A stretch of 64,000 nt of DNA from Ruegeria aquimaris (lineage in GTDB: Bacteria > Pseudomonadota > Alphaproteobacteria > Rhodobacterales > Rhodobacteraceae): positions 310,001 to 374,000 of the forward strand of contig NZ_JAOWLB010000001.1 of NCBI RefSeq assembly GCF_025751555.1. The letters are read 5' to 3'. The notes beneath the pieces were generated by a model that was not told the DNA's origin, did no database searches, and saw nothing but the letters and a program-made list of their open reading frames with translations. Position 1 is the first letter of the stretch. Each line of letters begins with the position of its first letter. This document shows, one piece after another, positions 1-64,000 of this stretch. A program made the position numbers and the translations under genes.

Positions 1-19
1 TTGCTTGGGGTGACTGTTT

Positions 20-1132
20 TTACTGTTCAAGGATCAGAAGCGCGGTTTCATCCCAAGAAACAAAGGCTTCCTCTCCCACATTGAACGTCCCCGCGTTCAA
101 TTCCGATTGCCTGGGCACCAGAACCAGGATGTCTCCCAGCGATTGGCTCCGCACCAGGTATTCCGTATGTTCGCCCAGAAAGATCCGGTTCAGGATGCTC
201 ACCGGCTCGGCTGCGCCTGCCTCGGGTGCGTCCCGCGACAACGCGATCTGCTCGGGGCGGATGCTGACACAGACCTCCTGCCCAGTCTTGACCGCAAAGC
301 CCGGCTTGCCGCGCACCTGCTGACCTCCGGCCAGCCGTGCCGCAACATCGTCCGGCCCCGCCTCGGCCACCACCGCGTCAAAGAAATTCGACGTGCCGAC
401 AAACCCCGCCACATAGCGGCTGCGCGGGTTGTCATACAACTCGCGCGGCGTGCCCACCTGCACGATCCGGCCGCCGTTCATGACGCAGATGCGATCCGAC
501 ATCGACAGCGCCTCTTCCTGGTCATGCGTGACCAGCACAAAGGTGATCCCAAGCCGCCGCTGAAGGTCCTGCAACTCGATCTGCATTTCCTTGCGCAGCT
601 TGCGGTCCAGCGCCGCCATCGGCTCGTCCAGAAGCAGGATCTTGGGCTCGTTCACAATCGCCCGCGCCAGCGCCACGCGCTGCTGCTGGCCGCCCGACAT
701 CTCCCAGATGCGGCGCGGACCAAAGCCCTCCAGCCGCACGATCTCCAGCACCTTCTCGACCTTCTCCTTCACCGTGGCGCGGTCGGGTCGGGGCCGACGT
801 TGCCGCAATCCATAGGCGATGTTGTCGAACACGCTCAGATGCGGGAACAGCGCATAATGCTGGAACACCATGTTCACCGGCCGGTTATGCGCCGCGACAT
901 GGTTCACCACCTCGCCATCCAGCAGCACCTCGCCCTCGGTCGGCGCCTCGAACCCCGCCAGCATCCGCAGCGCCGTGGTCTTGCCACAGCCCGAAGGCCC
1001 CAGAAACGACAGAAACTCGCCCTCCGCAATGGAGAGGTTCAGATCGCTGGCCGCAACAACAGGCCCGAATGTCTTGGTCAGGCCCCGGAATTCCGCGATG
1101 GTTCGCACGGCTGCGCTCATGTCGAAACTCAT
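20..1132 (-). CDS. ABC transporter ATP-binding protein, spermidine/putrescine (PotA) type
   Basis: ATPase subunit of an ABC importer that hydrolyses ATP at the inner face of the membrane. The 370-residue protein has every expected element: Walker A GPSGCGKT (45-52), Q-loop Q91, signature SGGQQ (146-150), Walker B ILLLDEP (165-171) and H-loop H203. A C-terminal TOBE-like region (about 285-366) is typical of the PotA/FbpC/MalK subgroup. Polyamine or a related cation or amino acid is the likely substrate by family resemblance. The start at 1132 gives MSFDMSAAV; an in-frame ATG at 1120 is also possible. Permease and binding-protein genes would lie beyond the left edge, so the substrate cannot be fixed here. 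It is divergent from a LuxR-type regulator that may control it. Confidence 0.9.
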   Translation of the reverse strand: MSFDMSAAVRTIAEFRGLTKTFGPVVAASDLNLSIAEGEFLSFLGPSGCGKTTALRMLAGFEAPTEGEVLLDGEVVNHVAAHNRPVNMVFQHYALFPHLSVFDNIAYGLRQRRPRPDRATVKEKVEKVLEIVRLEGFGPRRIWEMSGGQQQRVALARAIVNEPKILLLDEPMAALDRKLRKEMQIELQDLQRRLGITFVLVTHDQEEALSMSDRICVMNGGRIVQVGTPRELYDNPRSRYVAGFVGTSNFFDAVVAEAGPDDVAARLAGGQQVRGKPGFAVKTGQEVCVSIRPEQIALSRDAPEAGAAEPVSILNRIFLGEHTEYLVRSQSLGDILVLVPRQSELNAGTFNVGEEAFVSWDETALLILEQ

Positions 1133-1268
1133 ATGCTCTTGTTTTCCCTGTACTTGTCTTTTTTGCGATTCCAGATATACCGCTTAGACAGGGATATTTT
1201 TGCAAGAAACTCGTTTTGTTGTATATACCCCATTTTGAATATGCCGATCTGAGTAGACGGGGGATGAA
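1133..1268. promoter_or_regulatory. Divergent promoter region between ABC ATPase and LuxR regulator
   Basis: This 136-bp gap is clearly more AT-rich than its surroundings and must carry the promoters of both divergent genes. The heptamer ATATACC occurs twice on the + strand (near 1174 and 1221), which could form part of a regulator site. A purine-rich GGGGG lies just before the ATG at 1269. I do not see a convincing pair of -35/-10 boxes. Confidence 0.45.
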
Positions 1269-2042
1269 ATGTTCGAGTGGATAGGCGAAGCCGCCGAAAC
1301 CGTGCGCCGGATCGGCACGCCCGGCTTTCCCGCAGCTCTGGCCGACGCCCTGCGCACGGTGGCACCCTTCGACTACACGGTGGTCTTCGGCTATGTCGGC
1401 TCCAACCCGCCGGTGGATCTCCATGACGACTTTCCCGCCTCCAAACGGCAGGTCTTCGTCCAGGATTACCAGGCCGGGCCTTACGTGCTCGACCCGTTCT
1501 TCCTGGCCGCCACCAAGCCGGTCGCACCCGGCCTCTACCGGATGCGTGATGTCGCCCCCGACCGGTTCTACCAGGGCGAATACTTCCGCAGCTACTACGT
1601 CCAGACCGGCCTGGCCGAGGAGATCGGCTATTTCATCGCCATCCCCGGCACCGGCATGATCGTGGTCTCGCTGATGCGCTCCGACCGGACCTTCTCGGCC
1701 AAGGAATACCGGCACCTGACTGCGGTCTGGCCGATGGTCGAGGCCATGTGCCAGCGCCATTGGGCCAGTTTCGCCGACATGGCGGGCACCACAGACCCAT
1801 CACAAGGCTCGGTGCGCGGCAAGGTCGACCGCGCCTTTCACGCCTTTGGCGAGGGCCTCCTGACCCCGCGCGAACGCGAGGTTGTCGAACACACGCTCAA
1901 GGGCCATTCGGCCGATGCGGTGGGCGCCATACTGGGCATCTCGCCGGGCACCGTGCGCATCCATCGCCGCAACATCTATGCCAAGCTCCGGATCAACTCG
2001 CAGGGAGAGCTGTTCTCAAAATTCATCGCCGGCATCGTCTAA
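1269..2042 (+). CDS. LuxR-type transcriptional regulator (solo)
   Basis: A 257-residue DNA-binding regulator. Residues 197-257 form a GerE/LuxR helix-turn-helix beginning LTPREREVVEHTLKG and containing SPGTVRIHRRNIYAKL. The N-terminal 180 residues look like a sensory domain but lack the spaced Trp/Tyr/Asp/Trp set of acyl-homoserine-lactone receptors, so an AHL ligand is not implied. A GGGGGATGAA ribosome site supports the start. It is divergent from the ABC ATPase, the usual position for a local regulator of a transport operon. Its stop lies only 6 bp from the stop of the convergent terminase gene, an abrupt junction discussed in the findings. Confidence 0.85.
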   Translation: MFEWIGEAAETVRRIGTPGFPAALADALRTVAPFDYTVVFGYVGSNPPVDLHDDFPASKRQVFVQDYQAGPYVLDPFFLAATKPVAPGLYRMRDVAPDRFYQGEYFRSYYVQTGLAEEIGYFIAIPGTGMIVVSLMRSDRTFSAKEYRHLTAVWPMVEAMCQRHWASFADMAGTTDPSQGSVRGKVDRAFHAFGEGLLTPREREVVEHTLKGHSADAVGAILGISPGTVRIHRRNIYAKLRINSQGELFSKFIAGIV

Positions 2043-2048
2043 CCCGCC

Positions 2049-3374
2049 TCACAGCACCCGCAGCCGAGGCCGCTTATAGGCCGCCGCAGGCGCGATCATC
2101 AGCTCGTGCAGCGCCCAGACCAGCGCGTCCACCCGGTCGGGCGATCCCGGCCCCTCGTACCCGCGCGCGGTCATCTGCCCCATCTGCTCCTCCAGATGCA
2201 CCAGCCCCGCCACGTGCCGTACCCGCCCCTGCTCATAGAGTGCGGCCACCGGTTCGGCCCGCGCCACCTTGCCCCGCGCCGCATGCACCGCCCTGAACGG
2301 CACCAGCGGGTCCACCTGGCGCAACACCTCCTCGACCAGCTGGCCGCCCTGGTTGACCTCGGCCACCAGACGCTCGGCTCCGAATTCGTCCATCGCCGCA
2401 ATCGCCGCCCGCGCCCAGGCGGTCGGGCCCGCGCCCTGCACCGTCCGGTCCGCCAGCACCCAGGCGCGCCAGTCCTGTGGCGGTCCCTGCATCTGTGCGC
2501 CCACCACCACGATGCCGCAGGCATCCGCATCCGCACCACCGCTGACCGAGGGGTCCAGCGCCACCACCACGCGGTCGAGCGCTGGTGCGGCGCCGCCCCG
2601 GGCCGCTTCCAGCAGCGCACCGGTCCACAACGCCCCCTCGGCATCGGCCAGCAGAACCCCGTCCAGCTCCTGCCGCCCCAGCCGGGTTCCGGCATAACGC
2701 GCCCGCACCTCTTCCAGAAAGGACTCGGCCAGATTGGCCCGGTTCGCCTCGGTCGGCGCATGGGTCTGCACCGTGCTGGGCGCCGCCATCAGGTCCTTCA
2801 GCACTTTCACATTGCGCGGCGTCGTGGTTACACAGACCTGCGGCCGGTCCCCCAGGCGCAGCGCAAATTGCAGCATGTCCCAGGTCGCGCCGCCCTTTTT
2901 CCACTTGGCCAGTTCATCCACCCAGGCCGCGTCGAACTGCGGCCCGCGCAGCGCCTCGGGGTCCTGCGCCGAAAACACCTGCGCCTCGGCGCCATTGGGC
3001 CAGATCAGCTTGCGCTCGCTGGCCTTCCATTGCGGCCGCCGGTCCGGCGGCGAACAACACAATATACCGCTGTCGCCAAACACCATCACATCGCGCACCT
3101 GATCATAGGTCTCGCCCACCAGCGCCACCCGCCGCGCGTGCCCCTCATCCATCGGCCGCGAACCCTCGACCTGCGCGCGTACCCATTCGGCGCCTGCGCG
3201 CGTCTTGCCCGCGCCGCGCCCGCCCAGGATCACCCAGGCGCGCCAATCGCCCTCGGGTGGCAGCTGATGCTCCATCGCCCAGAACTCGAATAAAAAAGGG
3301 AGGGCGCACAGCCCTCCCTCCCCGATCTCACTCAGAAACCGCTCCCTCTCGGCAGCACTTGCGCAGGCGAGCAA
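2049..3374 (-). CDS. GTA large terminase (orf g2, TerL)
   Basis: DNA-packaging motor of a gene transfer agent, with an N-terminal ATPase and a C-terminal RNase H-like nuclease. With the proposed TTG start at 3374 the protein has 441 residues. The P-loop GGRGAGKT begins near residue 51, a Walker B-like FDAAWVDE follows, and VVVALDPSVSGG marks the start of the nuclease domain. The frame stays open to an ATG at 3464, but that lengthens the overlap with g1 and adds unlikely residues. An ATG at 3275 would cut off the conserved LPFLFEFW region. The TTG start gives an N-terminus (ACASAAERERFL) like other GTA terminases as I remember them. It overlaps g1 by 47 bp, as expected for translational coupling. 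No portal, protease or capsid gene follows. Confidence 0.88.
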   Translation of the reverse strand: MLACASAAERERFLSEIGEGGLCALPFLFEFWAMEHQLPPEGDWRAWVILGGRGAGKTRAGAEWVRAQVEGSRPMDEGHARRVALVGETYDQVRDVMVFGDSGILCCSPPDRRPQWKASERKLIWPNGAEAQVFSAQDPEALRGPQFDAAWVDELAKWKKGGATWDMLQFALRLGDRPQVCVTTTPRNVKVLKDLMAAPSTVQTHAPTEANRANLAESFLEEVRARYAGTRLGRQELDGVLLADAEGALWTGALLEAARGGAAPALDRVVVALDPSVSGGADADACGIVVVGAQMQGPPQDWRAWVLADRTVQGAGPTAWARAAIAAMDEFGAERLVAEVNQGGQLVEEVLRQVDPLVPFRAVHAARGKVARAEPVAALYEQGRVRHVAGLVHLEEQMGQMTARGYEGPGSPDRVDALVWALHELMIAPAAAYKRPRLRVL

Positions 3375-3672
3375 GACGGCACCCGATCTCAGATCGGGCG
3401 CGCTCGAGATCGAGCGCGTATCCGCCTTGGGCAATGCCCGCTTCTCTTCGTACCTGTTCGGCAAAACTGGCCTCCACTTTCTGACACTCGCGGATCAGGC
3501 TCGCGGCCTGACCCACCTGCTTGCCGAAACCGGCAAGATCGCCTTCCTCCCCGGTTCGGATCCGTTTTTGCAGGTCTTCCGCCGCATTGCGCAGATCGCG
3601 AATGGAGTTCTCCAGGGACTGAAGCAGTTCAGCCGTCCGCGAAATCCGCTCCTCCGGGGTAATCAAAGTCAT
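3328..3672 (-). CDS. GTA small terminase-like protein (orf g1)
   Basis: A 114-residue protein in the position and size of GTA g1, the small terminase that presents DNA to the TerL motor. The sequence is mostly helical and rich in Arg/Glu, with a coiled-coil-like stretch SIRDLRNAAEDLQKRIRTG, consistent with an oligomeric small terminase. The start chosen is ATG 3672 (MTLITPEERISR). An in-frame ATG at 3690, with GGAG 11 bases ahead, is an alternative. A longer frame reaches 3831 but would have to read through the terminator hairpin at 3720-3753. It overlaps the start of the large terminase. A promoter and hairpin lie directly upstream. Identity rests mainly on context, since small terminases diverge quickly. 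Confidence 0.7.
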   Translation of the reverse strand: MTLITPEERISRTAELLQSLENSIRDLRNAAEDLQKRIRTGEEGDLAGFGKQVGQAASLIRECQKVEASFAEQVRREAGIAQGGYALDLERARSEIGCRLARLRKCCREGAVSE

Positions 3673-3717
3673 GTTTGCTCGTGACCTCATGCGAGAGTGA
3701 TCTCCGCACGAGAGAGA

Positions 3718-3753
3718 CGAAAAAACGGCCACCGGGTCACCCCGGGGCCGTTT
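3718..3753 (-). terminator. Intrinsic terminator in the leader of GTA g1 (possible attenuator)
   Basis: On the minus strand the arms AAACGGCC(C)CGGG and CCCG(G)GGCCGTTT make a stem of about 13 bp (plus-strand 3723-3736 with 3741-3753, one bulged base at 3731). The loop is 4 nt and the stem runs into six Ts (complement of 3720-3725). No minus-strand gene ends upstream. The hairpin lies between the promoter at 3779-3807 and g1, so it would stop transcripts heading into the terminase genes. Confidence 0.75.
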
Positions 3754-3778
3754 GCCCATCTCTTCTAGCATGTCACAA

Positions 3779-3807
3779 CCTATACGCGAGACCGCGCGTA
3801 GAGTCAA
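3779..3807 (-). promoter_or_regulatory. Sigma70-type promoter for GTA g1-g2
   Basis: On the minus strand TTGACT (complement of 3802-3807) and TATAGG (complement of 3779-3784) are separated by exactly 17 bp. Transcription would start near 3772 and give a leader of about 100 nt before g1, with the terminator hairpin inside it. Confidence 0.65.
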
Positions 3808-3936
3808 GCACAAGGTGCAACAGCGCAACACCTAACGCACTGTAATACCTAACAAAACATTAGCAGAAGCCGGGCGCGCCGTGGCGCGGCGCTTTTCCCG
3901 CTTTTCATTATGCGCCGCCTTGATCATATCTGTGTC

Positions 3937-4323
3937 ATGCCCACGGACCTCAGCCATTTCGAAACCATTGCCCGCCGCACTGTCGATGCGATGCCCCACG
4001 CCTTTCGCGCCGCCGCGCAACTGGTGCTGCTGCGCATCGCCGACTGGCCCGACCCCGACATGCTCGCCGATCTCGGCATCGAAGACCCGCTGGAACTGAC
4101 CGGTCTTTATGACGGGATTCCGATGACCGAAAAATCAGTCGAGGATTTTCCCGCCCCGCCCGACGCGGTGTGGCTCTTTCGCGAACCCATTCTAGCCGAG
4201 TGGCGCGAGCGTCCGGGCGTCGCACTGGACGACCTGATCGCGCATGTGGTCGTGCACGAGTTCGCGCATCACTTCGGCTGGTCGGATGAGGACATTGCCA
4301 TGATCGACGAATGGTGGACCTGA
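3937..4323 (+). CDS. Zincin-like metallopeptidase family protein
   Basis: A 128-residue cytosolic protein with the motif HEFAHHFGWSDEDI near its C-terminus. The HExxH-type helix and the following GWSDEDI are the hallmark of the small zincin-like family (formerly DUF1025), which is common in alphaproteobacteria and of unknown substrate. The start at 3937 gives MPTDLSHFETIARR, which fits the family; an in-frame ATG at 3910 would add nine residues and neither has a clear ribosome site. It diverges from the GTA terminase promoter. A bidirectional terminator follows at 4398-4422. Confidence 0.8.
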   Translation: MPTDLSHFETIARRTVDAMPHAFRAAAQLVLLRIADWPDPDMLADLGIEDPLELTGLYDGIPMTEKSVEDFPAPPDAVWLFREPILAEWRERPGVALDDLIAHVVVHEFAHHFGWSDEDIAMIDEWWT

Positions 4324-4351
4324 CGGGCACCGTAGTTGCCGGTACAGCGGC

Positions 4352-4400
4352 GTACAAAACGGTCAATCCGCCCTGAAACCCCGGTACAAAACGGACAAAA
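4352..4400 (+). repeat. Dispersed paired repeat, copy A
   Basis: Two half-units start with GTACAAAACGG: 4352-4370 (continuing TCAATCCG) and 4384-4400 (continuing ACAAAA). Their starts are 32 bp apart. The same pair with the same 32-bp phase recurs at 29891-29936 (opposite strand) and inside cysI at 52894-52941. The second half-unit runs directly into the terminator hairpin at 4398. Confidence 0.85.
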
Positions 4401-4422
4401 CCCCGCCGTCCCAGCGGGGTTT
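4398..4422. terminator. Bidirectional terminator between zincin gene and mltG
   Basis: Stem AAACCCCGC (4398-4406) pairs with GCGGGGTTT (4414-4422) around a 7-nt loop. The minus-strand copy ends in TTTTG, so it best serves mltG, whose stop is at 4429. Confidence 0.75.
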
Positions 4423-4428
4423 CTAATT

Positions 4429-5583
4429 TCAGTTGCCTTGCTGCTGCGCCTCGATCTCGCGCCACTTGGCCACGTTGCGGTTATGCTCTTCGAGCGTTTC
4501 CGCAAAGGCATGCCCTCCGGTCCCGTCCGCCACGAAGAACACGAAATTCGTGGTATCCGGATTGGCCGCCGCCTCCAGGCTGGCAAGGCCCGGATTGGCG
4601 ATCGGGGTCGGCGGAAGACCGTCAATCACGTATGTATTCCAAGGTGTTACCTTGCGAAGCTCACTTTGACGCAACCCACGACCCAGCACGCCTTGCCCCT
4701 TGGTGACGCCATAGATTACCGTCGGATCGGTTTGCAGCCGCATGCCGCGTTCCAGGCGGTTGACAAAGACGCTCGCCACCTGGCCGCGCTCTTCGGGGAC
4801 ACCGGTTTCCTTCTCGATGATCGAGGCCAGGATCAACAGCTCCTCTCGGGTCTCGATCGGCAGATCGCCCTGCCGTGCCTCCCAGGCCGCGTTAATTCTA
4901 AGCGTTTGTTTTTCCTGCATTTCCGCAAGAATCTCATCGCGGTTTTCGCCCTGCTGAACCTCATAGCTGTCCGGCGCAAGCATACCCTCGGCGGGCAGTT
5001 GTGAGACCTCGCCCGACAGCACGTCCCAGGCTTTCAGCCCCTCGACCACCTGCCAGCTGGTCACCCCTTCGGCCAGCGCCAACCGGTACCGCGTATCCCG
5101 CTGATCGCGTTTCTCGGCATAGATCTCCGGCGCCTCGCCTGCGGACGGATCGAACTCCACCAGTTCGACGAACTGCTCGGTGGTCGGGTCCAGCTCGCGA
5201 ACTTCGACCTGCAACTTGTTGACACCAATACGATAAACAATCTCGGTCCCACAGGTGCTGGCGCCGCCGCGGGTGATCTGATCTATGATCCCCTCCATCG
5301 AGGCGCCTTCCTTGACCAGATAGCTGCCCGCCTTCAACTGCGGGGCCTTTTCCGAATAGCGCGCCCCGATCCGGAACAGCGCCCCGCTGCTCACGGCACC
5401 GGCGGCCTCAAGGTCACGGCTGACGCGGGTCATGTTGGACCCGCTTTTCACTTGCAGGCATATCGCGTTTTCCAGCGGGCCTTCCGCAACATATTGCGAC
5501 TTGCCCCATAGGATCACGCCGGCCAGCAGGAACAGGCCAACCGCCAGAACGGTCAGCATGTTCGAGGCAAGAGCCCGCCACAT
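4429..5583 (-). CDS. mltG: Endolytic murein transglycosylase MltG (YceG family)
   Basis: Membrane-bound lytic transglycosylase that cleaves nascent glycan strands and is thought to set peptidoglycan chain length. The 384-residue protein has one N-terminal membrane segment (about 8-27), a LysM-like periplasmic part and the YceG catalytic domain. The active-site motif SIIEKETG lies near residues 254-261, followed by VASVFVNRL and the RLQTDPTVIYG and TPWNTYVIDGLPPTPIANPG blocks typical of the family. About 50 residues around 110-165 look like an insertion relative to the E. coli protein. Its ATG overlaps the fabF stop by one base (TGATG), so translation is coupled to fabF. Confidence 0.93.
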   Translation of the reverse strand: MWRALASNMLTVLAVGLFLLAGVILWGKSQYVAEGPLENAICLQVKSGSNMTRVSRDLEAAGAVSSGALFRIGARYSEKAPQLKAGSYLVKEGASMEGIIDQITRGGASTCGTEIVYRIGVNKLQVEVRELDPTTEQFVELVEFDPSAGEAPEIYAEKRDQRDTRYRLALAEGVTSWQVVEGLKAWDVLSGEVSQLPAEGMLAPDSYEVQQGENRDEILAEMQEKQTLRINAAWEARQGDLPIETREELLILASIIEKETGVPEERGQVASVFVNRLERGMRLQTDPTVIYGVTKGQGVLGRGLRQSELRKVTPWNTYVIDGLPPTPIANPGLASLEAAANPDTTNFVFFVADGTGGHAFAETLEEHNRNVAKWREIEAQQQGN

Positions 5584-6848
5584 CAGTCGGCCTTTCCGAA
5601 GATCACGCTCGCATTGGTGCCGCCAAAACCGAAGGAGTTCGACAGCGCCACGTCGATCTTGCGCTCGCGCTTGGCGTTGGGTGCCAGATCGACCGGGGTT
5701 TCAACGGCCGGATTATCCAGGTTGATGGTCGGTGGCGCCACCTGATCGCGGATCGCCAGGATCGAAAAGATCGCCTCGATCGCACCGGCAGCACCCAACA
5801 GGTGCCCGGTGGCCGACTTGGTCGAAGACATGGTGACATTGGCCGCATGGTTGCCCAACAGCCGCTCCACCGCGCCCAGCTCAATCGTGTCGGCCATGGT
5901 CGAGGTGCCATGCGCGTTGATGTAGTCCAGATCCGACGGCTCCAGCCCCGCGCTGCGCAGTGCGGCGCGCATCGAGCGTTCGGCCCCGTCGCCGGTCTCG
6001 GACGGCGCGGTGATGTGATAGGCATCACCCGACATGCCATAGCCCAGAACCTCGGCATAGATCTTGGCACCGCGCGCCTTGGCGTGCTCGTAATCCTCCA
6101 GCACCACGATGCCGGCGCCCTCGCCCATCACGAATCCATCGCGGTCGGCGTCATAGGGGCGGCTGGCAGCCTTGGGGTTGTCGGCGTATTTGGTCGACAG
6201 CGCCTTGCAGGCGTTGAACCCCGCAATACCGATCTCGCAGATACAGGCCTCGCCACCACCGGCGATCATCACATCGGCATCACCGGCCCGGATGATCCGG
6301 CTGGCATCGCCAATGGCATGCGCGCCGGTCGAACAGGCGGTCACCACCGAATGGTTCGGACCTTTGAAGCCGAAACGGATCGACACCTGGCCCGAGGCCA
6401 GGTTGATCAGCGCGCCGGGGATAAAGAAGGGCGACACCCGGCGCGGGCCCTTCTCCTTGATCAGGTTGGCGGTCTCGGCGATCGAGCCCAGCCCGCCAAT
6501 GCCCGAGCCAATCAGAACGCCGGTGCGCAGCCGGTCCTCTTCGTCCTCGGGCAGCCAGTTGGCGTCCTTGCAGGCCATCTCGGCGGCCGCGATGGAATAG
6601 AGGATAAAATCTTCGATCTTGCGCTGCTCTTTCGGCGGCATCCAGTCGTCGGGGTTGAAAGTACCAGCTGTTCCGTCACCGCGCGGCACCTCGCAGGCGT
6701 AGGTCGTGGTGACGCCCGACGCCACCGCATCGAACCGTGTGATCGGACCCGCGCCCGATTGTCCGTCCAGCAGCCGGGACCATGTTTCCTCGACCCCGCT
6801 GGCCAAAGGAGTGATCAGTCCCAGTCCGGTTACAACGACTCTGCGCAT
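5583..6848 (-). CDS. fabF: 3-oxoacyl-[acyl-carrier-protein] synthase II
   Basis: Condensing enzyme that elongates acyl-ACP with malonyl-ACP in type II fatty acid synthesis. The 421-residue protein carries the nucleophile in TACSTGAHA (Cys172) and the two catalytic histidines in NAHGTST and GHLLGAAG. The start at 6848 (MRRVVVTGLG) is the normal KAS II N-terminus; the longer open frame upstream is not needed. It lies upstream of and overlaps mltG. It belongs functionally with acpP, fabG and fabD, which lie about 3 kb further on the same strand but are separated by unrelated genes. Confidence 0.96.
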   Translation of the reverse strand: MRRVVVTGLGLITPLASGVEETWSRLLDGQSGAGPITRFDAVASGVTTTYACEVPRGDGTAGTFNPDDWMPPKEQRKIEDFILYSIAAAEMACKDANWLPEDEEDRLRTGVLIGSGIGGLGSIAETANLIKEKGPRRVSPFFIPGALINLASGQVSIRFGFKGPNHSVVTACSTGAHAIGDASRIIRAGDADVMIAGGGEACICEIGIAGFNACKALSTKYADNPKAASRPYDADRDGFVMGEGAGIVVLEDYEHAKARGAKIYAEVLGYGMSGDAYHITAPSETGDGAERSMRAALRSAGLEPSDLDYINAHGTSTMADTIELGAVERLLGNHAANVTMSSTKSATGHLLGAAGAIEAIFSILAIRDQVAPPTINLDNPAVETPVDLAPNAKRERKIDVALSNSFGFGGTNASVIFGKAD

Positions 6849-6933
6849 ATATTGCCTCTTGCCTTCATGGTGTTCGAGAACCGCTCTTACCCTGCCCGGC
6901 CCCAATTGGGCAAGAGCAAGGGCGCTTCACAGC

Positions 6934-7884
6934 TCAGCCAGAGGCGGCCACTTGCCGCCCGATCAGGCCGAGAACGGTCGTCAACAGCTGTGCGGCCAGC
7001 ACGGCCCCCGCGTCATCCCGGTCATTCGCTGGCATGAATTCCACCAGGTCGAACCCCGCGATCCGCGCCTTTTGCGAGACACCCCGGATCAGGCGCAGGG
7101 CCTGAGCATAGGTCAGCCCGCCCGCCGTGGGCGCGATCACGGCTGGCATGATCGACGGATCGAGCGCGTCGCAATCAAAGCAGATCACCACCTGTGCACC
7201 GGCGGGGATCAGGTCCAACGCGCGATCCAGACCACCGGCATCCAGTTCATGCGCCGGGATCAGGTGTGCGCCCCAGGCCAGCGCGGCCTCCAGCGCGTCC
7301 ATCCGCGCCGAGCCCACGCCGCGCGCGCCAACCTGGATGATCCGCTCCACATGCGGCATCTCGCTGGCCCGGCGCATGGTGGAGCTCAGGCCCCAGCGCT
7401 CGCCCTCCACCTCGTCGCGCCAGTCGATATGCGCGTCGATTTGCAAGATGGTGATGGGACCGCGATCCGCGTAGGCAGCCAGTAGCGGAGTGGGCAGCGA
7501 GTCGTCGCCACCCAAAAGGACCGGCACCGCCCCCACGGACAGTACCGCGCGGGTCGTCGCCTCGATCAGGGCGCGGTTGCGCGCCGGATCGGATGGCTCC
7601 ACGGACAGATCACCGGCGTCGACGGCCCGAACGCCAGCCGGCAGGACCGGCCCGCCAAGGTCGAAATTCACCTTGGCGGTGTCCCCGGCATAAGCCGCGC
7701 TGCCTGCCCGCATCGCGGCAGGGCCGCCAGCGCAATATGCGCCCACGGATCGGTAAGGCGTGGCGCAATCCGCGCCAAAGATCACGATATCCGCCTCTGG
7801 CGCACCGGGTTCCGCGCGCGGCAGCCCCAGAAAGCTGCCCGGAGCGCCGCCAGCGCCAAACATGTCCTTCAGCCCGACCATCAT
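6934..7884 (-). CDS. Arginase/agmatinase-family protein with altered metal site
   Basis: A 316-residue member of the ureohydrolase superfamily, whose members use a dinuclear Mn centre to remove urea from arginine, agmatine or related guanidino compounds. Metal motifs seen are QIDAHIDW (150-154 region) and FDCDALDP (around 228-235). The first motif is GGDDS (125-129) where the family has GGDHS, so the metal-binding His is Asp. The start at 7884 or 7881 is preceded by a strong AAAGGTGGAGG site; an in-frame ATG at 7920 lacks one. It lies 56 bp behind the HisA-like gene, probably in one operon. Substrate and activity are uncertain because of the altered site. Confidence 0.8.
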   Translation of the reverse strand: MMVGLKDMFGAGGAPGSFLGLPRAEPGAPEADIVIFGADCATPYRSVGAYCAGGPAAMRAGSAAYAGDTAKVNFDLGGPVLPAGVRAVDAGDLSVEPSDPARNRALIEATTRAVLSVGAVPVLLGGDDSLPTPLLAAYADRGPITILQIDAHIDWRDEVEGERWGLSSTMRRASEMPHVERIIQVGARGVGSARMDALEAALAWGAHLIPAHELDAGGLDRALDLIPAGAQVVICFDCDALDPSIMPAVIAPTAGGLTYAQALRLIRGVSQKARIAGFDLVEFMPANDRDDAGAVLAAQLLTTVLGLIGRQVAASG

Positions 7885-7940
7885 ACCCTCCACCTTTGTC
7901 TGTGGCGCAGGGTTCTGCATCGCGAGCCGACAGGCAAGCC

Positions 7941-8684
7941 TTATTGGAACGGTGCGACCGGTTCGTGCGCGTCGCTCGCGATCCTCAGCGCCTCGTCCAG
8001 TTCCACCGTCTTGTGGAACAGCGCCCGGCCAACCAGCGCCCCGGCGATGTTTGGCACATAAGCAAGACGAGAAATATCGTCGACCGTCCGCACCACGCCG
8101 CTGGCAATGACCGGTGTGCGCGAGTGTTCGGCGACGCGGGCGATCATGCCCAGCCGCGCCTCGACCTCGCCGACATCGCTGTCGATGTCGGTGACCACGA
8201 TGGCGGCGAATGGAACCCCGGCATAGGCGTCGATAAACGCCTCGGGGGTATAGGCGCTCTGGCTGCGCCAGCCGTCGGTCATGACATAGCCCTGCCAGAC
8301 GTCCACCGTCAGCACGATCTGGTCGGGGTGACGCTTGGCCAAGTCCTTGACCATCGCGGGTTCGCGCGCGGCCAGGGTTCCGATCACGATCCGCCCCGCC
8401 CCCTTGTCGATCCAATGCTCGATCCGTTCGCGCGACCGCATACCGCCGGCCAGTTGAACCGGGATCTCGGCCTTGCGGATGATCTCTTCGACCAGGGCGT
8501 CATTGCCGGGTTGACCCGCGGCCGCGTCAAGATCGGTCAGGTGCATCCACTCGGCACCGGCCTTGGCCCAGCGTTCGACCGTCGCGATGGGGTCGACATG
8601 CCAGAGCATGGGGGTATCCAGGCGCCCCCGGTCGAGGCTGACGCAACGACCTTTTTGCAGTTCCATCGTCGGGTAGATGATCAT
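7941..8684 (-). CDS. HisA/HisF-like TIM-barrel protein
   Basis: A 247-residue barrel similar over its whole length to HisA, the ProFAR isomerase of histidine synthesis. Phosphate-binding glycines are present (LAGGMRSRERIE and IASGVVRTVDDI). The general-base Asp of HisA (in PAIDL) is replaced by Glu8 in YPTMELQKG. The second catalytic Asp motif is VDVWQG rather than VDxRDG. No other his gene is nearby, so this is more likely a diverged paralogue than the pathway enzyme. ATG 8684 is preceded by GGAGGAG at proper spacing. It is the first gene of a likely two-gene operon with the arginase-family protein. Confidence 0.75.
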   Translation of the reverse strand: MIIYPTMELQKGRCVSLDRGRLDTPMLWHVDPIATVERWAKAGAEWMHLTDLDAAAGQPGNDALVEEIIRKAEIPVQLAGGMRSRERIEHWIDKGAGRIVIGTLAAREPAMVKDLAKRHPDQIVLTVDVWQGYVMTDGWRSQSAYTPEAFIDAYAGVPFAAIVVTDIDSDVGEVEARLGMIARVAEHSRTPVIASGVVRTVDDISRLAYVPNIAGALVGRALFHKTVELDEALRIASDAHEPVAPFQ

Positions 8685-8791
8685 GGCCGCTCCTCCGCTG
8701 AAAGCCAACGAGATGCAGCTTATCACAGCGCTTCGCCAAGCTTGCTGACCTGAATTCGGTGAAATGCGTCTGTTTCGCGACACACTTGGTT

Positions 8792-9331
8792 TCAGTTGTG
8801 GGCAGGCGGCCCATCCCGGCGGAGCAAAACAACCGGATCACCGCCGAACTCGGATCGGCGCATCTCGCGATAACCCAAGGCCCCTGCCAGCCGCAATGAG
8901 CGTTCATTCTCTGGCGAGACCATGGCCACCAGCCGACCAGGGATGATCCGGTCGAACCAGTCATGCGCCGCCTGAACGGCTTCGCGCCCCAGCCCCTGCC
9001 CCTGCATTTCGGGCGACAGGGCCCAACCCGCCTCCGGATAGGGATCGAAGTCGTCGCCCAGATCGCGGCTTGTATAGAAAAAACCGGCCTGCCCGATCAG
9101 TTCGCGTGTCTTCTGCAAGATCACGCCCCATTGCCCGAACCCTGTCATCTGCCAGTGGCCTGCATTGCGGAGGAAGGCGTCCCACGCCTCGCCCCGGGTC
9201 TTCGGCCCGCCGCCGATGAATTGCACAACGTCGGGATCGGCCCAGATCCGGGCATAGCGGTCGAAATCCTCGGGCCGCATGCCTGCCAGCCGCAACCGCG
9301 CGGTATTCAGAATTGGAATGGATCGGATCAT
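8792..9331 (-). CDS. GNAT-family N-acetyltransferase (RimJ/RimL type)
   Basis: A 179-residue acetyl-CoA-dependent acetyltransferase. The N-terminus TARLRLAGMRPEDFDRYARIW and the acetyl-CoA loop EMQGQGLGREAV are characteristic of the RimJ/RimL/Acetyltransf_3 subgroup, followed by SPENERSLRLAGALGYRE. This subgroup modifies N-termini of ribosomal proteins or small metabolites; the substrate here cannot be read from sequence. The start at 9331 (MIRSIPILNTARL) aligns with the fold. It is separated from acpP upstream by the acpP terminator. Confidence 0.82.
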   Translation of the reverse strand: MIRSIPILNTARLRLAGMRPEDFDRYARIWADPDVVQFIGGGPKTRGEAWDAFLRNAGHWQMTGFGQWGVILQKTRELIGQAGFFYTSRDLGDDFDPYPEAGWALSPEMQGQGLGREAVQAAHDWFDRIIPGRLVAMVSPENERSLRLAGALGYREMRRSEFGGDPVVLLRRDGPPAHN

Positions 9332-9414
9332 TTGTGCCCGTCTTGTTTGTCTGCCTCGGATCAAAGGTGCAAACGCGCAGGGATTCGGGCAATGGCTTTC
9401 CGGTCACAAAAACG

Positions 9415-9443
9415 AAAAAGGCGCCTTCCTGCCGGAAGGCGCC
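9415..9443 (-). terminator. Intrinsic terminator of acpP
   Basis: GGCGCCTTCC (9420-9429) pairs perfectly with GGAAGGCGCC (9434-9443) around a 4-nt loop. On the minus strand the stem runs into TTTTTCGTTTTT. It lies about 30 nt past the acpP stop. Confidence 0.9.
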
Positions 9444-9472
9444 TGGGAAACCTGTCGGTCTCGAACCGAAGG

Positions 9473-9706
9473 TCAGGACGCTTCGGTGATGAACTTGACT
9501 GCGTCGCCAAAGGTCTGGATGGTTTCGGCCGCATCGTCCGGGATCTCGATGCCGAACTCTTCTTCAAAAGCCATGACCAGCTCGACGGTGTCGAGGCTGT
9601 CTGCGCCCAGGTCGTCGATGAACGAGGCGTTCTCGGTCACTTTGTCTTCTTCGACACCCAGGTGCTCCACAACGATCTTCTTAACGCGATCTGCGACGTC
9701 GCTCAT
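9473..9706 (-). CDS. acpP: Acyl carrier protein
   Basis: A 77-residue, strongly acidic carrier that holds growing acyl chains on a phosphopantetheine arm. The attachment serine lies in [10 protein letters not shown]. Length and composition are exactly those of AcpP. A GAGGAA ribosome site precedes the ATG at 9706. It has its own promoter (9862-9889) and a strong terminator, so it can be transcribed at high level apart from fabG, which lies 211 bp upstream. Confidence 0.97.
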
Positions 9707-9819
9707 GTCAGTTCCTCATTCCTACGGGGCCTCTGGCCCATTTCTGCCCTTGCCCGCTCGGGGTGGCTTGGTTTTGCCCGGTCCGGGCGGTTCAGGTTCC
9801 GGGGAGTTCCCGGTAAAGC

Positions 9820-9848
9820 AGAAGGCCGACCCCATCGCCCGGCCTTCT
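9820..9848 (-). other. Leader hairpin between fabG and acpP
   Basis: AGAAGGCCG (9820-9828) pairs with CGGCCTTCT (9840-9848) around an 11-nt loop. It lies a few bases after the expected acpP transcription start. The minus-strand tail CTTTACC has no real T-run, so it is either a weak fabG terminator or a 5' stabilising hairpin of the acpP mRNA. Confidence 0.5.
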
Positions 9849-9861
9849 TCAGGATGCGCCG

Positions 9862-9889
9862 CCTATAACACAGACGCGCGCGTTGGCAA
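9862..9889 (-). promoter_or_regulatory. Sigma70-type promoter of acpP
   Basis: On the minus strand TTGCCA (complement of 9884-9889) and TATAGG (complement of 9862-9867) are 16 bp apart. This lies in the 211-bp gap between fabG and acpP. Confidence 0.6.
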
Positions 9890-9917
9890 ACGCTTTCGCA
9901 TTTGGCCGCCGCGCCGC

Positions 9918-10655
9918 TCACAACATGGCCATACCGCCGTTTACATGCAAGGTGGCACCGGTCACATATGCCGCCTCAGCGCTGGCAAGATAGAGCACAG
10001 CAGCCGCAATTTCCTCGGGCGTCCCCATGCGCCCGGCGGGAACCTGCGCCAACAGGCCGGTTTTCTGCTCATCCGTCAGTTTGTCGGTCATCGCCGTGGT
10101 GATAAAGCCCGGCGCCACTGCGTTGACAGTGATTCCCCGGCTGGCGACCTCATAGGCCAGCGCCTTGGACATGCCGATGACGCCCGCCTTGGAGGCGGCA
10201 TAGTTGCCCTGCCCAGGGTTTCCGATGGCGCCTACCACCGACGAGATGTTCACGATCCGGCCCCAGCGCGCCTTCATCATGCCGCGCAGCACGCCCTTGC
10301 ACAGTTTCATGGTGGCGGTCAGGTTGACGTCGATCACGCTCTGCCATTCGTCATCCGACATGCGCATGAACAGATTGTCACGGGTGATACCGGCATTGTT
10401 CACCAGAATATCGACCGAACCCAGCACTTCGGCAGCCTGTTTCGGCAGTGCCTCGACCGCCGCCATGTCGCTCAGGTTGCAGGTCAGCACATGGGCGCGT
10501 TCGCCCAGTTCGTCGGCCAGCGCCTGAAGCGGCTCGACCCGGGTGCCCGACAGCACCACCGAGGCACCAGCCCCGTGCAGCGCGCGCGCGATGGCACCGC
10601 CGATACCACCCGAAGCGCCGGTGATCAGGGCATTCTTTCCGGTCAGATCAAACAT
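9918..10655 (-). CDS. fabG: 3-oxoacyl-[acyl-carrier-protein] reductase
   Basis: NADPH-dependent reductase of fatty acid elongation, a short-chain dehydrogenase of 245 residues. It shows the cofactor motif TGASGGIGGAIA near the N-terminus, the NNAG motif, the active-site serine in ISSVVG and the YAASKAG tetrad block. The ATG at 10655 sits 8 bases from an AGAGGA site and gives MFDLTGKNALITG; an ATG two codons earlier (10661) is too close to that site. It follows fabD by 57 bp and likely shares its transcript. Confidence 0.95.
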   Translation of the reverse strand: MFDLTGKNALITGASGGIGGAIARALHGAGASVVLSGTRVEPLQALADELGERAHVLTCNLSDMAAVEALPKQAAEVLGSVDILVNNAGITRDNLFMRMSDDEWQSVIDVNLTATMKLCKGVLRGMMKARWGRIVNISSVVGAIGNPGQGNYAASKAGVIGMSKALAYEVASRGITVNAVAPGFITTAMTDKLTDEQKTGLLAQVPAGRMGTPEEIAAAVLYLASAEAAYVTGATLHVNGGMAML

Positions 10656-10712
10656 AGACATATTCCTCTTATCGCCGACCTGACAGATCGGGTCTTGCAA
10701 ATTTAGGTGGGT

Positions 10713-11651
10713 TCAGGAGTCGCCAGCAAGGATTTTTTGCACATCTTCCGGTGTGCCGGCGGGTTTGCAGGCGATGTCGCGGTTGATCTTGCGCACCATG
10801 CCCGACAGCGCCTTGCCCGCGCCGATCTCCCAGATCTCGGTCACGCCTTGGGCCGCCATGTATTCGACGCTTTCCCGCCAGCGAACAGACCCGGTCACCT
10901 GCTCGACCAGCAATTGCCGGATCAGGTCGGGATCGTTCACCGCCTCGGCGCGCACATTGGCGACCAGCGGCACGGCGGGGGCCTTGATCTCGACGCCAGC
11001 CAGCGCCTCGGCCATGGCATCGGCGGCGGGCTGCATCAGGGCACAATGGAACGGGGCGCTGACCGGCAGCATGACGGCACGCTTGGCGCCCTTCGCCTTG
11101 GCGATCTCGGCGGCGCGTTCCACTGCCGCCTTGGTGCCCGAAACCACCACTTGGGTGGGATCGTTGTCATTGGCGGCCTGACAGACCTCGCCCTGCGCGG
11201 CCTCGGCGGCCACCTCGCGCACCGCGGCCAGGTCGAGGCCAAGGATCGCCGCCATGGCACCCTGCCCGACCGGCACCGCGCTTTGCATTGCCAGTCCACG
11301 GGTGCGCAGCAGGCGCGCGGTGTCACCAACGCTCAGCGCCCCGGCGGCGGCCAGCGCCGAATACTCGCCCAGCGAGTGACCGGCGACAAAGGCGGCCTCG
11401 GTGATCGCCACGCCCTCGGCCTCGAGCGCGCGCATCGCAGCCATCGAGGTCGCCATCAGCGCGGGCTGCGCATTCTGTGTCAGCGTCAGGGTCTCGATAT
11501 CGCCCTCCCAGATCAGCGCGCTCAGCTTCTCGCCCAGCGCCGCGTCCACCTCGTCGAACACGGCTTGTGCCGCCGGATAGGCCTCGGCCAGCGCCTTGCC
11601 CATGCCGATGGTCTGGGCGCCCTGCCCGGGAAACACGAATGCGGTCGTCAT
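10713..11651 (-). CDS. fabD: Malonyl-CoA:ACP transacylase
   Basis: Transfers malonyl from CoA to ACP, supplying the extender unit for FabF. The 312-residue protein begins MTTAFVFPGQGAQTIGMG, contains the nucleophile motif GHSLGEYSA and ends with the expected WEIGAGKALSGMVRKI region. The start at 11651 is the usual one; the reading frame is open upstream but carries no family sequence. First gene of the fabD-fabG-acpP cluster. Confidence 0.96.
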   Translation of the reverse strand: MTTAFVFPGQGAQTIGMGKALAEAYPAAQAVFDEVDAALGEKLSALIWEGDIETLTLTQNAQPALMATSMAAMRALEAEGVAITEAAFVAGHSLGEYSALAAAGALSVGDTARLLRTRGLAMQSAVPVGQGAMAAILGLDLAAVREVAAEAAQGEVCQAANDNDPTQVVVSGTKAAVERAAEIAKAKGAKRAVMLPVSAPFHCALMQPAADAMAEALAGVEIKAPAVPLVANVRAEAVNDPDLIRQLLVEQVTGSVRWRESVEYMAAQGVTEIWEIGAGKALSGMVRKINRDIACKPAGTPEDVQKILAGDS

Positions 11652-11810
11652 CTCTGTCCCTTCGCTCTCTGAAACGTTGACGCCGGGTGTAACCGCCCCG
11701 CCCGCATCGTACAAGCTCTGCATCCTGACACGGGGGGTGTGCGATCACGCATATTGTTCGGACCAAGCTACCGGTTAGGTTCGGCCTGTCCCTGAATTCC
11801 GGTAATAGAG

Positions 11811-13034
11811 ATGCAAATTTCAAACACAGACCGAAGCTATGGCGGCGTGACCAAGTCCTTTCACTGGCTCACGGCCCTTCTGATTCTCACGATCATCCCG
11901 GTTGGCTGGATCGCGAACGATCTGGCCCACGCGGTGACCGACCCCTCAATTCCCAGCACCGAGGCAGACATCGCGCGCGCCGCGTGGCTGTTTTCAGTGC
12001 ACAAGACGCTGGGGGTCACGATGTTCTTTGTAGCGGTGGCGCGCATTCTGTGGGCGCTTACTCAAACCAAGCCCGGGTTGCTCAACGCCGAAAACCGGGC
12101 CGAGGCGATGGCCGCCGAAACCGTTCACTGGCTGCTTTACGGATCACTCGTGCTGGTGCCCCTCAGTGGCTGGATTCACCATGCCGCGACCGAGGGGTTC
12201 GCCCCGATCTGGTGGCCCTTTGGTCAGTCGCTGCCGCTGGTCCCGAAAGACGCGGCACTGGCCGCACTGGCAGCGGGACTGCACCAGGTTCTGCAATGGG
12301 TTCTGGTGGGCTCGCTTGCGCTGCATGTGGCGGGGGCCCTGAAACACCATGTCATCGACCGGGACCAGACCCTGCGGCGCATGCTGCCGGGTCGCGGCGC
12401 ATCACCGCTGCCGCCTGCGCAAACCAATTCCGGATTGCCGCTGGTTGCAGCCCTTGCAGTCTGGGTCGCGGCGCTTGGCACTGGGACGTGGTTGGGCATG
12501 TTCGACAGACAAGCCGGGGCCGTGGTCGCGCAAGGCGTCCCGTTGGAAAGCGTTGCCTCCGACTGGACGGTGAGCGAAGGGACGCTGTCCATCACCGTGA
12601 CCCAGCTTGGCAATCCCGTGACCGGGAGCTTTGCCGATTGGACCGCCGCCATCCACTTCGAAGAACCCCAACAGCCTGGCCCCGCCGGCGATGTGGCCGT
12701 CACCATCGCAATCGGCTCGCTGACGCTGGGCTCAGTGACAGCACAGGCCATGGGCCCGGATTTCTTTGACGCCTCGGTCTTTCCCACCGCCGAGTTTCTG
12801 GCCGATCTCTACCGGACCGAGGCCGGGTACGAGGCGCGCGGCACACTCACGCTGCGCGGCACCACGGTGGATGTGACTTTGCCCTTCGATCTGGATCAAC
12901 AGGGCAACACCGCCAGGGCAAGCGGCACTGTCACCTTGAACCGGCTGGATTTCGGGATCGGCGGCAACATGGCGGATGAAAGCTCACTCAAGTTTCCGGT
13001 CACGGTGACAATGAGCCTGACAGCGACAAAGTAA
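11811..13034 (+). CDS. Cytochrome b561 fused to a YceI domain
   Basis: A 407-residue two-domain membrane protein. Residues 1-190 are a four-helix cytochrome b561 with haem-ligand histidines, including FHW near the N-terminus, HKT and HVAGALKHH. Residues about 235-407 form a YceI-type lipocalin-like domain on the periplasmic side, ending MADESSLKFPVTVTMSLTA, with a membrane segment (about 210-230) between. YceI proteins bind polyisoprenoids and often pair with b561 genes, so the fusion suggests electron transfer linked to a bound quinone-like lipid. It faces a free-standing YceI gene across a shared terminator. Fusions of this kind are known in proteobacteria. Confidence 0.85.
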   Translation: MQISNTDRSYGGVTKSFHWLTALLILTIIPVGWIANDLAHAVTDPSIPSTEADIARAAWLFSVHKTLGVTMFFVAVARILWALTQTKPGLLNAENRAEAMAAETVHWLLYGSLVLVPLSGWIHHAATEGFAPIWWPFGQSLPLVPKDAALAALAAGLHQVLQWVLVGSLALHVAGALKHHVIDRDQTLRRMLPGRGASPLPPAQTNSGLPLVAALAVWVAALGTGTWLGMFDRQAGAVVAQGVPLESVASDWTVSEGTLSITVTQLGNPVTGSFADWTAAIHFEEPQQPGPAGDVAVTIAIGSLTLGSVTAQAMGPDFFDASVFPTAEFLADLYRTEAGYEARGTLTLRGTTVDVTLPFDLDQQGNTARASGTVTLNRLDFGIGGNMADESSLKFPVTVTMSLTATK

Positions 13035-13053
13035 TCTGTCCGAACTGCTCAAC

Positions 13054-13082
13054 AAAAAAGGCCCGGAAAACCGGGCCTTTTT
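13054..13082. terminator. Bidirectional terminator between b561-YceI and YceI genes
   Basis: AAAAAAGGCCCGG pairs with CCGGGCCTTTTT around AAAA. A-tract and T-tract on both sides make it work in both directions for the two convergent genes. Confidence 0.92.
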
Positions 13083-13101
13083 CTATTCTCAGGCTGGTCG
13101 T

Positions 13102-13689
13102 TTAAGAACCGCTTGCGTCCGCTTTCATCGCCTCGACCGAGATGCGCACCTCGACCTCGTCGCTGACAAACGGGGCGAACATGCCCAGGTTGAACTCGGA
13201 CCGGACGACGGTCGTGGTGGCGTCAAAACCGGCCCAAGGCTTGCCTGCCATCGGGTGATCACCCATCTGGTTCAGCTTCGCGTCCAGCACCACCGGCTTG
13301 GTCACGCCGTTCATCGACAGGTCACCGGTGATCTTGGCGGTGTTCTTGCCGGTCACTTCGATGCCGGTCGACACAAAGGTGATCATGTCCCCTTCCTTGG
13401 CGCCAAAGAAATCGCCCGAGAAGAAATGCGCCTCGCGCTCTTCCCATCCGGTGAACATCGAAAGCACAGGCATCGAAACGGCGACGGTCGAGGCGGCCGG
13501 ATCTTCCTGATCGAACATGATCTCGCCCTCAAAGCCCGAGAACACGCCCGTGGTGGTCGAGTATCCAAGGTGATTGTAGGAGAAGACCACCTGGCTATGG
13601 CTGGCGTCCAGCACATATTTCTGCGGCGCGGCCAGAACCGACGTGGCGGTACCTGCGATCAGCGCGGCGGCGAGGAGAGAGGATTTCAT
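13102..13689 (-). CDS. YceI-family periplasmic protein
   Basis: A 195-residue secreted protein with a clear signal peptide (KSSLLAAALIAGTATSVLA). The mature part begins APQKYVLDASHSQVVFSYNH, the opening strand of the YceI lipocalin-like barrel, and ends with the conserved SEFNLGMFAPFVSDEVEVRI. Family members bind isoprenoid lipids in the periplasm. ATG 13689 has GGAG six bases upstream; an in-frame ATG at 13701 does not. It is convergent with the cytochrome b561-YceI fusion, giving a two-gene neighbourhood around the same domain. Confidence 0.9.
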   Translation of the reverse strand: MKSSLLAAALIAGTATSVLAAPQKYVLDASHSQVVFSYNHLGYSTTTGVFSGFEGEIMFDQEDPAASTVAVSMPVLSMFTGWEEREAHFFSGDFFGAKEGDMITFVSTGIEVTGKNTAKITGDLSMNGVTKPVVLDAKLNQMGDHPMAGKPWAGFDATTTVVRSEFNLGMFAPFVSDEVEVRISVEAMKADASGS

Positions 13690-13824
13690 GCGGAGCTCCA
13701 TGTCAGCAATTGTGGGATCAGGCCGAACGCTATGTTCGGCTTGACCTTTGACATGGGGCAGAGAAGAAGTTCGGGCAATTCGCCATTCGCTCACAGAACA
13801 TGTGAGCGAATGAACAGCCGCCGA

Positions 13825-14340
13825 TCAGGCGGAGATGTTGACCAGGCCGCTCAACTGCATGCGCAAGGCGTGGCGAATTTCGGTCGAGTCGATGGGAAGC
13901 CGCATCAGGATGGTGCCGTCGACATCGCTGATCTCGAGATAGTGCTCGTTAAAGCGAACGCTACCCAGGCTGTCATAGCTGCGCCGCAGGATGGTCTGGG
14001 GCCGGCCGCGGTTATTCTTTTGCAGGACCCGCAACTCCCTGCGGATCGGATCGAAATAGGCGTCCGGCTGGTTATCCTGATGATGCAGCATCAAAAGAGC
14101 CAGCCCGCTGAAGAAGAAGAACAGCGAAACGCCCAGCTTCATCAACGCCGTTTCCGCGCTTGCATCCGAGCCGGGCAACAACCACATCGCAGCCGCGCCG
14201 ATCACCAGCGCCGTTCCGATCACCCGGAAGAATACCGTTCTGATCGGCCAGTTCGGCGCGAACGTGATCATCAGGGGCACCGACTCCTCGAAAGAGGGCA
14301 ACGGCATCCGGTTACGAAGCATCTGCTGAGCCACTTGCAT
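13825..14340 (-). CDS. Conserved hypothetical membrane protein
   Basis: A 171-residue protein that I do not recognise. Two adjacent hydrophobic helices (about 36-55 and 68-85) are followed by a soluble part containing FDPIRRELRVLQKN and FNEHYLEISDVDGTILMRLPID, which resembles a small beta-rich, PH-like cytoplasmic domain. The sequence is not low-complexity and codon use matches its neighbours, so it is a real gene. It is divergent from rpsF. The start at 14340 is the first of several (14307 is another). No function is assigned. Confidence 0.7.
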   Translation of the reverse strand: MQVAQQMLRNRMPLPSFEESVPLMITFAPNWPIRTVFFRVIGTALVIGAAAMWLLPGSDASAETALMKLGVSLFFFFSGLALLMLHHQDNQPDAYFDPIRRELRVLQKNNRGRPQTILRRSYDSLGSVRFNEHYLEISDVDGTILMRLPIDSTEIRHALRMQLSGLVNISA

Positions 14341-14519
14341 CTCGTTTCACCCTCCTGGAGCAAAAAAACGGGCCGGGTTGTGTCCGACACGGTTAACCTT
14401 CGATTCACATTGCGACCGGAATGGGGCAGGCCCGGGGTAATTGAGCGGCAAGGGGAGCAGCGCAACCCACGGGTGCCGCCGTGCCGGGGGTCTTGCCCCT
14501 GACGCACAACCGTGTATAC

Positions 14520-14593
14520 GGGGCCATCCTTTTGCACGACGACATGAACCGCGCAGTCTCTCGTGGCAGGGCCGCAAAAGGATAGTTGGCCCC
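14520..14593 (+). promoter_or_regulatory. Structured leader upstream of rpsF (candidate S6:S18 autoregulatory element)
   Basis: A long-range stem brings GGGGCCA (14520-14526) and CCTTTTGC (14528-14535) opposite GCAAAAGG (14574-14581) and TGGCCCC (14587-14593). An inner hairpin CACGA...TCGTG (14535-14539 with 14561-14565) carries a CCG in its loop. It ends 37 nt before the rpsF start. Ribosomal protein operons starting with rpsF are known to carry leaders that bind the S6:S18 dimer through a CCG loop; this structure fits that idea but was folded by eye. Confidence 0.5.
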
Positions 14594-14630
14594 GCCTATG
14601 AAATGCGCCTTGATAGAAACTGGAGATGAC

Positions 14631-14987
14631 ATGGCTCTCTACGAGCATGTAATGATCGCGCGTCAGGACCTGTCCAACGCGCAGGCCGAAGGCCTCATCG
14701 AACACTTTGGCGCAGTCCTGGCCGACAACGGCGGCAAGCTGGTTGACAGCGAGTACTGGGGCGTCAAGACGATGGCCTACAAGATCAACAAGAACCGCAA
14801 GGGCCACTATGCCTTCCTGCGCTCGGATGCCCCCTCGGCCGCCGTGCAGGAAATGGAACGCCTGATGCGCCTGCACGAAGACGTGATGCGCGTCCTGACC
14901 ATCAAGGTCGATGCGCACGAGGAAGGCCCCTCGGTCCAGATGCAGAAGCGCGACGAGCGTGAACCGCGCCGCGAGCGCCGCGCGTAA
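14631..14987 (+). CDS. rpsF: 30S ribosomal protein S6
   Basis: A 118-residue small-subunit protein that binds 16S rRNA together with S18. MALYEHVMIARQDLS and GVKTMAYKINKNRKGHYAF are typical S6 blocks, and the C-terminus is a charged tail rich in Arg and Glu. ATG 14631 has TGGAG eight bases upstream. First gene of rpsF-rpsR-rplI, with a structured leader that may provide autoregulation. Confidence 0.97.
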   Translation: MALYEHVMIARQDLSNAQAEGLIEHFGAVLADNGGKLVDSEYWGVKTMAYKINKNRKGHYAFLRSDAPSAAVQEMERLMRLHEDVMRVLTIKVDAHEEGPSVQMQKRDEREPRRERRA

Positions 14988-15010
14988 CCTCGGGAAAAGG
15001 AGACTAAATC

Positions 15011-15238
15011 ATGGCTGCAAAACCGTTTTTCCGCCGCCGCAAGGTCTGCCCCTTCTCGGGTGATAATGCGCCGAAAATCGACTACAAGGACACCAAACTG
15101 CTCCAGCGCTACATTTCCGAGCGCGGCAAGATCGTGCCCTCGCGTATCACTGCCGTTTCGGCAAAGAAGCAGCGTGAACTGGCCCGCGCCATCAAGCGCG
15201 CCCGCTTCCTCGCCCTGCTGCCCTATGCCGTGAAGTAA
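15011..15238 (+). CDS. rpsR: 30S ribosomal protein S18
   Basis: A 75-residue basic protein that partners S6 on the platform of the 30S subunit. It shows [29 protein letters not shown] and ending [14 protein letters not shown], all diagnostic of S18. A GGAGAC ribosome site precedes it, and it sits 23 bp after rpsF and 12 bp before rplI. Confidence 0.97.
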
Positions 15239-15250
15239 GGAGAGACTGAC

Positions 15251-15847
15251 ATGCAAGTTATCCTTCTGGAACGTGTGGCCAAGCTTGGCCAGATGGGCGA
15301 AGTCGTCGATGTGCGCCCTGGCTATGCCCGCAACTTCCTGCTGCCGCAGGGCAAGGCGCTGACCGCGTCCGCCGCCAATGTCGCCGCCTTCGAAGCCCAG
15401 AAAGCGCAGCTTGAAGCGCGCAACCTGGAAACCAAGCAAGAAGCCGAAGCTCTGGCTGAAAAGCTCGATGGCCAGCAGTTCATCGTGATTCGCTCGGCAT
15501 CGGATGCCGGCGCGCTTTACGGCTCGGTCACGCCCCGTGACGCCGCCGAAGCCGCCACCGAAGCTGGCTTCTCGCTGGACAAGAAACAGGTCGCCCTGAT
15601 CGCCCCGATCAAGGAACTGGGTCTGCACACCGTTGCCGTTCGCCTGCACCCCGAAGTCGAGGTTAGCATCGAACTCAACGTTGCCCGTTCGACCGAAGAG
15701 GCCGAATTGCAAGCGACAGGCAAGTCGATCCAGGATCTTGCGGCCGAAGAAGAAGCGGCTGCTGAATTCGAGATCGCCGAACTGTTCGACGACATCGGCA
15801 GCGCGGCGTCCGACGACGACGCGGCAGGGTCCGACAGCAACGTCTGA
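15251..15847 (+). CDS. rplI: 50S ribosomal protein L9
   Basis: A 198-residue large-subunit protein with the N-terminal L9 signature [20 protein letters not shown] and a long connecting helix to the C-terminal domain. Compared with E. coli L9 (about 149 residues) it has an extra acidic C-terminal tail of about 50 residues ending [11 protein letters not shown], which is common in alphaproteobacteria. Last gene of the S6 operon, followed by an intrinsic terminator. Confidence 0.96.
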
Positions 15848-15870
15848 GCCATTGCCGATATGACCTTCGA

Positions 15871-15897
15871 GGCCGCCCCTACGGGCGGCCTTGTTCG
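15871..15897 (+). terminator. Terminator of the rpsF-rpsR-rplI operon
   Basis: GGCCGCCC (15871-15878) pairs with GGGCGGCC (15883-15890) around CTAC and is followed by TTGTTC, 24 nt after the rplI stop. Confidence 0.8.
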
Positions 15898-16035
15898 TTG
15901 ATGGGCGCTGAAACTGTTCCCGGTACTGCGGATTGGCCAGATTCCGCCCATGACGAGCATCGCGCTTTTCTTTCCCTTCGCAAAAACCAGCATCCCGGTT
16001 ATTCCAGCCTTCGATCAACTGCTGAAGAGCAACCG

Positions 16036-16509
16036 ATGACCCATACCCGACGCGCCCTGTTGTTTTCCGGACTCGCCTGGACCGTGTCCGCCTGTTCTGC
16101 CCGATCTTCAAAGGTAGAAACCTACGATCCACCGCTTTATCCGAACGAAACACCGGAGTTGCGCGCTTCGATCAACAAATGGGCGGACCACTACGAGATC
16201 CCCCGCACCCTTGTTCACAAACTGGCCATTCGCGAAAGCACACACCGTCCGTGGGCGATGAACCGGCCCTATTACGGCCTGCTCCAGATCCTTCCTGCCA
16301 CGGCACGGACAATGGGCTATCGCGGTTCTCCGGATGGGCTTCTGAATGCCGACACGAACCTGCAATACGCGGGCAAGTACCTGCGGGGTGCCTGGCTTCT
16401 TGCGGATGGCAGCCAGTCACGCGCTATCAGCCTTTATGCCTCTGGGTACTACTACGAGGCGAAACGGAGAGGCATGCTGGTGGAGACCGGGCTGAGACCG
16501 GCATCTTGA
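16036..16509 (+). CDS. Small lytic transglycosylase-like lipoprotein
   Basis: A 157-residue protein with a lipoprotein signal (lipobox VSAC, Cys near residue 19) and an SLT-type lysozyme fold. The catalytic Glu is expected in IRESTHRP, and YYGLLQILPATARTMGYRG and NADTNLQYAGKYLRGAW are the usual SLT blocks that follow. Such enzymes cleave peptidoglycan glycan strands at the outer membrane. It is short for the family and consists of little more than the catalytic domain. The start at 16036 places the signal peptide correctly. It stands alone downstream of the ribosomal operon. Confidence 0.82.
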   Translation: MTHTRRALLFSGLAWTVSACSARSSKVETYDPPLYPNETPELRASINKWADHYEIPRTLVHKLAIRESTHRPWAMNRPYYGLLQILPATARTMGYRGSPDGLLNADTNLQYAGKYLRGAWLLADGSQSRAISLYASGYYYEAKRRGMLVETGLRPAS

Positions 16510-16896
16510 CGTTACGTCAGCCAATTTCGGTTTCTGCAATGTATGGCGCGGGCGCTTTGCAACGCCGAACGTAGTGGATTGCATTTCCCCGCCCAATGAA
16601 CTGCGGGCAAAAGTCAAAGCTTCCAAGAGCTTCTCAATGGCCGGGCCGGACCGGCGCCACTGGTCTGTGCAAACATGCCATCTCTCAAACCCTTGATACC
16701 AAAAACTTAGTACAAGCCGCCACGCTCGCCTCACTGCAGCGCTCATTCGCAACCTGAACAGGAAATCCGTTGTCAGAACGCCAGCAATGAGGCAATCTTT
16801 CCCAAGTCACGCATGAGGCGCCGTCTCGTGAGCGTCGCGTTGTGCGAAGGGTCGGAAATGACGCACATCGAAAATGTGAAAAGTGCAGGTGAATAG
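16510..16896. other. Gene-free stretch upstream of the XRE/LuxR region
   Basis: This 387-bp interval holds no convincing gene. Short open frames on both strands have no recognisable domain or ribosome site. It must carry the promoter for the XRE regulator at 16897. Base composition is more mixed than in the flanking genes, as often seen in old insertion sites, but I see no transposase remnant. Confidence 0.5.
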
Positions 16897-17301
16897 ATGA
16901 ATACTGTCGATACCGTTGTTGGCCAGCGCATTCGCGCCCGCCGAATGGCTCTTGGGCTGAGTCAGGCAGACCTTGGCCGGGCCATCGGTGTCCGGTTTCA
17001 ACAGGTTCAGAAGTACGAATCCGGGGCCAACCGCGTCAGCGCCTCCCGCTTGTGGGCCATCGCCGAAGTGCTCGAAGTTCACGTCAGTCACTTTTTCGAC
17101 GGCATAGAGGCCCCGGAAACCGGCAAGAGTGCGGGCGAACAACAGCCCGTCGACAAGCTGGTTTTCCTCAAGGATCGCGACGCCGTGGAGATGGTGGAAA
17201 TCTATAGCAGCTTGCCTCTTCAACAAAAGCGTGCTGTTCTTGCATTTGTTAGAACGATGGCGGTGAACACGCGCGTACCGGATGAGAGTGTATCCGGATA
17301 G
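16897..17301 (+). CDS. XRE-family helix-turn-helix regulator
   Basis: A 134-residue regulator with an N-terminal Cro/CI HTH: GQRIRARRMALGLSQADLGRAIG and FQQVQKYESGANRVSASRLWAIA. The C-terminal half ends with LQQKRAVLAFVRTMA. Small XRE proteins of this form are common in Rhodobacteraceae. It lies 40 bp upstream of luxR on the same strand, so it may be co-transcribed with the quorum-sensing regulator and link it to another signal; that link is an inference. Confidence 0.85.
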   Translation: MNTVDTVVGQRIRARRMALGLSQADLGRAIGVRFQQVQKYESGANRVSASRLWAIAEVLEVHVSHFFDGIEAPETGKSAGEQQPVDKLVFLKDRDAVEMVEIYSSLPLQQKRAVLAFVRTMAVNTRVPDESVSG

Positions 17302-17341
17302 AGAAAGCGCCTCGTCCGTTCGACACCGACAGGTAACGCGA

Positions 17342-18043
17342 ATGGATATCGTCGATCTCGGAACTGTGCCAAAGACGGAAGCCGTTTATTCGGACTTCCT
17401 TCTTCAATTGCGCGAAAAATTCGAGATGGACCATGCGGCCTATGCCGGCATCAATCCGGCGGCGGGCGCGATTCATGGATACGTAACCTACGGCGACGAC
17501 TGGAAGCAGCATTACCAGCAGCAAGGGTTTCACATGATCGACCCGACGCTGCATATGAGCCAACGCAGCATCGCACCGGTGGATTGGAGCCGGTTGGAAC
17601 GCGGCAAGGATTTCAAGCGTGTTTTCCGAGACGCCCATGACTTCGGTCTGAGCGAACAGGGACTTACCATTCCTGTCCGCGGCCCCTACGGTGACGTCGG
17701 GTTGCTGAGCGTGACGCGGGACTGTTCACCCGAACAATGGCGCAAACTGGTCGGCCATGTGATCAGCGACCTGCAATCCATGGCCGTCCACATTCACGAT
17801 ACCGTGATGGGATCTGACCTGCTGGGACGGATACTGTACCACCCTGCCCTTTCGACAAGAGAGGTTGAGATCCTGCAATGGGTGGCCGTCGGAAAATCCC
17901 AGCAGGATATAGGTGATATTCTTTCCATTTCCCATCGGACCGTTGAGGTTCACCTCCGGTCGTCGCGGGAAAAACTGTGCGCCCTGACAACGGCACAAGC
18001 CGTGGGACGGGCCATTGGACTGGGTTTGATTTACCCAGGCTGA
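17342..18043 (+). CDS. LuxR-type quorum-sensing regulator (AHL receptor)
   Basis: A 233-residue transcription factor expected to bind an acyl-homoserine lactone. The N-terminal domain carries the AHL-pocket residues at family spacing: W54, Y58, D67-P68, W82 and G107 in EQGLTIP. The C-terminal GerE HTH (about 168-230) shows STREVEILQWVAVGKSQQDI and SISHRTVEVHLRSSREKL. ATG 17342 with AGGT seven bases upstream fits; the frame open to 17282 overlaps the XRE gene. The AHL synthase follows 106 bp downstream. This is the arrangement of the ssb/sil-type quorum systems known in Ruegeria. I do not see a clear lux box in the gap. Confidence 0.93.
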   Translation: MDIVDLGTVPKTEAVYSDFLLQLREKFEMDHAAYAGINPAAGAIHGYVTYGDDWKQHYQQQGFHMIDPTLHMSQRSIAPVDWSRLERGKDFKRVFRDAHDFGLSEQGLTIPVRGPYGDVGLLSVTRDCSPEQWRKLVGHVISDLQSMAVHIHDTVMGSDLLGRILYHPALSTREVEILQWVAVGKSQQDIGDILSISHRTVEVHLRSSREKLCALTTAQAVGRAIGLGLIYPG

Positions 18044-18149
18044 CCCCTTTGGTCATCTTTCTGCCAAGTTCTACGGGAATCCCCCAATAGCCCGAGAGCG
18101 CGACTTGGGTAACCATTAGTGTACCAAAATCCACTCGTAGGGGGAAAAG

Positions 18150-19016
18150 ATGATCATCGTGATCGACGCTTTGAATAAGCATCTGTTCAGTGGGGTTCTG
18201 GATGAAATGTTTCGTTTGCGTGCCCGGGTATTCGGGGATCGTCTCGGTTGGAAGGTAAACATCCAGGATGGGAAGGAGATCGACGAGTTCGATCACCTAG
18301 ATCCCGCTTATGTTGTCGGGCTGGATCCGGACGGCCATGTAGTCGCCGCCGTCAGAGCCCTTCAGACCACCGGCCCGCATATGCTGGCGGATGTGTTTTC
18401 CGACATACTTTGCGGTGAACCGCCAATTCGCAGTGCGACAATGTGGGAGTCGACGCGGTTTTGCGTCGATACCCAACGCCTCAACCGTACCAAGGATCGA
18501 AACTCGGTTTCTTATGCGACATGCGAACTGATGATCGGTTCGTTGGAATACGCCCGCAAGTCCGGGATCAAGGATATCGTCACCGTCATTGACCCGGTCA
18601 TGGACCGGGTTCTGAAGCGTTCGGACAACGCACCTTATGACTATGTCGGTCAGACGGTTCCGATGGGCAAGGTCCCGGCGCTGGCCGCGCTGCTGGACAC
18701 CAGCGAAGAGAGGGTTGAAAAGGTGCGCAAGTTCGCGGGCATCTGCCACGATGTCTTTCTGAGCGATGACGAGGCGCTGGCGCTGTTCAACAAGAAGCGC
18801 GTCGTGTCCTTCCCGGAGCAAGGCAGGACAGCCAGATCCGAAACGGGGGAATTGACCGCGTTGGAAGCGTATTTCCTGGAACAGATACGTGCGGCCGACA
18901 CCGACAAGGAACTGAAGGCTGTCTATGATCTGATCGATGCCCTTCCACAGGAAATCAGCGTAGAGCGGAGATCAGTGCTGAAGAATTTCCCAGCCTCTTT
19001 GGCGCGTGAAATCTGA
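18150..19016 (+). CDS. Acyl-homoserine-lactone synthase (LuxI family)
   Basis: Makes an AHL signal from S-adenosylmethionine and an acyl carrier (acyl-ACP or acyl-CoA). All family invariants are at their standard positions: R24, F28, W34, D45, D48, R69, E100 and R103, in RARVFGDRLGW, EIDEFDHLD and WESTRFCV. The protein is 288 residues, roughly 80 longer than most LuxI enzymes. The extra C-terminal part (about 205-288) is charged and helical and has no domain that I recognise. A GGGGG ribosome site precedes the ATG. It is paired with the luxR gene upstream and ends before a shared terminator with tig. Confidence 0.93.
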   Translation: MIIVIDALNKHLFSGVLDEMFRLRARVFGDRLGWKVNIQDGKEIDEFDHLDPAYVVGLDPDGHVVAAVRALQTTGPHMLADVFSDILCGEPPIRSATMWESTRFCVDTQRLNRTKDRNSVSYATCELMIGSLEYARKSGIKDIVTVIDPVMDRVLKRSDNAPYDYVGQTVPMGKVPALAALLDTSEERVEKVRKFAGICHDVFLSDDEALALFNKKRVVSFPEQGRTARSETGELTALEAYFLEQIRAADTDKELKAVYDLIDALPQEISVERRSVLKNFPASLAREI

Positions 19017-19046
19017 CCAGCACGGTCCCGCGGCTTACCAAAGAAA

Positions 19047-19070
19047 AGAGCCGCCCCTTGGGGCGGCTCT
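19047..19070. terminator. Terminator between luxI and tig
   Basis: AGAGCCGCCCC (19047-19057) pairs with GGGGCGGCTCT (19060-19070) around TT. The minus-strand tail TTTCTTT makes it an efficient terminator for tig; it also lies 30 nt after the luxI stop on the plus strand. Confidence 0.88.
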
Positions 19071-19099
19071 GTCTATTAGACGTACCGGTTGCCCGGGAC

Positions 19100-20431
19100 T
19101 TACTCCGCGTCGAGCTCTTCCAGTGCCTTTTGCAGATCGTCCTTGCTGATTTCCTTTTCGGTAACCTTGGCCTGCGCCACGACGTGGTCGACAACCTTGT
19201 CTTCGAAGATCGGCGCGCGCAGCTGCTGCTGCATGGCGGCGTTCTTTTGAATGAATTCAAAGAACTGACGCTCTTGCCCCGGGTACTGCCGGGCTTGCGC
19301 CAGGATCGCCTGGGTCATTTCGGCATCGGTGACTTCAACCTCGGCCTTCTGGCCCAGCTCGGCCAGCAGCAGACCCAGGCGCACGCGGCGTTCGGCCAGT
19401 TTGGTGTGCTCGTCCGTGGTCTCGATCTCACCGTGGTTGTGATCGTGCACCTCAGGGTTCTCTTCGTGCCACAGCTGGTGCGCGATCTGCTTGGCTTCGG
19501 CCTCGACCAGGCTCGGCGGCAGGTCGAACGAAACCTTGAGGTCCAGCGCATCGAGCAGCGCCCGCTTGAGCACGGCCCGGGCGGCTCCGCTATACTCGGC
19601 TTCCAGACGCTCGGCGATCTGCCCCTTGAGGGCGGCCAGATCCTCGGCACCGAATTTCTTGGCCAGCTCGTCGTCGATCTCGGCGGCAACCGGCTCTTTC
19701 ACGTCCTTGACGGTGCAGGTGAACACGGCTTCTTTGCCGGCCAGGTGGGCCGCGCCATACTCGGCGGGAAAGGTGACGTTGACGTCCTTTTCCTCACCGG
19801 CCTTCACGCCGACCAACTGATCCTCGAAGCCGGGGATAAAGCTATTGGAGCCCAGAACCAGCGGATAGTCTTCGGCCGAACCGCCGTCAAAAGCTTCACC
19901 GTCGACCTTGCCGAGGAAGTCGATCACAACCTGATCGCCGTCCTTGGCCTTGGAACCTTTCTTGCGCGATTTGAAGTCCTGCGCGGTTTCGGCCAGGTTG
20001 GCCAGCGCTTCTTCGACAGCGGCGTCGTCGGCCTTGACCACGAGCTTTTCCAGCGTGATGTCGGTCAGATCAACCTCGGGGATCGCCGGCAGCGCTTCAT
20101 AGGACATCGAAACCTCGACATCGTCGCCCTCTTTCCAGTCCTCGTTGGTCATCTTGACCTCGGGCTGGAGCGCGGGGCGGTCACCGCTGTCCTCGAAATG
20201 CTTGTTCATCGCGCCGTCGATGGTTTCCTGCATCGCCTCGCCCAGCAGACGCTGGCCGAACTGCTTCTTCAGCAGCGCCATCGGCACCTTGCCCTTGCGA
20301 AAGCCCTTCATCTCGATTTCGGGCTGCGCCTCGACCAGCTTTTCATTGACCTTCGCGTCCAGCTCAGCCGCTGTGACCACGATGTTGTAGCCGCGTTTCA
20401 GACCTTCGTTCAGAGTCTCGGTAACCTGCAT
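19100..20431 (-). CDS. tig: Trigger factor, ribosome-associated chaperone
   Basis: A 443-residue chaperone that docks at the ribosome exit tunnel. The N-terminal ribosome-binding domain has the signature GFRKGKVP, followed by an FKBP-like PPIase domain ([20 protein letters not shown] and [16 protein letters not shown]) and a helical C-terminal domain. The start at 20431 ([16 protein letters not shown]) is the family N-terminus. No clpP, clpX or lon follows, although tig often adjoins them in other bacteria. Confidence 0.96.
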
Positions 20432-20566
20432 ATGGTAGTCCCCATAGGATTCGGAGCGCACGCATCGGGCGTGCGCCATGCACAATTTGAGGCGTTCTAT
20501 TTGCCCTGCCCGGCCGGTGCAAGGGGTTATGCCCAATCGGCGCCCATTTGCAGCCTTAAAAACATA

Positions 20567-20591
20567 CGCGCCCCGGCAAAGCCGGGGCGCG
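20567..20591 (-). terminator. Terminator of the first porin gene
   Basis: CGCGCCCCGGC (20567-20577) pairs with GCCGGGGCGCG (20581-20591) around AAA. On the minus strand it is followed by TATGTTTTTAA. It lies about 30 nt past the porin stop. Confidence 0.8.
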
Positions 20592-20619
20592 CGTTGTTGC
20601 GATCAGGATTGCCGCAACA

Positions 20620-21741
20620 TCAGAAGCGCCAGCGGGCGCCCAGAACCAGGGTGCTCAGATCCTGATAGCTGTTTGCCGCATCGCTGTACTCATAGTTCTG
20701 ATAGGTGAAGTAGACATCGGTATTGTACGCCTCGACACGCTGAGCAACGCCGACGCCCCAGCCTTTGGTTTCCGAACCAGCGACATTGAAGTCGGAGGCG
20801 TCATAGTAGTGCACGCCTACACCGGTCTGACCGAACGAGAACCAGTCGACGTCGTAGGCGACCTTGAAATAGAGGTAGTCGGGGTCGCTGGCGCCTGCGG
20901 CGTCATTGTCCCGCGTACCGCCTGCAAAGGTAAAGCTGAGCCCGTTCTGAAGCAGGACCGAGGCCGAACCCACCACATCCGAGCGATCGACGCCATTGTT
21001 GTCGCGCACCTGATAGGCCAGGCCCGCATCCAGCTGGATACCGCCGCCGAACTCACCCGCATAGCGCACGGCCACGTCGTAGTAATCCGACTGGTCGGCG
21101 GTGTTCAGGATGTTCTCGCCATAGGCGGCCGAGAAGGTGAACCCTGCAATCTCGGGGCTGTCATAGCGGATACGTCCCCGGCGCGAGCCGTCGAACGTGT
21201 CGAGCGTGTCGCCCACCGCGGGGCCGGACAGAATCCCGGCCGTGTCGCGGAACAGGAAGGCCGCATTGGCATCGGCGGTGTACGAGTACAGCGCCACGCC
21301 CACATAAGACAGGTCGGATTCGGCGATGCCATCGGCGGCCATGCTGCCCTGCCCCAGCGAGACCCGGCCCCAGTCGCCTTCGAGCGAAAAGTCGATATGG
21401 CGCAGATCGTCCCGGGTCCAGCCGCTGAAATCATCTCCCAGCTGGTTGGTCTCGGTCGAGTTGGGCAGGCCCAGCCCGGCCTCGAACCGGAACCGGAACG
21501 TGTTGTCGCCAAAGGGCTGTGCCAAACGCAGGCCGATGCGGCTGCGCGACAGGTCATTGTCGCGGATGTTGGTTTCGGTTTCCTGTCCGTCATCCACCGA
21601 AATGATGGCCGGGTTGAACTGGCCATAAAGCTGGACAGATCCGCCGGACTGGTTCTCGTAGAGCAGTTGCGCCGAGGCAGCCGAGGCAAATGCCATGGCA
21701 GCAATCGCCATGGCAGAGGTCGTTCTGAGTGTTCTGGTCAT
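20620..21741 (-). CDS. Outer-membrane porin (alphaproteobacterial type)
   Basis: A 373-residue trimeric porin precursor. It has a signal peptide ending AFASAASA, then QLLYENQSGGSVQLYGQFNPAI, the usual first strand. A constriction-loop region (WGRVSLGQGSMAADGIAESDL) and a C-terminal Phe in LGARWRF complete the pattern, the last needed for BAM recognition. The start at 21741 (MTRTLRTTSAM) gives the signal peptide. It is a paralogue of the next porin upstream on the same strand, with the same SxGxxYVGQGSMASDGIA-like block. Both have their own terminators, so they are separate transcription units. Confidence 0.92.
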   Translation of the reverse strand: MTRTLRTTSAMAIAAMAFASAASAQLLYENQSGGSVQLYGQFNPAIISVDDGQETETNIRDNDLSRSRIGLRLAQPFGDNTFRFRFEAGLGLPNSTETNQLGDDFSGWTRDDLRHIDFSLEGDWGRVSLGQGSMAADGIAESDLSYVGVALYSYTADANAAFLFRDTAGILSGPAVGDTLDTFDGSRRGRIRYDSPEIAGFTFSAAYGENILNTADQSDYYDVAVRYAGEFGGGIQLDAGLAYQVRDNNGVDRSDVVGSASVLLQNGLSFTFAGGTRDNDAAGASDPDYLYFKVAYDVDWFSFGQTGVGVHYYDASDFNVAGSETKGWGVGVAQRVEAYNTDVYFTYQNYEYSDAANSYQDLSTLVLGARWRF

Positions 21742-22061
21742 GTTTCTGTACCGTCTTGGATTGGTGTGGGTTCCGCCGCATTGATGTGGGCACCCGAAGG
21801 CCAGCTTCCATGAGCTCAAAACGGTGGCCGGAACCGACGTTGCAACCCGGCAACGGCGCAGACCATACGAATCGTGAATTCAAATGATTTTCAAATACTT
21901 AAATGGGTAACGGAAACGCGATTTCGTTGCGAGATTCAAAAAGAGGCACCGCCTCTCCCAGTCATTTGCATATTCATTGTGCGCCAGCGCACCAAGCTTA
22001 CGCAAAGTTTACTCCACACGAGGCGGTAAAGCCCCATGTGGAGAGGAGCGCCACGCGCTGA
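21742..22061. other. Intergenic region between the two porins
   Basis: This 320-bp gap contains the promoter and leader of the first porin (AT-rich around 21870-21920) and the terminator of the second porin. No gene is seen. Confidence 0.6.
21937..21956 (-). terminator. Terminator of the second porin gene
   Basis: AGAGGC (21942-21947) pairs with GCCTCT (21951-21956) around ACC. On the minus strand the stem is followed by TTTTTG. It lies about 105 nt after the porin stop. Confidence 0.6.
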
Positions 22062-23171
22062 TCAGAACTTCCAGCGTGCCCCGACAAGAAACGCATCCAC
22101 GTCCTTGTAGGACGTTCCCGGGTCGGACAGTTGATGATTGCGGTATCCCAGATAGACCTGTGTATTGATACTGTCGATGTTCTGGTTCACACCGACACCC
22201 AGCGTCTTGGATTCACGACCCGCGAGGCCAAAGTCACTGCCGTTATAGTAATCAATGGCAAATGACGTGGCGCCGATCGACAGGAACTGGCTCTCATACC
22301 CGGCAAGGACATAGGTGTAGTTGCCGTCATTCTCCCGGCTCCCGCCGGCGACCGCAAAATTCAACCCCGAACGGAACTTCACGGCGACGGCACCAAAGGT
22401 GTCATCCCGATCGACCCCGCCGCGATCGCGACGCGAAAAACCGATGCCGCCCTTGACCTGGGTCCCATCGAACTCTCCCGAGTAGCGCAGCGCAATGTCA
22501 TAGTATTTGTCGCTGTTGCCAGGCGTGAGCACATCGGTACCGGCCGCCAGCGCAACGCTGAACCCATTGAAGCTGGGCGTGTCATAGCGCACGCGCCCCT
22601 GCCGACCGCCATCCAGGCTGGGGTTGACCGAACCGACCGTCACACCGGACAGGGCTCCGGCGGCGGTCCGGAACTGGAACGCCCCGGCAAAATCGCCGAT
22701 GCCATTGTAGGTGGTCATGCCGTTACCGCCAAAGGACATATCAGCGATACCGTCCGATGCCATCGAGCCTTGTCCGACATAGAGCGTGCCCCAGCTGTCG
22801 CTGGCGTAAGAAAAGTCGACCTTGCGGAGATCGGTGCGGTCCCAGTCGGCGCCCTTGGGCGTGTTGGTCTGACTGACACCCCCCGACGAGCGCAGACCCA
22901 GCGCAGTCTCGAAGTTGAACTTGAATGTGCCCTGATAGATGGGCTGCACGACCCACAGGCCGACACGCGTGTTCGAATGCGCGTTATCGACCAGGGTATC
23001 CTTGCTTTGCACGCCGTCATCAACCGACTGCCAGGCGGGCGAAACCTGGCCATAGATCTTGACGTAGCCGCCCGAGGCATTGTCCCACTTCAGTTCCGCC
23101 GCCGCCGGTGCTGCCGCCATGGCGGCCGCCAGGGCAACGCCTGATATCGCTGTTTTGATGTGTCGCGTCAT
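22062..23171 (-). CDS. Outer-membrane porin (alphaproteobacterial type), paralogue
   Basis: A 369-residue porin precursor with signal peptide (ISGVALAAAMAAAPAAA) and first strand ELKWDNASGGYVKIYGQVSPAWQSVDDG. The constriction block WGTLYVGQGSMASDGIADM closely matches its neighbour and the protein ends LVGARWKF. It arose by duplication with the porin at 20620-21741 but has diverged considerably, suggesting different solute ranges or regulation. The long upstream gap (438 bp) leaves room for complex control. Confidence 0.92.
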   Translation of the reverse strand: MTRHIKTAISGVALAAAMAAAPAAAELKWDNASGGYVKIYGQVSPAWQSVDDGVQSKDTLVDNAHSNTRVGLWVVQPIYQGTFKFNFETALGLRSSGGVSQTNTPKGADWDRTDLRKVDFSYASDSWGTLYVGQGSMASDGIADMSFGGNGMTTYNGIGDFAGAFQFRTAAGALSGVTVGSVNPSLDGGRQGRVRYDTPSFNGFSVALAAGTDVLTPGNSDKYYDIALRYSGEFDGTQVKGGIGFSRRDRGGVDRDDTFGAVAVKFRSGLNFAVAGGSRENDGNYTYVLAGYESQFLSIGATSFAIDYYNGSDFGLAGRESKTLGVGVNQNIDSINTQVYLGYRNHQLSDPGTSYKDVDAFLVGARWKF

Positions 23172-23609
23172 ATCGTTTCACCGTCAAAGAGGTTTCTCAT
23201 TATGCTCCTTCAAATGGGAAGAGCCCCCCACACTTCCAGTGGACCCAGCGATACGACCGCCGAGACTGACATTTTCGCAACACGGAATCGTGATGCATCG
23301 TGTTGACCCGGTGTATCTCCAAGGGGTTATTAGCTGCCGCCGGACCGGCGGCTTCGCGCGCAAAGCAAAAATTCGCCGCTCAGCGTTGCATCCTTGGCAT
23401 GGCACGTTCCCACCCAATGCAGCGCTCTACTGCGTCGCGCGGCGCCACTGCCGCTGACATCAGAAGCAGCCGACCGGGTATCCATTGAATCAGCTAGAAA
23501 TGGCACGGACGAAGACGCTTGAGAATTACTTCATCTTTTATGTTTCAATAATTTACGTGACAATTTGCAGCAATGTAATCGCCATGCAAGTAGACCAAGT
23601 GACATATCA
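23172..23609. other. Long AT-rich leader/promoter region of the second porin
   Basis: This 438-bp interval has no convincing gene. It includes an inverted repeat CAACACG...CGTGTTG near 23278-23306 and a strongly AT-rich stretch at 23510-23630, the lowest GC in the window. It carries the porin promoter on the minus strand and the 3' end of the SRAP transcript. Confidence 0.5.
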
Positions 23610-24287
23610 TCAAACAACATCCTCCTTGACCCCATCTCCCGATCTGACTACGCGCATTCGACTTGCCGGGAAGGGCCGCAACAGCTCTGCGGCCTCACCC
23701 GGCGCCCCGTTGATCCACTGTTCATAGGCGCCGGGGTGAAGGATCACAGGCATGCGGTCGGGGTGGATTTGTCGCACGAGCTCATTCGGCGATGTTGTGA
23801 TGATGCTGTAGGCGTCCATCTCCACCAACGCGCCCTTGATATCGCCGCGCCAGTGCCGCCAGATCGCCGCGAAAGCAAATGGCGGGCGTGCGTCGGGGTC
23901 TGGATCATCCAGCCCAAACCAATAATAGTTCGCCGGATTGCGCCCCTTGGCCTCGCAAAATGATGTTGCGGGGACGAGGCAGCGGCGCTCCTCAAAACTC
24001 CCACGCCAGAATGGTGAAGATTGCAGCTTGTCGTCGCGCGCGTTGTTGATCGCTTTGGGCAGGATCGGCTTGCCGGTCTTTTTCGAGACCTGGGGCATCG
24101 GGAAACCCCAATGCATCGCCACCAGTTCACGCCGTCCTTCCGAGTTTAGCCGCACCACAGGCCCTGAGTATTTAGGGTAGATCGCTGATAGGGGTGCGAA
24201 GTTGCCCAGATGATCGCGGTCGGCGGGCACATCGAACAACTGGCGCATGGCTTCCTGCGTCGTGGTGCTGGAATAGAGATTGCACAT
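23610..24287 (-). CDS. SRAP/YedK (HMCES) family protein
   Basis: A 225-residue member of the SOS-response-associated peptidase family, which crosslinks to abasic sites in single-stranded DNA through Cys2 to protect them. The required Cys2 is present (MCNLYSS), as are NNARDDKL, an active-site Glu in TSFCEAKG and the His in IHPDRMPVIL. The usual FYEW is FCEA here, so the Glu is kept but its neighbours differ. It lies 3 bp downstream of a small zinc-ribbon gene and is likely co-translated with it. Confidence 0.88.
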   Translation of the reverse strand: MCNLYSSTTTQEAMRQLFDVPADRDHLGNFAPLSAIYPKYSGPVVRLNSEGRRELVAMHWGFPMPQVSKKTGKPILPKAINNARDDKLQSSPFWRGSFEERRCLVPATSFCEAKGRNPANYYWFGLDDPDPDARPPFAFAAIWRHWRGDIKGALVEMDAYSIITTSPNELVRQIHPDRMPVILHPGAYEQWINGAPGEAAELLRPFPASRMRVVRSGDGVKEDVV

Positions 24288-24290
24288 CGC

Positions 24291-24533
24291 TCACGCCTTT
24301 TCGTCGCGCCATATCCATTTCACAATCTGGCGAACGGGGCGGCGCACGGTCAAGCGTTCCAGATCACTTGCCGCCGGAATAGTCCAACGAACATCGACTT
24401 CGTTGTTCTTGCAGCGGGAACAGGGGAAGGGCGGGTTTTGCAACTCGTGATCCGGGCCAAGCACCTTGATCAGGTCAGCAGCCCAAAAATTGACAGTTCT
24501 GCGGCACATCGGGCAACGTACCGTAATCAGCAT
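24291..24533 (-). CDS. Small zinc-ribbon protein
   Basis: An 80-residue protein with two Cys pairs, CPMC near the N-terminus and CSRC about 30 residues later, which should form a zinc ribbon. The rest is basic and ends VRQIVKWIWRDEKA. ATG 24533 (MLITVRCPMC) is the sensible start; longer frames upstream carry no domain. The stop is 3 bp from the SRAP start, so the two are probably one operon and may share a role in DNA damage handling. I do not recognise a named family. Confidence 0.65.
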   Translation of the reverse strand: MLITVRCPMCRRTVNFWAADLIKVLGPDHELQNPPFPCSRCKNNEVDVRWTIPAASDLERLTVRRPVRQIVKWIWRDEKA

Positions 24534-24773
24534 CCCATTGCTCGCGGCGCGGGATAGGCGCTGATTCTTGAACTTGTTCGCGTATGGGCGGGCAGCAGGC
24601 ATAAAGAGAACATATAGCGAACAAAAAGGTGGGAAAACCCGCCAACTTGCATCGACGGGTTCGTTGTTGCGATGGTGTTGGACCAACAAACCCCGCTTGC
24701 AACCAAGTTTGTTACCTTCACCCGGTCAAAGCCGTTTGGTGCAAGGGTCTTATTTGATCTCAACGGGATTGAA

Positions 24774-24860
24774 TGGTGCGGTCGAGAAGACTCGAACTTC
24801 CACGGGAGTTACCCCACAGCGACCTCAACGCTGCGCGTCTACCAATTCCGCCACGACCGC
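24774..24860 (-). tRNA. tRNA-Leu (anticodon GAG)
   Basis: The minus strand folds as a class II tRNA. Acceptor GCGGTCG pairs with CGACCGC, the D-arm contains GGTAGACGC, the anticodon loop is TTGAGGT with GAG, a long variable arm (GGGGTAACTCCC) follows, then the TTCGAGT T-loop. CCA is encoded at 24774-24776. It reads CUC/CUU leucine codons. Confidence 0.96.
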
Positions 24861-24884
24861 ACTGCCAATGACTTGGTAGAGCGG

Positions 24885-24913
24885 CGTATAGACGAGGGTC
24901 GCAGGGATGTGAA
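24885..24913 (-). promoter_or_regulatory. Promoter of tRNA-Leu
   Basis: On the minus strand TTCACA (complement of 24908-24913) and TATACG (complement of 24885-24890) are exactly 17 bp apart, 25 nt upstream of the tRNA 5' end. Confidence 0.6.
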
Positions 24914-25003
24914 GAGGCAAAAATCACCTCTGCTTGAAATCTCTTTCCCCACCCTCACCATTCGGCCTAGAACAGAGAGACACACCCGAACGAGGATACG
25001 ACG

Positions 25004-25663
25004 ATGACCGCGACCAATGCCCGCCCTGTGCTGCAGATCGACATCGTATCGGATGTGGTTTGCCCCTGGTGCATTGTTGGCTTTATGCAACTGGATCAGG
25101 CGCTTGCACAGACCGGCGTATTGGCGAAACTGCGCTGGCACCCGTTCGAATTGAACCCGCAGATGGCCCCCGAGGGCCAGAACCTGCGCGAGCATATCAT
25201 GGAGAAATACGGCTCTACTCCCGCGCAGAGCGCAGAGGCGCGCATGCGGTTGACCACGATCGGTGCGGAACTGGGCTTCGCCTTCAACTTCAACGATGAC
25301 AGCCGCATCGTGAATACCTTTGCCGCGCATCAGCTGCTCGACTGGGCCGAGGGCCAGGGCCGCCAGCATCCTCTGAAACTGGCGCTGTTTGCGGCCTATT
25401 TCACCGAAGGCCGCGACGTGTCGGACCCGGCGGTCTTGCTTGATGCAGTTGCCACGGCGGGGCTGGACCGCGAGGCCGCGCAAGCGGCGCTGGCTTCGGG
25501 CGCGCATCAGGCACCGGTGCGTGAGAAACAGAAGTTCTGGGCGCAGCATGGCATTTCCGGTGTTCCTTCGATGGTGTTCGGTGGCAAGTACCTGCTGACC
25601 GGCGCCCAGGGGGCCGAGACCTACGCCCAGGTGATCCAGCGCTGTCTGGCCGAGGCGGCCTAG
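25004..25663 (+). CDS. DsbA-family thiol oxidoreductase (FrnE-like)
   Basis: A 219-residue cytosolic thioredoxin-fold protein with CPWC at about residues 23-26 (SDVVCPWCIVG) and the DsbA helical insert. The cis-Pro loop is in ISGVPSMVFGGKYLLTGAQG, the FrnE/2-hydroxychromene isomerase-like form. There is no signal peptide, so it acts in the cytoplasm, probably in disulfide exchange during oxidative stress. It is followed 40 bp later by lipB on the same strand. The physiological substrate is unknown. Confidence 0.88.
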   Translation: MTATNARPVLQIDIVSDVVCPWCIVGFMQLDQALAQTGVLAKLRWHPFELNPQMAPEGQNLREHIMEKYGSTPAQSAEARMRLTTIGAELGFAFNFNDDSRIVNTFAAHQLLDWAEGQGRQHPLKLALFAAYFTEGRDVSDPAVLLDAVATAGLDREAAQAALASGAHQAPVREKQKFWAQHGISGVPSMVFGGKYLLTGAQGAETYAQVIQRCLAEAA

Positions 25664-25703
25664 CCCCCTTCCCCTGCCCCGGCCGCCGCGATAAGACAGC
25701 GCC

Positions 25704-26363
25704 ATGGAATGGAAGATCACAGACGGGCTGACCGATTATGACGAGGCCGTGGCCTTTATGGAGGCGCGCGCCGCCGCCATCGCGGCGGGCGAGGCCGAGG
25801 AATGTGTCTGGCTGCTGGAACACCCGCCGCTTTACACCGCCGGCACCTCGGCCCGGCGCGAGGACCTGACCGACCCCGACCGGTTTCCGGTCTACGACAG
25901 CAAGCGGGGCGGCCAGTACACCTATCACGGGCCTGGCCAGCGGGTGGTCTATGTCATGCTCGACGTCGGCCGACGCGGCCATGATGTGCGCCGCTTTGTC
26001 CAGCAGCTCGAGGAATGGGTGATCGCGGCGCTGGCCGAGTTCAACATTCGCGGCGAAATCCGCGAGGGCCGCGTCGGCGTCTGGGTGCGACGCGACGACA
26101 AGCCCCGGACCATCACCGGCAAACCGGCCGAGGACAAGATCGCGGCGATCGGCATCCGGATCCGCAAATGGGTCAGCTTCCACGGCATTTCGATCAACGT
26201 GGAACCGGATCTGAGCCATTTTTCGGGGATCGTGCCCTGTGGCATAACCGAATACGGGGTCACCTCGCTGGTCGATCTGGGCCTGCCGGTTACCATGGCG
26301 GATGTCGATGTTGCCCTGCGGCGCAGTTTCGATCAGGTGTTCGAAGGCACTCAACCGGATTGA
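25704..26363 (+). CDS. lipB: Octanoyl-[ACP]:protein N-octanoyltransferase
   Basis: First enzyme of lipoic acid synthesis. It moves octanoate from ACP to lipoyl domains of 2-oxoacid dehydrogenases and the glycine cleavage H protein. The 219-residue protein has [14 protein letters not shown] (substrate His), the lysine in [11 protein letters not shown] and the thioester cysteine in [13 protein letters not shown]. No lipA is adjacent. Its stop lies 3 bp from the stop of the convergent HTH-hydrolase gene. Confidence 0.95.
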
Positions 26364-26366
26364 CGA

Positions 26367-28142
26367 TCAGGCTGGCAGCTCGTCGAGCGCGTCGAGAACG
26401 ATATCCGGACGCTCGTAGATCAGGAACTGACCAACCCCATCCAGCACCCGGAATGTGACATTGGGCCGGGTTTTGGCGAACTCCTCTGCCACCCCGACGG
26501 GCACCACCGGATCCAGCGCGCCATGCAGATGGATCACCGGCTTTGCCTTGCTGGACAAGGGCGACACCCAGTCCGAGACCATGACCCGCGCATCGCTGAC
26601 AAAGCCGTCGGTTCCGGCCTGCGCCGCAAACCGATAGCCCGCATGCATCAGTTCGGCCAGGTTCAGACGCGCCACCACGTCGCGTTCATGAGTGCCGGGT
26701 GGGTATAGGGCGTCCATAAAGGTCTGCACCTCTTCGCTGTCGATCAGCGAAATGGCCGCCCGCACGAAAAACGGCAACAGGCTTGGTGTCCAGCGCGCGG
26801 TATAGCCCATGACCCGTTGCCTGCGTGCCATGCCCCGGAAATGCTCGCGGCGCAACAGCGGTCCGCTGCCCGCCACCGCGACCATGCCGCGAATACGCGG
26901 GTCGCCGCCGGCGCAGATCGTGTGCCCCTGCACGACGCCGGCCATATGCCCCAGGATCGCCGCGCGCCCGAGATCGAACCGGTCCATCAACTCGCCAATG
27001 TGTTCGGACATGGCGCGCAGAGCGGCACCGGGATCGGTCACCGGCTCCGAACTCCCGTATCCCGGACGCACCGGCGCCAGAATCCGCAAGCCGCGACGGT
27101 GTAACCGGTCCTTGAGATACTGCAACGGCGCCAGGCCATCCATCATGCCATGCAGATAGATCACCGGTCGGCCCTTGGGGTCACCGCACTGATAGAGCTG
27201 CATCTTGCGGCCGGTACGCATCTCCAGCACTTCGTTGTTCAGTTCGACGGCACCGGGATGCCCGTTGGTCCGCAGCTGATTCCCGCGCTCGATCAGAAAG
27301 GCAACCAGACGGATCAGATCCGCCTGCCCGGGGGCGCCGGTCTTGGCCAGCACCGATTTCGCCTGATTGCGCACCGTGTGCTCGGACCGGTTTGAACGTT
27401 GGGCGATCTCGCGCAGGCTGTGCCCCTCCATCAGGTTGCGCACGATATCCACCTCGGCCGGGGACAGCCCGAACGACGTCACCAGCATCCGCTCGGCGGC
27501 GGGCGTCCATTGATAGTCGAGGCTTTCGATCATGATTTGGCCCGACCCATCGTCGCATGGGCCCATGCGCGCGATCAGGTGCCGGGGCCGCATATCCGTG
27601 CTCAAGACCACGGCCTGCGTCTGATCCCGCCCATCACGCGCCGCCTGCAACAGCTCGTCGAGCATCTGCATGCTCTGCACTGGCAGGTGCGCCCTGAGTG
27701 CAGAAATATCTCGTGGATTATCAAGAAGTTGCCGCACCAATCGTCCCGCGGCCCTGACCCGACCATCGACGCCCATGAGCAAAACGAAACCCGGCGCGCC
27801 GTTGATACAGCGTTCCATTTCGGATTGCGGCGCCTTGCGCCCCAGCTGTTCGAGAATGACATGGGCCCGGCGGAAATGGTCTTGCAACTCGGGATCAACC
27901 CGCACCTCGGCCGCCGAACGCTGCTCGCCGGAATTGGAGAAATCTCCCCTGTCCCGCAGGAGGTATGACAGGTGATCGTCCCACACCGATACCACACGCT
28001 CATAGTGATCGGGCCGCAATACGATTTCGTAGATCGCGGCGATCACCTGCTCTCTGGTCGGAGTCGCATGGGTTCCGAAATCGTCGCGAATAATGAGCCT
28101 CCCAAACACGGTATTGGGGACCGGTTTCGACATATTGGTCAT
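26367..28142 (-). CDS. LuxR-type HTH regulator fused to a degenerate alpha/beta-hydrolase domain
   Basis: A 591-residue protein of unusual build. Residues 1-210 include a PAS-like region (about 110-205). Residues 222-285 are a LuxR/GerE HTH (LSPAEVDIVRNLMEGHSLREIA and SEHTVRNQAKSVLAKTGA). Residues about 310-590 are an alpha/beta hydrolase with the oxyanion motif YLHG (329-332). The nucleophile elbow reads GHMAG (398-402), so the Ser is Met400. The acid is kept (D544 in HGALDPVVP), but the catalytic His position reads GVGQFL, with Gln572. Two of three triad residues are therefore missing and hydrolysis is unlikely. The fold may bind a small molecule and control the HTH, as inactive hydrolase folds do in plant hormone receptors. 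The target genes are unknown. Confidence 0.85.
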   Translation of the reverse strand: MTNMSKPVPNTVFGRLIIRDDFGTHATPTREQVIAAIYEIVLRPDHYERVVSVWDDHLSYLLRDRGDFSNSGEQRSAAEVRVDPELQDHFRRAHVILEQLGRKAPQSEMERCINGAPGFVLLMGVDGRVRAAGRLVRQLLDNPRDISALRAHLPVQSMQMLDELLQAARDGRDQTQAVVLSTDMRPRHLIARMGPCDDGSGQIMIESLDYQWTPAAERMLVTSFGLSPAEVDIVRNLMEGHSLREIAQRSNRSEHTVRNQAKSVLAKTGAPGQADLIRLVAFLIERGNQLRTNGHPGAVELNNEVLEMRTGRKMQLYQCGDPKGRPVIYLHGMMDGLAPLQYLKDRLHRRGLRILAPVRPGYGSSEPVTDPGAALRAMSEHIGELMDRFDLGRAAILGHMAGVVQGHTICAGGDPRIRGMVAVAGSGPLLRREHFRGMARRQRVMGYTARWTPSLLPFFVRAAISLIDSEEVQTFMDALYPPGTHERDVVARLNLAELMHAGYRFAAQAGTDGFVSDARVMVSDWVSPLSSKAKPVIHLHGALDPVVPVGVAEEFAKTRPNVTFRVLDGVGQFLIYERPDIVLDALDELPA

Positions 28143-28326
28143 CCTTGCGACAGCTTGGACAACCCCTTTAACACACTAATGATAAGAATAACCCAAATGG
28201 GTCATGCGGCAAGCGCCCAGCGCATGCCAGAACGTTACTTACCGTTCAGTGAGTGAGTGGTGTTTTCATCAAGTCGCGTTTGCCTGCCCTTCTCCAAGAG
28301 CGGCAGGCAGCCATTCTTTCCCGTCA

Positions 28327-28351
28327 GCCGCCCCGTGTAACACGGGGCGGC
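28327..28351 (-). terminator. Hairpin after the cation efflux gene
   Basis: GCCGCCCCGTG (28327-28337) pairs perfectly with CACGGGGCGGC (28341-28351) around TAA, about 17 nt past the stop of the minus-strand cation efflux gene. The T-run is poor, so its strength is uncertain. Confidence 0.6.
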
Positions 28352-28367
28352 AATTCTGGAGCACCGT

Positions 28368-29306
28368 TCAAGCGGAACCGCTGCCTATCCGGGCCGGACA
28401 GGCACAGGCATGAGCCGCGCATTCCACCTCTAACGTCGTTTGTCCAATGGAAAATTCTTGTTCAAGACCGGCCTTGACCCGGGACTTGATCGCATCCGCC
28501 CGCGACCAGGCGCCCGGTGCGATCACCAGATGCGCGGTCAAGGCGGCGGTGTTTTCCTGGAGGCTCCACACATGTACATAATGTACCGCCTGCACCCCTT
28601 CGACGCTCTCCACATAGCTCGCCACGCGTTCGGGATCGAGGCCCGGGGGGGTGCCGAGCATAAGGACCTGAATTGCGGCGCCGGCTTCGGCGCGGACATG
28701 CCAGAGAATGTACAAAGCGATCATCAGGGTCACCAGGGGATCGACCCAGGTCCAGCCGAACCAGATGACTGCGGCCCCCGCGACGATCACCGCGACCGAG
28801 CCCAGCGCGTCGGCCACGTTGTGCAGGAACGCGGCCCGGATGTTCATCGAATTCTTCGACAGCGACCAGGTCAGCGCCGCCGTCACCAGGTCGACGACCA
28901 AGGCGACGACGGCAACCCAGACCACCAGCCAACCGTCAATCGGCTGCGGCTCCAGAAACCGCATAACCCCTTCGTAAATAAGGTAAAAAGCAAGGACCAC
29001 AAGGGTCGTGTAATTGACCAGGGCGGCCACCACCTCGACCCGCCCATAGCCGAAACTCATCCTGTCATCGGCGGGTCTGCGGGCGATCTTGCGGGCAAAG
29101 AAGGCAATGATCAGCGCCACCGCATCCGAGAAGTTATGGAGCGCGTCGGCGATGAGGGCGAGGGAGCCGGAGAGCAGGCCGCCTGCGATTTGTACAAAGG
29201 TCAGGGCCATGTTCACGGCAATGGCCCAGGCGACGCGGGCGTCGCCTGCGGCGGGGTCGATGTGGTGGTGGTGATGGTGCTGATGGTGGTGGTGATCGTG
29301 CGGCAT
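28368..29306 (-). CDS. Cation diffusion facilitator (zinc/cadmium/cobalt efflux)
   Basis: A 312-residue inner-membrane antiporter that exports divalent metals in exchange for protons. It begins MPHDHHHHQHHHHHH, a His-rich metal-binding tail, then six membrane segments. Metal-site residues lie in ALIADALHNFSDAVAL (HxxxD in helix 2) and AAFLHNVADALGSVAV (HxxxD in helix 5), the pattern of zinc-type CDF proteins. The cytoplasmic C-terminal domain contains VHYVHVWSL and ends in a Cys-containing tail. The start at 29306 puts the His tract at the N-terminus. No metal regulator is adjacent. Confidence 0.92.
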   Translation of the reverse strand: MPHDHHHHQHHHHHHIDPAAGDARVAWAIAVNMALTFVQIAGGLLSGSLALIADALHNFSDAVALIIAFFARKIARRPADDRMSFGYGRVEVVAALVNYTTLVVLAFYLIYEGVMRFLEPQPIDGWLVVWVAVVALVVDLVTAALTWSLSKNSMNIRAAFLHNVADALGSVAVIVAGAAVIWFGWTWVDPLVTLMIALYILWHVRAEAGAAIQVLMLGTPPGLDPERVASYVESVEGVQAVHYVHVWSLQENTAALTAHLVIAPGAWSRADAIKSRVKAGLEQEFSIGQTTLEVECAAHACACPARIGSGSA

Positions 29307-29388
29307 GAGGATGCGGTCCCAATTGTGGTTCGCATCCACAGCTAGGGGCTACAGCCGCTGTAGGTTCAAGGGGCGGGCCCCAATTTTC

Positions 29389-29805
29389 TTAATCCAGCGC
29401 GGCGCGAATCTTCTCGGCCTGTTCGGCGATCAGCGCCATGTCACCCATCTGTCCGGGCGGGCGCAGCCGGATGCCCTCGTGCCGGGGCAGCACGTGGAAA
29501 TGCAGGTGAAACACCTCCTGCCCGCCCACGGCCTCGTTGAACTGTTGCAGGGTAACCCCCTGGGCATCAAAGGCTTTCATCACCGCATGGCTGAGCTTCT
29601 GCACCGTATTCATCACCGCAGCCAATTGCGCGGGACTGGCGTCCAGCACGTTGCGGCAGGGCGTCTTGGGGATCACCAGCAGATGCCCGTCGGCCCGCGG
29701 CATGATGTCCATGAAGGCAAGGGTGTCTTCATCTTCGTAAACGCGGGTCGCGGGGATCTCGCCGCGCAGGATGCGGGCAAAGATATTGTCGGGATCATAG
29801 GCCAT
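29389..29805 (-). CDS. HIT-family nucleotide-binding protein
   Basis: A 138-residue member of the histidine triad family (HINT/Fhit-like), which hydrolyses nucleotide phosphoramidates or dinucleoside polyphosphates. The C-terminal triad HLHFHVLPR is intact and the N-terminus DPDNIFARILRGEIPATRVYEDE matches the family closely. ATG 29805 (MAYDPDNIF) is chosen; the frame remains open upstream through the dispersed repeat, but that part is not protein-like. It is a stand-alone gene. Confidence 0.93.
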   Translation of the reverse strand: MAYDPDNIFARILRGEIPATRVYEDEDTLAFMDIMPRADGHLLVIPKTPCRNVLDASPAQLAAVMNTVQKLSHAVMKAFDAQGVTLQQFNEAVGGQEVFHLHFHVLPRHEGIRLRPPGQMGDMALIAEQAEKIRAALD

Positions 29806-29890
29806 GTCGGGTATCCGTTCTGTCAAACCGTTGACGAGAGTTGTGGGCGAGGCGCCCGGCATGGTCAAGCCGCAGGTTTGTACGGCAAAC

Positions 29891-29936
29891 TGACCGTTTT
29901 GTACCCGGCTTCCAGGGGGAATTGACCGTTTTGTAC
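29891..29936 (-). repeat. Dispersed paired repeat, copy C
   Basis: On the minus strand GTACAAAACGGTCAAT starts at 29936 and GTACAAAACGGTCA starts at 29904, again 32 bp apart. A shorter GTACAAA follows from 29883, read in the same direction. It lies in the leader of the HIT gene. Confidence 0.85.
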
Positions 29937-30182
29937 GCGACCGAGAGGCGCCGGAGGGCGCCTTCGCCCCCTCGAAACCGAGCGTCCGGCGGGGCGGCAT
30001 CTCGCCGGTTGTCGGGCAAGGCGGTCACCTGTCTTCCGATCCCTCTTGCACGTGCCTTGTGGCGGCCCTACTTATGTCGGCGGCGGGTTCTGCCCTTCTC
30101 GTGACAGGTAGCATTCCGGTGGCCTTAAACATTTCCGAGGGGGCTGGCTCTGTTCAGGTCCTGGCCTGATTACCTGGCGCCC

Positions 30183-30198
30183 ACCTGTACATACAGGT
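30183..30198. promoter_or_regulatory. Palindrome resembling half-sites of a lux box
   Basis: ACCTGTA and TACAGGT are perfect inverted repeats separated by CA. The half-sites match those of the Vibrio lux box, but the classical spacing is six bases rather than two. It lies 55 bp past the stop of a membrane-protein gene and about 380 bp upstream of the HIT gene. Confidence 0.3.
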
Positions 30199-30252
30199 CC
30201 TCGGGAATCGAACCGCACGGTCGAAACTTGGTGGTTCCCGCCGCACCACCGA

Positions 30253-30555
30253 TCAGCCGCGCCGCGCCGCCTCTTGCCGGACGGGTGCGGGACGCAGATC
30301 GGAGACGGCGCTGCCGCCGCGCGGCCCCTCGTCGGTTTCGGCCAGGCTCATGACTTTCCACGCGAATTGCACCCCGGCAAAGACGATGCCGTTCATGAAC
30401 CACAGCATGAACACCGCTAGAAGCGCCAAATCGGAGCGCGCGATCAGTCCCTTGAGCCCGGCGATATCGAGCCAGATCAGCCCGGCGACAAACACAGCGG
30501 CAAGCGCAAACCCGACAAGAACCTGGGTGACGTAGAGACGGATCAGCTGTGGCAT
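30253..30555 (-). CDS. Small conserved inner-membrane protein
   Basis: A 100-residue protein with two hydrophobic helices (about 8-29 and 40-64), followed by a short basic cytoplasmic tail. ATG 30555 (MPQLIRLYVTQVLVG) has GGGAG eight bases upstream. I do not recognise a family. It is divergent from the LuxR-type gene at 30652 with only 96 bp between, so the two may share regulation. Confidence 0.65.
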   Translation of the reverse strand: MPQLIRLYVTQVLVGFALAAVFVAGLIWLDIAGLKGLIARSDLALLAVFMLWFMNGIVFAGVQFAWKVMSLAETDEGPRGGSAVSDLRPAPVRQEAARRG

Positions 30556-30651
30556 GGCCAAACTCCCTGTTTTCCACAAGGATTCTAGCGCAGAATGATC
30601 CAGAATACAGGGCAGATCGTAAAGACTGCGACAATGTATGCCGGAGTCTGA

Positions 30652-31425
30652 ATGCAAAACATCAGCAAATTTGCCCTCGATCTGCTTGAGAGCCTGTCTT
30701 ACCTGTTCGACGATGCCGAACGCTGGGATCACGCGGTCGAGCGGCTGGGCGCATTCGGCTTTCGCGCCGTGAACATGGGGCAGTTCACGCCAAAGACGGG
30801 CATCCTGCACTGGGCGCGCAGCTCGATGACGCCGCAATGGCTGAAGATCTATGCCGAGGGTGGTTATTCCGATGCCGATCTGGTTCTGGCGCAGACGGTA
30901 CAGGGGCCCGACAGCCTGTATATCGATTCGGGCCGGCGTCTGTTGCAATCCAACTCGGCCACGGCGACGGCGCTTTATTCCGGGCTGGTCGAGCACGGCT
31001 ATCAGCATGTGTTCAGCCTGGTGGTCCCCTGCCCCGGCAATACCGCAATGCTGGTGGCGCTGTTCACCGATCATGCCGAGGCCGAAAGCTGGATGACCGA
31101 ACAGGAAAGCGGCATGCGCATCCTGGCCACCGTTCTGGCCACCAATCTTGGCCCCGGGGTCGAAGAAAGCCAGACCGCGGGTCACGATCTGGCGCCGATC
31201 CTGGGCACCACCGCGCCGCTGTCGCGCCGCGAGCGCGAGGTGCTGCACCTGCTGGCCAACGGTCTGCGCAACGAGCAGATTTCGGAGACGCTGGGGATCA
31301 GCGAGATCACCGTGCGCACGCATCTGAAATCGGCGCGCGACAAGCTACGCGCTCCGACCCGCGAGGCGGCGCTGGTGCGGGCGGTGAAAATGGGGCTGCT
31401 GAGCGAGCCCACCTATCGGAAGTGA
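30652..31425 (+). CDS. LuxR-type regulator with AHL-receptor-like domain (solo)
   Basis: A 257-residue regulator. The N-terminal domain shows part of the AHL pocket at correct spacing: W63, Y67 and D76 in PQWLKIYAEGGYSDADLVL; the following residue is Leu where receptors usually have Pro. The C-terminal HTH (about 189-250) contains LSRREREVLHLLANGLRNEQI and SEITVRTHLKSARDKL. No luxI gene is adjacent, so it is a LuxR solo that may sense the AHL made by the synthase at 18150 or another ligand. It is followed by an intrinsic terminator. Confidence 0.86.
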   Translation: MQNISKFALDLLESLSYLFDDAERWDHAVERLGAFGFRAVNMGQFTPKTGILHWARSSMTPQWLKIYAEGGYSDADLVLAQTVQGPDSLYIDSGRRLLQSNSATATALYSGLVEHGYQHVFSLVVPCPGNTAMLVALFTDHAEAESWMTEQESGMRILATVLATNLGPGVEESQTAGHDLAPILGTTAPLSRREREVLHLLANGLRNEQISETLGISEITVRTHLKSARDKLRAPTREAALVRAVKMGLLSEPTYRK

Positions 31426-31526
31426 TAGGTTTCGCGGCCGGCCACGATCCGCTAGCGTCAGGGGGCCGGGTTTCTACAGTGAGTGGTGGCGCCCGGACTT
31501 TTCATCGAGAAATTTCCTGTTCAAGG

Positions 31527-31561
31527 CGCGGCGCAATCTGGGGATGGCGCCGCGTCTTTTT
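31527..31561 (+). terminator. Terminator downstream of the LuxR solo
   Basis: CGCGGCGC (31527-31534) pairs with GCGCCGCG (31547-31554) around a 12-nt loop, followed by TCTTTTT on the plus strand, about 100 nt after the regulator's stop. Confidence 0.75.
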
Positions 31562-31583
31562 ATGGGAAATCCTGCGGTTGCGT

Positions 31584-32039
31584 TCAGAACGCCTCGGGCC
31601 GGGCCTCGCGTGCCATATGGTCGAGCACGGCGTTGACAAAGCTGGTCTCGCGCCCTTCGGGGAAGAATGCGCGGGCGATATCCACAAATTCGGTGATCAC
31701 CACCTTGGGGGGCGTGTCGCTTTGCGTCAGTTCCGAACCGGCGGCGCGGAACAGCGCGCGCAGCGTCGGGTCGATGCGTGAGATCGGCCATTTCGCCACC
31801 AGCGCCCGGTCGGTCATCTGGTCGATCAGTGCCTGGTTGTTGACCGCGCCATCGACCAGCTTACGGAACAGGTCGGTGTCGCCCTCGGCCATCTCGTCGC
31901 CGTCATAGACCGCGCCGAAGCGGTGATCGAGAAACTCGTTCACCACCGTCTCGACGGTCTGGCTGGAATGCTCCATCTGGAACAGGGCCTGCACCGCATA
32001 GAGCCGGGCCGCCGATTTCATCTGCCGTTTCTTGGTCAT
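31584..32039 (-). CDS. nusB: Transcription antitermination protein NusB
   Basis: A 151-residue helical protein that, with NusE (S10), binds boxA RNA for rRNA antitermination. It shows SAARLYAVQALFQME at the N-terminus and ITEFVDIARAFFPEGRETSFVNAVLDHMAR at the C-terminus, the conserved NusB blocks. ATG 32039 overlaps the ribH stop by four bases, so it is translationally coupled to ribH, as in many alphaproteobacteria. Confidence 0.95.
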   Translation of the reverse strand: MTKKRQMKSAARLYAVQALFQMEHSSQTVETVVNEFLDHRFGAVYDGDEMAEGDTDLFRKLVDGAVNNQALIDQMTDRALVAKWPISRIDPTLRALFRAAGSELTQSDTPPKVVITEFVDIARAFFPEGRETSFVNAVLDHMAREARPEAF

Positions 32040-32587
32040 GCGGACGCGGTTCCGTTGCCTTTGTCTGCCAGGAGGATCGACTCGGACAGCGGCTTGAACC
32101 CCACGCCCTTGGTCGAAGCGCCCCATTTACGGCTGAGCGCGATCAGATGCAAGGCCGCGGCGGCGGCGCCGCCGCCCTTGTTCATCGCCGCCGGATCGGC
32201 GCGCACCTCGGCCTGGGGGCGGTTCTCGACCGTCAGGATGCCGTTGCCGATGCAGGCGCCCTGAAGCCCCATCAGCTGGATCGCGCGGGAGCTGTCGTTG
32301 CAGACGGTATCGTAATGCGTCGTCTCGCCCCGGATCACGCAGCCCAGCGCCACGTAGCCGTCGAAATTGCACATCCGGTCGGCCATGGCGATGGCGGTGG
32401 GCACCTCGAGCGCACCGGGCACCTCGACCAGCTCCCAGCTGCCGCCGACGGCCTCGATCTCGGCCTTGGCGCCGGCGACCAGATTGTCGGCGATGTCCTT
32501 GTAATAGGGCGCCACCACGATCAGCAGTTTCACCGGCTTGTCGAATTCGGGGCGCGGCAGGATGTAATGGGTTTCATGTCCGGCCAT
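32036..32587 (-). CDS. ribH: 6,7-dimethyl-8-ribityllumazine synthase
   Basis: Penultimate enzyme of riboflavin synthesis. It condenses 5-amino-6-ribitylaminouracil with dihydroxybutanone phosphate. The 183-residue protein contains VPGALEVPTAIAMA, GCVIRGETTHYDTVCNDSSR with the catalytic His, and GILTVENRPQA, all typical of lumazine synthase. It lies 1 bp downstream of ribBA and overlaps nusB, so ribBA-ribH-nusB form one operon. Confidence 0.97.
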   Translation of the reverse strand: MAGHETHYILPRPEFDKPVKLLIVVAPYYKDIADNLVAGAKAEIEAVGGSWELVEVPGALEVPTAIAMADRMCNFDGYVALGCVIRGETTHYDTVCNDSSRAIQLMGLQGACIGNGILTVENRPQAEVRADPAAMNKGGGAAAAALHLIALSRKWGASTKGVGFKPLSESILLADKGNGTASA

Positions 32588-32588
32588 A

Positions 32589-33710
32589 TCAGGCGTCCTT
32601 CAGAATGGGGCGGGTGCCGACGATGGAGAGGCCATAGGCGTCGAGCCCGAGATATTTGGTTTGCGGCGAGTCGGTGAGCAGGATCAGCTCGTGCAGGCCC
32701 ATCTTGGACAGGATCTGGGCGCCCAGACCGGTCTGCTTGATGGTGCGCACGCCATCCTCGTCGCTGGCATAAAGCGCGTTGCGCGGCTGCCGGAACAGAC
32801 AGACGACGCCGCGCCCTTCGGCGGCGATCTTCTCCATCGCGCGGGGCAGTTCCTGGGTCGGCTTGGGGCCAAGGCCCAGCACGTCCGAGGCCTCGTGCAG
32901 CGCATGGGTGCGGGTCAGCACCGGTTCGGGGGTCGAGATGTCGCCCTTGACCAGCACCACATGTTCGATGCCGTGGGTCTGGTCGGTAAAGATGCGCATC
33001 TCCCACGCGCCGCCATATTCCGAGGTGACGGTGCTGCGGGCGGTCTCGTCCACCAGGTTGTCGTTGCGGGCGCGATAGGAGATCAGGTCGCTGATGGTGC
33101 CGATCTTCATCCCGTGCCGCTCGGCGAAATCGACCAGGTCCGGCAGGCGGGCCATGGTGCCGTCTTCCTTCATGATCTCGCAGATCACGCCCGCGGGGTT
33201 CAGCCCGGCCAGACGCGAGATATCCACCACCGCCTCGGTATGGCCGGCACGCACCAGCACCCCGCCCCGCTTGGCGCGCAGCGGAAAGACATGGCCCGGC
33301 GTGGCCAGGCTTGCCATGGTATTCTGCTCGTTGATCGCGGTAGCCACGGTCAGCGCCCGGTCGGCGGCGGAAATACCGGTCGACACGCCCTCGCGCGCCT
33401 CGATCGAGACGGTAAAGGCGGTCTCGTGCCGCGACGAGTTGTTCACCGCCATCATCGGCAGGCCCAGACGGTCGATCCGCTCGGCGGTCATCGGCAGGCA
33501 GATCAGCCCGCGCCCATGGGTGGCCATGAAGTTGATCGCGGCGGCATCGGCAAACTCGGCGGCGATGCACAGGTCGCCCTCGTTCTCGCGATCCTCGTGA
33601 TCGACCAGGATATACATCCGGCCCTTGCGCGCCTCCTCGATGATCTCCTCGATCGGACTGATCGCGTCGCGCAGGCGGGCCTCGACGGGTCCGGGCGTTT
33701 CAAAGCTCAT
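32589..33710 (-). CDS. ribB: 3,4-dihydroxy-2-butanone 4-phosphate synthase with degenerate GTP cyclohydrolase II domain
   Basis: Makes the four-carbon unit of riboflavin from ribulose 5-phosphate. Residues 1-200 have the DHBP synthase motifs [22 protein letters not shown] and [10 protein letters not shown]. Residues about 205-373 have the fold of GTP cyclohydrolase II but lack its three zinc-binding cysteines; the region reads [17 protein letters not shown] where RibA has a Cys-rich loop. Only the first activity is therefore expected, and another RibA must exist elsewhere. ATG 33710 ([13 protein letters not shown]) is the start; the frame is open further upstream without family sequence. Confidence 0.94.
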
Positions 33711-33810
33711 GGGGCGGCCTTTCAGCTGTCTTGGTCTGTTTGCGCAGATAGACCACCCGGCGCGCGAATGCCAGTACACAAACGGCAAGCAGGGGGCGGG
33801 ACGCGGCGTT

Positions 33811-33952
33811 GCGCGGGTGTCGCGCGGGCGCCTCTGGCGCCCGGGACGGCCCCGCGCCCGGCCCAACGCCTGGGGGCGCATCTGCGATGCGGCGCCAGGG
33901 GGCGGGAGCGCCACCTTGATCTCGTGGGCGGGTCAGAGGGGGCGCTGCCCCC
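33811..33952 (+). repeat. Long GC-rich direct repeat, copy 1
   Basis: Bases 33811-33912 match 34928-35029 with only two mismatches in 102 positions. Similarity then continues with one indel to the shared palindrome GGGGGCGCTGCCCCC (33938-33952). The offset between copies is 1117 bp. The segment is full of nested inverted repeats such as GGCGCC and could fold tightly in RNA. Confidence 0.9.
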
Positions 33953-33960
33953 GTCGGGCT

Positions 33961-34251
33961 TTACGCGAGCACGTTCCACCAGAAGGAAGCGGGAAGGCGG
34001 CGGCGCGTTCTTGAGAGCAAGCATACGGCGGCCAGAGGAACCTTGTCTCCCGGTCGAAGGCAGGTGACGTGGCCCTGCCCATCCCCCGTATCGTCGACGG
34101 ACAGGGCGTAACCTCCGATCTGCTCATGGAACGGGACGACGCAGAGCCCGAGGCGCTTGGCGCCTCTGCGAAGTTGTTGAAGACGACACCGGATGCGTTG
34201 TGGTATTGGGAACTGTCGTAGCAGGCGCGTTGAAACAGATGCGCACGGCAA
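33961..34251 (-). CDS. Possible small hypothetical protein (marginal)
   Basis: A 96-residue frame whose middle part reads like real protein: RGAKRLGLCVVPFHEQIGGYALSVDDTGDG. This resembles the pattern of short uncharacterised alphaproteobacterial proteins with a GLRVV...YALxD core. No clear ribosome site is seen and both ends look unlike protein. It may be a decayed gene trapped between the two long repeats. Treat as weak. Confidence 0.3.
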   Translation of the reverse strand: MPCASVSTRLLRQFPIPQRIRCRLQQLRRGAKRLGLCVVPFHEQIGGYALSVDDTGDGQGHVTCLRPGDKVPLAAVCLLSRTRRRLPASFWWNVLA

Positions 34252-34318
34252 GCCGCAACACCGCGCGACGACCGCCTCATCACTCTCCTGTCAAAACTGC
34301 GTTCGAAAGGCAGGTTCC

Positions 34319-34843
34319 ATGAAGAAACGTCTTTTTCCGGTATTGCTTTTGGCTGGCTTCGCCACCACCCCGGTTTCAGCGCCAGTTTCAGCCCAGACCC
34401 CGGCGACATTCTCCGACACCTATGCGGATTTCGTCGAAACGCTGCGCGTCCGCTGCACCGGGTTTGAGAACGGCGCCTTCGACGCCCCGGCGGAGGCCGT
34501 CAGCCGCACCGCCGATTTCAACGGCGACGGCATCACCGACCCGATTGTCGAGGAATGGCGATTTTCCTGCTCCAGCTCTGCCACGATGTTCAGCGGCGGC
34601 ACGGGCGGGAGCTATGTCCACCTCTTCGTCTCACAGCCCGATGGCGGCTATAGCCGGTTTGAATTTCTTGCCTATGCCGCGATGATCGTCACCCCGCAGA
34701 GCCGCCCGGACCGGCCGGTCCTGCTGCTGCCGCAACATGGCGCAAATTGTGACGTCACCGCCGAGCCCTGCTATGCCGCCTATGTCTGGTCGGAAACCGG
34801 TCGTTTCGTTTCGACTGGCGGTGTGGTCGAGGCCTCGCAATAA
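34319..34843 (+). CDS. Secreted hypothetical protein with Ca-binding-like loop
   Basis: A 174-residue protein with a signal peptide (KKRLFPVLLLAGFATTPVSA, cleavage probably after VSAQ). The mature part contains TADFNGDGITDPIVEEW, the DxNGDGxxD pattern of FG-GAP/dockerin-like calcium loops, and four cysteines suited to disulfides. It is oriented opposite to the riboflavin genes and lies exactly between the two long direct repeats (33811-33952 and 34928-35068), so it may have been inserted or moved with them. No function is assigned. Confidence 0.7.
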   Translation: MKKRLFPVLLLAGFATTPVSAPVSAQTPATFSDTYADFVETLRVRCTGFENGAFDAPAEAVSRTADFNGDGITDPIVEEWRFSCSSSATMFSGGTGGSYVHLFVSQPDGGYSRFEFLAYAAMIVTPQSRPDRPVLLLPQHGANCDVTAEPCYAAYVWSETGRFVSTGGVVEASQ

Positions 34844-34927
34844 TCTCCCCGGCCTTGCGCGTTTAGTGCACCGGATGTGTCAATGCCGGGACGCCATAGG
34901 CAGACAGGGGCGAACGTTGTGTCGCGC

Positions 34928-35068
34928 GCGCGGGTGTCGCGCGGGCGCCTCTGGCGCCCGGGACCGCCCCGCGCCCAGCCCAACGCCTGGGGGCGCATCT
35001 GCGATGCGGCGCCAGGGGGCGGGAGCGCCGCCTGATCCGGTAGGCAAGTCAAAGGGGGCGCTGCCCCC
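34928..35068 (+). repeat. Long GC-rich direct repeat, copy 2
   Basis: Second copy of the repeat at 33811-33952. After the shared palindrome GGGGGCGCTGCCCCC (35054-35068) it runs on into the CCGGAGTATTT element listed next, a part that copy 1 lacks. Confidence 0.9.
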
Positions 35069-35116
35069 GCCGCGCCTTGCGCGACTCCCCCGGAGTATTT
35101 TGGGCGAAATGAAGGG
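35054..35116 (+). repeat. GGAGTATTT intergenic element, copy 1
   Basis: The order is palindrome GGGGGCGCTGCCCCC, a short GC-rich spacer, CCCCCGGAGTATTT (35087-35100), then GGCGAAATGAAGGGGC. The same order occurs on the minus strand at 50948-51017. It lies downstream of the minus-strand gene at 35131. Confidence 0.8.
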
Positions 35117-35130
35117 GCGGGACAGGAGCT

Positions 35131-35703
35131 CTAGACGGCCTGGTGGCGGAAGTATTCGGCCGAGGGCAGATAGCCCGCGGCACGGCCTGCGGCGACCCAT
35201 TCGGTCTCGAGCGGCGTGTCGCCGATCACCAGCACCGCCGAGCCCGGCAAGCGCTGCGTCTGGATCAACCCCTGCACGCGGGCGCGCATCTCGGACCAGC
35301 TGTCGACCAGACGCGGCGCGCGGGCGGCATCCTCCAGCGCCCTTGTGGCGGCCAGCACGCTGGACGGGGCGGCGGGCGGATGCACCAGCGCCAGCCGGCG
35401 GGCATTGCGGACCTGCGCCAGCGTTCGTGCCTCGGCCTCGGGCATCTCGCCGCCCGAGCCGAAGATGCGCAGCGCGTTCGACGAAAACAGGAGGCCCATG
35501 ATATCCTGACCGGAATACTGGCGCACCTTTGCGTAGGTGCGATAGTCCATGCCCAGTTCGGCGGCGCGGCTCATGCGCATTTTCAGCACCAGCATCGGGA
35601 TGGCATTGGGCATCAGCGCCTTTTGCGCCTGCCGCCAGGCATGGGTGCGCCAGACCTGTCCCGGCTCCATCGACGGCCCGCCATTGTGCCCGAGCCCCGC
35701 CAT
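35131..35703 (-). CDS. Conserved hypothetical protein (GHNGGP N-terminus)
   Basis: A 190-residue protein beginning MAGLGHNGGPSMEPGQVWRT. The GHNGGP start is a recurrent motif in small alphaproteobacterial proteins, some of them phage- or GTA-linked. The middle contains MRMSRAAELGMDYRTYAKVRQYSGQDI and the end has GSAVLVIGDTPLETEWVAAGRAAGYLP, which could hold a nucleotide- or sugar-phosphate-binding fold. ATG 35703 lies 4 bp beyond the ribE stop (35708), so it is probably co-translated with ribE. Function unknown. Confidence 0.7.
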   Translation of the reverse strand: MAGLGHNGGPSMEPGQVWRTHAWRQAQKALMPNAIPMLVLKMRMSRAAELGMDYRTYAKVRQYSGQDIMGLLFSSNALRIFGSGGEMPEAEARTLAQVRNARRLALVHPPAAPSSVLAATRALEDAARAPRLVDSWSEMRARVQGLIQTQRLPGSAVLVIGDTPLETEWVAAGRAAGYLPSAEYFRHQAV

Positions 35704-35707
35704 GGTC

Positions 35708-36295
35708 CTAGCCCGCCTCGGCGAGGCGCGCCACATAGCGAGCGAGAGTGTCGATCTCGAGGTTCACGAGGTCGCCCGCGCGGACATCACCCCAGGTGGT
35801 CGCCTCTTTGGTGTGCGGGATCAGGTTGATGCCGAATTCGTCGCCCTCGACCTCGTTCACCGTCAGCGAGGTGCCGTTCAGCGCCACCGAGCCCTTGGGC
35901 GCGATGAACCGCGCCAGCGCATGCGGGGCGCGGAAGCGGACCCGCGTGCTGTCGCCCTCTTGTGTGACCGAAACCACCTCGGCCACGCCATCGACATGGC
36001 CCGACACGATATGGCCGCCCAACTCGTCGCCCACCTTGAGCGCGCGTTCGAGGTTCAGCCGCTTGCCGACGGTCCACTTCCCGAGGTTGGTCTTGGACAC
36101 GGTCTCGGCGCTGACCTCGACATCGTACCAGTCGGCGCCCAGCGCGATCACCGTCAGGCAGACACCGTCGCTGGCGATCGAGGCGCCGATGTCGATGCGC
36201 CCGGTATCATAGGCGGTGCGGATGCGCGCCCGCAGGTCGCCGCGCTGCTCCAGCTCGACCACGGTGCCGATGTCGGTCACGATGCCGGTGAACAT
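35708..36295 (-). CDS. ribE: Riboflavin synthase (alpha subunit)
   Basis: Last step of riboflavin synthesis: dismutation of two lumazine molecules. The 195-residue protein has the two repeated lumazine-binding barrels, beginning MFTGIVTDIGTV and GGHIVSGHVDGVAEV, with SDGVCLTV in the first and LNGTSLTVNEV in the second. It lies about 2 kb from ribBA-ribH on the same strand, with the hypothetical gene, repeats and a plus-strand gene between. ribD is not in the window next to it. Confidence 0.96.
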   Translation of the reverse strand: MFTGIVTDIGTVVELEQRGDLRARIRTAYDTGRIDIGASIASDGVCLTVIALGADWYDVEVSAETVSKTNLGKWTVGKRLNLERALKVGDELGGHIVSGHVDGVAEVVSVTQEGDSTRVRFRAPHALARFIAPKGSVALNGTSLTVNEVEGDEFGINLIPHTKEATTWGDVRAGDLVNLEIDTLARYVARLAEAG

Positions 36296-36468
36296 GTTCC
36301 TTACTCCGCGCTTGTATGCCCGCCCCTGACGTAACGCTGTGTTTCGCGGCGGACAAGCCCCGATGCTTGCCCGCCTGCCCCGTCCGGGTCATAGTTTGGC
36401 CCGAATGATCATGCAGGATGACGGGAATGCCGCGAATTTGGGCAGGCGCAGACGGAGAAGGACCGCAG

Positions 36469-37761
36469 ATGCCGAACCAGACCCAGACCAGGCGGGTGTT
36501 CCTGTTTCTGCAGGGGCCTCATGGACCGTTCTTTGACGCGCTCGGCCGCATGCTGCGCGCGGCGGGGGCCGAGGTCTGGCGCGTCGGCTTCAACTCGGGC
36601 GACCGGGCCTTCTGGTTCCATACGCGAAGCTATATTCCCTACAAGGGCGCGCATGAGGATTGGCCCGCGGCGCTGGCCGATCTGCTGGAGGCCAAGGGCG
36701 TGACCGATATCGTGCTTTATGGCGATACCCGCCCCATCCATGCCGCCGCTGTGACCACCGCGCGGGCGCGGGGTCTGGGCATCCATGTGTTCGAGGAAGG
36801 TTATCTGCGGCCCTATTGGGTCACCTATGAACGCGGCGGCTCGAACGGCAACTCGCGGCTGATGGACATGTCGATCGCGGACATGCGCGAGGCGCTGGCG
36901 CTGTCGGACATGGAAACGCCGCTGCCGCCCGCCCATTGGGGCGACATGCGCCAGCACATCTTTTACGGCGCGCTCTATCACTGGTTCGTCATGTTCACCA
37001 ATCAGGGCTATCGCCGGTTCAGGCCGCATCGCGACCTGCCGGTGACCAAGGAGTTCCTGCTCTACCTGCAACGGCTCTTGCTGATGCCGGTGCTGGCGGT
37101 GGAGCGGATGCTGGCCACCGCGCGCATCCGCAATGGGGGGTTTCCCTATCACCTGGCGCTGTTGCAGCTGGAACATGACAGCTCGTTCCGGATGCATTCG
37201 CCCTTTGCCTCGATGACCGATTTCCTGGCCGAGATCTTCGACGGCTTTGCCAAGGGCGCGCCACGGCATCACCACCTGGTGGTCAAGGCGCATCCGCTGG
37301 AGGATGGCCGCGTGCCGCTCCGGCGCGAGGTGCGGCGGCTGGCCCGCCAGCACGGGTTGAAAGGCCGGGTGCATTACGTGCGCGGCGGCAAGCTGGCGCA
37401 GCTTTTGAACGATGCGCGCAGTGCCGTCACCGTGAACTCGACCGCCGGTCAGCAGGTGCTGTGGCGCGGCATCCCGCTCAAGGTGTTTGGCCGCGCGGTC
37501 TACGACAAGCCGGAATTTGTCTCGACCCAGCCGGTGGCCGACTTTTTTGCCGCCGCCGACCGCCCCGACGGCCGCGCCTACAAGGAGTACCGCCGCTATC
37601 TGCTGGAGACCAGCCAGCTGCCCGGCGGTTTCTATTCCCGCAAGGGGCGCCGGCAGCTTTTGCGACAGGTGGTCGACATGATGTTGTCACGCGAAGACCC
37701 CTATGATGCGCTCAAATCGGGAAAAGCGGCACCAAGGCAACAGTTGCGATTGGTCAACTGA
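36469..37761 (+). CDS. kpsS: Capsule polysaccharide biosynthesis protein KpsS
   Basis: A 430-residue cytoplasmic beta-Kdo transferase that, with KpsC, builds the Kdo linker on phosphatidylglycerol during group 2-type capsule synthesis. Recognisable blocks are FLQGPHGPFF, RVGFNSGD, LYGDTRPIHAAAV, VFEEGYLRPYWVT and the C-terminal KAHPLEDGR, HYVRGGKLAQLL and VTVNSTAGQQVLWRG. The start at 36469 has AAGGA seven bases upstream. It is followed by a Wza/KpsD-type lipoprotein and kpsC in the same direction. Confidence 0.92.
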   Translation: MPNQTQTRRVFLFLQGPHGPFFDALGRMLRAAGAEVWRVGFNSGDRAFWFHTRSYIPYKGAHEDWPAALADLLEAKGVTDIVLYGDTRPIHAAAVTTARARGLGIHVFEEGYLRPYWVTYERGGSNGNSRLMDMSIADMREALALSDMETPLPPAHWGDMRQHIFYGALYHWFVMFTNQGYRRFRPHRDLPVTKEFLLYLQRLLLMPVLAVERMLATARIRNGGFPYHLALLQLEHDSSFRMHSPFASMTDFLAEIFDGFAKGAPRHHHLVVKAHPLEDGRVPLRREVRRLARQHGLKGRVHYVRGGKLAQLLNDARSAVTVNSTAGQQVLWRGIPLKVFGRAVYDKPEFVSTQPVADFFAAADRPDGRAYKEYRRYLLETSQLPGGFYSRKGRRQLLRQVVDMMLSREDPYDALKSGKAAPRQQLRLVN

Positions 37762-37856
37762 ACGACACAACTCCTGGTACTGGATTTTTCATCCGGATTC
37801 CGATAGCTTGTGAAAAAAACCGAGGCAGAAACATACAAGGTCGAGGAGACCGAGCA

Positions 37857-38990
37857 GTGAAACTTAACCCCGTCCGCTGGGCGAAGCCTGTCGCCGTGCT
37901 GGCTGCGATGTCTGTCGCGGCCTCTTGTTCCTTGCCGAAAGTCGGCCCCAACAAGCGGGAAATCTTTGCCGGTTCGGTGCAGAAGGAAGGCGATGCGTTT
38001 ATCGTCGCCGTCAACGACCGGGTGACCCGCGCCACCGCCGTGGTTCCTGCACTGGGGTTCTCGGACGCATTCAAGAACGCCTCCGCCCTGACCTCGGACA
38101 CGATCCGGCCCGGTGATGTGCTGGGCCTGACGGTCTGGGAAAACGTCGATGACGGGCTGCTGGCCAGCGAAGGCACCAATGCCACCATCCTCGAAGAGGT
38201 GCAGGTCGACAGTGCCGGTTTCATCTTTGTGCCCTATGCCGGACGCCTGCGCGCCTCGGGCAACACGCCCGACCAGCTGCGCGAGGCGATCACGGCCAAG
38301 CTCGAGGAACAGACGCCGGACCCGCAGGTGCAGGTGCGCCGGCTGGCGGGCGACGGCTCGACCGTGTCGCTGACCGGCGCGGTGGGCGGTCAGGGCGTCT
38401 ATCCGATCGAACGTCCGACCCGCACGCTGACGGCCATGCTGGCGCAGGCGGGCGGCGTCACCATCCAGCCCGAGATTGCCGAGGTTACCGTGATCCGCGG
38501 CAACCAGCAGGGCAAGGTCTGGTATCAGGACCTGTTCAATTACCCGGAACTGGACATCGCCCTGCGCGGCGGCGACCGCATCCTTGTCGAGGAGGACACC
38601 CGCTCGTTCACCGCGCTGGGGGCGACCAGCACCCAGGCCCGCGTCCCCTTCGAGACCCAGGATCTGTCGGCGCTTGAGGCCATCGCGCAGGTGGGCGGCC
38701 TGATTTCGGCGGCCTCGGACCCGACCGGCGTCTTTGTGTTCCGCAACGAACCGGCCGAGATCGCGGGCCAGGTGCTGGGCCGCGACGACCTGCAGGGCGC
38801 GCAGCGCATGGTCTATGTGCTGAACCTGACCGAGCCCAACGGGCTGTTCATCGCCCGCGATTTCGTGATCCGGGACGAGGATACGCTCTATGTCACCGAG
38901 GCGCCCTATGCCCAGTGGACCAAGACCATCTCGCTCATCTCCGGCGGCCTGACGCCGCTGGCCAACCTGCAAACGATCGCCGGCGGCTGA
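37857..38990 (+). CDS. Polysaccharide export lipoprotein (Wza/KpsD family)
   Basis: A 377-residue outer-membrane auxiliary protein that forms the channel for capsule export. It uses a GTG start with GAGGAG eight bases upstream. The signal ends in a lipobox (AASC, Cys about 24). It contains the polysaccharide-export domain (IRPGDVLGLTVWENVD and DSAGFIFVPYAGRLRASG) and SLBB-type repeats (VSLTGAVGGQGVYPIERPT and FTALGATSTQARVPF). It sits between kpsS and kpsC, 3 bp from kpsC. The ABC transporter genes (kpsM/kpsT) and kpsE are not in this stretch. Confidence 0.9.
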   Translation: MKLNPVRWAKPVAVLAAMSVAASCSLPKVGPNKREIFAGSVQKEGDAFIVAVNDRVTRATAVVPALGFSDAFKNASALTSDTIRPGDVLGLTVWENVDDGLLASEGTNATILEEVQVDSAGFIFVPYAGRLRASGNTPDQLREAITAKLEEQTPDPQVQVRRLAGDGSTVSLTGAVGGQGVYPIERPTRTLTAMLAQAGGVTIQPEIAEVTVIRGNQQGKVWYQDLFNYPELDIALRGGDRILVEEDTRSFTALGATSTQARVPFETQDLSALEAIAQVGGLISAASDPTGVFVFRNEPAEIAGQVLGRDDLQGAQRMVYVLNLTEPNGLFIARDFVIRDEDTLYVTEAPYAQWTKTISLISGGLTPLANLQTIAGG

Positions 38991-38993
38991 CGC

Positions 38994-40997
38994 ATGTCGC
39001 CCGATGGCACGAACCGGGCAGCCGGGGGCGACCGCTCCCGGCTGTTCGTTTATAACGGCGGTTTCCTGACCCAGTCACGGATGCGGCGTATCCTGTCGCT
39101 GGCCGGATACGACATCCGGCTGGGCCTGCCCGTCGAGGGCGATCTGGTCGGCGTCTGGGGCATGAGCCCCACCGCCCATCGGGGCCTGGCGGTCGCCGCG
39201 CGACGCGCGGCGCCCCTGCTCCGGGTCGAGGACGCGTTCCTGCGCTCACTCTTTCCCGGCCGGGCGGGCGAACCGCCGCTGGGCCTGCTGCTCGACCGGG
39301 CGGGCGTGCATTTCGACCCCACGACGCCCAGTGATCTGGAGCAGCTGCTGGCGCGCCACCCGCTGGACGATACCGCGCTGCTGAACCGGGCGCGCGATGC
39401 CATGGCGCGCATCCGCGACAGCCACCTGAGCAAATACTCCGCCACCGACCCCGGCCTGACGCCACCCGAGCCGGGCTATGTTCTGGTGGTCGACCAGACC
39501 CGCGGCGACGCCTCGGTCACCGCCAGCAAGGGCACCGATGCGCTGTTTCGCGAGATGCTGGTCTTTGCGCAAGAGGAGCACCCCGGCGCGCGGGTGCTGA
39601 TCAAGACCCATCCTGAAACCGCCGCCGGGTTCCGCCCCGGCTATTACGGCGCGGGTGATGTCAGCGCGCGGGTCAGCCTTTATGATGCGCCTGTCAGCCC
39701 CTGGGCGCTGCTCGACGGCGCGGTGGGGGTCTATACGCTGTCCTCGCAACTGGGGTTCGAGGCGATCCTGGCCGGGCACAAGCCGCGTGTCTTTGGCCAG
39801 CCGTTCTACGCGGGCTGGGGGCTGAGCCTGGACGAACACCTGGTGCCGCGCCGGCAACGCCGCCTGACGCGGGCGCAGCTGTTTGCCGCCGCGATGATCC
39901 TCTATCCCACCTGGTACGATCCGCACCGCGACCGGCTCTGCGAGCTGGAAACCGTGCTCGACACGCTTGAGGCGGAGGTGCGGGCCTGGCGGCAGGACCG
40001 CGCCGGCTGGACGGCGGGCGGCATGCGGCTGTGGAAGCGCAAGCCGCTCCGGCGGATGTTCGGGCGGTACGGCAAGGTGAGCTTCACCGACACCCCCGCC
40101 CCGGACGATCCGCGCCCGCATATGGTCTGGGCGGCCAAGGCCGATCCCGACGCCCCCGCCGTGCGGGTCGAGGACGGGTTCCTGCGCTCGCGCGGGCTGG
40201 GCGCGGAACTGGTGCCGCCGCTGTCGCTGGTGACCGACGATCTGGGCATCTATTACGATCCGACCCGGCCCAGCCGGATGGAGCACCTGATCGCCGCGCG
40301 CGCGACCCTGCGCACCGACCAGCGCCGCCGCGCCGAACAGCTGATCGACCGCCTGACGCGGGCGGGGGTCAGCAAGTACAACCTGGGCGGCGCCCTGCCC
40401 GAGCTGCCGTCCGGGCACCGCATCCTGGTGCCGGGACAGGTGGAGGACGATGCCTCGATCCGCGCCGGCGCGGGCGAGGTGCGCACCAACCTTGATCTGC
40501 TGCGTGCGGTGCGCGCCGCAAATCCGCAGGCGGTGATCGTCTACAAGCCGCACCCCGATGTGGAGGCCGGATTGCGCAGCGGTGAAATCGAGGCCGAGGG
40601 GCTGGCCGATGTGGTGGCGCGCGCGGCCGATCCGGCCGCGCTCCTTGCGCATGTGAACGAGGTCTGGACGATGACCTCGCTTCTGGGGTTCGAGGCGCTG
40701 TTGCGCGGCGTGCCGGTGACCACGCTGGGCGCGCCGTTCTACGCGGGCTGGGGCCTGAGCCGCGATCTGGGCCCGGTGCCCGCCCGCCGCCAGGCGCGCC
40801 CCGATCTGGCCGGATTGGTGCATGCGGCGCTGATCGACTATCCCCGCTACTGGGACCCGCGCACCGGGCGCCCCTGCCCGGTCGAACTGGCGGTCGAGCG
40901 GCTGTCTTCGGGCGATATCCGCCACCCCGGCGCCGCCAACCGGCTGTTGAGCAAGCTTCAGGGGCTGTTTGCCACCTATGCCCATCTGTGGCGCTGA
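38994..40997 (+). CDS. kpsC: Capsule polysaccharide biosynthesis protein KpsC (dual beta-Kdo transferase)
   Basis: A 667-residue enzyme made of two tandem, related glycosyltransferase modules. Matching blocks in each half are RVEDAFLRS and RVEDGFLRS, FDPTTPSDLEQL and YDPTRPSRMEHL, IKTHPET and YKPHPDV, and GFEAILAGHKPRVFGQPFYA and GFEALLRGVPVTTLGAPFYA. KpsC adds alternating beta-linked Kdo residues to the lipid acceptor. The length equals E. coli KpsC. A large open frame on the opposite strand is a GC-driven shadow. Last gene of the capsule cluster. Confidence 0.94.
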   Translation: MSPDGTNRAAGGDRSRLFVYNGGFLTQSRMRRILSLAGYDIRLGLPVEGDLVGVWGMSPTAHRGLAVAARRAAPLLRVEDAFLRSLFPGRAGEPPLGLLLDRAGVHFDPTTPSDLEQLLARHPLDDTALLNRARDAMARIRDSHLSKYSATDPGLTPPEPGYVLVVDQTRGDASVTASKGTDALFREMLVFAQEEHPGARVLIKTHPETAAGFRPGYYGAGDVSARVSLYDAPVSPWALLDGAVGVYTLSSQLGFEAILAGHKPRVFGQPFYAGWGLSLDEHLVPRRQRRLTRAQLFAAAMILYPTWYDPHRDRLCELETVLDTLEAEVRAWRQDRAGWTAGGMRLWKRKPLRRMFGRYGKVSFTDTPAPDDPRPHMVWAAKADPDAPAVRVEDGFLRSRGLGAELVPPLSLVTDDLGIYYDPTRPSRMEHLIAARATLRTDQRRRAEQLIDRLTRAGVSKYNLGGALPELPSGHRILVPGQVEDDASIRAGAGEVRTNLDLLRAVRAANPQAVIVYKPHPDVEAGLRSGEIEAEGLADVVARAADPAALLAHVNEVWTMTSLLGFEALLRGVPVTTLGAPFYAGWGLSRDLGPVPARRQARPDLAGLVHAALIDYPRYWDPRTGRPCPVELAVERLSSGDIRHPGAANRLLSKLQGLFATYAHLWR

Positions 40998-41014
40998 TAC
41001 CGCGCCTGCCCCAC

Positions 41015-41044
41015 TGGACGCCCCCTTCGGTTTTCCTATATAAA
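41015..41044 (+). promoter_or_regulatory. Candidate promoter of the SufT-like gene
   Basis: TGGACG (41015-41020) is followed 16 bp later by TATATA (41037-41042) or 18 bp later by TATAAA, just upstream of the gene at 41071, in an otherwise GC-rich region. Confidence 0.45.
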
Positions 41045-41070
41045 CACTCAGGAAACGGCGAGAGAGACTG

Positions 41071-41433
41071 ATGACCCACGCGACAGAACCCATGGAAGGC
41101 GCGCCGCTGATTGCGCCCTCGACCGTCAACCACCCGCTCTATGACCCGGTGGTCGAGGCCTGCCGCACGGTCTATGATCCGGAAATCCCTGTGAATATCT
41201 TTGAGCTCGGCCTGATCTATACCGTCGAGATCTCGCCCGAAAGCGACGTGCGCATCATCATGACGCTGACCGCGCCGGGCTGTCCGGTGGCGGGCGAGAT
41301 GCCGGGCTGGGTGGTCGCAGCGGTCGAATCCGTTCCCGGTGTCAAATCGGTTGATGTCGAAATGACCTGGGATCCGCCCTGGGGCATGGAGATGATGTCG
41401 GACGAGGCGCGGCTGGAACTGGGCTTCATGTGA
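41071..41433 (+). CDS. SufT-like (MIP18/DUF59) iron-sulfur maturation protein
   Basis: A 120-residue protein of the MIP18 family. The core reads VYDPEIPVNIFELGLIYTVEI, then TLTAPGCPVAGEMPGWV with the conserved cysteine, then VDVEMTWDPPWGMEMMSDEARLELG. Such proteins help load iron-sulfur clusters and are usually the last gene of a suf operon (SufT); the related PaaD differs in its C-terminal Cys cluster, absent here. Here no sufBCD is adjacent, but a SufA-type carrier follows after a terminator. Confidence 0.88.
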   Translation: MTHATEPMEGAPLIAPSTVNHPLYDPVVEACRTVYDPEIPVNIFELGLIYTVEISPESDVRIIMTLTAPGCPVAGEMPGWVVAAVESVPGVKSVDVEMTWDPPWGMEMMSDEARLELGFM

Positions 41434-41587
41434 CGGTCCCGGGCGGGAGAGTTGGAAAAGCTTCGCGCCCCCGTCATGCCCCCGTTACAAGCCTGGGCCA
41501 GCCTGCGCGTGCCGGCCGGTGCCTGTTCCCCATCCCCAAACACCCGGCCCGGATCGCCGCTGACCCCAAGCCCCGATCCTTCCGGCC

Positions 41588-41618
41588 GGGCCGTTCCTTT
41601 GCAGGAACGGCCCTTTCC
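41588..41618 (+). terminator. Terminator after the SufT-like gene
   Basis: GGGCCGTTCC (41588-41597) pairs perfectly with GGAACGGCCC (41604-41613) around TTTGCA and is followed by TTTCC. It lies about 155 nt after the stop. Confidence 0.75.
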
Positions 41619-41688
41619 CGACCAACCCCCTTGAGCCAACCCCACCCCGGCCCTAGATTAAAGACAACGCGCGACAACGGAGACCCTC

Positions 41689-42051
41689 ATGTTCGGCATT
41701 CCCGGCAAACAGGCCGTGACGATGACCCCCAGGGCAGCCGCCCAGATCGCCCGCCTGATGACCAAGGGCGGCCATTCCGGCCTGCGCATCGGCGTCAAGA
41801 AAGGCGGCTGCGCCGGCATGGAATACACCATGGACTATGTCGACCAGGCCGACCCGCATGACGAGGTGGTCGAACAGGACGGCGCCCGGGTGCTGATCGC
41901 GCCGATGGCGCAGATGTTCCTCTTTGGCACCGAGATCGACTACGAGGTCTCGCTGCTCGAGGCGGGGTTCAAGTTCAAGAACCCCAATGTGGTCGACGCC
42001 TGCGGTTGCGGCGAATCGATCAAGTTCGACGAAAGCCTCGGCAAGGCCTGA
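41689..42051 (+). CDS. A-type iron-sulfur carrier (SufA/IscA family)
   Basis: A 120-residue carrier that receives and passes on iron-sulfur clusters. All three ligand cysteines are present: [10 protein letters not shown] and the C-terminal [12 protein letters not shown]. The N-terminus contains [15 protein letters not shown], typical of the HesB fold. It probably works with the SufT-like protein upstream, although a terminator separates them. SufA, IscA and ErpA are hard to tell apart from sequence alone. Confidence 0.92.
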
Positions 42052-42139
42052 TCCCTTTTGCCCCTGCCAGATTGTCTTGTCCGCCTGCCGGTGTTATCCG
42101 GTTGCGACGTTTGAACAATGGATGGGCAGGAGGCAGGAC

Positions 42140-42889
<750 letters not shown>

Positions 42890-43002
42890 GCCAGCGGAGA
42901 CGTCTTTCGAGGACTTGGAGCAGGGGCGCTTTCGATCCATCAGCCCGAACAACCAAGCTGCTGGTCAGGTTGTGACCTTGGGTGGATATTGTGCGCAACA
43001 GA

Positions 43003-43058
43003 GGTTCGCGCCCGCCTTGGGGGCGGGTCGGGCGCGAACCGGATCGCACGCGATCCGG
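43003..43058 (+). repeat. Two adjoining strong inverted repeats
   Basis: GGTTCGCGCCCG (43003-43014) pairs with CGGGCGCGAACC (43029-43040), a 12-bp perfect stem whose loop contains a further GC-rich mini-stem. It shares its last two bases with CCGGATCG (43039-43046), which pairs with CGATCCGG (43051-43058). No T-run follows, so these are not ordinary terminators. Confidence 0.75.
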
Positions 43059-43158
43059 CGGAGCATATTCAGCGCGTCACGCCCATGGCCCTCTTTCAAG
43101 CCAGGAACGAACCTTCTGTAGCCACTTCGAAAAGTCAGCCGATTGAATCACAACGCAA

Positions 43159-43188
43159 AACGCCGGGCAGGTTCCCCTGCCCGGCGTT
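43159..43188 (-). terminator. Terminator of the dctPQM operon
   Basis: AACGCCGGGCAGG (43159-43171) pairs perfectly with CCTGCCCGGCGTT (43176-43188). On the minus strand it ends in TTTTGCG, about 20 nt after the dctM stop. Confidence 0.85.
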
Positions 43189-43209
43189 CTCTGTTGTCTG
43201 ATCCGGCCG

Positions 43210-44646
43210 CTACTTGATGATGATCTCCGGCCCCATCAGCGAATTGGGCAGGAAGGTCGAGAGCGGCGGAATATAGGTCACCATGATCAGGAAGACGAAC
43301 AGGACCGCAAGGAAGGGCAGCGCCGCGCGCACCACCGACATCATCGGCATACCGGCCACACCCGAGGTGACGAACAGGTTCAGACCGACCGGCGGCGTGA
43401 TCATGCCGATCTCCATGTTCACCACCATGATGATGCCCAGGTGGATCGGGTCAATGCCCAGCTCGATGGCGATCGGGAACACCAGCGGCGCCACGATCAC
43501 GATGAGGCCCGAGGGTTCCATGAACTGACCGCCGATCAGCAGGATCACGTTCACGATCACCAGGAACATCACCGGGCCGAAACCGGCATCCAGCATCGCG
43601 CCAGCGATATGCTGCGGGATCTGCTCGTCGGTCAGCACATGCTTGAGGATCAGCGCGTTGGCGATGATGAACATCAGCGTGATGGTCAGCTTGCCCGCAT
43701 CGAACAGCGTGTCACGGGTGTCGCGGTGAAAGAAGGCGGTGATCAGCGCCTGCGGCTTGTCCAACAGCGACAGCGGCCGTGGCTCGACCGAGCCGTCGGT
43801 GACGGCGGCCGCCGAAAGGCTGCGCGCCTCGCGGGGACGCAGCGGACCGATGTCGCGATAGACGAACATTGCGATGATGAAGGCATAGATCGACGCCACC
43901 GCCGCCGCTTCGGTGGGGGTAAAGATCGCCCCCGTGATCCCCGGGATGCCATAGATCCCGACCATGATGATCACGATCAGCATCAGCCCCCAGAACGCGT
44001 CGCGGAACGAGGCGCCAACTTCACCCCAGCCCTGCCATTCGCCCTTGGGCATGCCGCGCATCACCGCCATCACATAGATGGTGATCATCAGCATGAGGCC
44101 CGCCAGGATACCCGGAATGACGCCCGCCAGGAACATCCGGCCGACGCTGACATCGGTGGCCGAGGCATAGACCACCATCACGATGGACGGCGGGATCAGG
44201 ATGCCAAGCGTACCGGCGTTACAGATCACGCCAGCGGCGAAGTCACGGGTATAACCCGCCTGCCGCATCGCCGCGATGACGATGGTGCCGATGGCGACCA
44301 CGGTCGCGGGCGACGAGCCCGACAGCGCCGCGAACAGCATGCAGGCAAAGACGCCCGCAATCGCCAGGCCGCCGCGCAGGTGGCCGACGCAGGCGATGGA
44401 GAAGCGGATGATCCGCTTGGCCACGCCACCGGTGGACATGAAGCTGGAGGCCAGGATGAAGAAGGGAATGGCCAGGAGCGTGTAGTGGCCTGCCATCGCC
44501 TGGTAAAAGCTCTGTGCGATCGAGGCCAGCGAAGTGTCCGAGAAGGCCAAGAGGAAGATGATCGAGCTGAGGCCCAGCGACACCGCAATCGGCACGCCGA
44601 TCAGCAGAAAGCCCACGACCATCGTGAAAAGAATGACGACATCCAT
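43210..44646 (-). CDS. dctM: TRAP transporter large membrane subunit (DctM)
   Basis: A 478-residue membrane protein of about 12 helices that carries the Na+-driven transport path of a TRAP importer. Typical blocks are IGVPIAVSLGLSSIIFLLAF, LLAIPFFILASSFMSTGGVAKRI, LFAALSGSSPATVVAIGTI and GVICNAGTLGILIPPSI near the start, and PVGLNLFVTSGVAGMP near the end. A hydrophilic insert around 230-290 is longer than in many relatives. It starts 4 bp after dctQ and forms dctP-dctQ-dctM with the C4-dicarboxylate regulators dctBD upstream. Confidence 0.94.
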   Translation of the reverse strand: MDVVILFTMVVGFLLIGVPIAVSLGLSSIIFLLAFSDTSLASIAQSFYQAMAGHYTLLAIPFFILASSFMSTGGVAKRIIRFSIACVGHLRGGLAIAGVFACMLFAALSGSSPATVVAIGTIVIAAMRQAGYTRDFAAGVICNAGTLGILIPPSIVMVVYASATDVSVGRMFLAGVIPGILAGLMLMITIYVMAVMRGMPKGEWQGWGEVGASFRDAFWGLMLIVIIMVGIYGIPGITGAIFTPTEAAAVASIYAFIIAMFVYRDIGPLRPREARSLSAAAVTDGSVEPRPLSLLDKPQALITAFFHRDTRDTLFDAGKLTITLMFIIANALILKHVLTDEQIPQHIAGAMLDAGFGPVMFLVIVNVILLIGGQFMEPSGLIVIVAPLVFPIAIELGIDPIHLGIIMVVNMEIGMITPPVGLNLFVTSGVAGMPMMSVVRAALPFLAVLFVFLIMVTYIPPLSTFLPNSLMGPEIIIK

Positions 44647-44650
44647 CGGA

Positions 44651-45346
44651 TCAGTCCTTGTTCAGGGCGGCAGCTTCGGCCACCGCGTCTTCGGCCTCGT
44701 GGCTCACGATCAGGCTTTCGCGGGACCCGCGCAGCACGCCCAGCGTGGCCTGCACAAAGCGGAACAGCAGCAGCGCCGTGCCGAAGGGCAGGATGAAATA
44801 GGGGATCACCCGCGGCAGTTTCTCGTATTCCTCGCCGTAGTTGATCAGCGGTTCCAGCCAGCGGAAGATTTCGAGCATCGGCACTTGGTCGGTGACATAG
44901 AACGCCCGGTCGCGCACCCCTTCGGTAAAGCCCAGCGGGAACCAGCGGCCCTCGGTCGGTTGCAGCGCGGCGAAGGGCGCCCAATAGTCCCACGACCCCT
45001 TGAACAGCATGATGCCATAGAGGATGCAGCACAGGCCCGACAGCAGCGCCATCACCTTGCGGCCGCTGGGATTGAGCAGGTTGATGACCACGTCGACCCC
45101 CAGATGGGCCGTCACCTTGACGCAGTAGCTGACGCCGAAGATCACCAGCCAGGCGAACAGGATCAGCACCACTTCGAGCCCCCAGATCAGCGAGCTGTTG
45201 AAGACATAGCGCAGAACCACGTTGATGAAGGTGAGCAGGGTCATCAGGCCGAGGATGACGGCGATGGCGGTCTCCTCGAAATTGTTAATCACGCGACCGA
45301 AGGCGGACTCCGACTGGCCGGTCACGTCATGCGACGGACGAGACAT
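44651..45346 (-). CDS. dctQ: TRAP transporter small membrane subunit (DctQ)
   Basis: A 231-residue membrane protein with four main helices (for example AIAVILGLMTLLTFINVVLRYVF split over the first). It packs against DctM. The block VFGVSYCVKVTAHLGVDVVI is conserved in the family. ATG 45346 is six bases from a GGAGA site; an ATG two codons earlier would sit on that site. A longer than usual loop (about 110-190) is present between helices. It lies between dctP and dctM. Confidence 0.9.
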   Translation of the reverse strand: MSRPSHDVTGQSESAFGRVINNFEETAIAVILGLMTLLTFINVVLRYVFNSSLIWGLEVVLILFAWLVIFGVSYCVKVTAHLGVDVVINLLNPSGRKVMALLSGLCCILYGIMLFKGSWDYWAPFAALQPTEGRWFPLGFTEGVRDRAFYVTDQVPMLEIFRWLEPLINYGEEYEKLPRVIPYFILPFGTALLLFRFVQATLGVLRGSRESLIVSHEAEDAVAEAAALNKD

Positions 45347-45427
45347 GATCATTCTCCGAAAGATGGGATGATGTCCGTGTGGACAGGGAACGGGCGGCCC
45401 GGGATCCGGGCCGCCCTGCCAGGCTTA

Positions 45428-46429
45428 TCAGCTGGCGTTGTTGAACTCTTGCGCCTTGGCGATGTTGTCGGCGCCGATACCGTCCTCGAACTTGTCCCAG
45501 ACCGGTTTCATCGCATCGACCCACATCTGGCGCTGTTCGGGCGTCAGTTCGCGGATCACACCACCAGCATCCAGCACCGACTGGCGGGCGGCGGCGTCGA
45601 CGTCGCCCACGGCGGCGTTCCGCGCGTCGGTCACCTCGCTCAGGATGGTGGTGAACTGCTCGCGCACCGCCGGATCCAGGCTGTCCATCCAGTCGACCGA
45701 GGTCACCACGAGATAGTCGATGATGCCATGGTTGGTCTCGGTGATGCCGTCCTGCACCTCAAAGAACTTCTGGCCGTAGATGTTGGACCAGGTGTTCTCC
45801 TGCCCGTCGACAACGCCGGTCTGGAGCGCGCCATAGACCTCGGAGAAGGCCATCGGCTGCGGGCTGGCGCCCAGTGCTTCCATCTGTGCCACGATCACGT
45901 CGGACGGCTGCACGCGGAATTTCAGACCCTTGGCATCATCCGGCGTCATCAGCGGCTTTTTGGCCGACATCTGCTTCATGCCGTTGTGCCAGAATTCGAG
46001 GCCCAAGAGGCCACGGCGCACCATCGATTCCTTCATCGCCTGGCCGGTTTCCGACTTCTGGAACGCGTCGACAGCCGCGATGTCCTTGAACATGAAGGGC
46101 AGGTCGAAAATCTGGAACTGCTTGGTGAAGGTCTCGAATTTCGACAGCGACGGCGCGGCCAACTGGACGTTGCCCTGCAACATCGCCTCAAGCACCTGGT
46201 CATCGTTGTAGAGCGTGGAGTTCGGATAGATCTCCATGCACATCGTGCCGTTCATCTCGGCATTCACCCGCTCGGCCAGCAGCGAGGCAGCAATGCCCTT
46301 GGGGTGCTTGTCGGTGTTGGTCACATGCGCGAACTTGACGACGATCTCGCCCTCTTCGCAGCTGGCCAGGGCGGCCCCTGCGGTCACACTCAGCGCCAGC
46401 GCGGTTGCAGCGGTGGTCAGGAATTTCAT
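45428..46429 (-). CDS. dctP: TRAP transporter solute-binding protein (DctP)
   Basis: A 333-residue periplasmic protein with a signal peptide (KFLTTAATALALSVTAGAALA). It captures the substrate and delivers it to DctQM. Family marks include VVKFAHVTNTDKHPKG, the binding-site arginine in LKFRVQPSDV and GVVDGQENTWSNIYGQKFFEVQ. The arrangement next to dctBD suggests C4-dicarboxylates such as succinate, malate or fumarate. Two operator-like palindromes lie 200-250 bp upstream. ATG 46429 follows GGAGG. Confidence 0.94.
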   Translation of the reverse strand: MKFLTTAATALALSVTAGAALASCEEGEIVVKFAHVTNTDKHPKGIAASLLAERVNAEMNGTMCMEIYPNSTLYNDDQVLEAMLQGNVQLAAPSLSKFETFTKQFQIFDLPFMFKDIAAVDAFQKSETGQAMKESMVRRGLLGLEFWHNGMKQMSAKKPLMTPDDAKGLKFRVQPSDVIVAQMEALGASPQPMAFSEVYGALQTGVVDGQENTWSNIYGQKFFEVQDGITETNHGIIDYLVVTSVDWMDSLDPAVREQFTTILSEVTDARNAAVGDVDAAARQSVLDAGGVIRELTPEQRQMWVDAMKPVWDKFEDGIGADNIAKAQEFNNAS

Positions 46430-46626
46430 ATTCGGTCTCCTCCCGAAATTCTTGGTTGTGCTCCTCTGGGCGCCTTCCTCAAGGCACCGCATGGCGGGCA
46501 GTGAAGCGATTCGTCACGTTACGCTCAACAAATAGTCGCATCAGGGCCAAGGGTGGTGTTTTATGACCTGATTTCAGATGGTTGAGGAAAGATCAGTGAG
46601 GGACTCATCAACTCCGTTCACGCGTC

Positions 46627-46644
46627 TGTGCGGAAATCCGCACA
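46627..46644. promoter_or_regulatory. Operator palindrome 1, probable DctD site
   Basis: TGTGCGGAAATCCGCACA has 8-bp perfect arms. Its centre is 32 bp, three helical turns, from the second copy. The sequence agrees with the DctD-type activator sites upstream of rhizobial dctA as I recall them. Confidence 0.75.
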
Positions 46645-46658
46645 GCCTGATCCGGCCC

Positions 46659-46676
46659 TGTGCGGATTTCCGCACA
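46659..46676. promoter_or_regulatory. Operator palindrome 2, probable DctD site
   Basis: TGTGCGGATTTCCGCACA differs from the first site only at its centre. The pair would let two regulator dimers bind on the same face of the DNA. Confidence 0.75.
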
Positions 46677-46709
46677 AGCAGGGCGAATCGCCTGGACCCG
46701 GTGAGTCGG

Positions 46710-46744
46710 GCGCGGAAGAAAACTCGTCGAGTTTTCTTCCGCGC
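46710..46744 (-). terminator. Long hairpin downstream of dctBD
   Basis: GCGCGGAAGAAAACTCG (46710-46726) and CGAGTTTTCTTCCGCGC (46728-46744) form an almost continuous 17-bp inverted repeat, 17 nt after the dctD stop. It lacks a separate T-run outside the stem, so it may act as a processing or blocking structure as well as a terminator. Confidence 0.65.
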
Positions 46745-46760
46745 GCCCCAGCCCGATCCG

Positions 46761-47990
46761 TCAGCGCCGGTAAGTCTCGGGCTTGATGCCATAGCGGGCA
46801 AGCTTGTCGTAGAAGGTCTTGCGCGGCAGTTTCAGCGCCTGCGCCGCCTCCGAGGCATGGCCGTTATGCCGCCCCAGCGCCGCGATCAAAAGCGAGCGTT
46901 CGACCCGCGCCATCTGCTCGCTCAGCCCCAGTTCGGCAGCCTCGGCCACCTCCTCGGGCATGCCCAGAACGAACCGCATCGCCGCCGACATCAGTGACCG
47001 CGCATTGCCCGGCCAGCTTTGCGCCATCAGCGCCGCCAGGAAATCGGGCGTGACTTCGGGCACCGGGATGCCCGCCTGCTCCGCCGCCTGCACCACATAG
47101 TGGCGGAAGATCACCGGGATATCCTCGGGCCGCTCGGCCAGCGAGGGGATGCGCACCCGCATCCCTTCGAGGCGATAGAACAGATCGGCGTTGAACCGCT
47201 CCTGCTCTACCAGCGCGGCCAGATCGGCGGTGGTGCCCGCCAAGAGCCGCGCGCCCCTGCCCTGTTCGATCTGTTCCAGCGCCGCGTACTGGCTGGCCTG
47301 CGACAGGGCCGAGACCTCGTCCAGGAACACCGATCCCTCGGCCGCGTCCTTGCAGAGCCGGGTGAACTCGGCCGCGTCCAACCCCGCAGCGGGCCGTTTC
47401 AGGAACGGCCCCTGTGCGCGCGGCGACATCAGGTGAATGACCTCTGCCACCTTGGAGATGCCGCTGCCCGCAGGCCCGGTCACCAGCACCTCGGCCAGCG
47501 TCGGGGCCACCGTACGCACCCGCTCGCGCAGCGCCTCGGATTGCGGCGAGCTGCCGAAGAGCAGCCGCGCCGCCGGATCGCCGCGTTCGAGCTGCCGTTT
47601 CAGCGCGCGGGTCTCCAGCACCTGCGCCCGCGCCCCGATGCCGCGCCCGATCACCGCCAGCAGATCGGCGGCGGCACAGGGTTTTTCCAGGAAATCAAAC
47701 GCGCCCTCGCCCATCGCCTTGACCGCCATCGGGATATCGCCCTCGCCGGTCAGCAGGATCACCGGCAGTTCCGGATCGGTCTCGCGCGCGTAGTTCAAGA
47801 GGTGAAAACCGTCCCGCCCCGGCATCCGGATGTCGGACACGATGACGCCTTCGAACCGGGGCGTGATATGGTCCTTGGCCGCCACGAAGGACCCTGCCGT
47901 CACCGCCTCGTACTCGGCCAGTTCCAGCGTCTGGCTCAGCGCCTCGCGCACGGCGGCATCGTCATCGACCAACAGAACCTTGCGGATCAT
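46761..47990 (-). CDS. dctD: DctD-like response regulator with degenerate AAA+ domain
   Basis: A 409-residue NtrC-family response regulator. The receiver domain is intact (LLVDDD, phospho-acceptor in VIVSDIRMPGRDG, LLTGEGD, FLEKP). The AAA+ domain is not: the P-loop reads GPAGSGISK with Ile where the ATP-binding Lys should be. The segment between FLKRPAAGLDAAEF and GSVFLDEVSALS is shortened, so the GAFTGA loop that contacts sigma54 is absent. Walker B and the arginine-finger region (RFNADLFYRLEG) remain. A Fis-type HTH closes the protein (HASEAAQALKLPRKTFYDKLARYG). It probably activates by a sigma54-independent route, as known for R. capsulatus NtrC. It overlaps dctB by four bases. Confidence 0.9.
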   Translation of the reverse strand: MIRKVLLVDDDAAVREALSQTLELAEYEAVTAGSFVAAKDHITPRFEGVIVSDIRMPGRDGFHLLNYARETDPELPVILLTGEGDIPMAVKAMGEGAFDFLEKPCAAADLLAVIGRGIGARAQVLETRALKRQLERGDPAARLLFGSSPQSEALRERVRTVAPTLAEVLVTGPAGSGISKVAEVIHLMSPRAQGPFLKRPAAGLDAAEFTRLCKDAAEGSVFLDEVSALSQASQYAALEQIEQGRGARLLAGTTADLAALVEQERFNADLFYRLEGMRVRIPSLAERPEDIPVIFRHYVVQAAEQAGIPVPEVTPDFLAALMAQSWPGNARSLMSAAMRFVLGMPEEVAEAAELGLSEQMARVERSLLIAALGRHNGHASEAAQALKLPRKTFYDKLARYGIKPETYRR

Positions 47991-49720
47991 GCCGCCTCAT
48001 CCTCTCTGTAACGTTCCAGTTCCACGGTGAAGGTCGCGCCCTCGCCCGAGTTCTCGCCCCGGATATTGCCGCCAAAGCTCTGCACCAGCCCGTAAGAGAT
48101 CGACAGGCCCAGCCCCATCCCCTCGGAACTGCCCACCGCCTTGGTGGAATAGAAGGGCTCGAAAATCTTCTCGGGGTCGGCGATGCCCGGCCCGCTATCG
48201 GATACGGTGACCATCAGCCGCGCGCCCTCGACCACCCGGATGCGGATGCGCCGGTCCCGGGTTGCTGACATGGCGTCGGCGGCATTGGTGATCAGGTTGA
48301 CGAATACCTGTACCAGCCGCACCTCGCCGCCCCAGGCCAGCGCCGGGCTTTCGGGCGGTTGCCAGTCCATGGTGATCCCGTCCGCCGCGATCCGGGTTTC
48401 GGTCAGCTCGATCGCGGTGGCGATCACCTGGGCCAGGTCGACCCGGTTCATCGGTTCGCTTTCGTTGCGGGCAAAGGCGCGCAGGTTCTTGATGATCCGC
48501 GCCATCCGTGCCGCCATGTCCGAGATCCGGGTCAGGTTCTCGCCCGCCTTGTCCTGACGCCCGCGCGTCAGGAAGGCCGCGCCATTGTCGGCGAACTGCC
48601 GGATCGCCATCAGCGGCTGGTTCAGCTCGTGACTGATCCCCGCCGACATCTGGCCCAGCGCGCTCAGCTTGCCGGCCTGCACCAGCTCGGCCTGCGCCCG
48701 TTTCAGCGCCGCCTCGGCCTCCTGCCGCTCGGCCACCTCGCGGCGCAGTGCGCTGTTGGCCGCCGTCAGCGCCCGTGTCCGCTGCGCCACCCGGCTTTCC
48801 AGTACCTGATTGGCCTCGGCCAGGGTGCGGCGCCGCTCGGTCGCGAGATAGAGCATGGCGCCAAAGGCCAGGCAGATCGCCGCCACCGCCGCCGCCTGCA
48901 ACCAGGCGATCCGCTGCGCCGGGGCGATATCGACCACGACCTCGCCGGTCATGCCGATCACCGGCAGCGCCCGTGACAGATGCAGCGCCCGCCTGGGCAG
49001 GTACGGCCCCCAGTCCAGATGCCAGATCTCGTGCCCGGCCACCCAGCGCGCCTGGAACGGCCGCGACGGCCCCTTGGCAGGGACCAGCCCCGGCTGACCC
49101 GCCGGGCGGGTCCACCACAACAGCTCGCTCCGGTTCGAGATAAAGACCACGCCCGAGGCATCGGTAAAGAACACGGCTGGCGTATTGCCGCGCCAATCCC
49201 ATTCCAGATGCGCGATATCCACCGCCACGATCATTGCGCCGCGCACCTTGCCATCGGGGCCGAATGCGGGCGCGGCATAGTAAAAGGCGCGCTGGTCCAG
49301 CGGATGCTGGACGCCATGTTCGCTGCCCAGCGCCCCATGCAGCGCGCGCCGGAAATAGCCTGTCTGCGACACATCCCCAAACGACGTGCCGCGCGCCGAG
49401 ACCCGCACCGCCCCGCGGGTATCGGCATAGAGGACCTCCAACGCCGATGTCTTGTCCGCGATATCCAGAAACAGCGCCTGTGCCCGCCGCTGCCCCTCTC
49501 TGGTGCCCAGATCGTCCAGCGCCGGGTGATCGGCCAGGAGAACGGCGGTTTCCTGGTACCGCTGCAACTGCGCGGTCAGCCGGTCGGTGGCCAGCTCCAG
49601 ATCGGCCTCGGCCCGCTGCGACAGCTGCCCCAGCGCCTGGCGTAGCCCATAGGACCAGACGCCGGTCGCCATCAGGCCGACCGCCGCCAGAAAGCCGAGG
49701 ATGATCCACCAGCGCCGCAT
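47987..49720 (-). CDS. dctB: C4-dicarboxylate sensor histidine kinase (DctB)
   Basis: A 577-residue membrane sensor. Two membrane segments (about 4-24 and 269-291) enclose a periplasmic Cache-type sensory domain of about 240 residues that should bind dicarboxylates. A coiled linker follows, then the phospho-acceptor box GISHELNQPLMAIRQF. The ATPase domain has N (LITNAADAM), G1 (DSGPGIAD) and G2 (GMGLGLSISYGL) boxes. It is the cognate kinase of the overlapping dctD and completes the dctBD-dctPQM unit. Confidence 0.93.
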   Translation of the reverse strand: MRRWWIILGFLAAVGLMATGVWSYGLRQALGQLSQRAEADLELATDRLTAQLQRYQETAVLLADHPALDDLGTREGQRRAQALFLDIADKTSALEVLYADTRGAVRVSARGTSFGDVSQTGYFRRALHGALGSEHGVQHPLDQRAFYYAAPAFGPDGKVRGAMIVAVDIAHLEWDWRGNTPAVFFTDASGVVFISNRSELLWWTRPAGQPGLVPAKGPSRPFQARWVAGHEIWHLDWGPYLPRRALHLSRALPVIGMTGEVVVDIAPAQRIAWLQAAAVAAICLAFGAMLYLATERRRTLAEANQVLESRVAQRTRALTAANSALRREVAERQEAEAALKRAQAELVQAGKLSALGQMSAGISHELNQPLMAIRQFADNGAAFLTRGRQDKAGENLTRISDMAARMARIIKNLRAFARNESEPMNRVDLAQVIATAIELTETRIAADGITMDWQPPESPALAWGGEVRLVQVFVNLITNAADAMSATRDRRIRIRVVEGARLMVTVSDSGPGIADPEKIFEPFYSTKAVGSSEGMGLGLSISYGLVQSFGGNIRGENSGEGATFTVELERYREDEAA

Positions 49721-49768
49721 ATCCTAGGGTCTTGCATCCGCGCGCCGCCAAGGCAAGGGTGCAGTGCC

Positions 49769-50947
49769 ATGAAGACCCTGAACCAGTCCCCCACCGACCC
49801 GGATTTTGTCCAGAACCCCTATCGGTTCTACGCCCGCGCCCGCGCGGCGGGGCCGCTGCATCTGTGGGCCGAATACGGCATGGTCGCGGCCTTTGACCAC
49901 GCCAGTGTGGCGGCCCTCCTGCGCGACCGCCGCTTCGGGCGCGAGCCGCTGACCCCGATCACCGGCCCCGATCACCTCGCCCCCTGGCTGATGGTCGAAC
50001 GCCACTCGCTGCTCGAGGCCGAACCGCCCCGCCACACAAGGCTGCGCGCGCTGGTGATGCGCGCCTTCACCTCGCGCGCCATCGCCGATCTGGCCCCGGG
50101 GATCGAGGCGCTCTGCCACCGCCTGATCGACGATTTCCCAGCGGGCGAGGTCGACCTGCTCAGCGCCTATTGCACCCAGGTGCCGGTGATCACCATCTGC
50201 CGCCTGCTGGGGGTGCCCGAGACGATGGCGCCGCAGCTTCTGGACTGGTCGCACGCGATGGTGGCGATGTACCAGGCGGGCCGCTCGCGCATCACGGAAG
50301 AGGCCGCCGCCCGCGCCAGCGCCGATTTCTCGGCCTTCCTGCGCGGCTATATAGACAGCCGCCGCCGCGCCCCGGGCGACGATCTGATCACCCAGTTGAT
50401 CGCGGCCGAGGAACAGGGCGACCGGCTGTCGCCCGACGAACTGATCGCCACCTGCATCCTGCTCCTGAACGCCGGGCACGAGGCCACGGTGCATGCGCTC
50501 GGCAACGGCATTCGCACGCTGCTTGACACCGGCACCGGGCCCGAATGGCTCACCCCCGCCCGTATCGACACCACCATCGAGGAGCTCTTGCGCTTCGATC
50601 CGCCCCTGCACATGTTCACCCGCTACGCCTATACCGAGGCCGAGATCGCGGGCCATAGCTTTCGCCGCGGCGACCAAGTGGCGCTGCTGCTGGGGGCCGC
50701 CAACCGTGACCCGGCGCTCTGGCCCGATCCCGACCGGTTCGACCCGGCCCGCCCGATCCAGACCAACACCAGCTTTGGCGGCGGGCTGCATTTCTGCGTC
50801 GGCGCGCCGCTCGCGCGGTTGGAAATGCGCCTCGCCCTGCCGATCCTGTTCGACCGCTGCCCGCATCTGCGCCTGGCCGAACCGCCCGCCTTCTCGAACA
50901 GTTACCACTTCCACGGGCTCGGCGCGCTCCGCGTCCATCCCGCCTGA
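49769..50947 (+). CDS. Cytochrome P450
   Basis: A 392-residue soluble bacterial P450 monooxygenase. It has the I-helix oxygen-activation motif LNAGHEATVHALGNG, the ExxR pair in EELLRFDPPL, the R of FDPARP and the haem-thiolate loop FGGGLHFCVGAPLARLEM. No ferredoxin or ferredoxin reductase gene adjoins, so its redox partners are elsewhere (a ferredoxin reductase lies 4 kb away). The substrate cannot be predicted. It is divergent from dctB and convergent with the Lrp gene across a GGAGTATTT element. Confidence 0.94.
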   Translation: MKTLNQSPTDPDFVQNPYRFYARARAAGPLHLWAEYGMVAAFDHASVAALLRDRRFGREPLTPITGPDHLAPWLMVERHSLLEAEPPRHTRLRALVMRAFTSRAIADLAPGIEALCHRLIDDFPAGEVDLLSAYCTQVPVITICRLLGVPETMAPQLLDWSHAMVAMYQAGRSRITEEAAARASADFSAFLRGYIDSRRRAPGDDLITQLIAAEEQGDRLSPDELIATCILLLNAGHEATVHALGNGIRTLLDTGTGPEWLTPARIDTTIEELLRFDPPLHMFTRYAYTEAEIAGHSFRRGDQVALLLGAANRDPALWPDPDRFDPARPIQTNTSFGGGLHFCVGAPLARLEMRLALPILFDRCPHLRLAEPPAFSNSYHFHGLGALRVHPA

Positions 50948-51017
50948 CCTGCCCCTTCATTTCGCCTGAAATACTCCGGGGGGAGGCGCCGCAGGCGACG
51001 GGGGGCAGCGCCCCCCA
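50948..51017 (-). repeat. GGAGTATTT intergenic element, copy 2
   Basis: Read on the minus strand: palindrome GGGGGGC-GCT-GCCCCCC (51016-51000), GC-rich spacer, CCCCCGGAGTATTT, then GGCGAAATGAAGGGGC. This is the same order as at 35054-35116. It fills the whole gap between two convergent genes and may serve as their shared terminator. Confidence 0.8.
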
Positions 51018-51023
51018 ACACGC

Positions 51024-51485
51024 CTATAGTGGCAGCATGGTGGTCGACTTGATCTCTTCCATCGACAACAGGGCTGTCACGTTATGCACCCGTACCTCTG
51101 AAATCAGCGCCTGATAGAAGGCATCGTAGGCGCGCGCGTTCTTCACCCGTACCTTGAGGATATAGTCGATATCGCCCGCCAGCCGGTGCGCCTCCTGTAC
51201 CTCGGGCCGGCCCTGCAACGCCTTGAGGAAATCGCGCTGCCATTCCGCCTCGTGTTCCGACGTGCGGATCAGCACAAAGAAACAGGCCTCGAACCCCAGC
51301 GCCTCGGGGTCCAGGATCACCGTCTGCTGGCCGATCACCCCGGCCGATTTCAGCTTGCGGATGCGATTCCAAACCGGCGTCTTGGAGCTGCCCACCCGGC
51401 TGGCGATATCGTCCAGCGACTGGCTGGCGTCGCGTTGCAGCTCCACCAGAATTTTCCGATCGGTTTCATCAATGCGCACCGACAT
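51024..51485 (-). CDS. Lrp/AsnC-family transcriptional regulator
   Basis: A 153-residue regulator with an N-terminal HTH (ETDRKILVELQRDASQSLDDIASRVG) and a C-terminal RAM effector-binding domain (ACFFVLIRTSEHEAEWQRDF and LAGDIDYILKVRV). ATG 51485 gives MSVRIDETDRK. It is divergent from the sulfite-reduction operon, so it most likely controls it, perhaps in response to cysteine or another amino acid. Two short palindromes occur in the shared 139-bp promoter region. Confidence 0.92.
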   Translation of the reverse strand: MSVRIDETDRKILVELQRDASQSLDDIASRVGSSKTPVWNRIRKLKSAGVIGQQTVILDPEALGFEACFFVLIRTSEHEAEWQRDFLKALQGRPEVQEAHRLAGDIDYILKVRVKNARAYDAFYQALISEVRVHNVTALLSMEEIKSTTMLPL

Positions 51486-51624
51486 TCCTGTTTTCCTTCC
51501 AGTTCGAAACATATGTTCTATTTCGCCCACATGGAGGAACAAGTTTCCTTATTTACTCCACCATCTGGCTTTGATTGGGAAATATTCCCTATATTGAGAT
51601 CCAAGTCAAACAGGAGCGAAACCG
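51486..51624. promoter_or_regulatory. Divergent lrp-cys promoter region with palindromes
   Basis: The gap is AT-rich. It contains AACATATGTT (51508-51517), perfectly symmetric, and GGGAAATATTCCC (51577-51589), directly followed by TATATT, a likely -10 box of the cys operon. Both palindromes suit a dimeric regulator such as the adjacent Lrp protein. Confidence 0.45.
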
Positions 51625-51939
51625 ATGGCCCGCGCATTCACCCCCAAGGTGGTCACCGCCAATGACCTGATCGAAGGCGACGTGATCTATCAGACCGCAG
51701 ATGACCGCTGGTCGCGCGATCTGGCCGAGGCCGAGCTGATCACCGACGAGGCGCATGCCCAGCTGCGCCTGCTCGATGCCGCCCGGCAAGCATCCAGGGT
51801 GGTCGGCGCCTACCTGGCCGACGTCCGGCCCGGCCCGAACGGGCCCGAGCCGGTTCATTTCCGAGAGGATTTCCGCCGCACCGGGCCATCGAACTACGCC
51901 CATGGCAAACAGGAAACCTCTCCGCAGCCCCGGGCCTGA
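51625..51939 (+). CDS. DUF2849 protein of the sulfite-reduction operon
   Basis: A 104-residue protein beginning FTPKVVTANDLIEGDVIYQTADDRWSRDLAEAELITDE, which matches the DUF2849 family found next to cysI in Rhodobacteraceae and rhizobia. The function is unknown; constant linkage to assimilatory sulfite reductase suggests an accessory or regulatory role there. In many relatives a siroheme synthase gene precedes it, but here it is the first gene after the promoter. cysI follows 63 bp later. Confidence 0.85.
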   Translation: MARAFTPKVVTANDLIEGDVIYQTADDRWSRDLAEAELITDEAHAQLRLLDAARQASRVVGAYLADVRPGPNGPEPVHFREDFRRTGPSNYAHGKQETSPQPRA

Positions 51940-52002
51940 TCCAAGGCCCCCCTCTCCCCTCAAAAGGCCCCAGGTCCGGGGCTGCACCAAGGACAGCCAG
52001 AC

Positions 52003-53667
52003 ATGTATCGCTACTCCGAGTTCGACACCGCCTTTCTTGCCGCACGCAATGCCCAGTTCCGCGCCCAGGTCGAGCGCCGCATAGACGGTTCGCTGACCGA
52101 GGACGAGTTCAAGCCGCTGCGCCTGATGAACGGGCTTTATCTGCAACTGCACGCCTATATGCTGCGGGTGGCGATCCCCTATGGCACGCTGAACAGCGCC
52201 CAGATGCGCAAACTGGCCTATCTGGCCGAGACCTGGGACAAGGGATACGGCCATTTCACCACCCGCCAGAACATCCAGTACAACTGGCCCAAGCTGAGCG
52301 ACGTGCCCGACATGCTGGACGCGCTGGCCGAGGTGGGGCTGCATGCGATCCAGACCAGCGGCAATACCATCCGCAACGTGACCGCCGACCATTTCGCCGG
52401 TGCCGCCGCCGACGAGGTGGCCGACCCCCGCCCCTATGCCGAGCTGCTGCGCCAGTGGTCGACCGACCATCCCGAATTCCAGTTCATGCCGCGCAAGTTC
52501 AAGATCGCCATCACCGGGTCCGCCAATGACCGCGCGGTGATCAAGGCGCATGACATCGGCCTGCAACTGGTGACGCGCGACGGCGTGCTGGGCGCCCGCG
52601 TCATCGTCGGTGGCGGCCTGGGCCGCACGCCGATGATCGGACAGGAACTGAGCCCCTTTGTCGCCTTTGACGACCTGCTCGCCTATCTCGAAGCAACGGT
52701 CTCGGTCTGGAACCAGATCGGGCGGCGCGACAACAAGTACAAGGCGCGCATCAAGATCACCGTTTTCGAACACGGCATCGACGCGATCCGGGCCAAGGTG
52801 AACGAGAGGTTCATCCAGGTGCGCGGCCAGTTCAAGGGTGCCGACATGGCCCTGCTGGATGAGATCAAGGCGCATTTCGCGCCGCCGGAATTTGTACAAA
52901 ACGGTCAATCCGGGTTCGAAGAGGCGTACAAAACGGACAATATCTTCCGCTCCTGGGTCGATACCAACATCGCCGCGCACAAGCGGGACGATCATGCCAT
53001 CGTCACCATCTCGCTCAAGGCGCATGGCGCCACGCCGGGCGACGCCACGGCGGAGCAGATGCGGGTGATGGCGGATCTGGCCGAGCGCTATGCCTATGAC
53101 GAGCTGCGCATCAGCCACGAGCAGAACGTGATCCTGCCGCATGTGCCGCGCGCGCATCTGCACGCGATCTTCAAGACACTTCAGGAAAACGGTCTAAGTA
53201 CAGCAAATATCGGCCTTATCAGCGATATCATCGCCTGCCCGGGCATGGATTACTGCGCCCTGGCCACCGCCCGCTCGATCCCCGTGGCGCAGGAGATTGC
53301 GACCCGGTTCGAAGAGCTGAAGCTGGAGCACGAGATCGGCGCGCTGAAGATCAAGATCTCGGGCTGCATCAACGCCTGCGGCCACCACCATGTGGGCCAT
53401 ATCGGCATCCTGGGCCTGGACCGTGCCGGCGTCGAGAACTACCAGATCACGCTCGGCGGCGACGCCACCGAAACCGCCGCCATCGGCGAGCGGACCGGCC
53501 CCGGCTTTGCCTATGACCAGATCGTTCCCGCCATCGAGCGGATCGTGGAAACCTATCTGGATCAAAGGCTTGACCGCGAGGAGAGCTTTATCGACACCTA
53601 TCGCCGGGTTGGCATGGCGCCGTTCAAGGCGGCGCTCTATCCCGAGGCCCGCGCCGATGCCGCTTGA
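52003..53667 (+). CDS. cysI: Assimilatory sulfite (or nitrite/sulfite) reductase hemoprotein
   Basis: A 554-residue siroheme and 4Fe-4S enzyme that reduces sulfite to sulfide with six electrons. The cluster ligands are in ACPGMDYCALA and SGCINACGHHHVGHIG. The two ferredoxin-like half-domains are recognisable, the first with GYGHFTTRQNIQYNW and the second with ELRISHEQNVILPHV. No flavoprotein subunit (cysJ) is adjacent, so electrons probably come from ferredoxin, perhaps through the reductase at 54931. The segment FVQNGQSGFEEAYKTDN is encoded by copy B of the dispersed GTACAAAACGG repeat. The stop overlaps the cysH start. Confidence 0.94.
   Translation: MYRYSEFDTAFLAARNAQFRAQVERRIDGSLTEDEFKPLRLMNGLYLQLHAYMLRVAIPYGTLNSAQMRKLAYLAETWDKGYGHFTTRQNIQYNWPKLSDVPDMLDALAEVGLHAIQTSGNTIRNVTADHFAGAAADEVADPRPYAELLRQWSTDHPEFQFMPRKFKIAITGSANDRAVIKAHDIGLQLVTRDGVLGARVIVGGGLGRTPMIGQELSPFVAFDDLLAYLEATVSVWNQIGRRDNKYKARIKITVFEHGIDAIRAKVNERFIQVRGQFKGADMALLDEIKAHFAPPEFVQNGQSGFEEAYKTDNIFRSWVDTNIAAHKRDDHAIVTISLKAHGATPGDATAEQMRVMADLAERYAYDELRISHEQNVILPHVPRAHLHAIFKTLQENGLSTANIGLISDIIACPGMDYCALATARSIPVAQEIATRFEELKLEHEIGALKIKISGCINACGHHHVGHIGILGLDRAGVENYQITLGGDATETAAIGERTGPGFAYDQIVPAIERIVETYLDQRLDREESFIDTYRRVGMAPFKAALYPEARADAA
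52894..52941 (+). repeat. Dispersed paired repeat, copy B, inside cysI
   Basis: GTACAAAACGGTCAATCCG (52894-52912) and GTACAAAACGGACAAT (52926-52941), starts 32 bp apart, are base-for-base the same as copy A at 4352 over 19 and 15 bases. They are in frame and encode VQNGQSG and YKTDN. Confidence 0.9.
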
Positions 53668-54418
53668 CGAGATCCAGACCGAACTAGGCCGCGACCGGAG
53701 CGTTCTGACGCAGAAGGTCGCGGCGCTCAACGCCCGCTACAAGCATCACAGCGCCACCGATGTCATGCACGGGGCGCTGCGCGAGGCAGGCAATATCGCG
53801 CTGGTGTCGAGCTTTGGCGCGGAATCGGTGGTGCTGTTGCACATGGCGGCGGTGATCGACCGGCAGGTGCCGGTTCTGTTCATCGACACCCAGATGCTGT
53901 TTGCGGAAACCCTTGTTTATCAACAGGAAGTCAGCGAACGGCTGGGGCTGCGCAATGTCCATGTAATCCGCGCCGATGCCGATGACGTGGCCCGCGACGA
54001 CCCCTATGGCGCGCTGCGCCTGCGCGACACCGATGCCTGCTGCACCCTGCGCAAGACGATCCCGCTGCAACGGGCGCTGACGGGCTATGACGGCTGGATC
54101 ACCGGGCGCAAGCGGTTCCAGGCCGGCACCCGCGCTGCACTCGACTTCTTCGAGGTCGAGGACGGCACCGGCCGGATCAAGGTCAACCCGCTGGCCCATT
54201 GGGCCCCCGAGGACGTGCGCGCCTATATGGAGGAAAACCGCCTGCCCCGGCATCCGCTGGTGGCACAGGGATATCCTTCGATCGGCTGCGCGCCTTGCAC
54301 CTCGCCGGTGGCGCCCGGAGAAGACCCGCGCGCCGGACGCTGGCGCAACCAGACCAAGGAAGAATGCGGCATCCATTTCATCGACGGAAAAATGGTCCGC
54401 AGCGGAGAAAAGACATGA
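53657..54418 (+). CDS. cysH: Phosphoadenylyl/adenylyl-sulfate reductase
   Basis: Reduces activated sulfate (APS or PAPS) to sulfite using thioredoxin. The 253-residue protein contains SSFGAESVVLLHM (nucleotide loop), FIDTQMLF and the catalytic C-terminal ECGIH. It also has the CC and CxxC pairs (DACCTLRK and GCAPCTSP) that bind a 4Fe-4S cluster in APS-specific enzymes, so APS is the likely substrate. ATG 53657 lies inside the end of cysI (overlap 11 bp) and the stop overlaps the next gene by four. Confidence 0.95.
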   Translation: MPLDEIQTELGRDRSVLTQKVAALNARYKHHSATDVMHGALREAGNIALVSSFGAESVVLLHMAAVIDRQVPVLFIDTQMLFAETLVYQQEVSERLGLRNVHVIRADADDVARDDPYGALRLRDTDACCTLRKTIPLQRALTGYDGWITGRKRFQAGTRAALDFFEVEDGTGRIKVNPLAHWAPEDVRAYMEENRLPRHPLVAQGYPSIGCAPCTSPVAPGEDPRAGRWRNQTKEECGIHFIDGKMVRSGEKT

Positions 54419-54822
54419 CTGTACTCGTGACCGACCAGGGCTTTCAGCCCGACGACTGGACCGACGGTTTCACCGCCCTGGGCGATGTAGCCAATGATGT
54501 GGTGGCGCTGGACGTGCCCGCCGATGCCGACCCCGACACGCTGGCCGCGCGGCTGGCACGGGTGCGCATGGTGCGGGTGGACTTCCCCTCTTTCGCCGAC
54601 GGGCGCGGCTTTACCATCGCGCGCACCCTGCGCCTGCACGGCTACACCGGGCGACTGCGGGCCAAGGGCCATGTGCTGGCCGATCAATATGCCATGGCGC
54701 GGCGTGCCGGTTTCGACGAGGTCGAGATCGACGCGGCCCTTGCCGCGCGCCAGCCCGAGGAACAGTGGCAGGCCCGCGCCGACTGGCAGGCGCATGACTA
54801 TCAGGCCCGGCTGCGCGGCTGA
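54415..54822 (+). CDS. DUF934 protein of the sulfite-reduction operon
   Basis: A 135-residue protein of the DUF934 family, regularly found after cysH. It contains VRVDFPSFADGRGFTIARTLR and GYTGRLRAKGHVLADQYAMARRAGFDEVEI, the family core. It is probably an accessory factor for APS or sulfite reduction, but no biochemical role is established to my knowledge. ATG 54415 overlaps the cysH stop. A terminator-like hairpin follows at 54850. Confidence 0.85.
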   Translation: MTVLVTDQGFQPDDWTDGFTALGDVANDVVALDVPADADPDTLAARLARVRMVRVDFPSFADGRGFTIARTLRLHGYTGRLRAKGHVLADQYAMARRAGFDEVEIDAALAARQPEEQWQARADWQAHDYQARLRG

Positions 54823-54849
54823 ACACTTAATATCATTCGTATACTAACA

Positions 54850-54872
54850 AAAAGGGGAGACAATCCCCTTTT
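54850..54872 (+). terminator. Terminator after the cys operon
   Basis: AAAAGGGG (54850-54857) pairs with CCCCTTTT (54865-54872) around AGACAAT. It lies 28 nt after the DUF934 stop and separates the ferredoxin reductase from the cys transcript. Confidence 0.7.
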
Positions 54873-54930
54873 CATGATGTATGTCAAAGACGAGAGAGAG
54901 GCGCCGGACTACCGCACCGGTGACGTAACA

Positions 54931-55764
54931 ATGACCGAGATGAGACCCGTGACCGAAGCCGCCGCCATCAAGGCCCCCACGCTGCCCGACGCCCAGACCG
55001 TGACGCAAGTGAAACACTGGACCGACCGGCTGTTCTCGTTCCGTGTCACGCGCCCCGCCAGCCTGCGCTTCCGCTCGGGCGAGTTCGTGATGATCGGGCT
55101 GTTGGGGGACAATGGCAAACCGCTTCTGCGCGCCTATTCCATCGCCTCGCCCGCCTGGGACGAAGAACTGGAATTCTACTCGATCAAGGTGCAGGACGGG
55201 CCGCTGACCTCGAAGCTTCAGCATATCCAGCCCGGCGACCAGATCATCCTGCGGCCAAAGCCGGTTGGTACGCTGGTGCATGACGCGCTGCTGCCCGGCA
55301 AGCGCATCTGGTTCTTTGCCACCGGCACCGGCTTTGCCCCCTTTGCCTCGCTGCTGCGCGAGCCGCAGACCTACGAGGATTACGACGAGGTCATCATCAC
55401 CCATACCTGCCGCGAGGTGGCGGAACTGGAGTATGGCCGCCAGCTGATCGAAGAAGTCCGCCGGGACGAGCTCCTGGCCGAGCTGATGGGCGAGGGCTTT
55501 GCCGACAAGATCCGCTATTACCCCACCACCACCCGCGAAGAGAGCCCGCGCATGGGCCGCATCACCGAGCTGCTGAAAGACGGCACCGTATTCGCCGATC
55601 TGGGGATCGAGGGTGGGATCAAGCCGGAAACCGACCGGGCGATGGTCTGCGGCAGCCTGGCCTTCAACCACGACATCAAGGCGATCCTCGAAGAGTTCGG
55701 CCTGACCGAAGGCGCCAATTCCGACCCGCGCGAGTTCGTGATCGAAAAAGCCTTTGTCGGGTGA
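54931..55764 (+). CDS. fpr: Ferredoxin--NADP+ reductase
   Basis: A 277-residue FAD enzyme that passes electrons between NADPH and ferredoxin or flavodoxin. The FAD motif is RAYSIASPAW, the NADP-binding part has GTGFAPFASLLREP, and the C-terminal region contains MVCGSLAFNHD. An in-frame ATG at 54874 would place the start two bases behind the terminator hairpin, so ATG 54931 (MTEMRPVTEA) is preferred although its ribosome site is weak. It probably supplies electrons to the sulfite reductase encoded just upstream. Confidence 0.92.
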   Translation: MTEMRPVTEAAAIKAPTLPDAQTVTQVKHWTDRLFSFRVTRPASLRFRSGEFVMIGLLGDNGKPLLRAYSIASPAWDEELEFYSIKVQDGPLTSKLQHIQPGDQIILRPKPVGTLVHDALLPGKRIWFFATGTGFAPFASLLREPQTYEDYDEVIITHTCREVAELEYGRQLIEEVRRDELLAELMGEGFADKIRYYPTTTREESPRMGRITELLKDGTVFADLGIEGGIKPETDRAMVCGSLAFNHDIKAILEEFGLTEGANSDPREFVIEKAFVG

Positions 55765-55773
55765 CCCCGGGGG

Positions 55774-55790
55774 CCGGGCCACGGGCCCGG
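55774..55790 (+). terminator. Hairpin after fpr
   Basis: CCGGGCC (55774-55780) pairs with GGCCCGG (55784-55790) around ACG and is followed by TTCCGTT, 10 nt after the fpr stop. The T-run is imperfect. Confidence 0.5.
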
Positions 55791-55903
55791 TTCCGTTGGA
55801 TGGTTTGATTTACCGGATTCCCGGGTGGAAGCCGCTTGAAAGACTGTGCAGGCCAGTCTATTTTCCAGCCTCGAATTTCTGCTAACAACAAAGGAATGTT
55901 CCC

Positions 55904-56452
<549 letters not shown>

Positions 56453-56475
56453 TCCGTCTTGACTGAACATGTCGA

Positions 56476-56498
56476 AACCCTGCCCGACGGGCAGGGTT
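56476..56498 (+). terminator. First hairpin after infC
   Basis: AACCCTGCCC (56476-56485) pairs with GGGCAGGGTT (56489-56498) around GAC, 24 nt past the infC stop. It lacks a T-run. The string CTGCCCGACGGGC recurs at about 57156, just beyond the transposase relic. Confidence 0.55.
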
Positions 56499-56510
56499 CA
56501 AACTGCTTAC

Positions 56511-56538
56511 AAAGCCCTCGCGTTGTGCGGGGGCTTTT
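56511..56538 (+). terminator. Terminator of infC
   Basis: AAAGCCC (56511-56517) with GGGCTTT (56531-56537) and an inner CGC/GCG pair (56519-56521 with 56527-56529), followed by TTTT. Confidence 0.8.
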
Positions 56539-56554
56539 GATTCAATGGGGTCTG

Positions 56555-57152
56555 TTGAGAAAGCCTTCGCCACAGCAAACCGCGCTTGAGATGGCGACGC
56601 TGGAGCGGTTGGCGCCCAGCGATCATCTTTTGCGCAAGGTCGACGCCCCGACCTTCGGCCTGAACCGCAGGCGCCGGTTTGACGGGTCGGATGCGGCACA
56701 GCGCATCTTCGATCACATCGTGGAACAGGCCATGTCAAAAGGCCTTGTTGGCGCTGAGGTGCCCTACAACGACAGCACGCATCTCAAGGCCAATGCCAAC
56801 AAGGGGCGCTTTGACAAGGCGATGGTCGCCAAATCTCGCGCGGCCCATGGCAAAAAGCCTCTCAAGCCAAGGGATCGCCAGCCGCCGATCAATGACGCGC
56901 ATTCAGGACTAGATCATCAAACCGAAGCCAGGGCTGCTGGAGTTTGCCAAGCAGCTCTTCGGCCACCGCCACGCCCGCGTCCGGTCCCGCGCCGAGGTCG
57001 GGAGCCAAGCCCTCCTCGCCGCCGCTGCCCGGAACATCAAAGAATTGCGATGGCTGTATGGATTGCCCCGCATCGGGCGGCCTGAGCCATCTCACACCCT
57101 CTTTCCTCAAGACAAAACCCCGCCAAAACGACGGGGTTTGTCAGGGCGCTGA
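56555..57152 (+). pseudogene. IS1182-type transposase relic
   Basis: Fragments of a transposase remain in order. The N-terminus is PQQTALEMATLERLAPSDHLLRKVDA. It jumps directly to LNRRRRFDGSDAAQRIFDHIVEQAM and then to YNDSTHLKANANKGRFDKAMVAKSRAAHGKKPLKPRDRQP. After about 56910 only the C-terminal part can be read, in another frame: FGHRHARVRSR and LLAAAARNIKELRW. Compared with an intact IS1182-family protein, roughly 90, 15 and 200 residues are missing at the three joints. The element is dead and lies between infC and yqeY. No clear terminal repeats or target duplication are visible. Confidence 0.85.
57115..57139 (-). terminator. Terminator of yqeY
   Basis: AAACCCCG (57115-57122) pairs with CGGGGTTT (57132-57139) around a 9-nt loop. 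On the minus strand it ends TTTTGTC, about 57 nt past the yqeY stop. Confidence 0.7.
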
Positions 57153-57195
57153 ACCCTGCCCGACGGGCCTTCCCATCTTGCCGGAAAAGGCTGGA

Positions 57196-57675
57196 TCAGC
57201 AGTTGCCGCTGGCGCAGAGCTGATCCTTGACCATCGGGCCGACCTTGCCAAAATCCATCTGGCCGGTATAGCGCGACTTCAACTCGCCCATCACCTTGCC
57301 CATGTCGCGGATCGACCCGGCACCGGTGGCGGTGATTGCCTCGCGCACCGCTTTTTCAACTTCGTCCTCGTCCAACTGCTTGGGCAGGAACTCCTCGATC
57401 ACCGAGATTTCCTCGCGCTCGCGCTCGGCCAGGTCGAGCCGCCCGCCTTCCTCATAGGCGCGGGCGCTTTCCTGACGCTGTTTGGTCATCTTGCCAAGGA
57501 TCGCCAGCACTTCGGCATCGCCGCAACAGGCCCCGTCCTCGCCGCCGGCACCGCGCACGGCGATATCGCGGTCCTTGATCGCCGCATTGATCAGGCGCAG
57601 CGTCGACAGGCGGGCGGCTTCCTTGTCCTTCATCGCCTGTTTCAACGCGGCATTCACCCGGGTGCGCATGTCCAT
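57196..57675 (-). CDS. GatB/YqeY-domain protein
   Basis: A 159-residue protein of the YqeY family, similar to the tail domain of the GatB amidotransferase subunit, which binds tRNA. The helical N-terminus (AALKQAMKDKEAARLSTLRLINAAIKDRDI) and the tail with FLPKQLDEDEVEKAVREAI, MGKVMGELKSRYTGQMDFGKV are typical. A short Cys-containing insert (GGEDGACCGDAEV) is present. Its role is uncertain, perhaps tRNA-dependent amidation or tRNA handling. Divergent from carA, an arrangement common in alphaproteobacteria. ATG 57675 or 57669 could be used. Confidence 0.88.
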   Translation of the reverse strand: MDMRTRVNAALKQAMKDKEAARLSTLRLINAAIKDRDIAVRGAGGEDGACCGDAEVLAILGKMTKQRQESARAYEEGGRLDLAEREREEISVIEEFLPKQLDEDEVEKAVREAITATGAGSIRDMGKVMGELKSRYTGQMDFGKVGPMVKDQLCASGNC

Positions 57676-57801
57676 ATGCTGTTCCCATCCCCATGAGATT
57701 GCTCAAGTTCCGCAACATAACGAAAGAAAATGCCCGGCACAACGGGGGGGGGCACGTGTTAAGTTATTGAAAAATAACAGTAGCCTAAAAATTGATCGGG
57801 C

Positions 57802-57830
57802 TTGACCCTGCCCCGCAACCCCCTTAGGTA
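57802..57830 (+). promoter_or_regulatory. Promoter of carA
   Basis: TTGACC (57802-57807) and TAGGTA (57825-57830) are 17 bp apart, placing the transcription start about 25 nt before the carA ATG. Confidence 0.55.
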
Positions 57831-57863
57831 TGCGACCGTTTACCCAGACAGGAGAGTCGCGTC

Positions 57864-59030
57864 ATGGCCCAGAACGCCACGTCCAAGCCCACCGCATGCC
57901 TGGCACTCGCCGATGGGACGATATTCTACGGCACAGGCTTTGGCGCCACCGGCCAGACCGTGGCGGAACTGTGTTTCAACACCGCGATGACCGGATATCA
58001 GGAGATCATGACAGACCCCTCCTATGCGGGCCAGATCGTGACCTTCACCTTCCCCCATATCGGCAATGTCGGCGTGACGCCGGAAGATGACGAGACCGCC
58101 GATCCGGTGGCCGCGGGCATGGTCGTCAAATGGGATCCGACGCAACCATCGAACTGGCGCGCGACCGAAGAGCTGAAGGGCTGGCTGGCCAAGCGGGGCC
58201 GTATCGCCATCGGGGGTATCGACACCCGCCGCCTGACCCGCGCGATCCGCCAGCAGGGCGCGCCACATGTGGCGCTGGCCCATGACCCCGAGGGCAACTT
58301 CGATATTGGGGCCCTGGTCGCCGCCGCGCGGGCCTGGCCCGGCCTCGAAGGCATGGACCTGGCCAAGGACGTGACCTGTGCCCAAAGCTATCGCTGGGAC
58401 GAGATGCGCTGGGCCTGGCCCCAGGGTTACACCCGGCAAGAGACCCCGAAACACAAGGTGGTCGCACTCGATTTCGGCGCCAAGCGCAACATCCTGCGCT
58501 GCCTGGCCTCGACCGGTTGCGACGTTACCGTTCTGCCTGCCACCGCCACCGCCGCCGAGGTGCTGGCCCATGCCCCCGACGGGGTGTTCCTGTCCAACGG
58601 TCCGGGCGATCCGGCGGCAACCGGCACCTATGCGGTGCCGATGATCCGCGAGATCCTGGATACCACGGACCTGCCGGTGTTCGGCATTTGCCTGGGGCAC
58701 CAGATGCTGGCCCTGGCGCTGGGCGGACGCACGGTGAAGATGAACCACGGCCATCACGGCGCCAACCACCCGGTCAAGGATCTGGAAACCGGCAAGGTCG
58801 AGATCACCTCGATGAACCACGGCTTTGCCGTGGATGCCCAAACCCTGCCCAAGGGCGTGGTTGAAACCCACCGCTCGCTTTTCGACGGGTCGAACTGCGG
58901 TATCCGGATGACCGACAGGCCTGTATTTTCTGTGCAATATCACCCCGAGGCGAGCCCTGGGCCACAAGACAGTTTCTATCTGTTCGAGCGGTTTTCCGAG
59001 GCGATGGACACGCGCAAGGCAACCGTCTGA
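57864..59030 (+). CDS. carA: Carbamoyl-phosphate synthase small subunit
   Basis: Glutamine amidotransferase subunit that supplies ammonia to CarB for arginine and pyrimidine synthesis. The 388-residue protein has the N-terminal CarA domain ([19 protein letters not shown] and [25 protein letters not shown]) and a class I glutaminase domain. Its nucleophile is in [10 protein letters not shown] and the His-Glu pair in YHPEASPGP. An AGGAG site precedes the ATG. carB is not adjacent. Confidence 0.96.
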
Positions 59031-59131
59031 TCACTAATACGGCGGTTCGCGCCGTTTTGACTGATCTTAACGGTCTATTAACCTGAAACACGCAACCCTG
59101 ACATTCGCATTGGATGTCGGGGTTTTGCATT

Positions 59132-61018
59132 ATGAGCGAGCTTCAATTCAGGCTGAGTGCTCCGGTCGAGGCGTGGCCCGTCTACGCCGGGCATCTGCCG
59201 CTGGGCCGCTACCTGGTGCGCAGCGGCGTCATCACGCAGGAACAGCTGCTCGCGGCGCTGCAATTGCAGCTGCGCCTGAACGCCCCGATCGGCGAGATTC
59301 TTGTGGCCGAAGGCTGGGCCGAACCGACCGATATCCTGCGTGCCTTGGCCCTGCAAAACGGGGTGCAATGGGCGGATCTCGCACTGGAACCGCCGCGTGC
59401 CGATCTGTGCGGGTTGAAGCCCCACACGTTCTGGCTCCGGCATGGTGTGATCCCCTGGATGCGTCTGGGTCCGATGGTCATCGTTGCAACATCGCGCCCC
59501 GACCGGTTCGACGAGGTGCGCGCCGACATGGCCGGAACCGGCGTTCTCTTGATGCCGGCGCTGGCCAGCCGTGACCAGATCGACGCGGCGCTGGCACGAT
59601 GTTACTCGGCGACCCTGGCAAGGCTGGCTGAATCCCGGGTCGATGGGCTCTACAGCTGCCGCGATTGGCAGATTGCGGCCCGACTGCCCGCGCTCCTGGC
59701 CCTTGCCTTGCTGGTGGCGACCTTCTGTCTGGCGCCCCTGCATGGATTTGCGGTTCTCTTTCTGGCGGCGGTTCTGTCCCTGCTTCTGTTCACCGGACTG
59801 AAGGCGGCGGCGCTGGTCGCGCATTTGTTGAACCAGGCCCATCTGACCGCGCCCACCCAGCCCGAGAGTGGGACCCGGGTGCAAGGGGTGCGACTGCCCA
59901 AGATCTCGGTGCTTGTGCCGCTCTACAAGGAACGCGAGATCGCTGGCGCCCTGGTCGCACGGTTGAGCCGACTGACCTATCCCAAGGCGCTGCTGGATGT
60001 GATCCTGGTGCTGGAAGAGAAGGACCAGCTAACGCGCGAAACACTGGCAAACTGCGTTCTGCCGCACTGGATGCGGGTGATCGAGGTGCCGGGTCATTCC
60101 GGCCTGACCACCAAGCCGCGTGCGATGAACTACGCGCTGGATTTCTGCCGGGGAGAGATCATCGGCGTCTGGGATGCCGAGGACGCGCCCGTCGCTGACC
60201 AGTTGGAACATGTCGCCGAACGCTTTGCCCGCGCCCCCCGCGACGTGGTCTGCCTGCAAGGGATACTGGACTATTACAACCCGCGCAGCAGCTGGCGCGC
60301 GCGCTGTTTCACCATCGAATATGCCAGCTGGTTCCGCATCATCCTGCCTGGAATCGCCCGGCTTGGGCTGGTGGTACCGCTGGGCGGCACCACTCTTTTC
60401 TTCCGGCGCGCGGCGCTTGAACAATTGGGTGGCTGGGACGCGCATAACGTGACCGAGGATGCCGATCTGGGCGTGCGGCTCTGCCGCGCCGGGTACCGGA
60501 CCGAGCTGATCGACACGGTCACCTATGAAGAGGCAAATTTCCGGTCCTGGCCCTGGGTCAAACAGCGCTCGCGCTGGCTCAAGGGGTTCATGGTAACCTA
60601 TCTTGTGCATATGCGGTCGCCCCGACGACTGTGGGCCGATCTGGGCCCGGCACGTTTCCTGGGGGTACAGGCGTTCTTTCTGGGCACCCTGGCGCAATTC
60701 CTGCTGGCGCCGGTGCTGTGGTCGTTCTGGCTGTTGCTTCTGGGCCTGCCGCACCCGCTGACGGCGGTGCTGACACCCGCGACCCTCACCGCCTGCACCT
60801 CCGTGTTCCTGGCGACCGAGATGCTGGCCCTCGTTGCCGGTCTGATCGCCGTCTCCGGACGGGAAAGGCGGTTTCTGCTGCCCTGGGTGATCAGCATGCC
60901 GCTTTACTTCCCGCTCGGCGTGGTCGCGGCCTACAAGGCGCTGTACGAAATGATCGTGAAACCGTTCTTCTGGGACAAGACGCAGCATGGTCAGGCGGAC
61001 GAAGAGGCCTCTGGCTGA
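59132..61018 (+). CDS. Membrane glycosyltransferase family 2 with N-terminal MshEN-like domain
   Basis: A 628-residue protein. Residues about 22-76 match the two-part MshEN/GspE-N motif (LPLGRYLVRSGVITQEQLL, then APIGEILVAEGWAEPTDILR), a known c-di-GMP-binding fold. Two membrane helices (about 190-235) lead to a GT2 domain with ISVLVPLYKE, VWDAEDAP, TEDADLGVRLC and the processive motif RSRWLKGF. Several C-terminal helices follow. The build resembles NfrB-type and cellulose-synthase-like enzymes that make and export a polysaccharide. The c-di-GMP link is an inference from the motif; the first Arg of RLG is Pro here. It is a single gene. Confidence 0.88.
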   Translation: MSELQFRLSAPVEAWPVYAGHLPLGRYLVRSGVITQEQLLAALQLQLRLNAPIGEILVAEGWAEPTDILRALALQNGVQWADLALEPPRADLCGLKPHTFWLRHGVIPWMRLGPMVIVATSRPDRFDEVRADMAGTGVLLMPALASRDQIDAALARCYSATLARLAESRVDGLYSCRDWQIAARLPALLALALLVATFCLAPLHGFAVLFLAAVLSLLLFTGLKAAALVAHLLNQAHLTAPTQPESGTRVQGVRLPKISVLVPLYKEREIAGALVARLSRLTYPKALLDVILVLEEKDQLTRETLANCVLPHWMRVIEVPGHSGLTTKPRAMNYALDFCRGEIIGVWDAEDAPVADQLEHVAERFARAPRDVVCLQGILDYYNPRSSWRARCFTIEYASWFRIILPGIARLGLVVPLGGTTLFFRRAALEQLGGWDAHNVTEDADLGVRLCRAGYRTELIDTVTYEEANFRSWPWVKQRSRWLKGFMVTYLVHMRSPRRLWADLGPARFLGVQAFFLGTLAQFLLAPVLWSFWLLLLGLPHPLTAVLTPATLTACTSVFLATEMLALVAGLIAVSGRERRFLLPWVISMPLYFPLGVVAAYKALYEMIVKPFFWDKTQHGQADEEASG

Positions 61019-61031
61019 CATGGGCGCGGTA

Positions 61032-61095
61032 TCGCGACCAAGTCGCGACAAGGTTTTGAAAAAACCTTGTGGACAGGATTTCCGCGAAATCCTGT
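61032..61095. terminator. Cluster of three hairpins between the glycosyltransferase and gntR genes
   Basis: TCGCGA/TCGCGA (61032-61048), CAAGGTTTT/AAAACCTTG (61049-61069) and ACAGGATTT/AAATCCTGT (61073-61095) stand in a row in the 90-bp convergent gap. The last two have A/T-rich stem ends suited to termination in either direction. Confidence 0.65.
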
Positions 61096-61108
61096 TCAGC
61101 ACCCAGCC

Positions 61109-61759
61109 TCAACGTCGTTCGCGGCGATCGGCGTCCAGCTTGAGCCGCGTCATGAAGGCGATCGAGATGTGATCCTTGAGCGCCTCCGCCGCGCCTTCTT
61201 CGTTACGGGCGGCGATCGCCTCGACAATACCCTTGTGTTCGCCCTGGGCGATCTGGCCCCGCCCCTCGGCGGCCAGCGAGGTCGTCGCCATCAGGGCCAT
61301 GGTCCGATGAACAAGGTCAAGCTGCTGCACCAGGTACCGGTTATGCGAGGCGAGGTGGATCTGTTCGTGAAACCGGCGGTTGGCCCGGCTCAGCGCCTGC
61401 GGGTCGCCCACCAGCTTGTCGTCGGCTTCGACCATGTCGCGCAATACCGCGATCTCTTCGGCGGTGGCGTGGCGCGCCGCCAGCCGCGCCGCCAGCCCCT
61501 CCAACTCGCGCCGCACCTGATAGAGCTCGGCCATCTGATTGTGATCCAGCGAGGCGACGATCATCGACCGCCCGTCGCGTTCCAGCAGCGACTGGGTCTC
61601 GAGCCGTTGCAGCGCCTCGCGGATGGGCGTGCGCGACACGCCGAACCGCTCGGCCAACTCGCTCTCCACCAGCCGGTCGCCGGGTTTGTATATGCCGCTG
61701 TCGATGGCTTCGAGGATCAGGTGATAGGCGTCTTTCTGCGCCGGGCGGCCCTGGGTCAT
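61109..61759 (-). CDS. GntR-family regulator (FadR/FCD subfamily)
   Basis: A 216-residue repressor-type regulator. The winged HTH is at the N-terminus (YHLILEAIDSGIYKPGDRLVESELAERFGVSRTPIREAL). The FCD ligand-binding domain follows, with the metal-type residues in RANRRFHEQIHLASHNRYL and EHKGIVEAIAARNEEGA. Such regulators sense organic acids or other small metabolites. ATG 61759 (MTQGRPAQKDAYHL) is chosen. It has no catabolic operon next to it; it is divergent from a HAD phosphatase gene. Confidence 0.92.
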   Translation of the reverse strand: MTQGRPAQKDAYHLILEAIDSGIYKPGDRLVESELAERFGVSRTPIREALQRLETQSLLERDGRSMIVASLDHNQMAELYQVRRELEGLAARLAARHATAEEIAVLRDMVEADDKLVGDPQALSRANRRFHEQIHLASHNRYLVQQLDLVHRTMALMATTSLAAEGRGQIAQGEHKGIVEAIAARNEEGAAEALKDHISIAFMTRLKLDADRRERR

Positions 61760-61859
61760 TGCTGTTTTCTTCTCCCTGTTCGGACTTGTGTATCCGCGGG
61801 GACCCGCCCGGATCAACCCTGCCATTGCGCAAGCGCGCTATCTGCCCTAGATCCGGGTT

Positions 61860-62504
61860 ATGGTGCGCGAAGCCTTCTCTCATGTGACAACCTGGGTGTT
61901 CGATCTGGACAACACCCTTTATCCGCCCGCGATGCGGCTCTTCGACCAGATCGAAGTGCGGATGACCGCCTATGTGATGGAGGCGCTCGGCGTCACCCGG
62001 GCCGAGGCCGACCGCCTGCGCGCACACTACTGGAGGCAATACGGCACCACGCTGGCCGGGCTGATGCGCGAACACGGGCTAGACCCCGATCCCTATCTGG
62101 TGGCGGTGCATGAGGTGGACATGAGCCACATGACCCCGGACGCGGCCCTGGCCAGCCATATCCGCGCCCTGCCCGGGCGCCGTATCGTCTATACCAACGG
62201 CTCGGCGCCTTATGCCGAGAGGGTGCTGGCCGCGCGCGGGTTGAGCGGGTTATTCGATGCCATCTATGGTGTGGAACACGCGGGCTACCGGCCCAAGCCC
62301 GAGCGCGCTGCATTCGAAGAGGTGTTCACCCGCGACGGGGTGATCCCCGAGCGTGCCGCCATGTTCGAGGACGACCCCCGCAACCTGACCGCCCCGCACC
62401 AGATGGGGATGCGCACGGTACATGTGGCCCCCGATCCGCACCCGGCCGAGCATATCCACCACCATACCGACGATCTGACCGCGTTTCTGTCCCGGCTGAC
62501 CTGA
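61860..62504 (+). CDS. HAD-family hydrolase, pyrimidine 5'-nucleotidase type
   Basis: A 214-residue phosphatase of the SDT1-like subgroup. Motif I is VFDLDNTLYPP with the nucleophile Asp and acid Asp, motif II is IVYTNGS, the motif III lysine is in YRPKPERAAFEEV and motif IV is MFEDDPRNL. Relatives dephosphorylate pyrimidine nucleoside monophosphates. It ends in a His-rich AEHIHHHTDD segment. Its stop is 6 bp from the convergent metallo-beta-lactamase-fold gene. Confidence 0.88.
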   Translation: MVREAFSHVTTWVFDLDNTLYPPAMRLFDQIEVRMTAYVMEALGVTRAEADRLRAHYWRQYGTTLAGLMREHGLDPDPYLVAVHEVDMSHMTPDAALASHIRALPGRRIVYTNGSAPYAERVLAARGLSGLFDAIYGVEHAGYRPKPERAAFEEVFTRDGVIPERAAMFEDDPRNLTAPHQMGMRTVHVAPDPHPAEHIHHHTDDLTAFLSRLT

Positions 62505-62510
62505 GGGCAT

Positions 62511-64000
62511 TCAGTGCCCGTCGCCCAGCACGGGCCGGAAGCCGCCGCTCTCGGGGTCGCGCCGCATCTCGTAATAGAACCAGCGCCTGTGTGCGGGCGC
62601 CTTTTCCTTGCGAAAGGCGATCACCGCGTCGCGCCCGTCGGTGCGCAGGTTGATGGCGCCATAAACGCCCACGTTGCGGCGGAACATCTCGTCCAGCAGC
62701 TTGCGCTTGGCCGCCCGCATCTCTTTCAGCGCCGCCGCATCCGCCGCCGCGCCCTTGGCCAGCTCGGTCTCGATCCGCCCGTTCAGCCGGTCGAGCGCCG
62801 GGCGCAGGTCGTCCCGCTCGCGCTCCCGGGTGGAGCGCAGGAGTTCGGTGGACAGGATCAACGGCCGCGCCCCGGCGCCCGTCTTGCCCAACAGACCCAA
62901 CAGGTCGGGGCGCGGATGAACGTGCCCCTCTTCATCGCCCGAGGACACCACATAGGCGGCCGGATGGGCGGCCTGCAAAAACTCCTCGGTCACGTCCGAT
63001 GACCCGTGATGGCAGGTTTTCATCAGATCGTCTCCAAACCGCTCGGCAGCAGCGGCGATGATCTCGGGTCGGGCGATGGCCGCAAGCTCGGCCTCTGTCG
63101 CTGCCAACGGCGTCGAGACCGGCACCCCACCATAGTGCTGCATCAGAAAGCACTCGGCCGAGGTGTTGAGATCGCCTCCGAACAACACGCGGAACCCGTT
63201 GAAATCCAGCCGCAAAAGGACCGAATGGCCGTTCTTGGTTTTGCCGTCATCCATTGACCGCGAGGTGGGTTTGTCACCAAAGGCGCGCAGGCGCGGCTGG
63301 CCTGTTGCATCGGGCTCGACGACCGGACCCAGTGCCTCGATGGTTATCAGCCCGCCATCACCCGGGGCAAAGCCCGGCAGCCAGGCACGCCCATCCTCCT
63401 GCACCGCTTGGGCGGTGGTGAGCGCGGTGACGGGGCCGATCCGGTCCGCCTCCAGCGCGGTCTGCATCAGTTTGGGATAGAGCTTGCGCCCGCGCCGGGC
63501 CGGATCGGAGAGCAGCGTCCGCATCTGTGCGTCGGTCTCAACGATATCGGTCAGGTATCCGCCCTGTTCCGGCCCCAGCAGATCGTCTCCCACCCGTTCG
63601 ACCAACCCGCTGTGATAGACATGCTCGATCCGCAGGCGGCGGTTCTCGAAGATCGGCTGAAAGCCGCGATAATGATCGGCATCGGGGTGTGTCACGATGG
63701 CGGCATGAATCTGGCCCGAATTGTCGAAATCGCGGAATCGCCAGTTCAGAAACCCGTTGGTGTTACGCCCGATCCCGGCGTCGATCACCATCACGCGCGG
63801 CGGGTGATGATGGCCCGGTTCGGTCAGGATACAGGCATCGCCCTGGCCGATATCAAGAAAGATCAGCTCCAGCACACGCTCGTCCTGCAACTCGGCGCGT
63901 TTCATCAGATAGGGTTTCTTGCCGTAACGGACATGGGTCCAGGTGGCATCGACCGGGTCGCGCATGTCGATCCAGTCGCCCCAAAGCACCTGTTTGACCT
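62511..64000 (-). CDS. Metallo-beta-lactamase-fold hydrolase (ComEC-like), 5' end outside window
   Basis: At least 496 residues are encoded and the frame is still open at the right edge (VKQVLWGDW), so the true start is probably outside. The metal motifs are present: FLDIGQGDACILTEPG, THPDADHYRGF, VLFGGDLN and KTCHHGSSDVTEEFL, matching ComEC-type MBL domains without the membrane part. An additional helical region (about 395-450) contains KEMRAAKRKLLDEMF. The protein is soluble and its substrate (perhaps DNA, a nucleotide or a phosphodiester) is unknown. Confidence 0.85.
   Translation of the reverse strand, partial: VKQVLWGDWIDMRDPVDATWTHVRYGKKPYLMKRAELQDERVLELIFLDIGQGDACILTEPGHHHPPRVMVIDAGIGRNTNGFLNWRFRDFDNSGQIHAAIVTHPDADHYRGFQPIFENRRLRIEHVYHSGLVERVGDDLLGPEQGGYLTDIVETDAQMRTLLSDPARRGRKLYPKLMQTALEADRIGPVTALTTAQAVQEDGRAWLPGFAPGDGGLITIEALGPVVEPDATGQPRLRAFGDKPTSRSMDDGKTKNGHSVLLRLDFNGFRVLFGGDLNTSAECFLMQHYGGVPVSTPLAATEAELAAIARPEIIAAAAERFGDDLMKTCHHGSSDVTEEFLQAAHPAAYVVSSGDEEGHVHPRPDLLGLLGKTGAGARPLILSTELLRSTRERERDDLRPALDRLNGRIETELAKGAAADAAALKEMRAAKRKLLDEMFRRNVGVYGAINLRTDGRDAVIAFRKEKAPAHRRWFYYEMRRDPESGGFRPVLGDGH

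Follow-up and report, generated by a model that had tools for sequence, protein, structure and literature searches.

Architecture of the Fusion Protein

The window analyzed here, the whole stretch of 64,000 nucleotides taken from the 5.04-Mb genome of Ruegeria aquimaris, carries on its minus strand (26367–28142) a 591-residue open reading frame in which an N-terminal region is followed by a LuxR/GerE-type helix-turn-helix (HTH) and, C-terminal to this, by an alpha/beta-hydrolase domain lacking the catalytic Ser and His. The HTH (residues 226–279; 27306–27467, minus strand) matches PF00196 at 25.6 bits, above the curated GerE cut-off of 23.5, and the hydrolase domain (residues 326–579; 26406–27167, minus strand) matches PF00561 (Abhydrolase_1) at 42.0 bits (cut-off 25.8; E 1.1e-10, Pfam). 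By these profile matches the protein is assigned both to the LuxR/GerE HTH regulators and to the alpha/beta-hydrolase superfamily. The joining of the two domains, with Ser and His missing from the second, had been claimed in a preliminary description of this DNA, and Pfam together with an alignment to the solved hydrolase 9wlv (E 3.5e-12) confirms it.

Among solved structures, the HTH of the fusion aligns with RcsB (E 2.1e-5), with the HTH of PdeL (7pk5, E 0.019), and with NarL (E 0.86), and Pfam finds no match to a receiver domain in the protein. The HTH of LuxR-type regulators is normally the last domain; here it comes before the hydrolase domain. N-terminal to the HTH lies a possibly PAS-like region (residues 116–210, hand-set boundaries; 27513–27797, minus strand), so called from PAS matches at about the equivalent place in relatives (PAS_4 at E 2.5e-5 in L025, weaker in L028–L031); the window protein itself has no PAS match in Pfam. 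Within the hydrolase domain, a cap region (residues 431–530, likewise set by hand; 26553–26852, minus strand) is marked by the motif M..RQR...YTAR..P.LLP, which in the alignment of relatives is shared in the longer form M..RQR...YTAR..P.LLP..LRAGI.

The genome has no second fusion of this kind, as a search of it returned partial matches to HTH or hydrolase genes only. Elsewhere, in the 25 plasmid records that were listed out of 44, the label given to relatives is either hydrolase or LuxR-type regulator, with one record carrying no annotation; given such either-or annotation, the fusion character is easily missed.

A Catalytic Triad Lost Across a Clade

In the phmmer alignment to 9wlv, Met400 (codon 26943–26945, minus strand) falls on the nucleophilic Ser (GHMAG versus GWSGG) and Gln572 (26427–26429, minus strand) on the catalytic His (GQ versus GH). 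Asp544 (26511–26513, minus strand) falls on the acid, so that the catalytic Asp is retained, a detail that goes beyond the preliminary description. An orthologue with 90% identity in a second genome of the genus (G003) has the same residues at all three positions.

The wider comparison rests on 106 aligned fusions, which remained of 111 once five duplicate loci were removed before tree building; a broken copy (L051) and a fragment (L078) had been taken out before alignment. Full-length matches without a locus stand outside the 106, and 19 open reading frames were tabulated separately, the second frame of L258 being the L091 row (triad Val, Asp, Gln), also outside the 106. In the resulting tree, a quick and unrooted one with weak deep branches, the window protein belongs to a clade of 24 rows (SH-aLRT 89). 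Not one of these has Ser at the nucleophile position (Met in 15, Leu in 5, Arg in 3, Ile in 1) or His at the catalytic His position (Gln in 21), and Asp is found at the acid position in all 24. By combination, the rows read M-D-Q (15), L-D-Q (5), I-D-Q (1), R-D-A (2), and R-D-T (1); the three without Gln572 form one subclade in which both positions are altered together, Arg400 going with Ala572 or Thr572. Given the identical residues of the 90% orthologue and the lack of Ser and His throughout the clade, the loss is no sequencing accident, and the clade-wide table makes it old and shared as opposed to a slip in a single genome.

Outside the clade, the triad positions are more varied. Widening the clade to the next set up, of 26 rows (support 88), brings in one L-D-Q and one V-N-H protein, the latter (L123) having His without Ser. 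Across all 106 fusions, neither Ser nor His is present in 80, His only in 10, Ser only in 10, and both in 6. Of these six Ser-Asp-His proteins, five belong to a different class (family f188) and the sixth, L099, to that of the window. Among the 19 later open reading frames, 18 of them new, an intact Ser-Asp-His triad is seen in three, one of which (L257) is from the window's bacterial family. A second large clade of 36 rows has mostly Gly at the Ser place (30 rows) and Gln at the His place (31 rows), and, outside both clades, a nucleophile-position Asp combined with His occurs in six members (D-S-H in five, D-D-H in one), and Cys combined with His in a seventh. Three stand-alone hydrolases have the triad intact.

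Close homologues with an intact triad, which the preliminary description had named as the finding that would overturn its reading, were not found in the clade; among the fusions compared, Ser-Asp-His turned up in distant ones only (6 of 106, and 3 of the 19 added later). Because triads are intact in these distant fusions and in the three stand-alone hydrolases, the dead form would be the derived one, and the 24-row clade probably descends from active enzyme-regulators.

Assignment of the window protein as an active alpha/beta-hydrolase was considered and rejected, as Met400 and Gln572 stand where a Ser, Cys, or Asp nucleophile and a His would be expected, and no row of the clade has them. A related reading is that the domain is still catalytic with another nucleophile or with none, for example in a lyase- or acyltransferase-like manner via Asp544 and His399. 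Asp544 is indeed invariant, His399 is kept in 20 of the 24 rows, and some alpha/beta-hydrolases do act without Ser, among them carboxy-lyases that use a D/E-H dyad (PMC11878206). Such a dyad, however, needs its His, and the catalytic His of the fusion is lost as well, while His399 is replaced by Asn or Gln in the remaining four rows; we regard residual catalysis of this sort as quite improbable. The main text of the same source does not contain the terms LuxR, helix-turn-helix, or GID1 (PMC11878206).

Distribution, Decay, and Gene Neighborhood

Homologues of the fusion occur in four of the five genomes of the genus and in at least 65 of 295 genomes of the family, the window's own included in both counts, and the fusion family spans at least two classes of one phylum. 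The searches at family, class, and phylum level scored three to four candidates per genome, and the presence counts are accordingly lower bounds. In one genus-mate (G001), a start of the gene, read by eye, and its end are all that is left between lipB and the efflux gene, the copy having been lost by internal deletion. Because it has decayed there, the fusion gene must be dispensable in that genome.

In the inner group of orthologues, HIT, cation-efflux, lipB, and DsbA-like genes recur beside the fusion, and none of these has an obvious functional tie to it. Eight other neighborhoods present a different picture: an IalB-like gene adjoins the fusion in three (L158–L160), and in three (L156, L158, and L160) a very large open reading frame lies divergent to the fusion; this frame carries RTX repeats in L156 and a TPS secretion domain in L160 and has no Pfam match in L158. 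Such an arrangement might mean that the fusion controls a surface or secreted protein in these relatives, and we offer it as a lead only.

Selection on the Dead Domain

In comparison with the closest (90%) orthologue, the hydrolase domain has a dN/dS of 0.078 and its cap one of 0.027, with 0.055 in the HTH and 0.166 in the PAS-like part. With the next two orthologues, L013 and L014, the values are 0.167 and 0.262 for the hydrolase domain and 0.098 and 0.22 for the cap; beyond L014, synonymous sites approach saturation. The dead hydrolase domain is under purifying selection. Only in the comparison with the closest orthologue does the cap clearly stand out as especially constrained; over the 24-row clade the cap and the first part of the core have the same mean conservation, 0.514 each.

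These values bear directly on the notion that the hydrolase domain serves no function and is a relic in decay. The internal deletion in G001 would suit such a relic, as would the finding of matches in only at least 65 of the 295 family genomes. On the other side, dN/dS runs from 0.03 to 0.22 over the parts of the domain in the comparison with the closest orthologue, and a frame through HTH and hydrolase is open in all 24 rows of the clade, the others being 23–90% identical to the window protein. The dN/dS values have largely refuted the relic already, and we give it next to no credence; that the fusion gene is a pseudogene is very unlikely.

The preliminary description had reasoned that a receptor role would leave the pocket conserved while Ser and His are lost. 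Fifteen hand-picked active-site positions have a mean conservation of 0.726 in the 24-row clade versus 0.508 for the domain, a level reached by none of 20,000 random position sets and by 2 of 20,000 when Gly and Pro are left out, several of the fifteen being positions that are conserved in hydrolases in general. The picked positions are above the domain average, as had been anticipated, and a ligand pocket in the dead domain is plausible on this pattern of conservation. Positions 400 and 572 taken alone are unexceptional, 1,542 of 20,000 random pairs reaching their conservation.

An alternative with a more substantial claim is that the hydrolase domain is a structural, dimerization, or protein-docking module, with any signal sensed by the N-terminal region or with no ligand at all; self-regulation, discussed below, is retained in that account. 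The PAS matches in some members fit this, and an N-terminal region and HTH can evidently occur alone, as four related open frames (L105–L108, 352–428 residues) consist of these with the hydrolase part unmatched. The cap, being the most constrained part against the closest orthologue, would suit a protein interface too. Against it, among 285 positions His331, His399, Asp544, and Gln572 rank 1, 12, 11, and 31 in conservation, and no part of the protein is less conserved than the PAS-like region. A docking or structural module we consider unlikely, if well worth keeping in view, and we favor a dead hydrolase domain that is kept for binding.

A Conserved Palindrome Upstream of the Gene

The upstream DNA of four genus members contains two strictly conserved blocks in a remainder that drifts. 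The first, just upstream of the fusion gene and with the consensus CATGACCCAWWTGGGTYA, is in the window the imperfect palindrome TGACCCA-TT-TGGGTTA (28189–28204), a candidate self-operator (CATGACCCATTTGGGTTA; 28189–28206, minus strand) that is found in the window and in all 11 inner orthologues examined. These match TGACCCANNTGGGTCA with 0–2 mismatches, their proteins being 42–90% identical; an orthologue with a 34% identical protein (L155) has the palindrome with 3 mismatches, and it is absent from seven further neighborhoods (L156–L162). The best-conserved upstream 16-mer of 345 is CATGACCCATTTGGGT, with mismatches summing to 11 over the 11 orthologues where the median is 65, and the lowest sum in 30 shuffles, every second position being tried, is 60. 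The palindrome travels with the gene: in 10 of the 11 inner genomes the fusion lies convergent beside lipB, and in the eleventh (G140), where lipB is on another contig, the palindrome is still upstream of the gene.

The second block, CACTCACTCACTGAACGGTA (28240–28259, minus strand), is identical in the window and in the three intact genus orthologues, has 1 and 3 mismatches in two more, and is not found in further orthologues at up to 4 mismatches; it also precedes the decayed copy in G001, where both upstream blocks are intact. Farther out, between the cation-efflux gene and the fusion gene, a GC-rich inverted repeat (28327–28351), read from the sequence, is a possible terminator with counterparts in three genus orthologues, and the terminator scan does not list it.

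Related palindromes precede some of the distant fusions as well, certain intact-triad proteins among them, and upstream DNA of the distant f188 group, compared separately and de novo, yielded the same kind of element (for example, TCCCCCATATGGGGTA). The exact pattern CCCANNTGGG occurs upstream in 16 of the 106 members (33.8 kb); the control, 306 kb of coding and downstream DNA, contains 23 sites. A weight matrix built from the 12 inner sequences, which provides the clean test, albeit of sites already known beforehand, places 6 of 91 other scored members above all 2,678 controls, with 2 more reached by a single control. A wider matrix that includes distant sites places 25 of 103 scored members above all 721 controls, three of the 106 having too little upstream DNA to score; applied to the 10 later open reading frames with enough upstream DNA, it finds in 4 a site whose score is reached by none of 200 shuffles. 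Most members have no recognizable copy of the palindrome. The 25 above-control members include no row of the second large clade (36 rows), and in that clade no convincing palindrome emerged from the upstream DNA of the 20 and the 10 members tried.

The 19-bp pattern CATNNCCCAWWTGGGNYAA was also sought throughout 18 genomes selected because they contain the gene or what is left of it, giving 27 matches at up to 1 mismatch versus 6 for the reversed control. Sixteen of the 27 are at the fusion gene, one of these sixteen being at the decayed G001 copy, and the sixteen include all 7 that are free of mismatches; the copies at the gene in G041 and G730 exceed the mismatch limit and fall outside the 27. 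In the window's own genome, 32 sites were found at up to 2 mismatches, and the reversed pattern gave 7. Of the 31 sites other than that at the fusion gene, 14 were inspected for context, and 13 of them lie inside a crudely called open reading frame and 1 between frames; at least 2 of the 14 recur in G001, and the counterpart there (L201) of the site L196 lies between frames. The site L196 is a weak candidate for a second target, and the scan of this genome gave no certain target besides the fusion's own promoter.

What Might Bind the Palindrome

The base at operator position 4 (G or C) sorts with the protein residue 259 (Asn or Ala/Ser/Thr) in all 25 members with a site, and it agrees equally, 25 of 25, with residue 254 (Glu or other). 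Both residues lie in the presumed recognition helix EHTVRNQAK (residues 254–262; 27357–27383, minus strand), and in NarL the residues at and around the corresponding place contact bases. Half-sites about a two-base center would be the kind of site expected for a GerE dimer. Two points weigh on the other side: the agreement follows the tree and may go back to one event, and the palindrome is imperfect, with symmetry at pair 4-17 in 7 of the 25 sites and at pair 5-16 in 19. We propose that the fusion protein binds the palindrome upstream of its own gene, and direct self-regulation, as in Escherichia coli PdeL, would follow by analogy. Self-regulation that is common to the intact and dead versions appears to be the simplest account.

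The palindrome might instead be bound by another regulator or form a hairpin in the leader RNA, in which case self-regulation would not be needed; this would be compatible with the other accounts of the hydrolase domain. The terminator scan does list the window palindrome as a stem followed by T, a short ATG frame begins within it in the 12 inner sequences, and pair 5-16, which shows A-T, C-G, and G-C, is compatible with a hairpin too. The A and T beside the center, however, are kept in 23 of the 25 sites, though in an RNA they would sit in the loop, and even with G-U allowed, pairs are broken at 6-15 in 5 of the 25 sites, at 5-16 in 6, and at 4-17 in 11; because of these two features, a hairpin in the RNA is the less likely option. 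Distant sites read CATC instead of CATG, so that the short frame does not persist there, and the palindrome is present where the gene sits elsewhere (G140) and recurs before distant relatives. Overall, a different binder or a hairpin seems to us improbable, and binding by the fusion protein itself is the reading carried forward.

The Ligand Question

A receptor function of the fusion is likely, judging from the kept but noncatalytic domain, and the former active-site pocket would be the place where a small molecule binds. Which ligand this may be was the subject of a specific proposal in the preliminary description, namely an acylhomoserine lactone (AHL) or other lactone. The window does contain a strong AHL synthase match (18195–18725; C11:328195–328725) and several LuxR-type genes. 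The pattern of synthases lends the proposal no specific support: it is uninformative in the inner group, where all 12 genomes, the window's included, have a match, as does G001 with its decayed fusion copy, and in the distant group with the same type of operator none of the 4 genomes sampled has a match, nor do G225 and G028.

Membership of the fusion in the AHL-binding LuxR proteins was excluded on separate grounds. Autoind_bind (PF03472) has no match in the protein up to E 1, and a neighboring gene (30652–31425) has one.

Of the one-component sensor with a dead hydrolase that was originally proposed, then, a protein of DNA-binding type, the loss of Ser and His, and selection on the domain all stand, and the AHL or lactone ligand is unsupported.

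A Proposed Self-Regulating Receptor Derived from an Enzyme

The reading we prefer, with a probability of roughly 0.6, is that of a one-component, self-regulating transcription factor whose dead hydrolase domain is kept as a ligand-binding, or possibly partner-binding, switch. The protein would bind the palindrome in its own promoter and regulate its own gene; the C-terminal domain would descend from an active enzyme-regulator and would have lost catalysis; and the switch would control dimerization or DNA binding of the LuxR-type HTH.

A broader evolutionary scheme can be put forward more tentatively, as one to which we give somewhat less than even odds: in the Rhodobacteraceae, an active hydrolase-regulator that destroyed its ligand, in the manner of PdeL, would have become a dead reader of that ligand, keeping the self-operator CCCAWWTGGG and providing a bacterial counterpart of the plant hydrolase-fold hormone receptors. 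If true, active and dead versions of one sensor could be compared on one kind of DNA site. To our knowledge, regulators with a former enzyme as sensor are known singly. What we have here looks like a whole family, in which one kind of HTH, and in some members one kind of operator, goes with triads that are intact, half lost, or lost entirely. Such a family would open the transition from enzyme to receptor to direct test. The 18-bp site is a ready assay handle for finding the ligand. The candidate self-operator and the existence of relatives with intact triads are new.

Comparison with Known Systems

Among the matches listed from the open-licence literature, we found no description of such an HTH-hydrolase fusion. 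Several known systems nonetheless share one or another of its features. The LuxR-type AHL receptors (Autoind_bind plus GerE), of which the neighbor at 30652–31425 is an example, resemble it in being one-component regulators with a GerE-type HTH; the fusion differs in being without Autoind_bind and in having an HTH that is not C-terminal. The GerE HTH proteins of the NarL/RcsB type resemble it in the alignment of the HTH and in a palindromic site with a two-base center, and they differ in that the fusion has no receiver domain match and half-sites of the form ACCCA-N2-TGGGT, from which the NarL spacing departs.

In Bacillus subtilis, RsbQ and the PAS protein RsbP place an alpha/beta-hydrolase and a PAS domain in one signaling route. 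They differ from the single-chain fusion in being two separate proteins, in the intact triad of RsbQ, and in having a phosphatase as output. The gibberellin receptor GID1 of plants is an alpha/beta-hydrolase fold turned receptor, with a catalytic residue lost; it acts through ligand-dependent protein binding and not as a DNA-binding protein. The fusion differs in having lost both Ser and His and in carrying an HTH in the same chain, and its possible likeness to GID1, that of a hydrolase-fold receptor, is suggested by the conservation of active-site positions.

E. coli PdeL (YahA), a trigger phosphodiesterase, has the same layout of a LuxR-type HTH followed by an enzyme domain; it is self-regulating, binding an imperfect palindrome within its own promoter, with the ligand of its enzyme domain as the signal (PMC5052742). 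The fusion has a conserved palindrome upstream that would be a candidate for the corresponding role. The enzyme domain of PdeL is an active EAL phosphodiesterase with c-di-GMP as ligand, whereas that of the fusion is an alpha/beta-hydrolase fold without Ser and His in the 24-row clade, preceded by an extra N-terminal region. PdeL-like catalysis on the sensed ligand was set aside for the fusion, the catalytic residues being lost in its clade and Ser-Asp-His being found in 6 of the 106 fusions, all distant. Degenerate, inactive GGDEF and EAL domains, according to the same review, also act as c-di-GMP effectors (PMC5052742). By analogy, the fusion protein would combine the PdeL type of layout with this idea of an inactive effector on a different fold, and PdeL would be its nearest worked example.

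Conserved DNA upstream of the fusion gene

In addition to the palindrome that is its candidate operator, the fusion gene has at its 5' side a second conserved block, CACTCACTCACTGAACGGTA (28240-28259, minus strand), which upstream comparison finds with the same letters in four genus members and almost unchanged, again 5' of the fusion gene, in two further genera. The genus-mate G001 retains a remnant of the gene (locus L163, 8664-8990) in which both gene ends are present and the middle is missing; the upstream palindrome is still present at this remnant.

A second clade of the fusion tree, comprising 36 rows (L033 among them) and larger than the clade of the window protein, mostly features Gly in place of the catalytic Ser and Gln in place of the His, together with a separate set of conserved aromatic residues. 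Among the members of this clade whose upstream DNA could be scored, no recognisable copy of the operator was seen. Genome G419 has a tandem pair of distinct fusion genes, both on the same strand (L258); one of them carries a variant operator, CATCACCAATTTTGGGTA, as a candidate site.

Possible targets of the fusion regulators

In three mid-distance relatives, a very large ORF is divergent from the fusion gene (L156, 831-7874; L158, 9849-17699; L160, 9822-17681), with RTX repeats, a TPS domain, or no match, depending on the relative. An IalB-like gene adjoins the fusion in three relatives (L158-L160). Both the large divergent ORFs and the IalB-like genes are possible targets of the fusion regulators. 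An operator-like site with two mismatches, TGTCACATTTGGGTCA, occurs in two genus members, in G000 around position 1520 of L196 (C33:270019) and in G001 around position 1476 of L201, between two ORFs; it is a weak candidate for a second target.

Other LuxR-type genes in the window

About 8 kb from the fusion gene, a LuxR-type HTH match (17846-18004) precedes a strong match to AHL synthase (18195-18725); the two likely constitute a luxR-luxI pair. Another LuxR-type regulator (30652-31425, plus strand) features Autoind_bind and GerE domains; the AHL synthase search found no match adjoining it, and it is possibly a LuxR solo.

Fusions with a potential nucleophile

The fusions L095, L096, L097, L125, L074, and L092 feature Asp in the nucleophile place and keep the His. 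Judged by these residues, they may be active regulators with a different chemistry, the Asp resembling the nucleophiles of epoxide hydrolases or dehalogenases.
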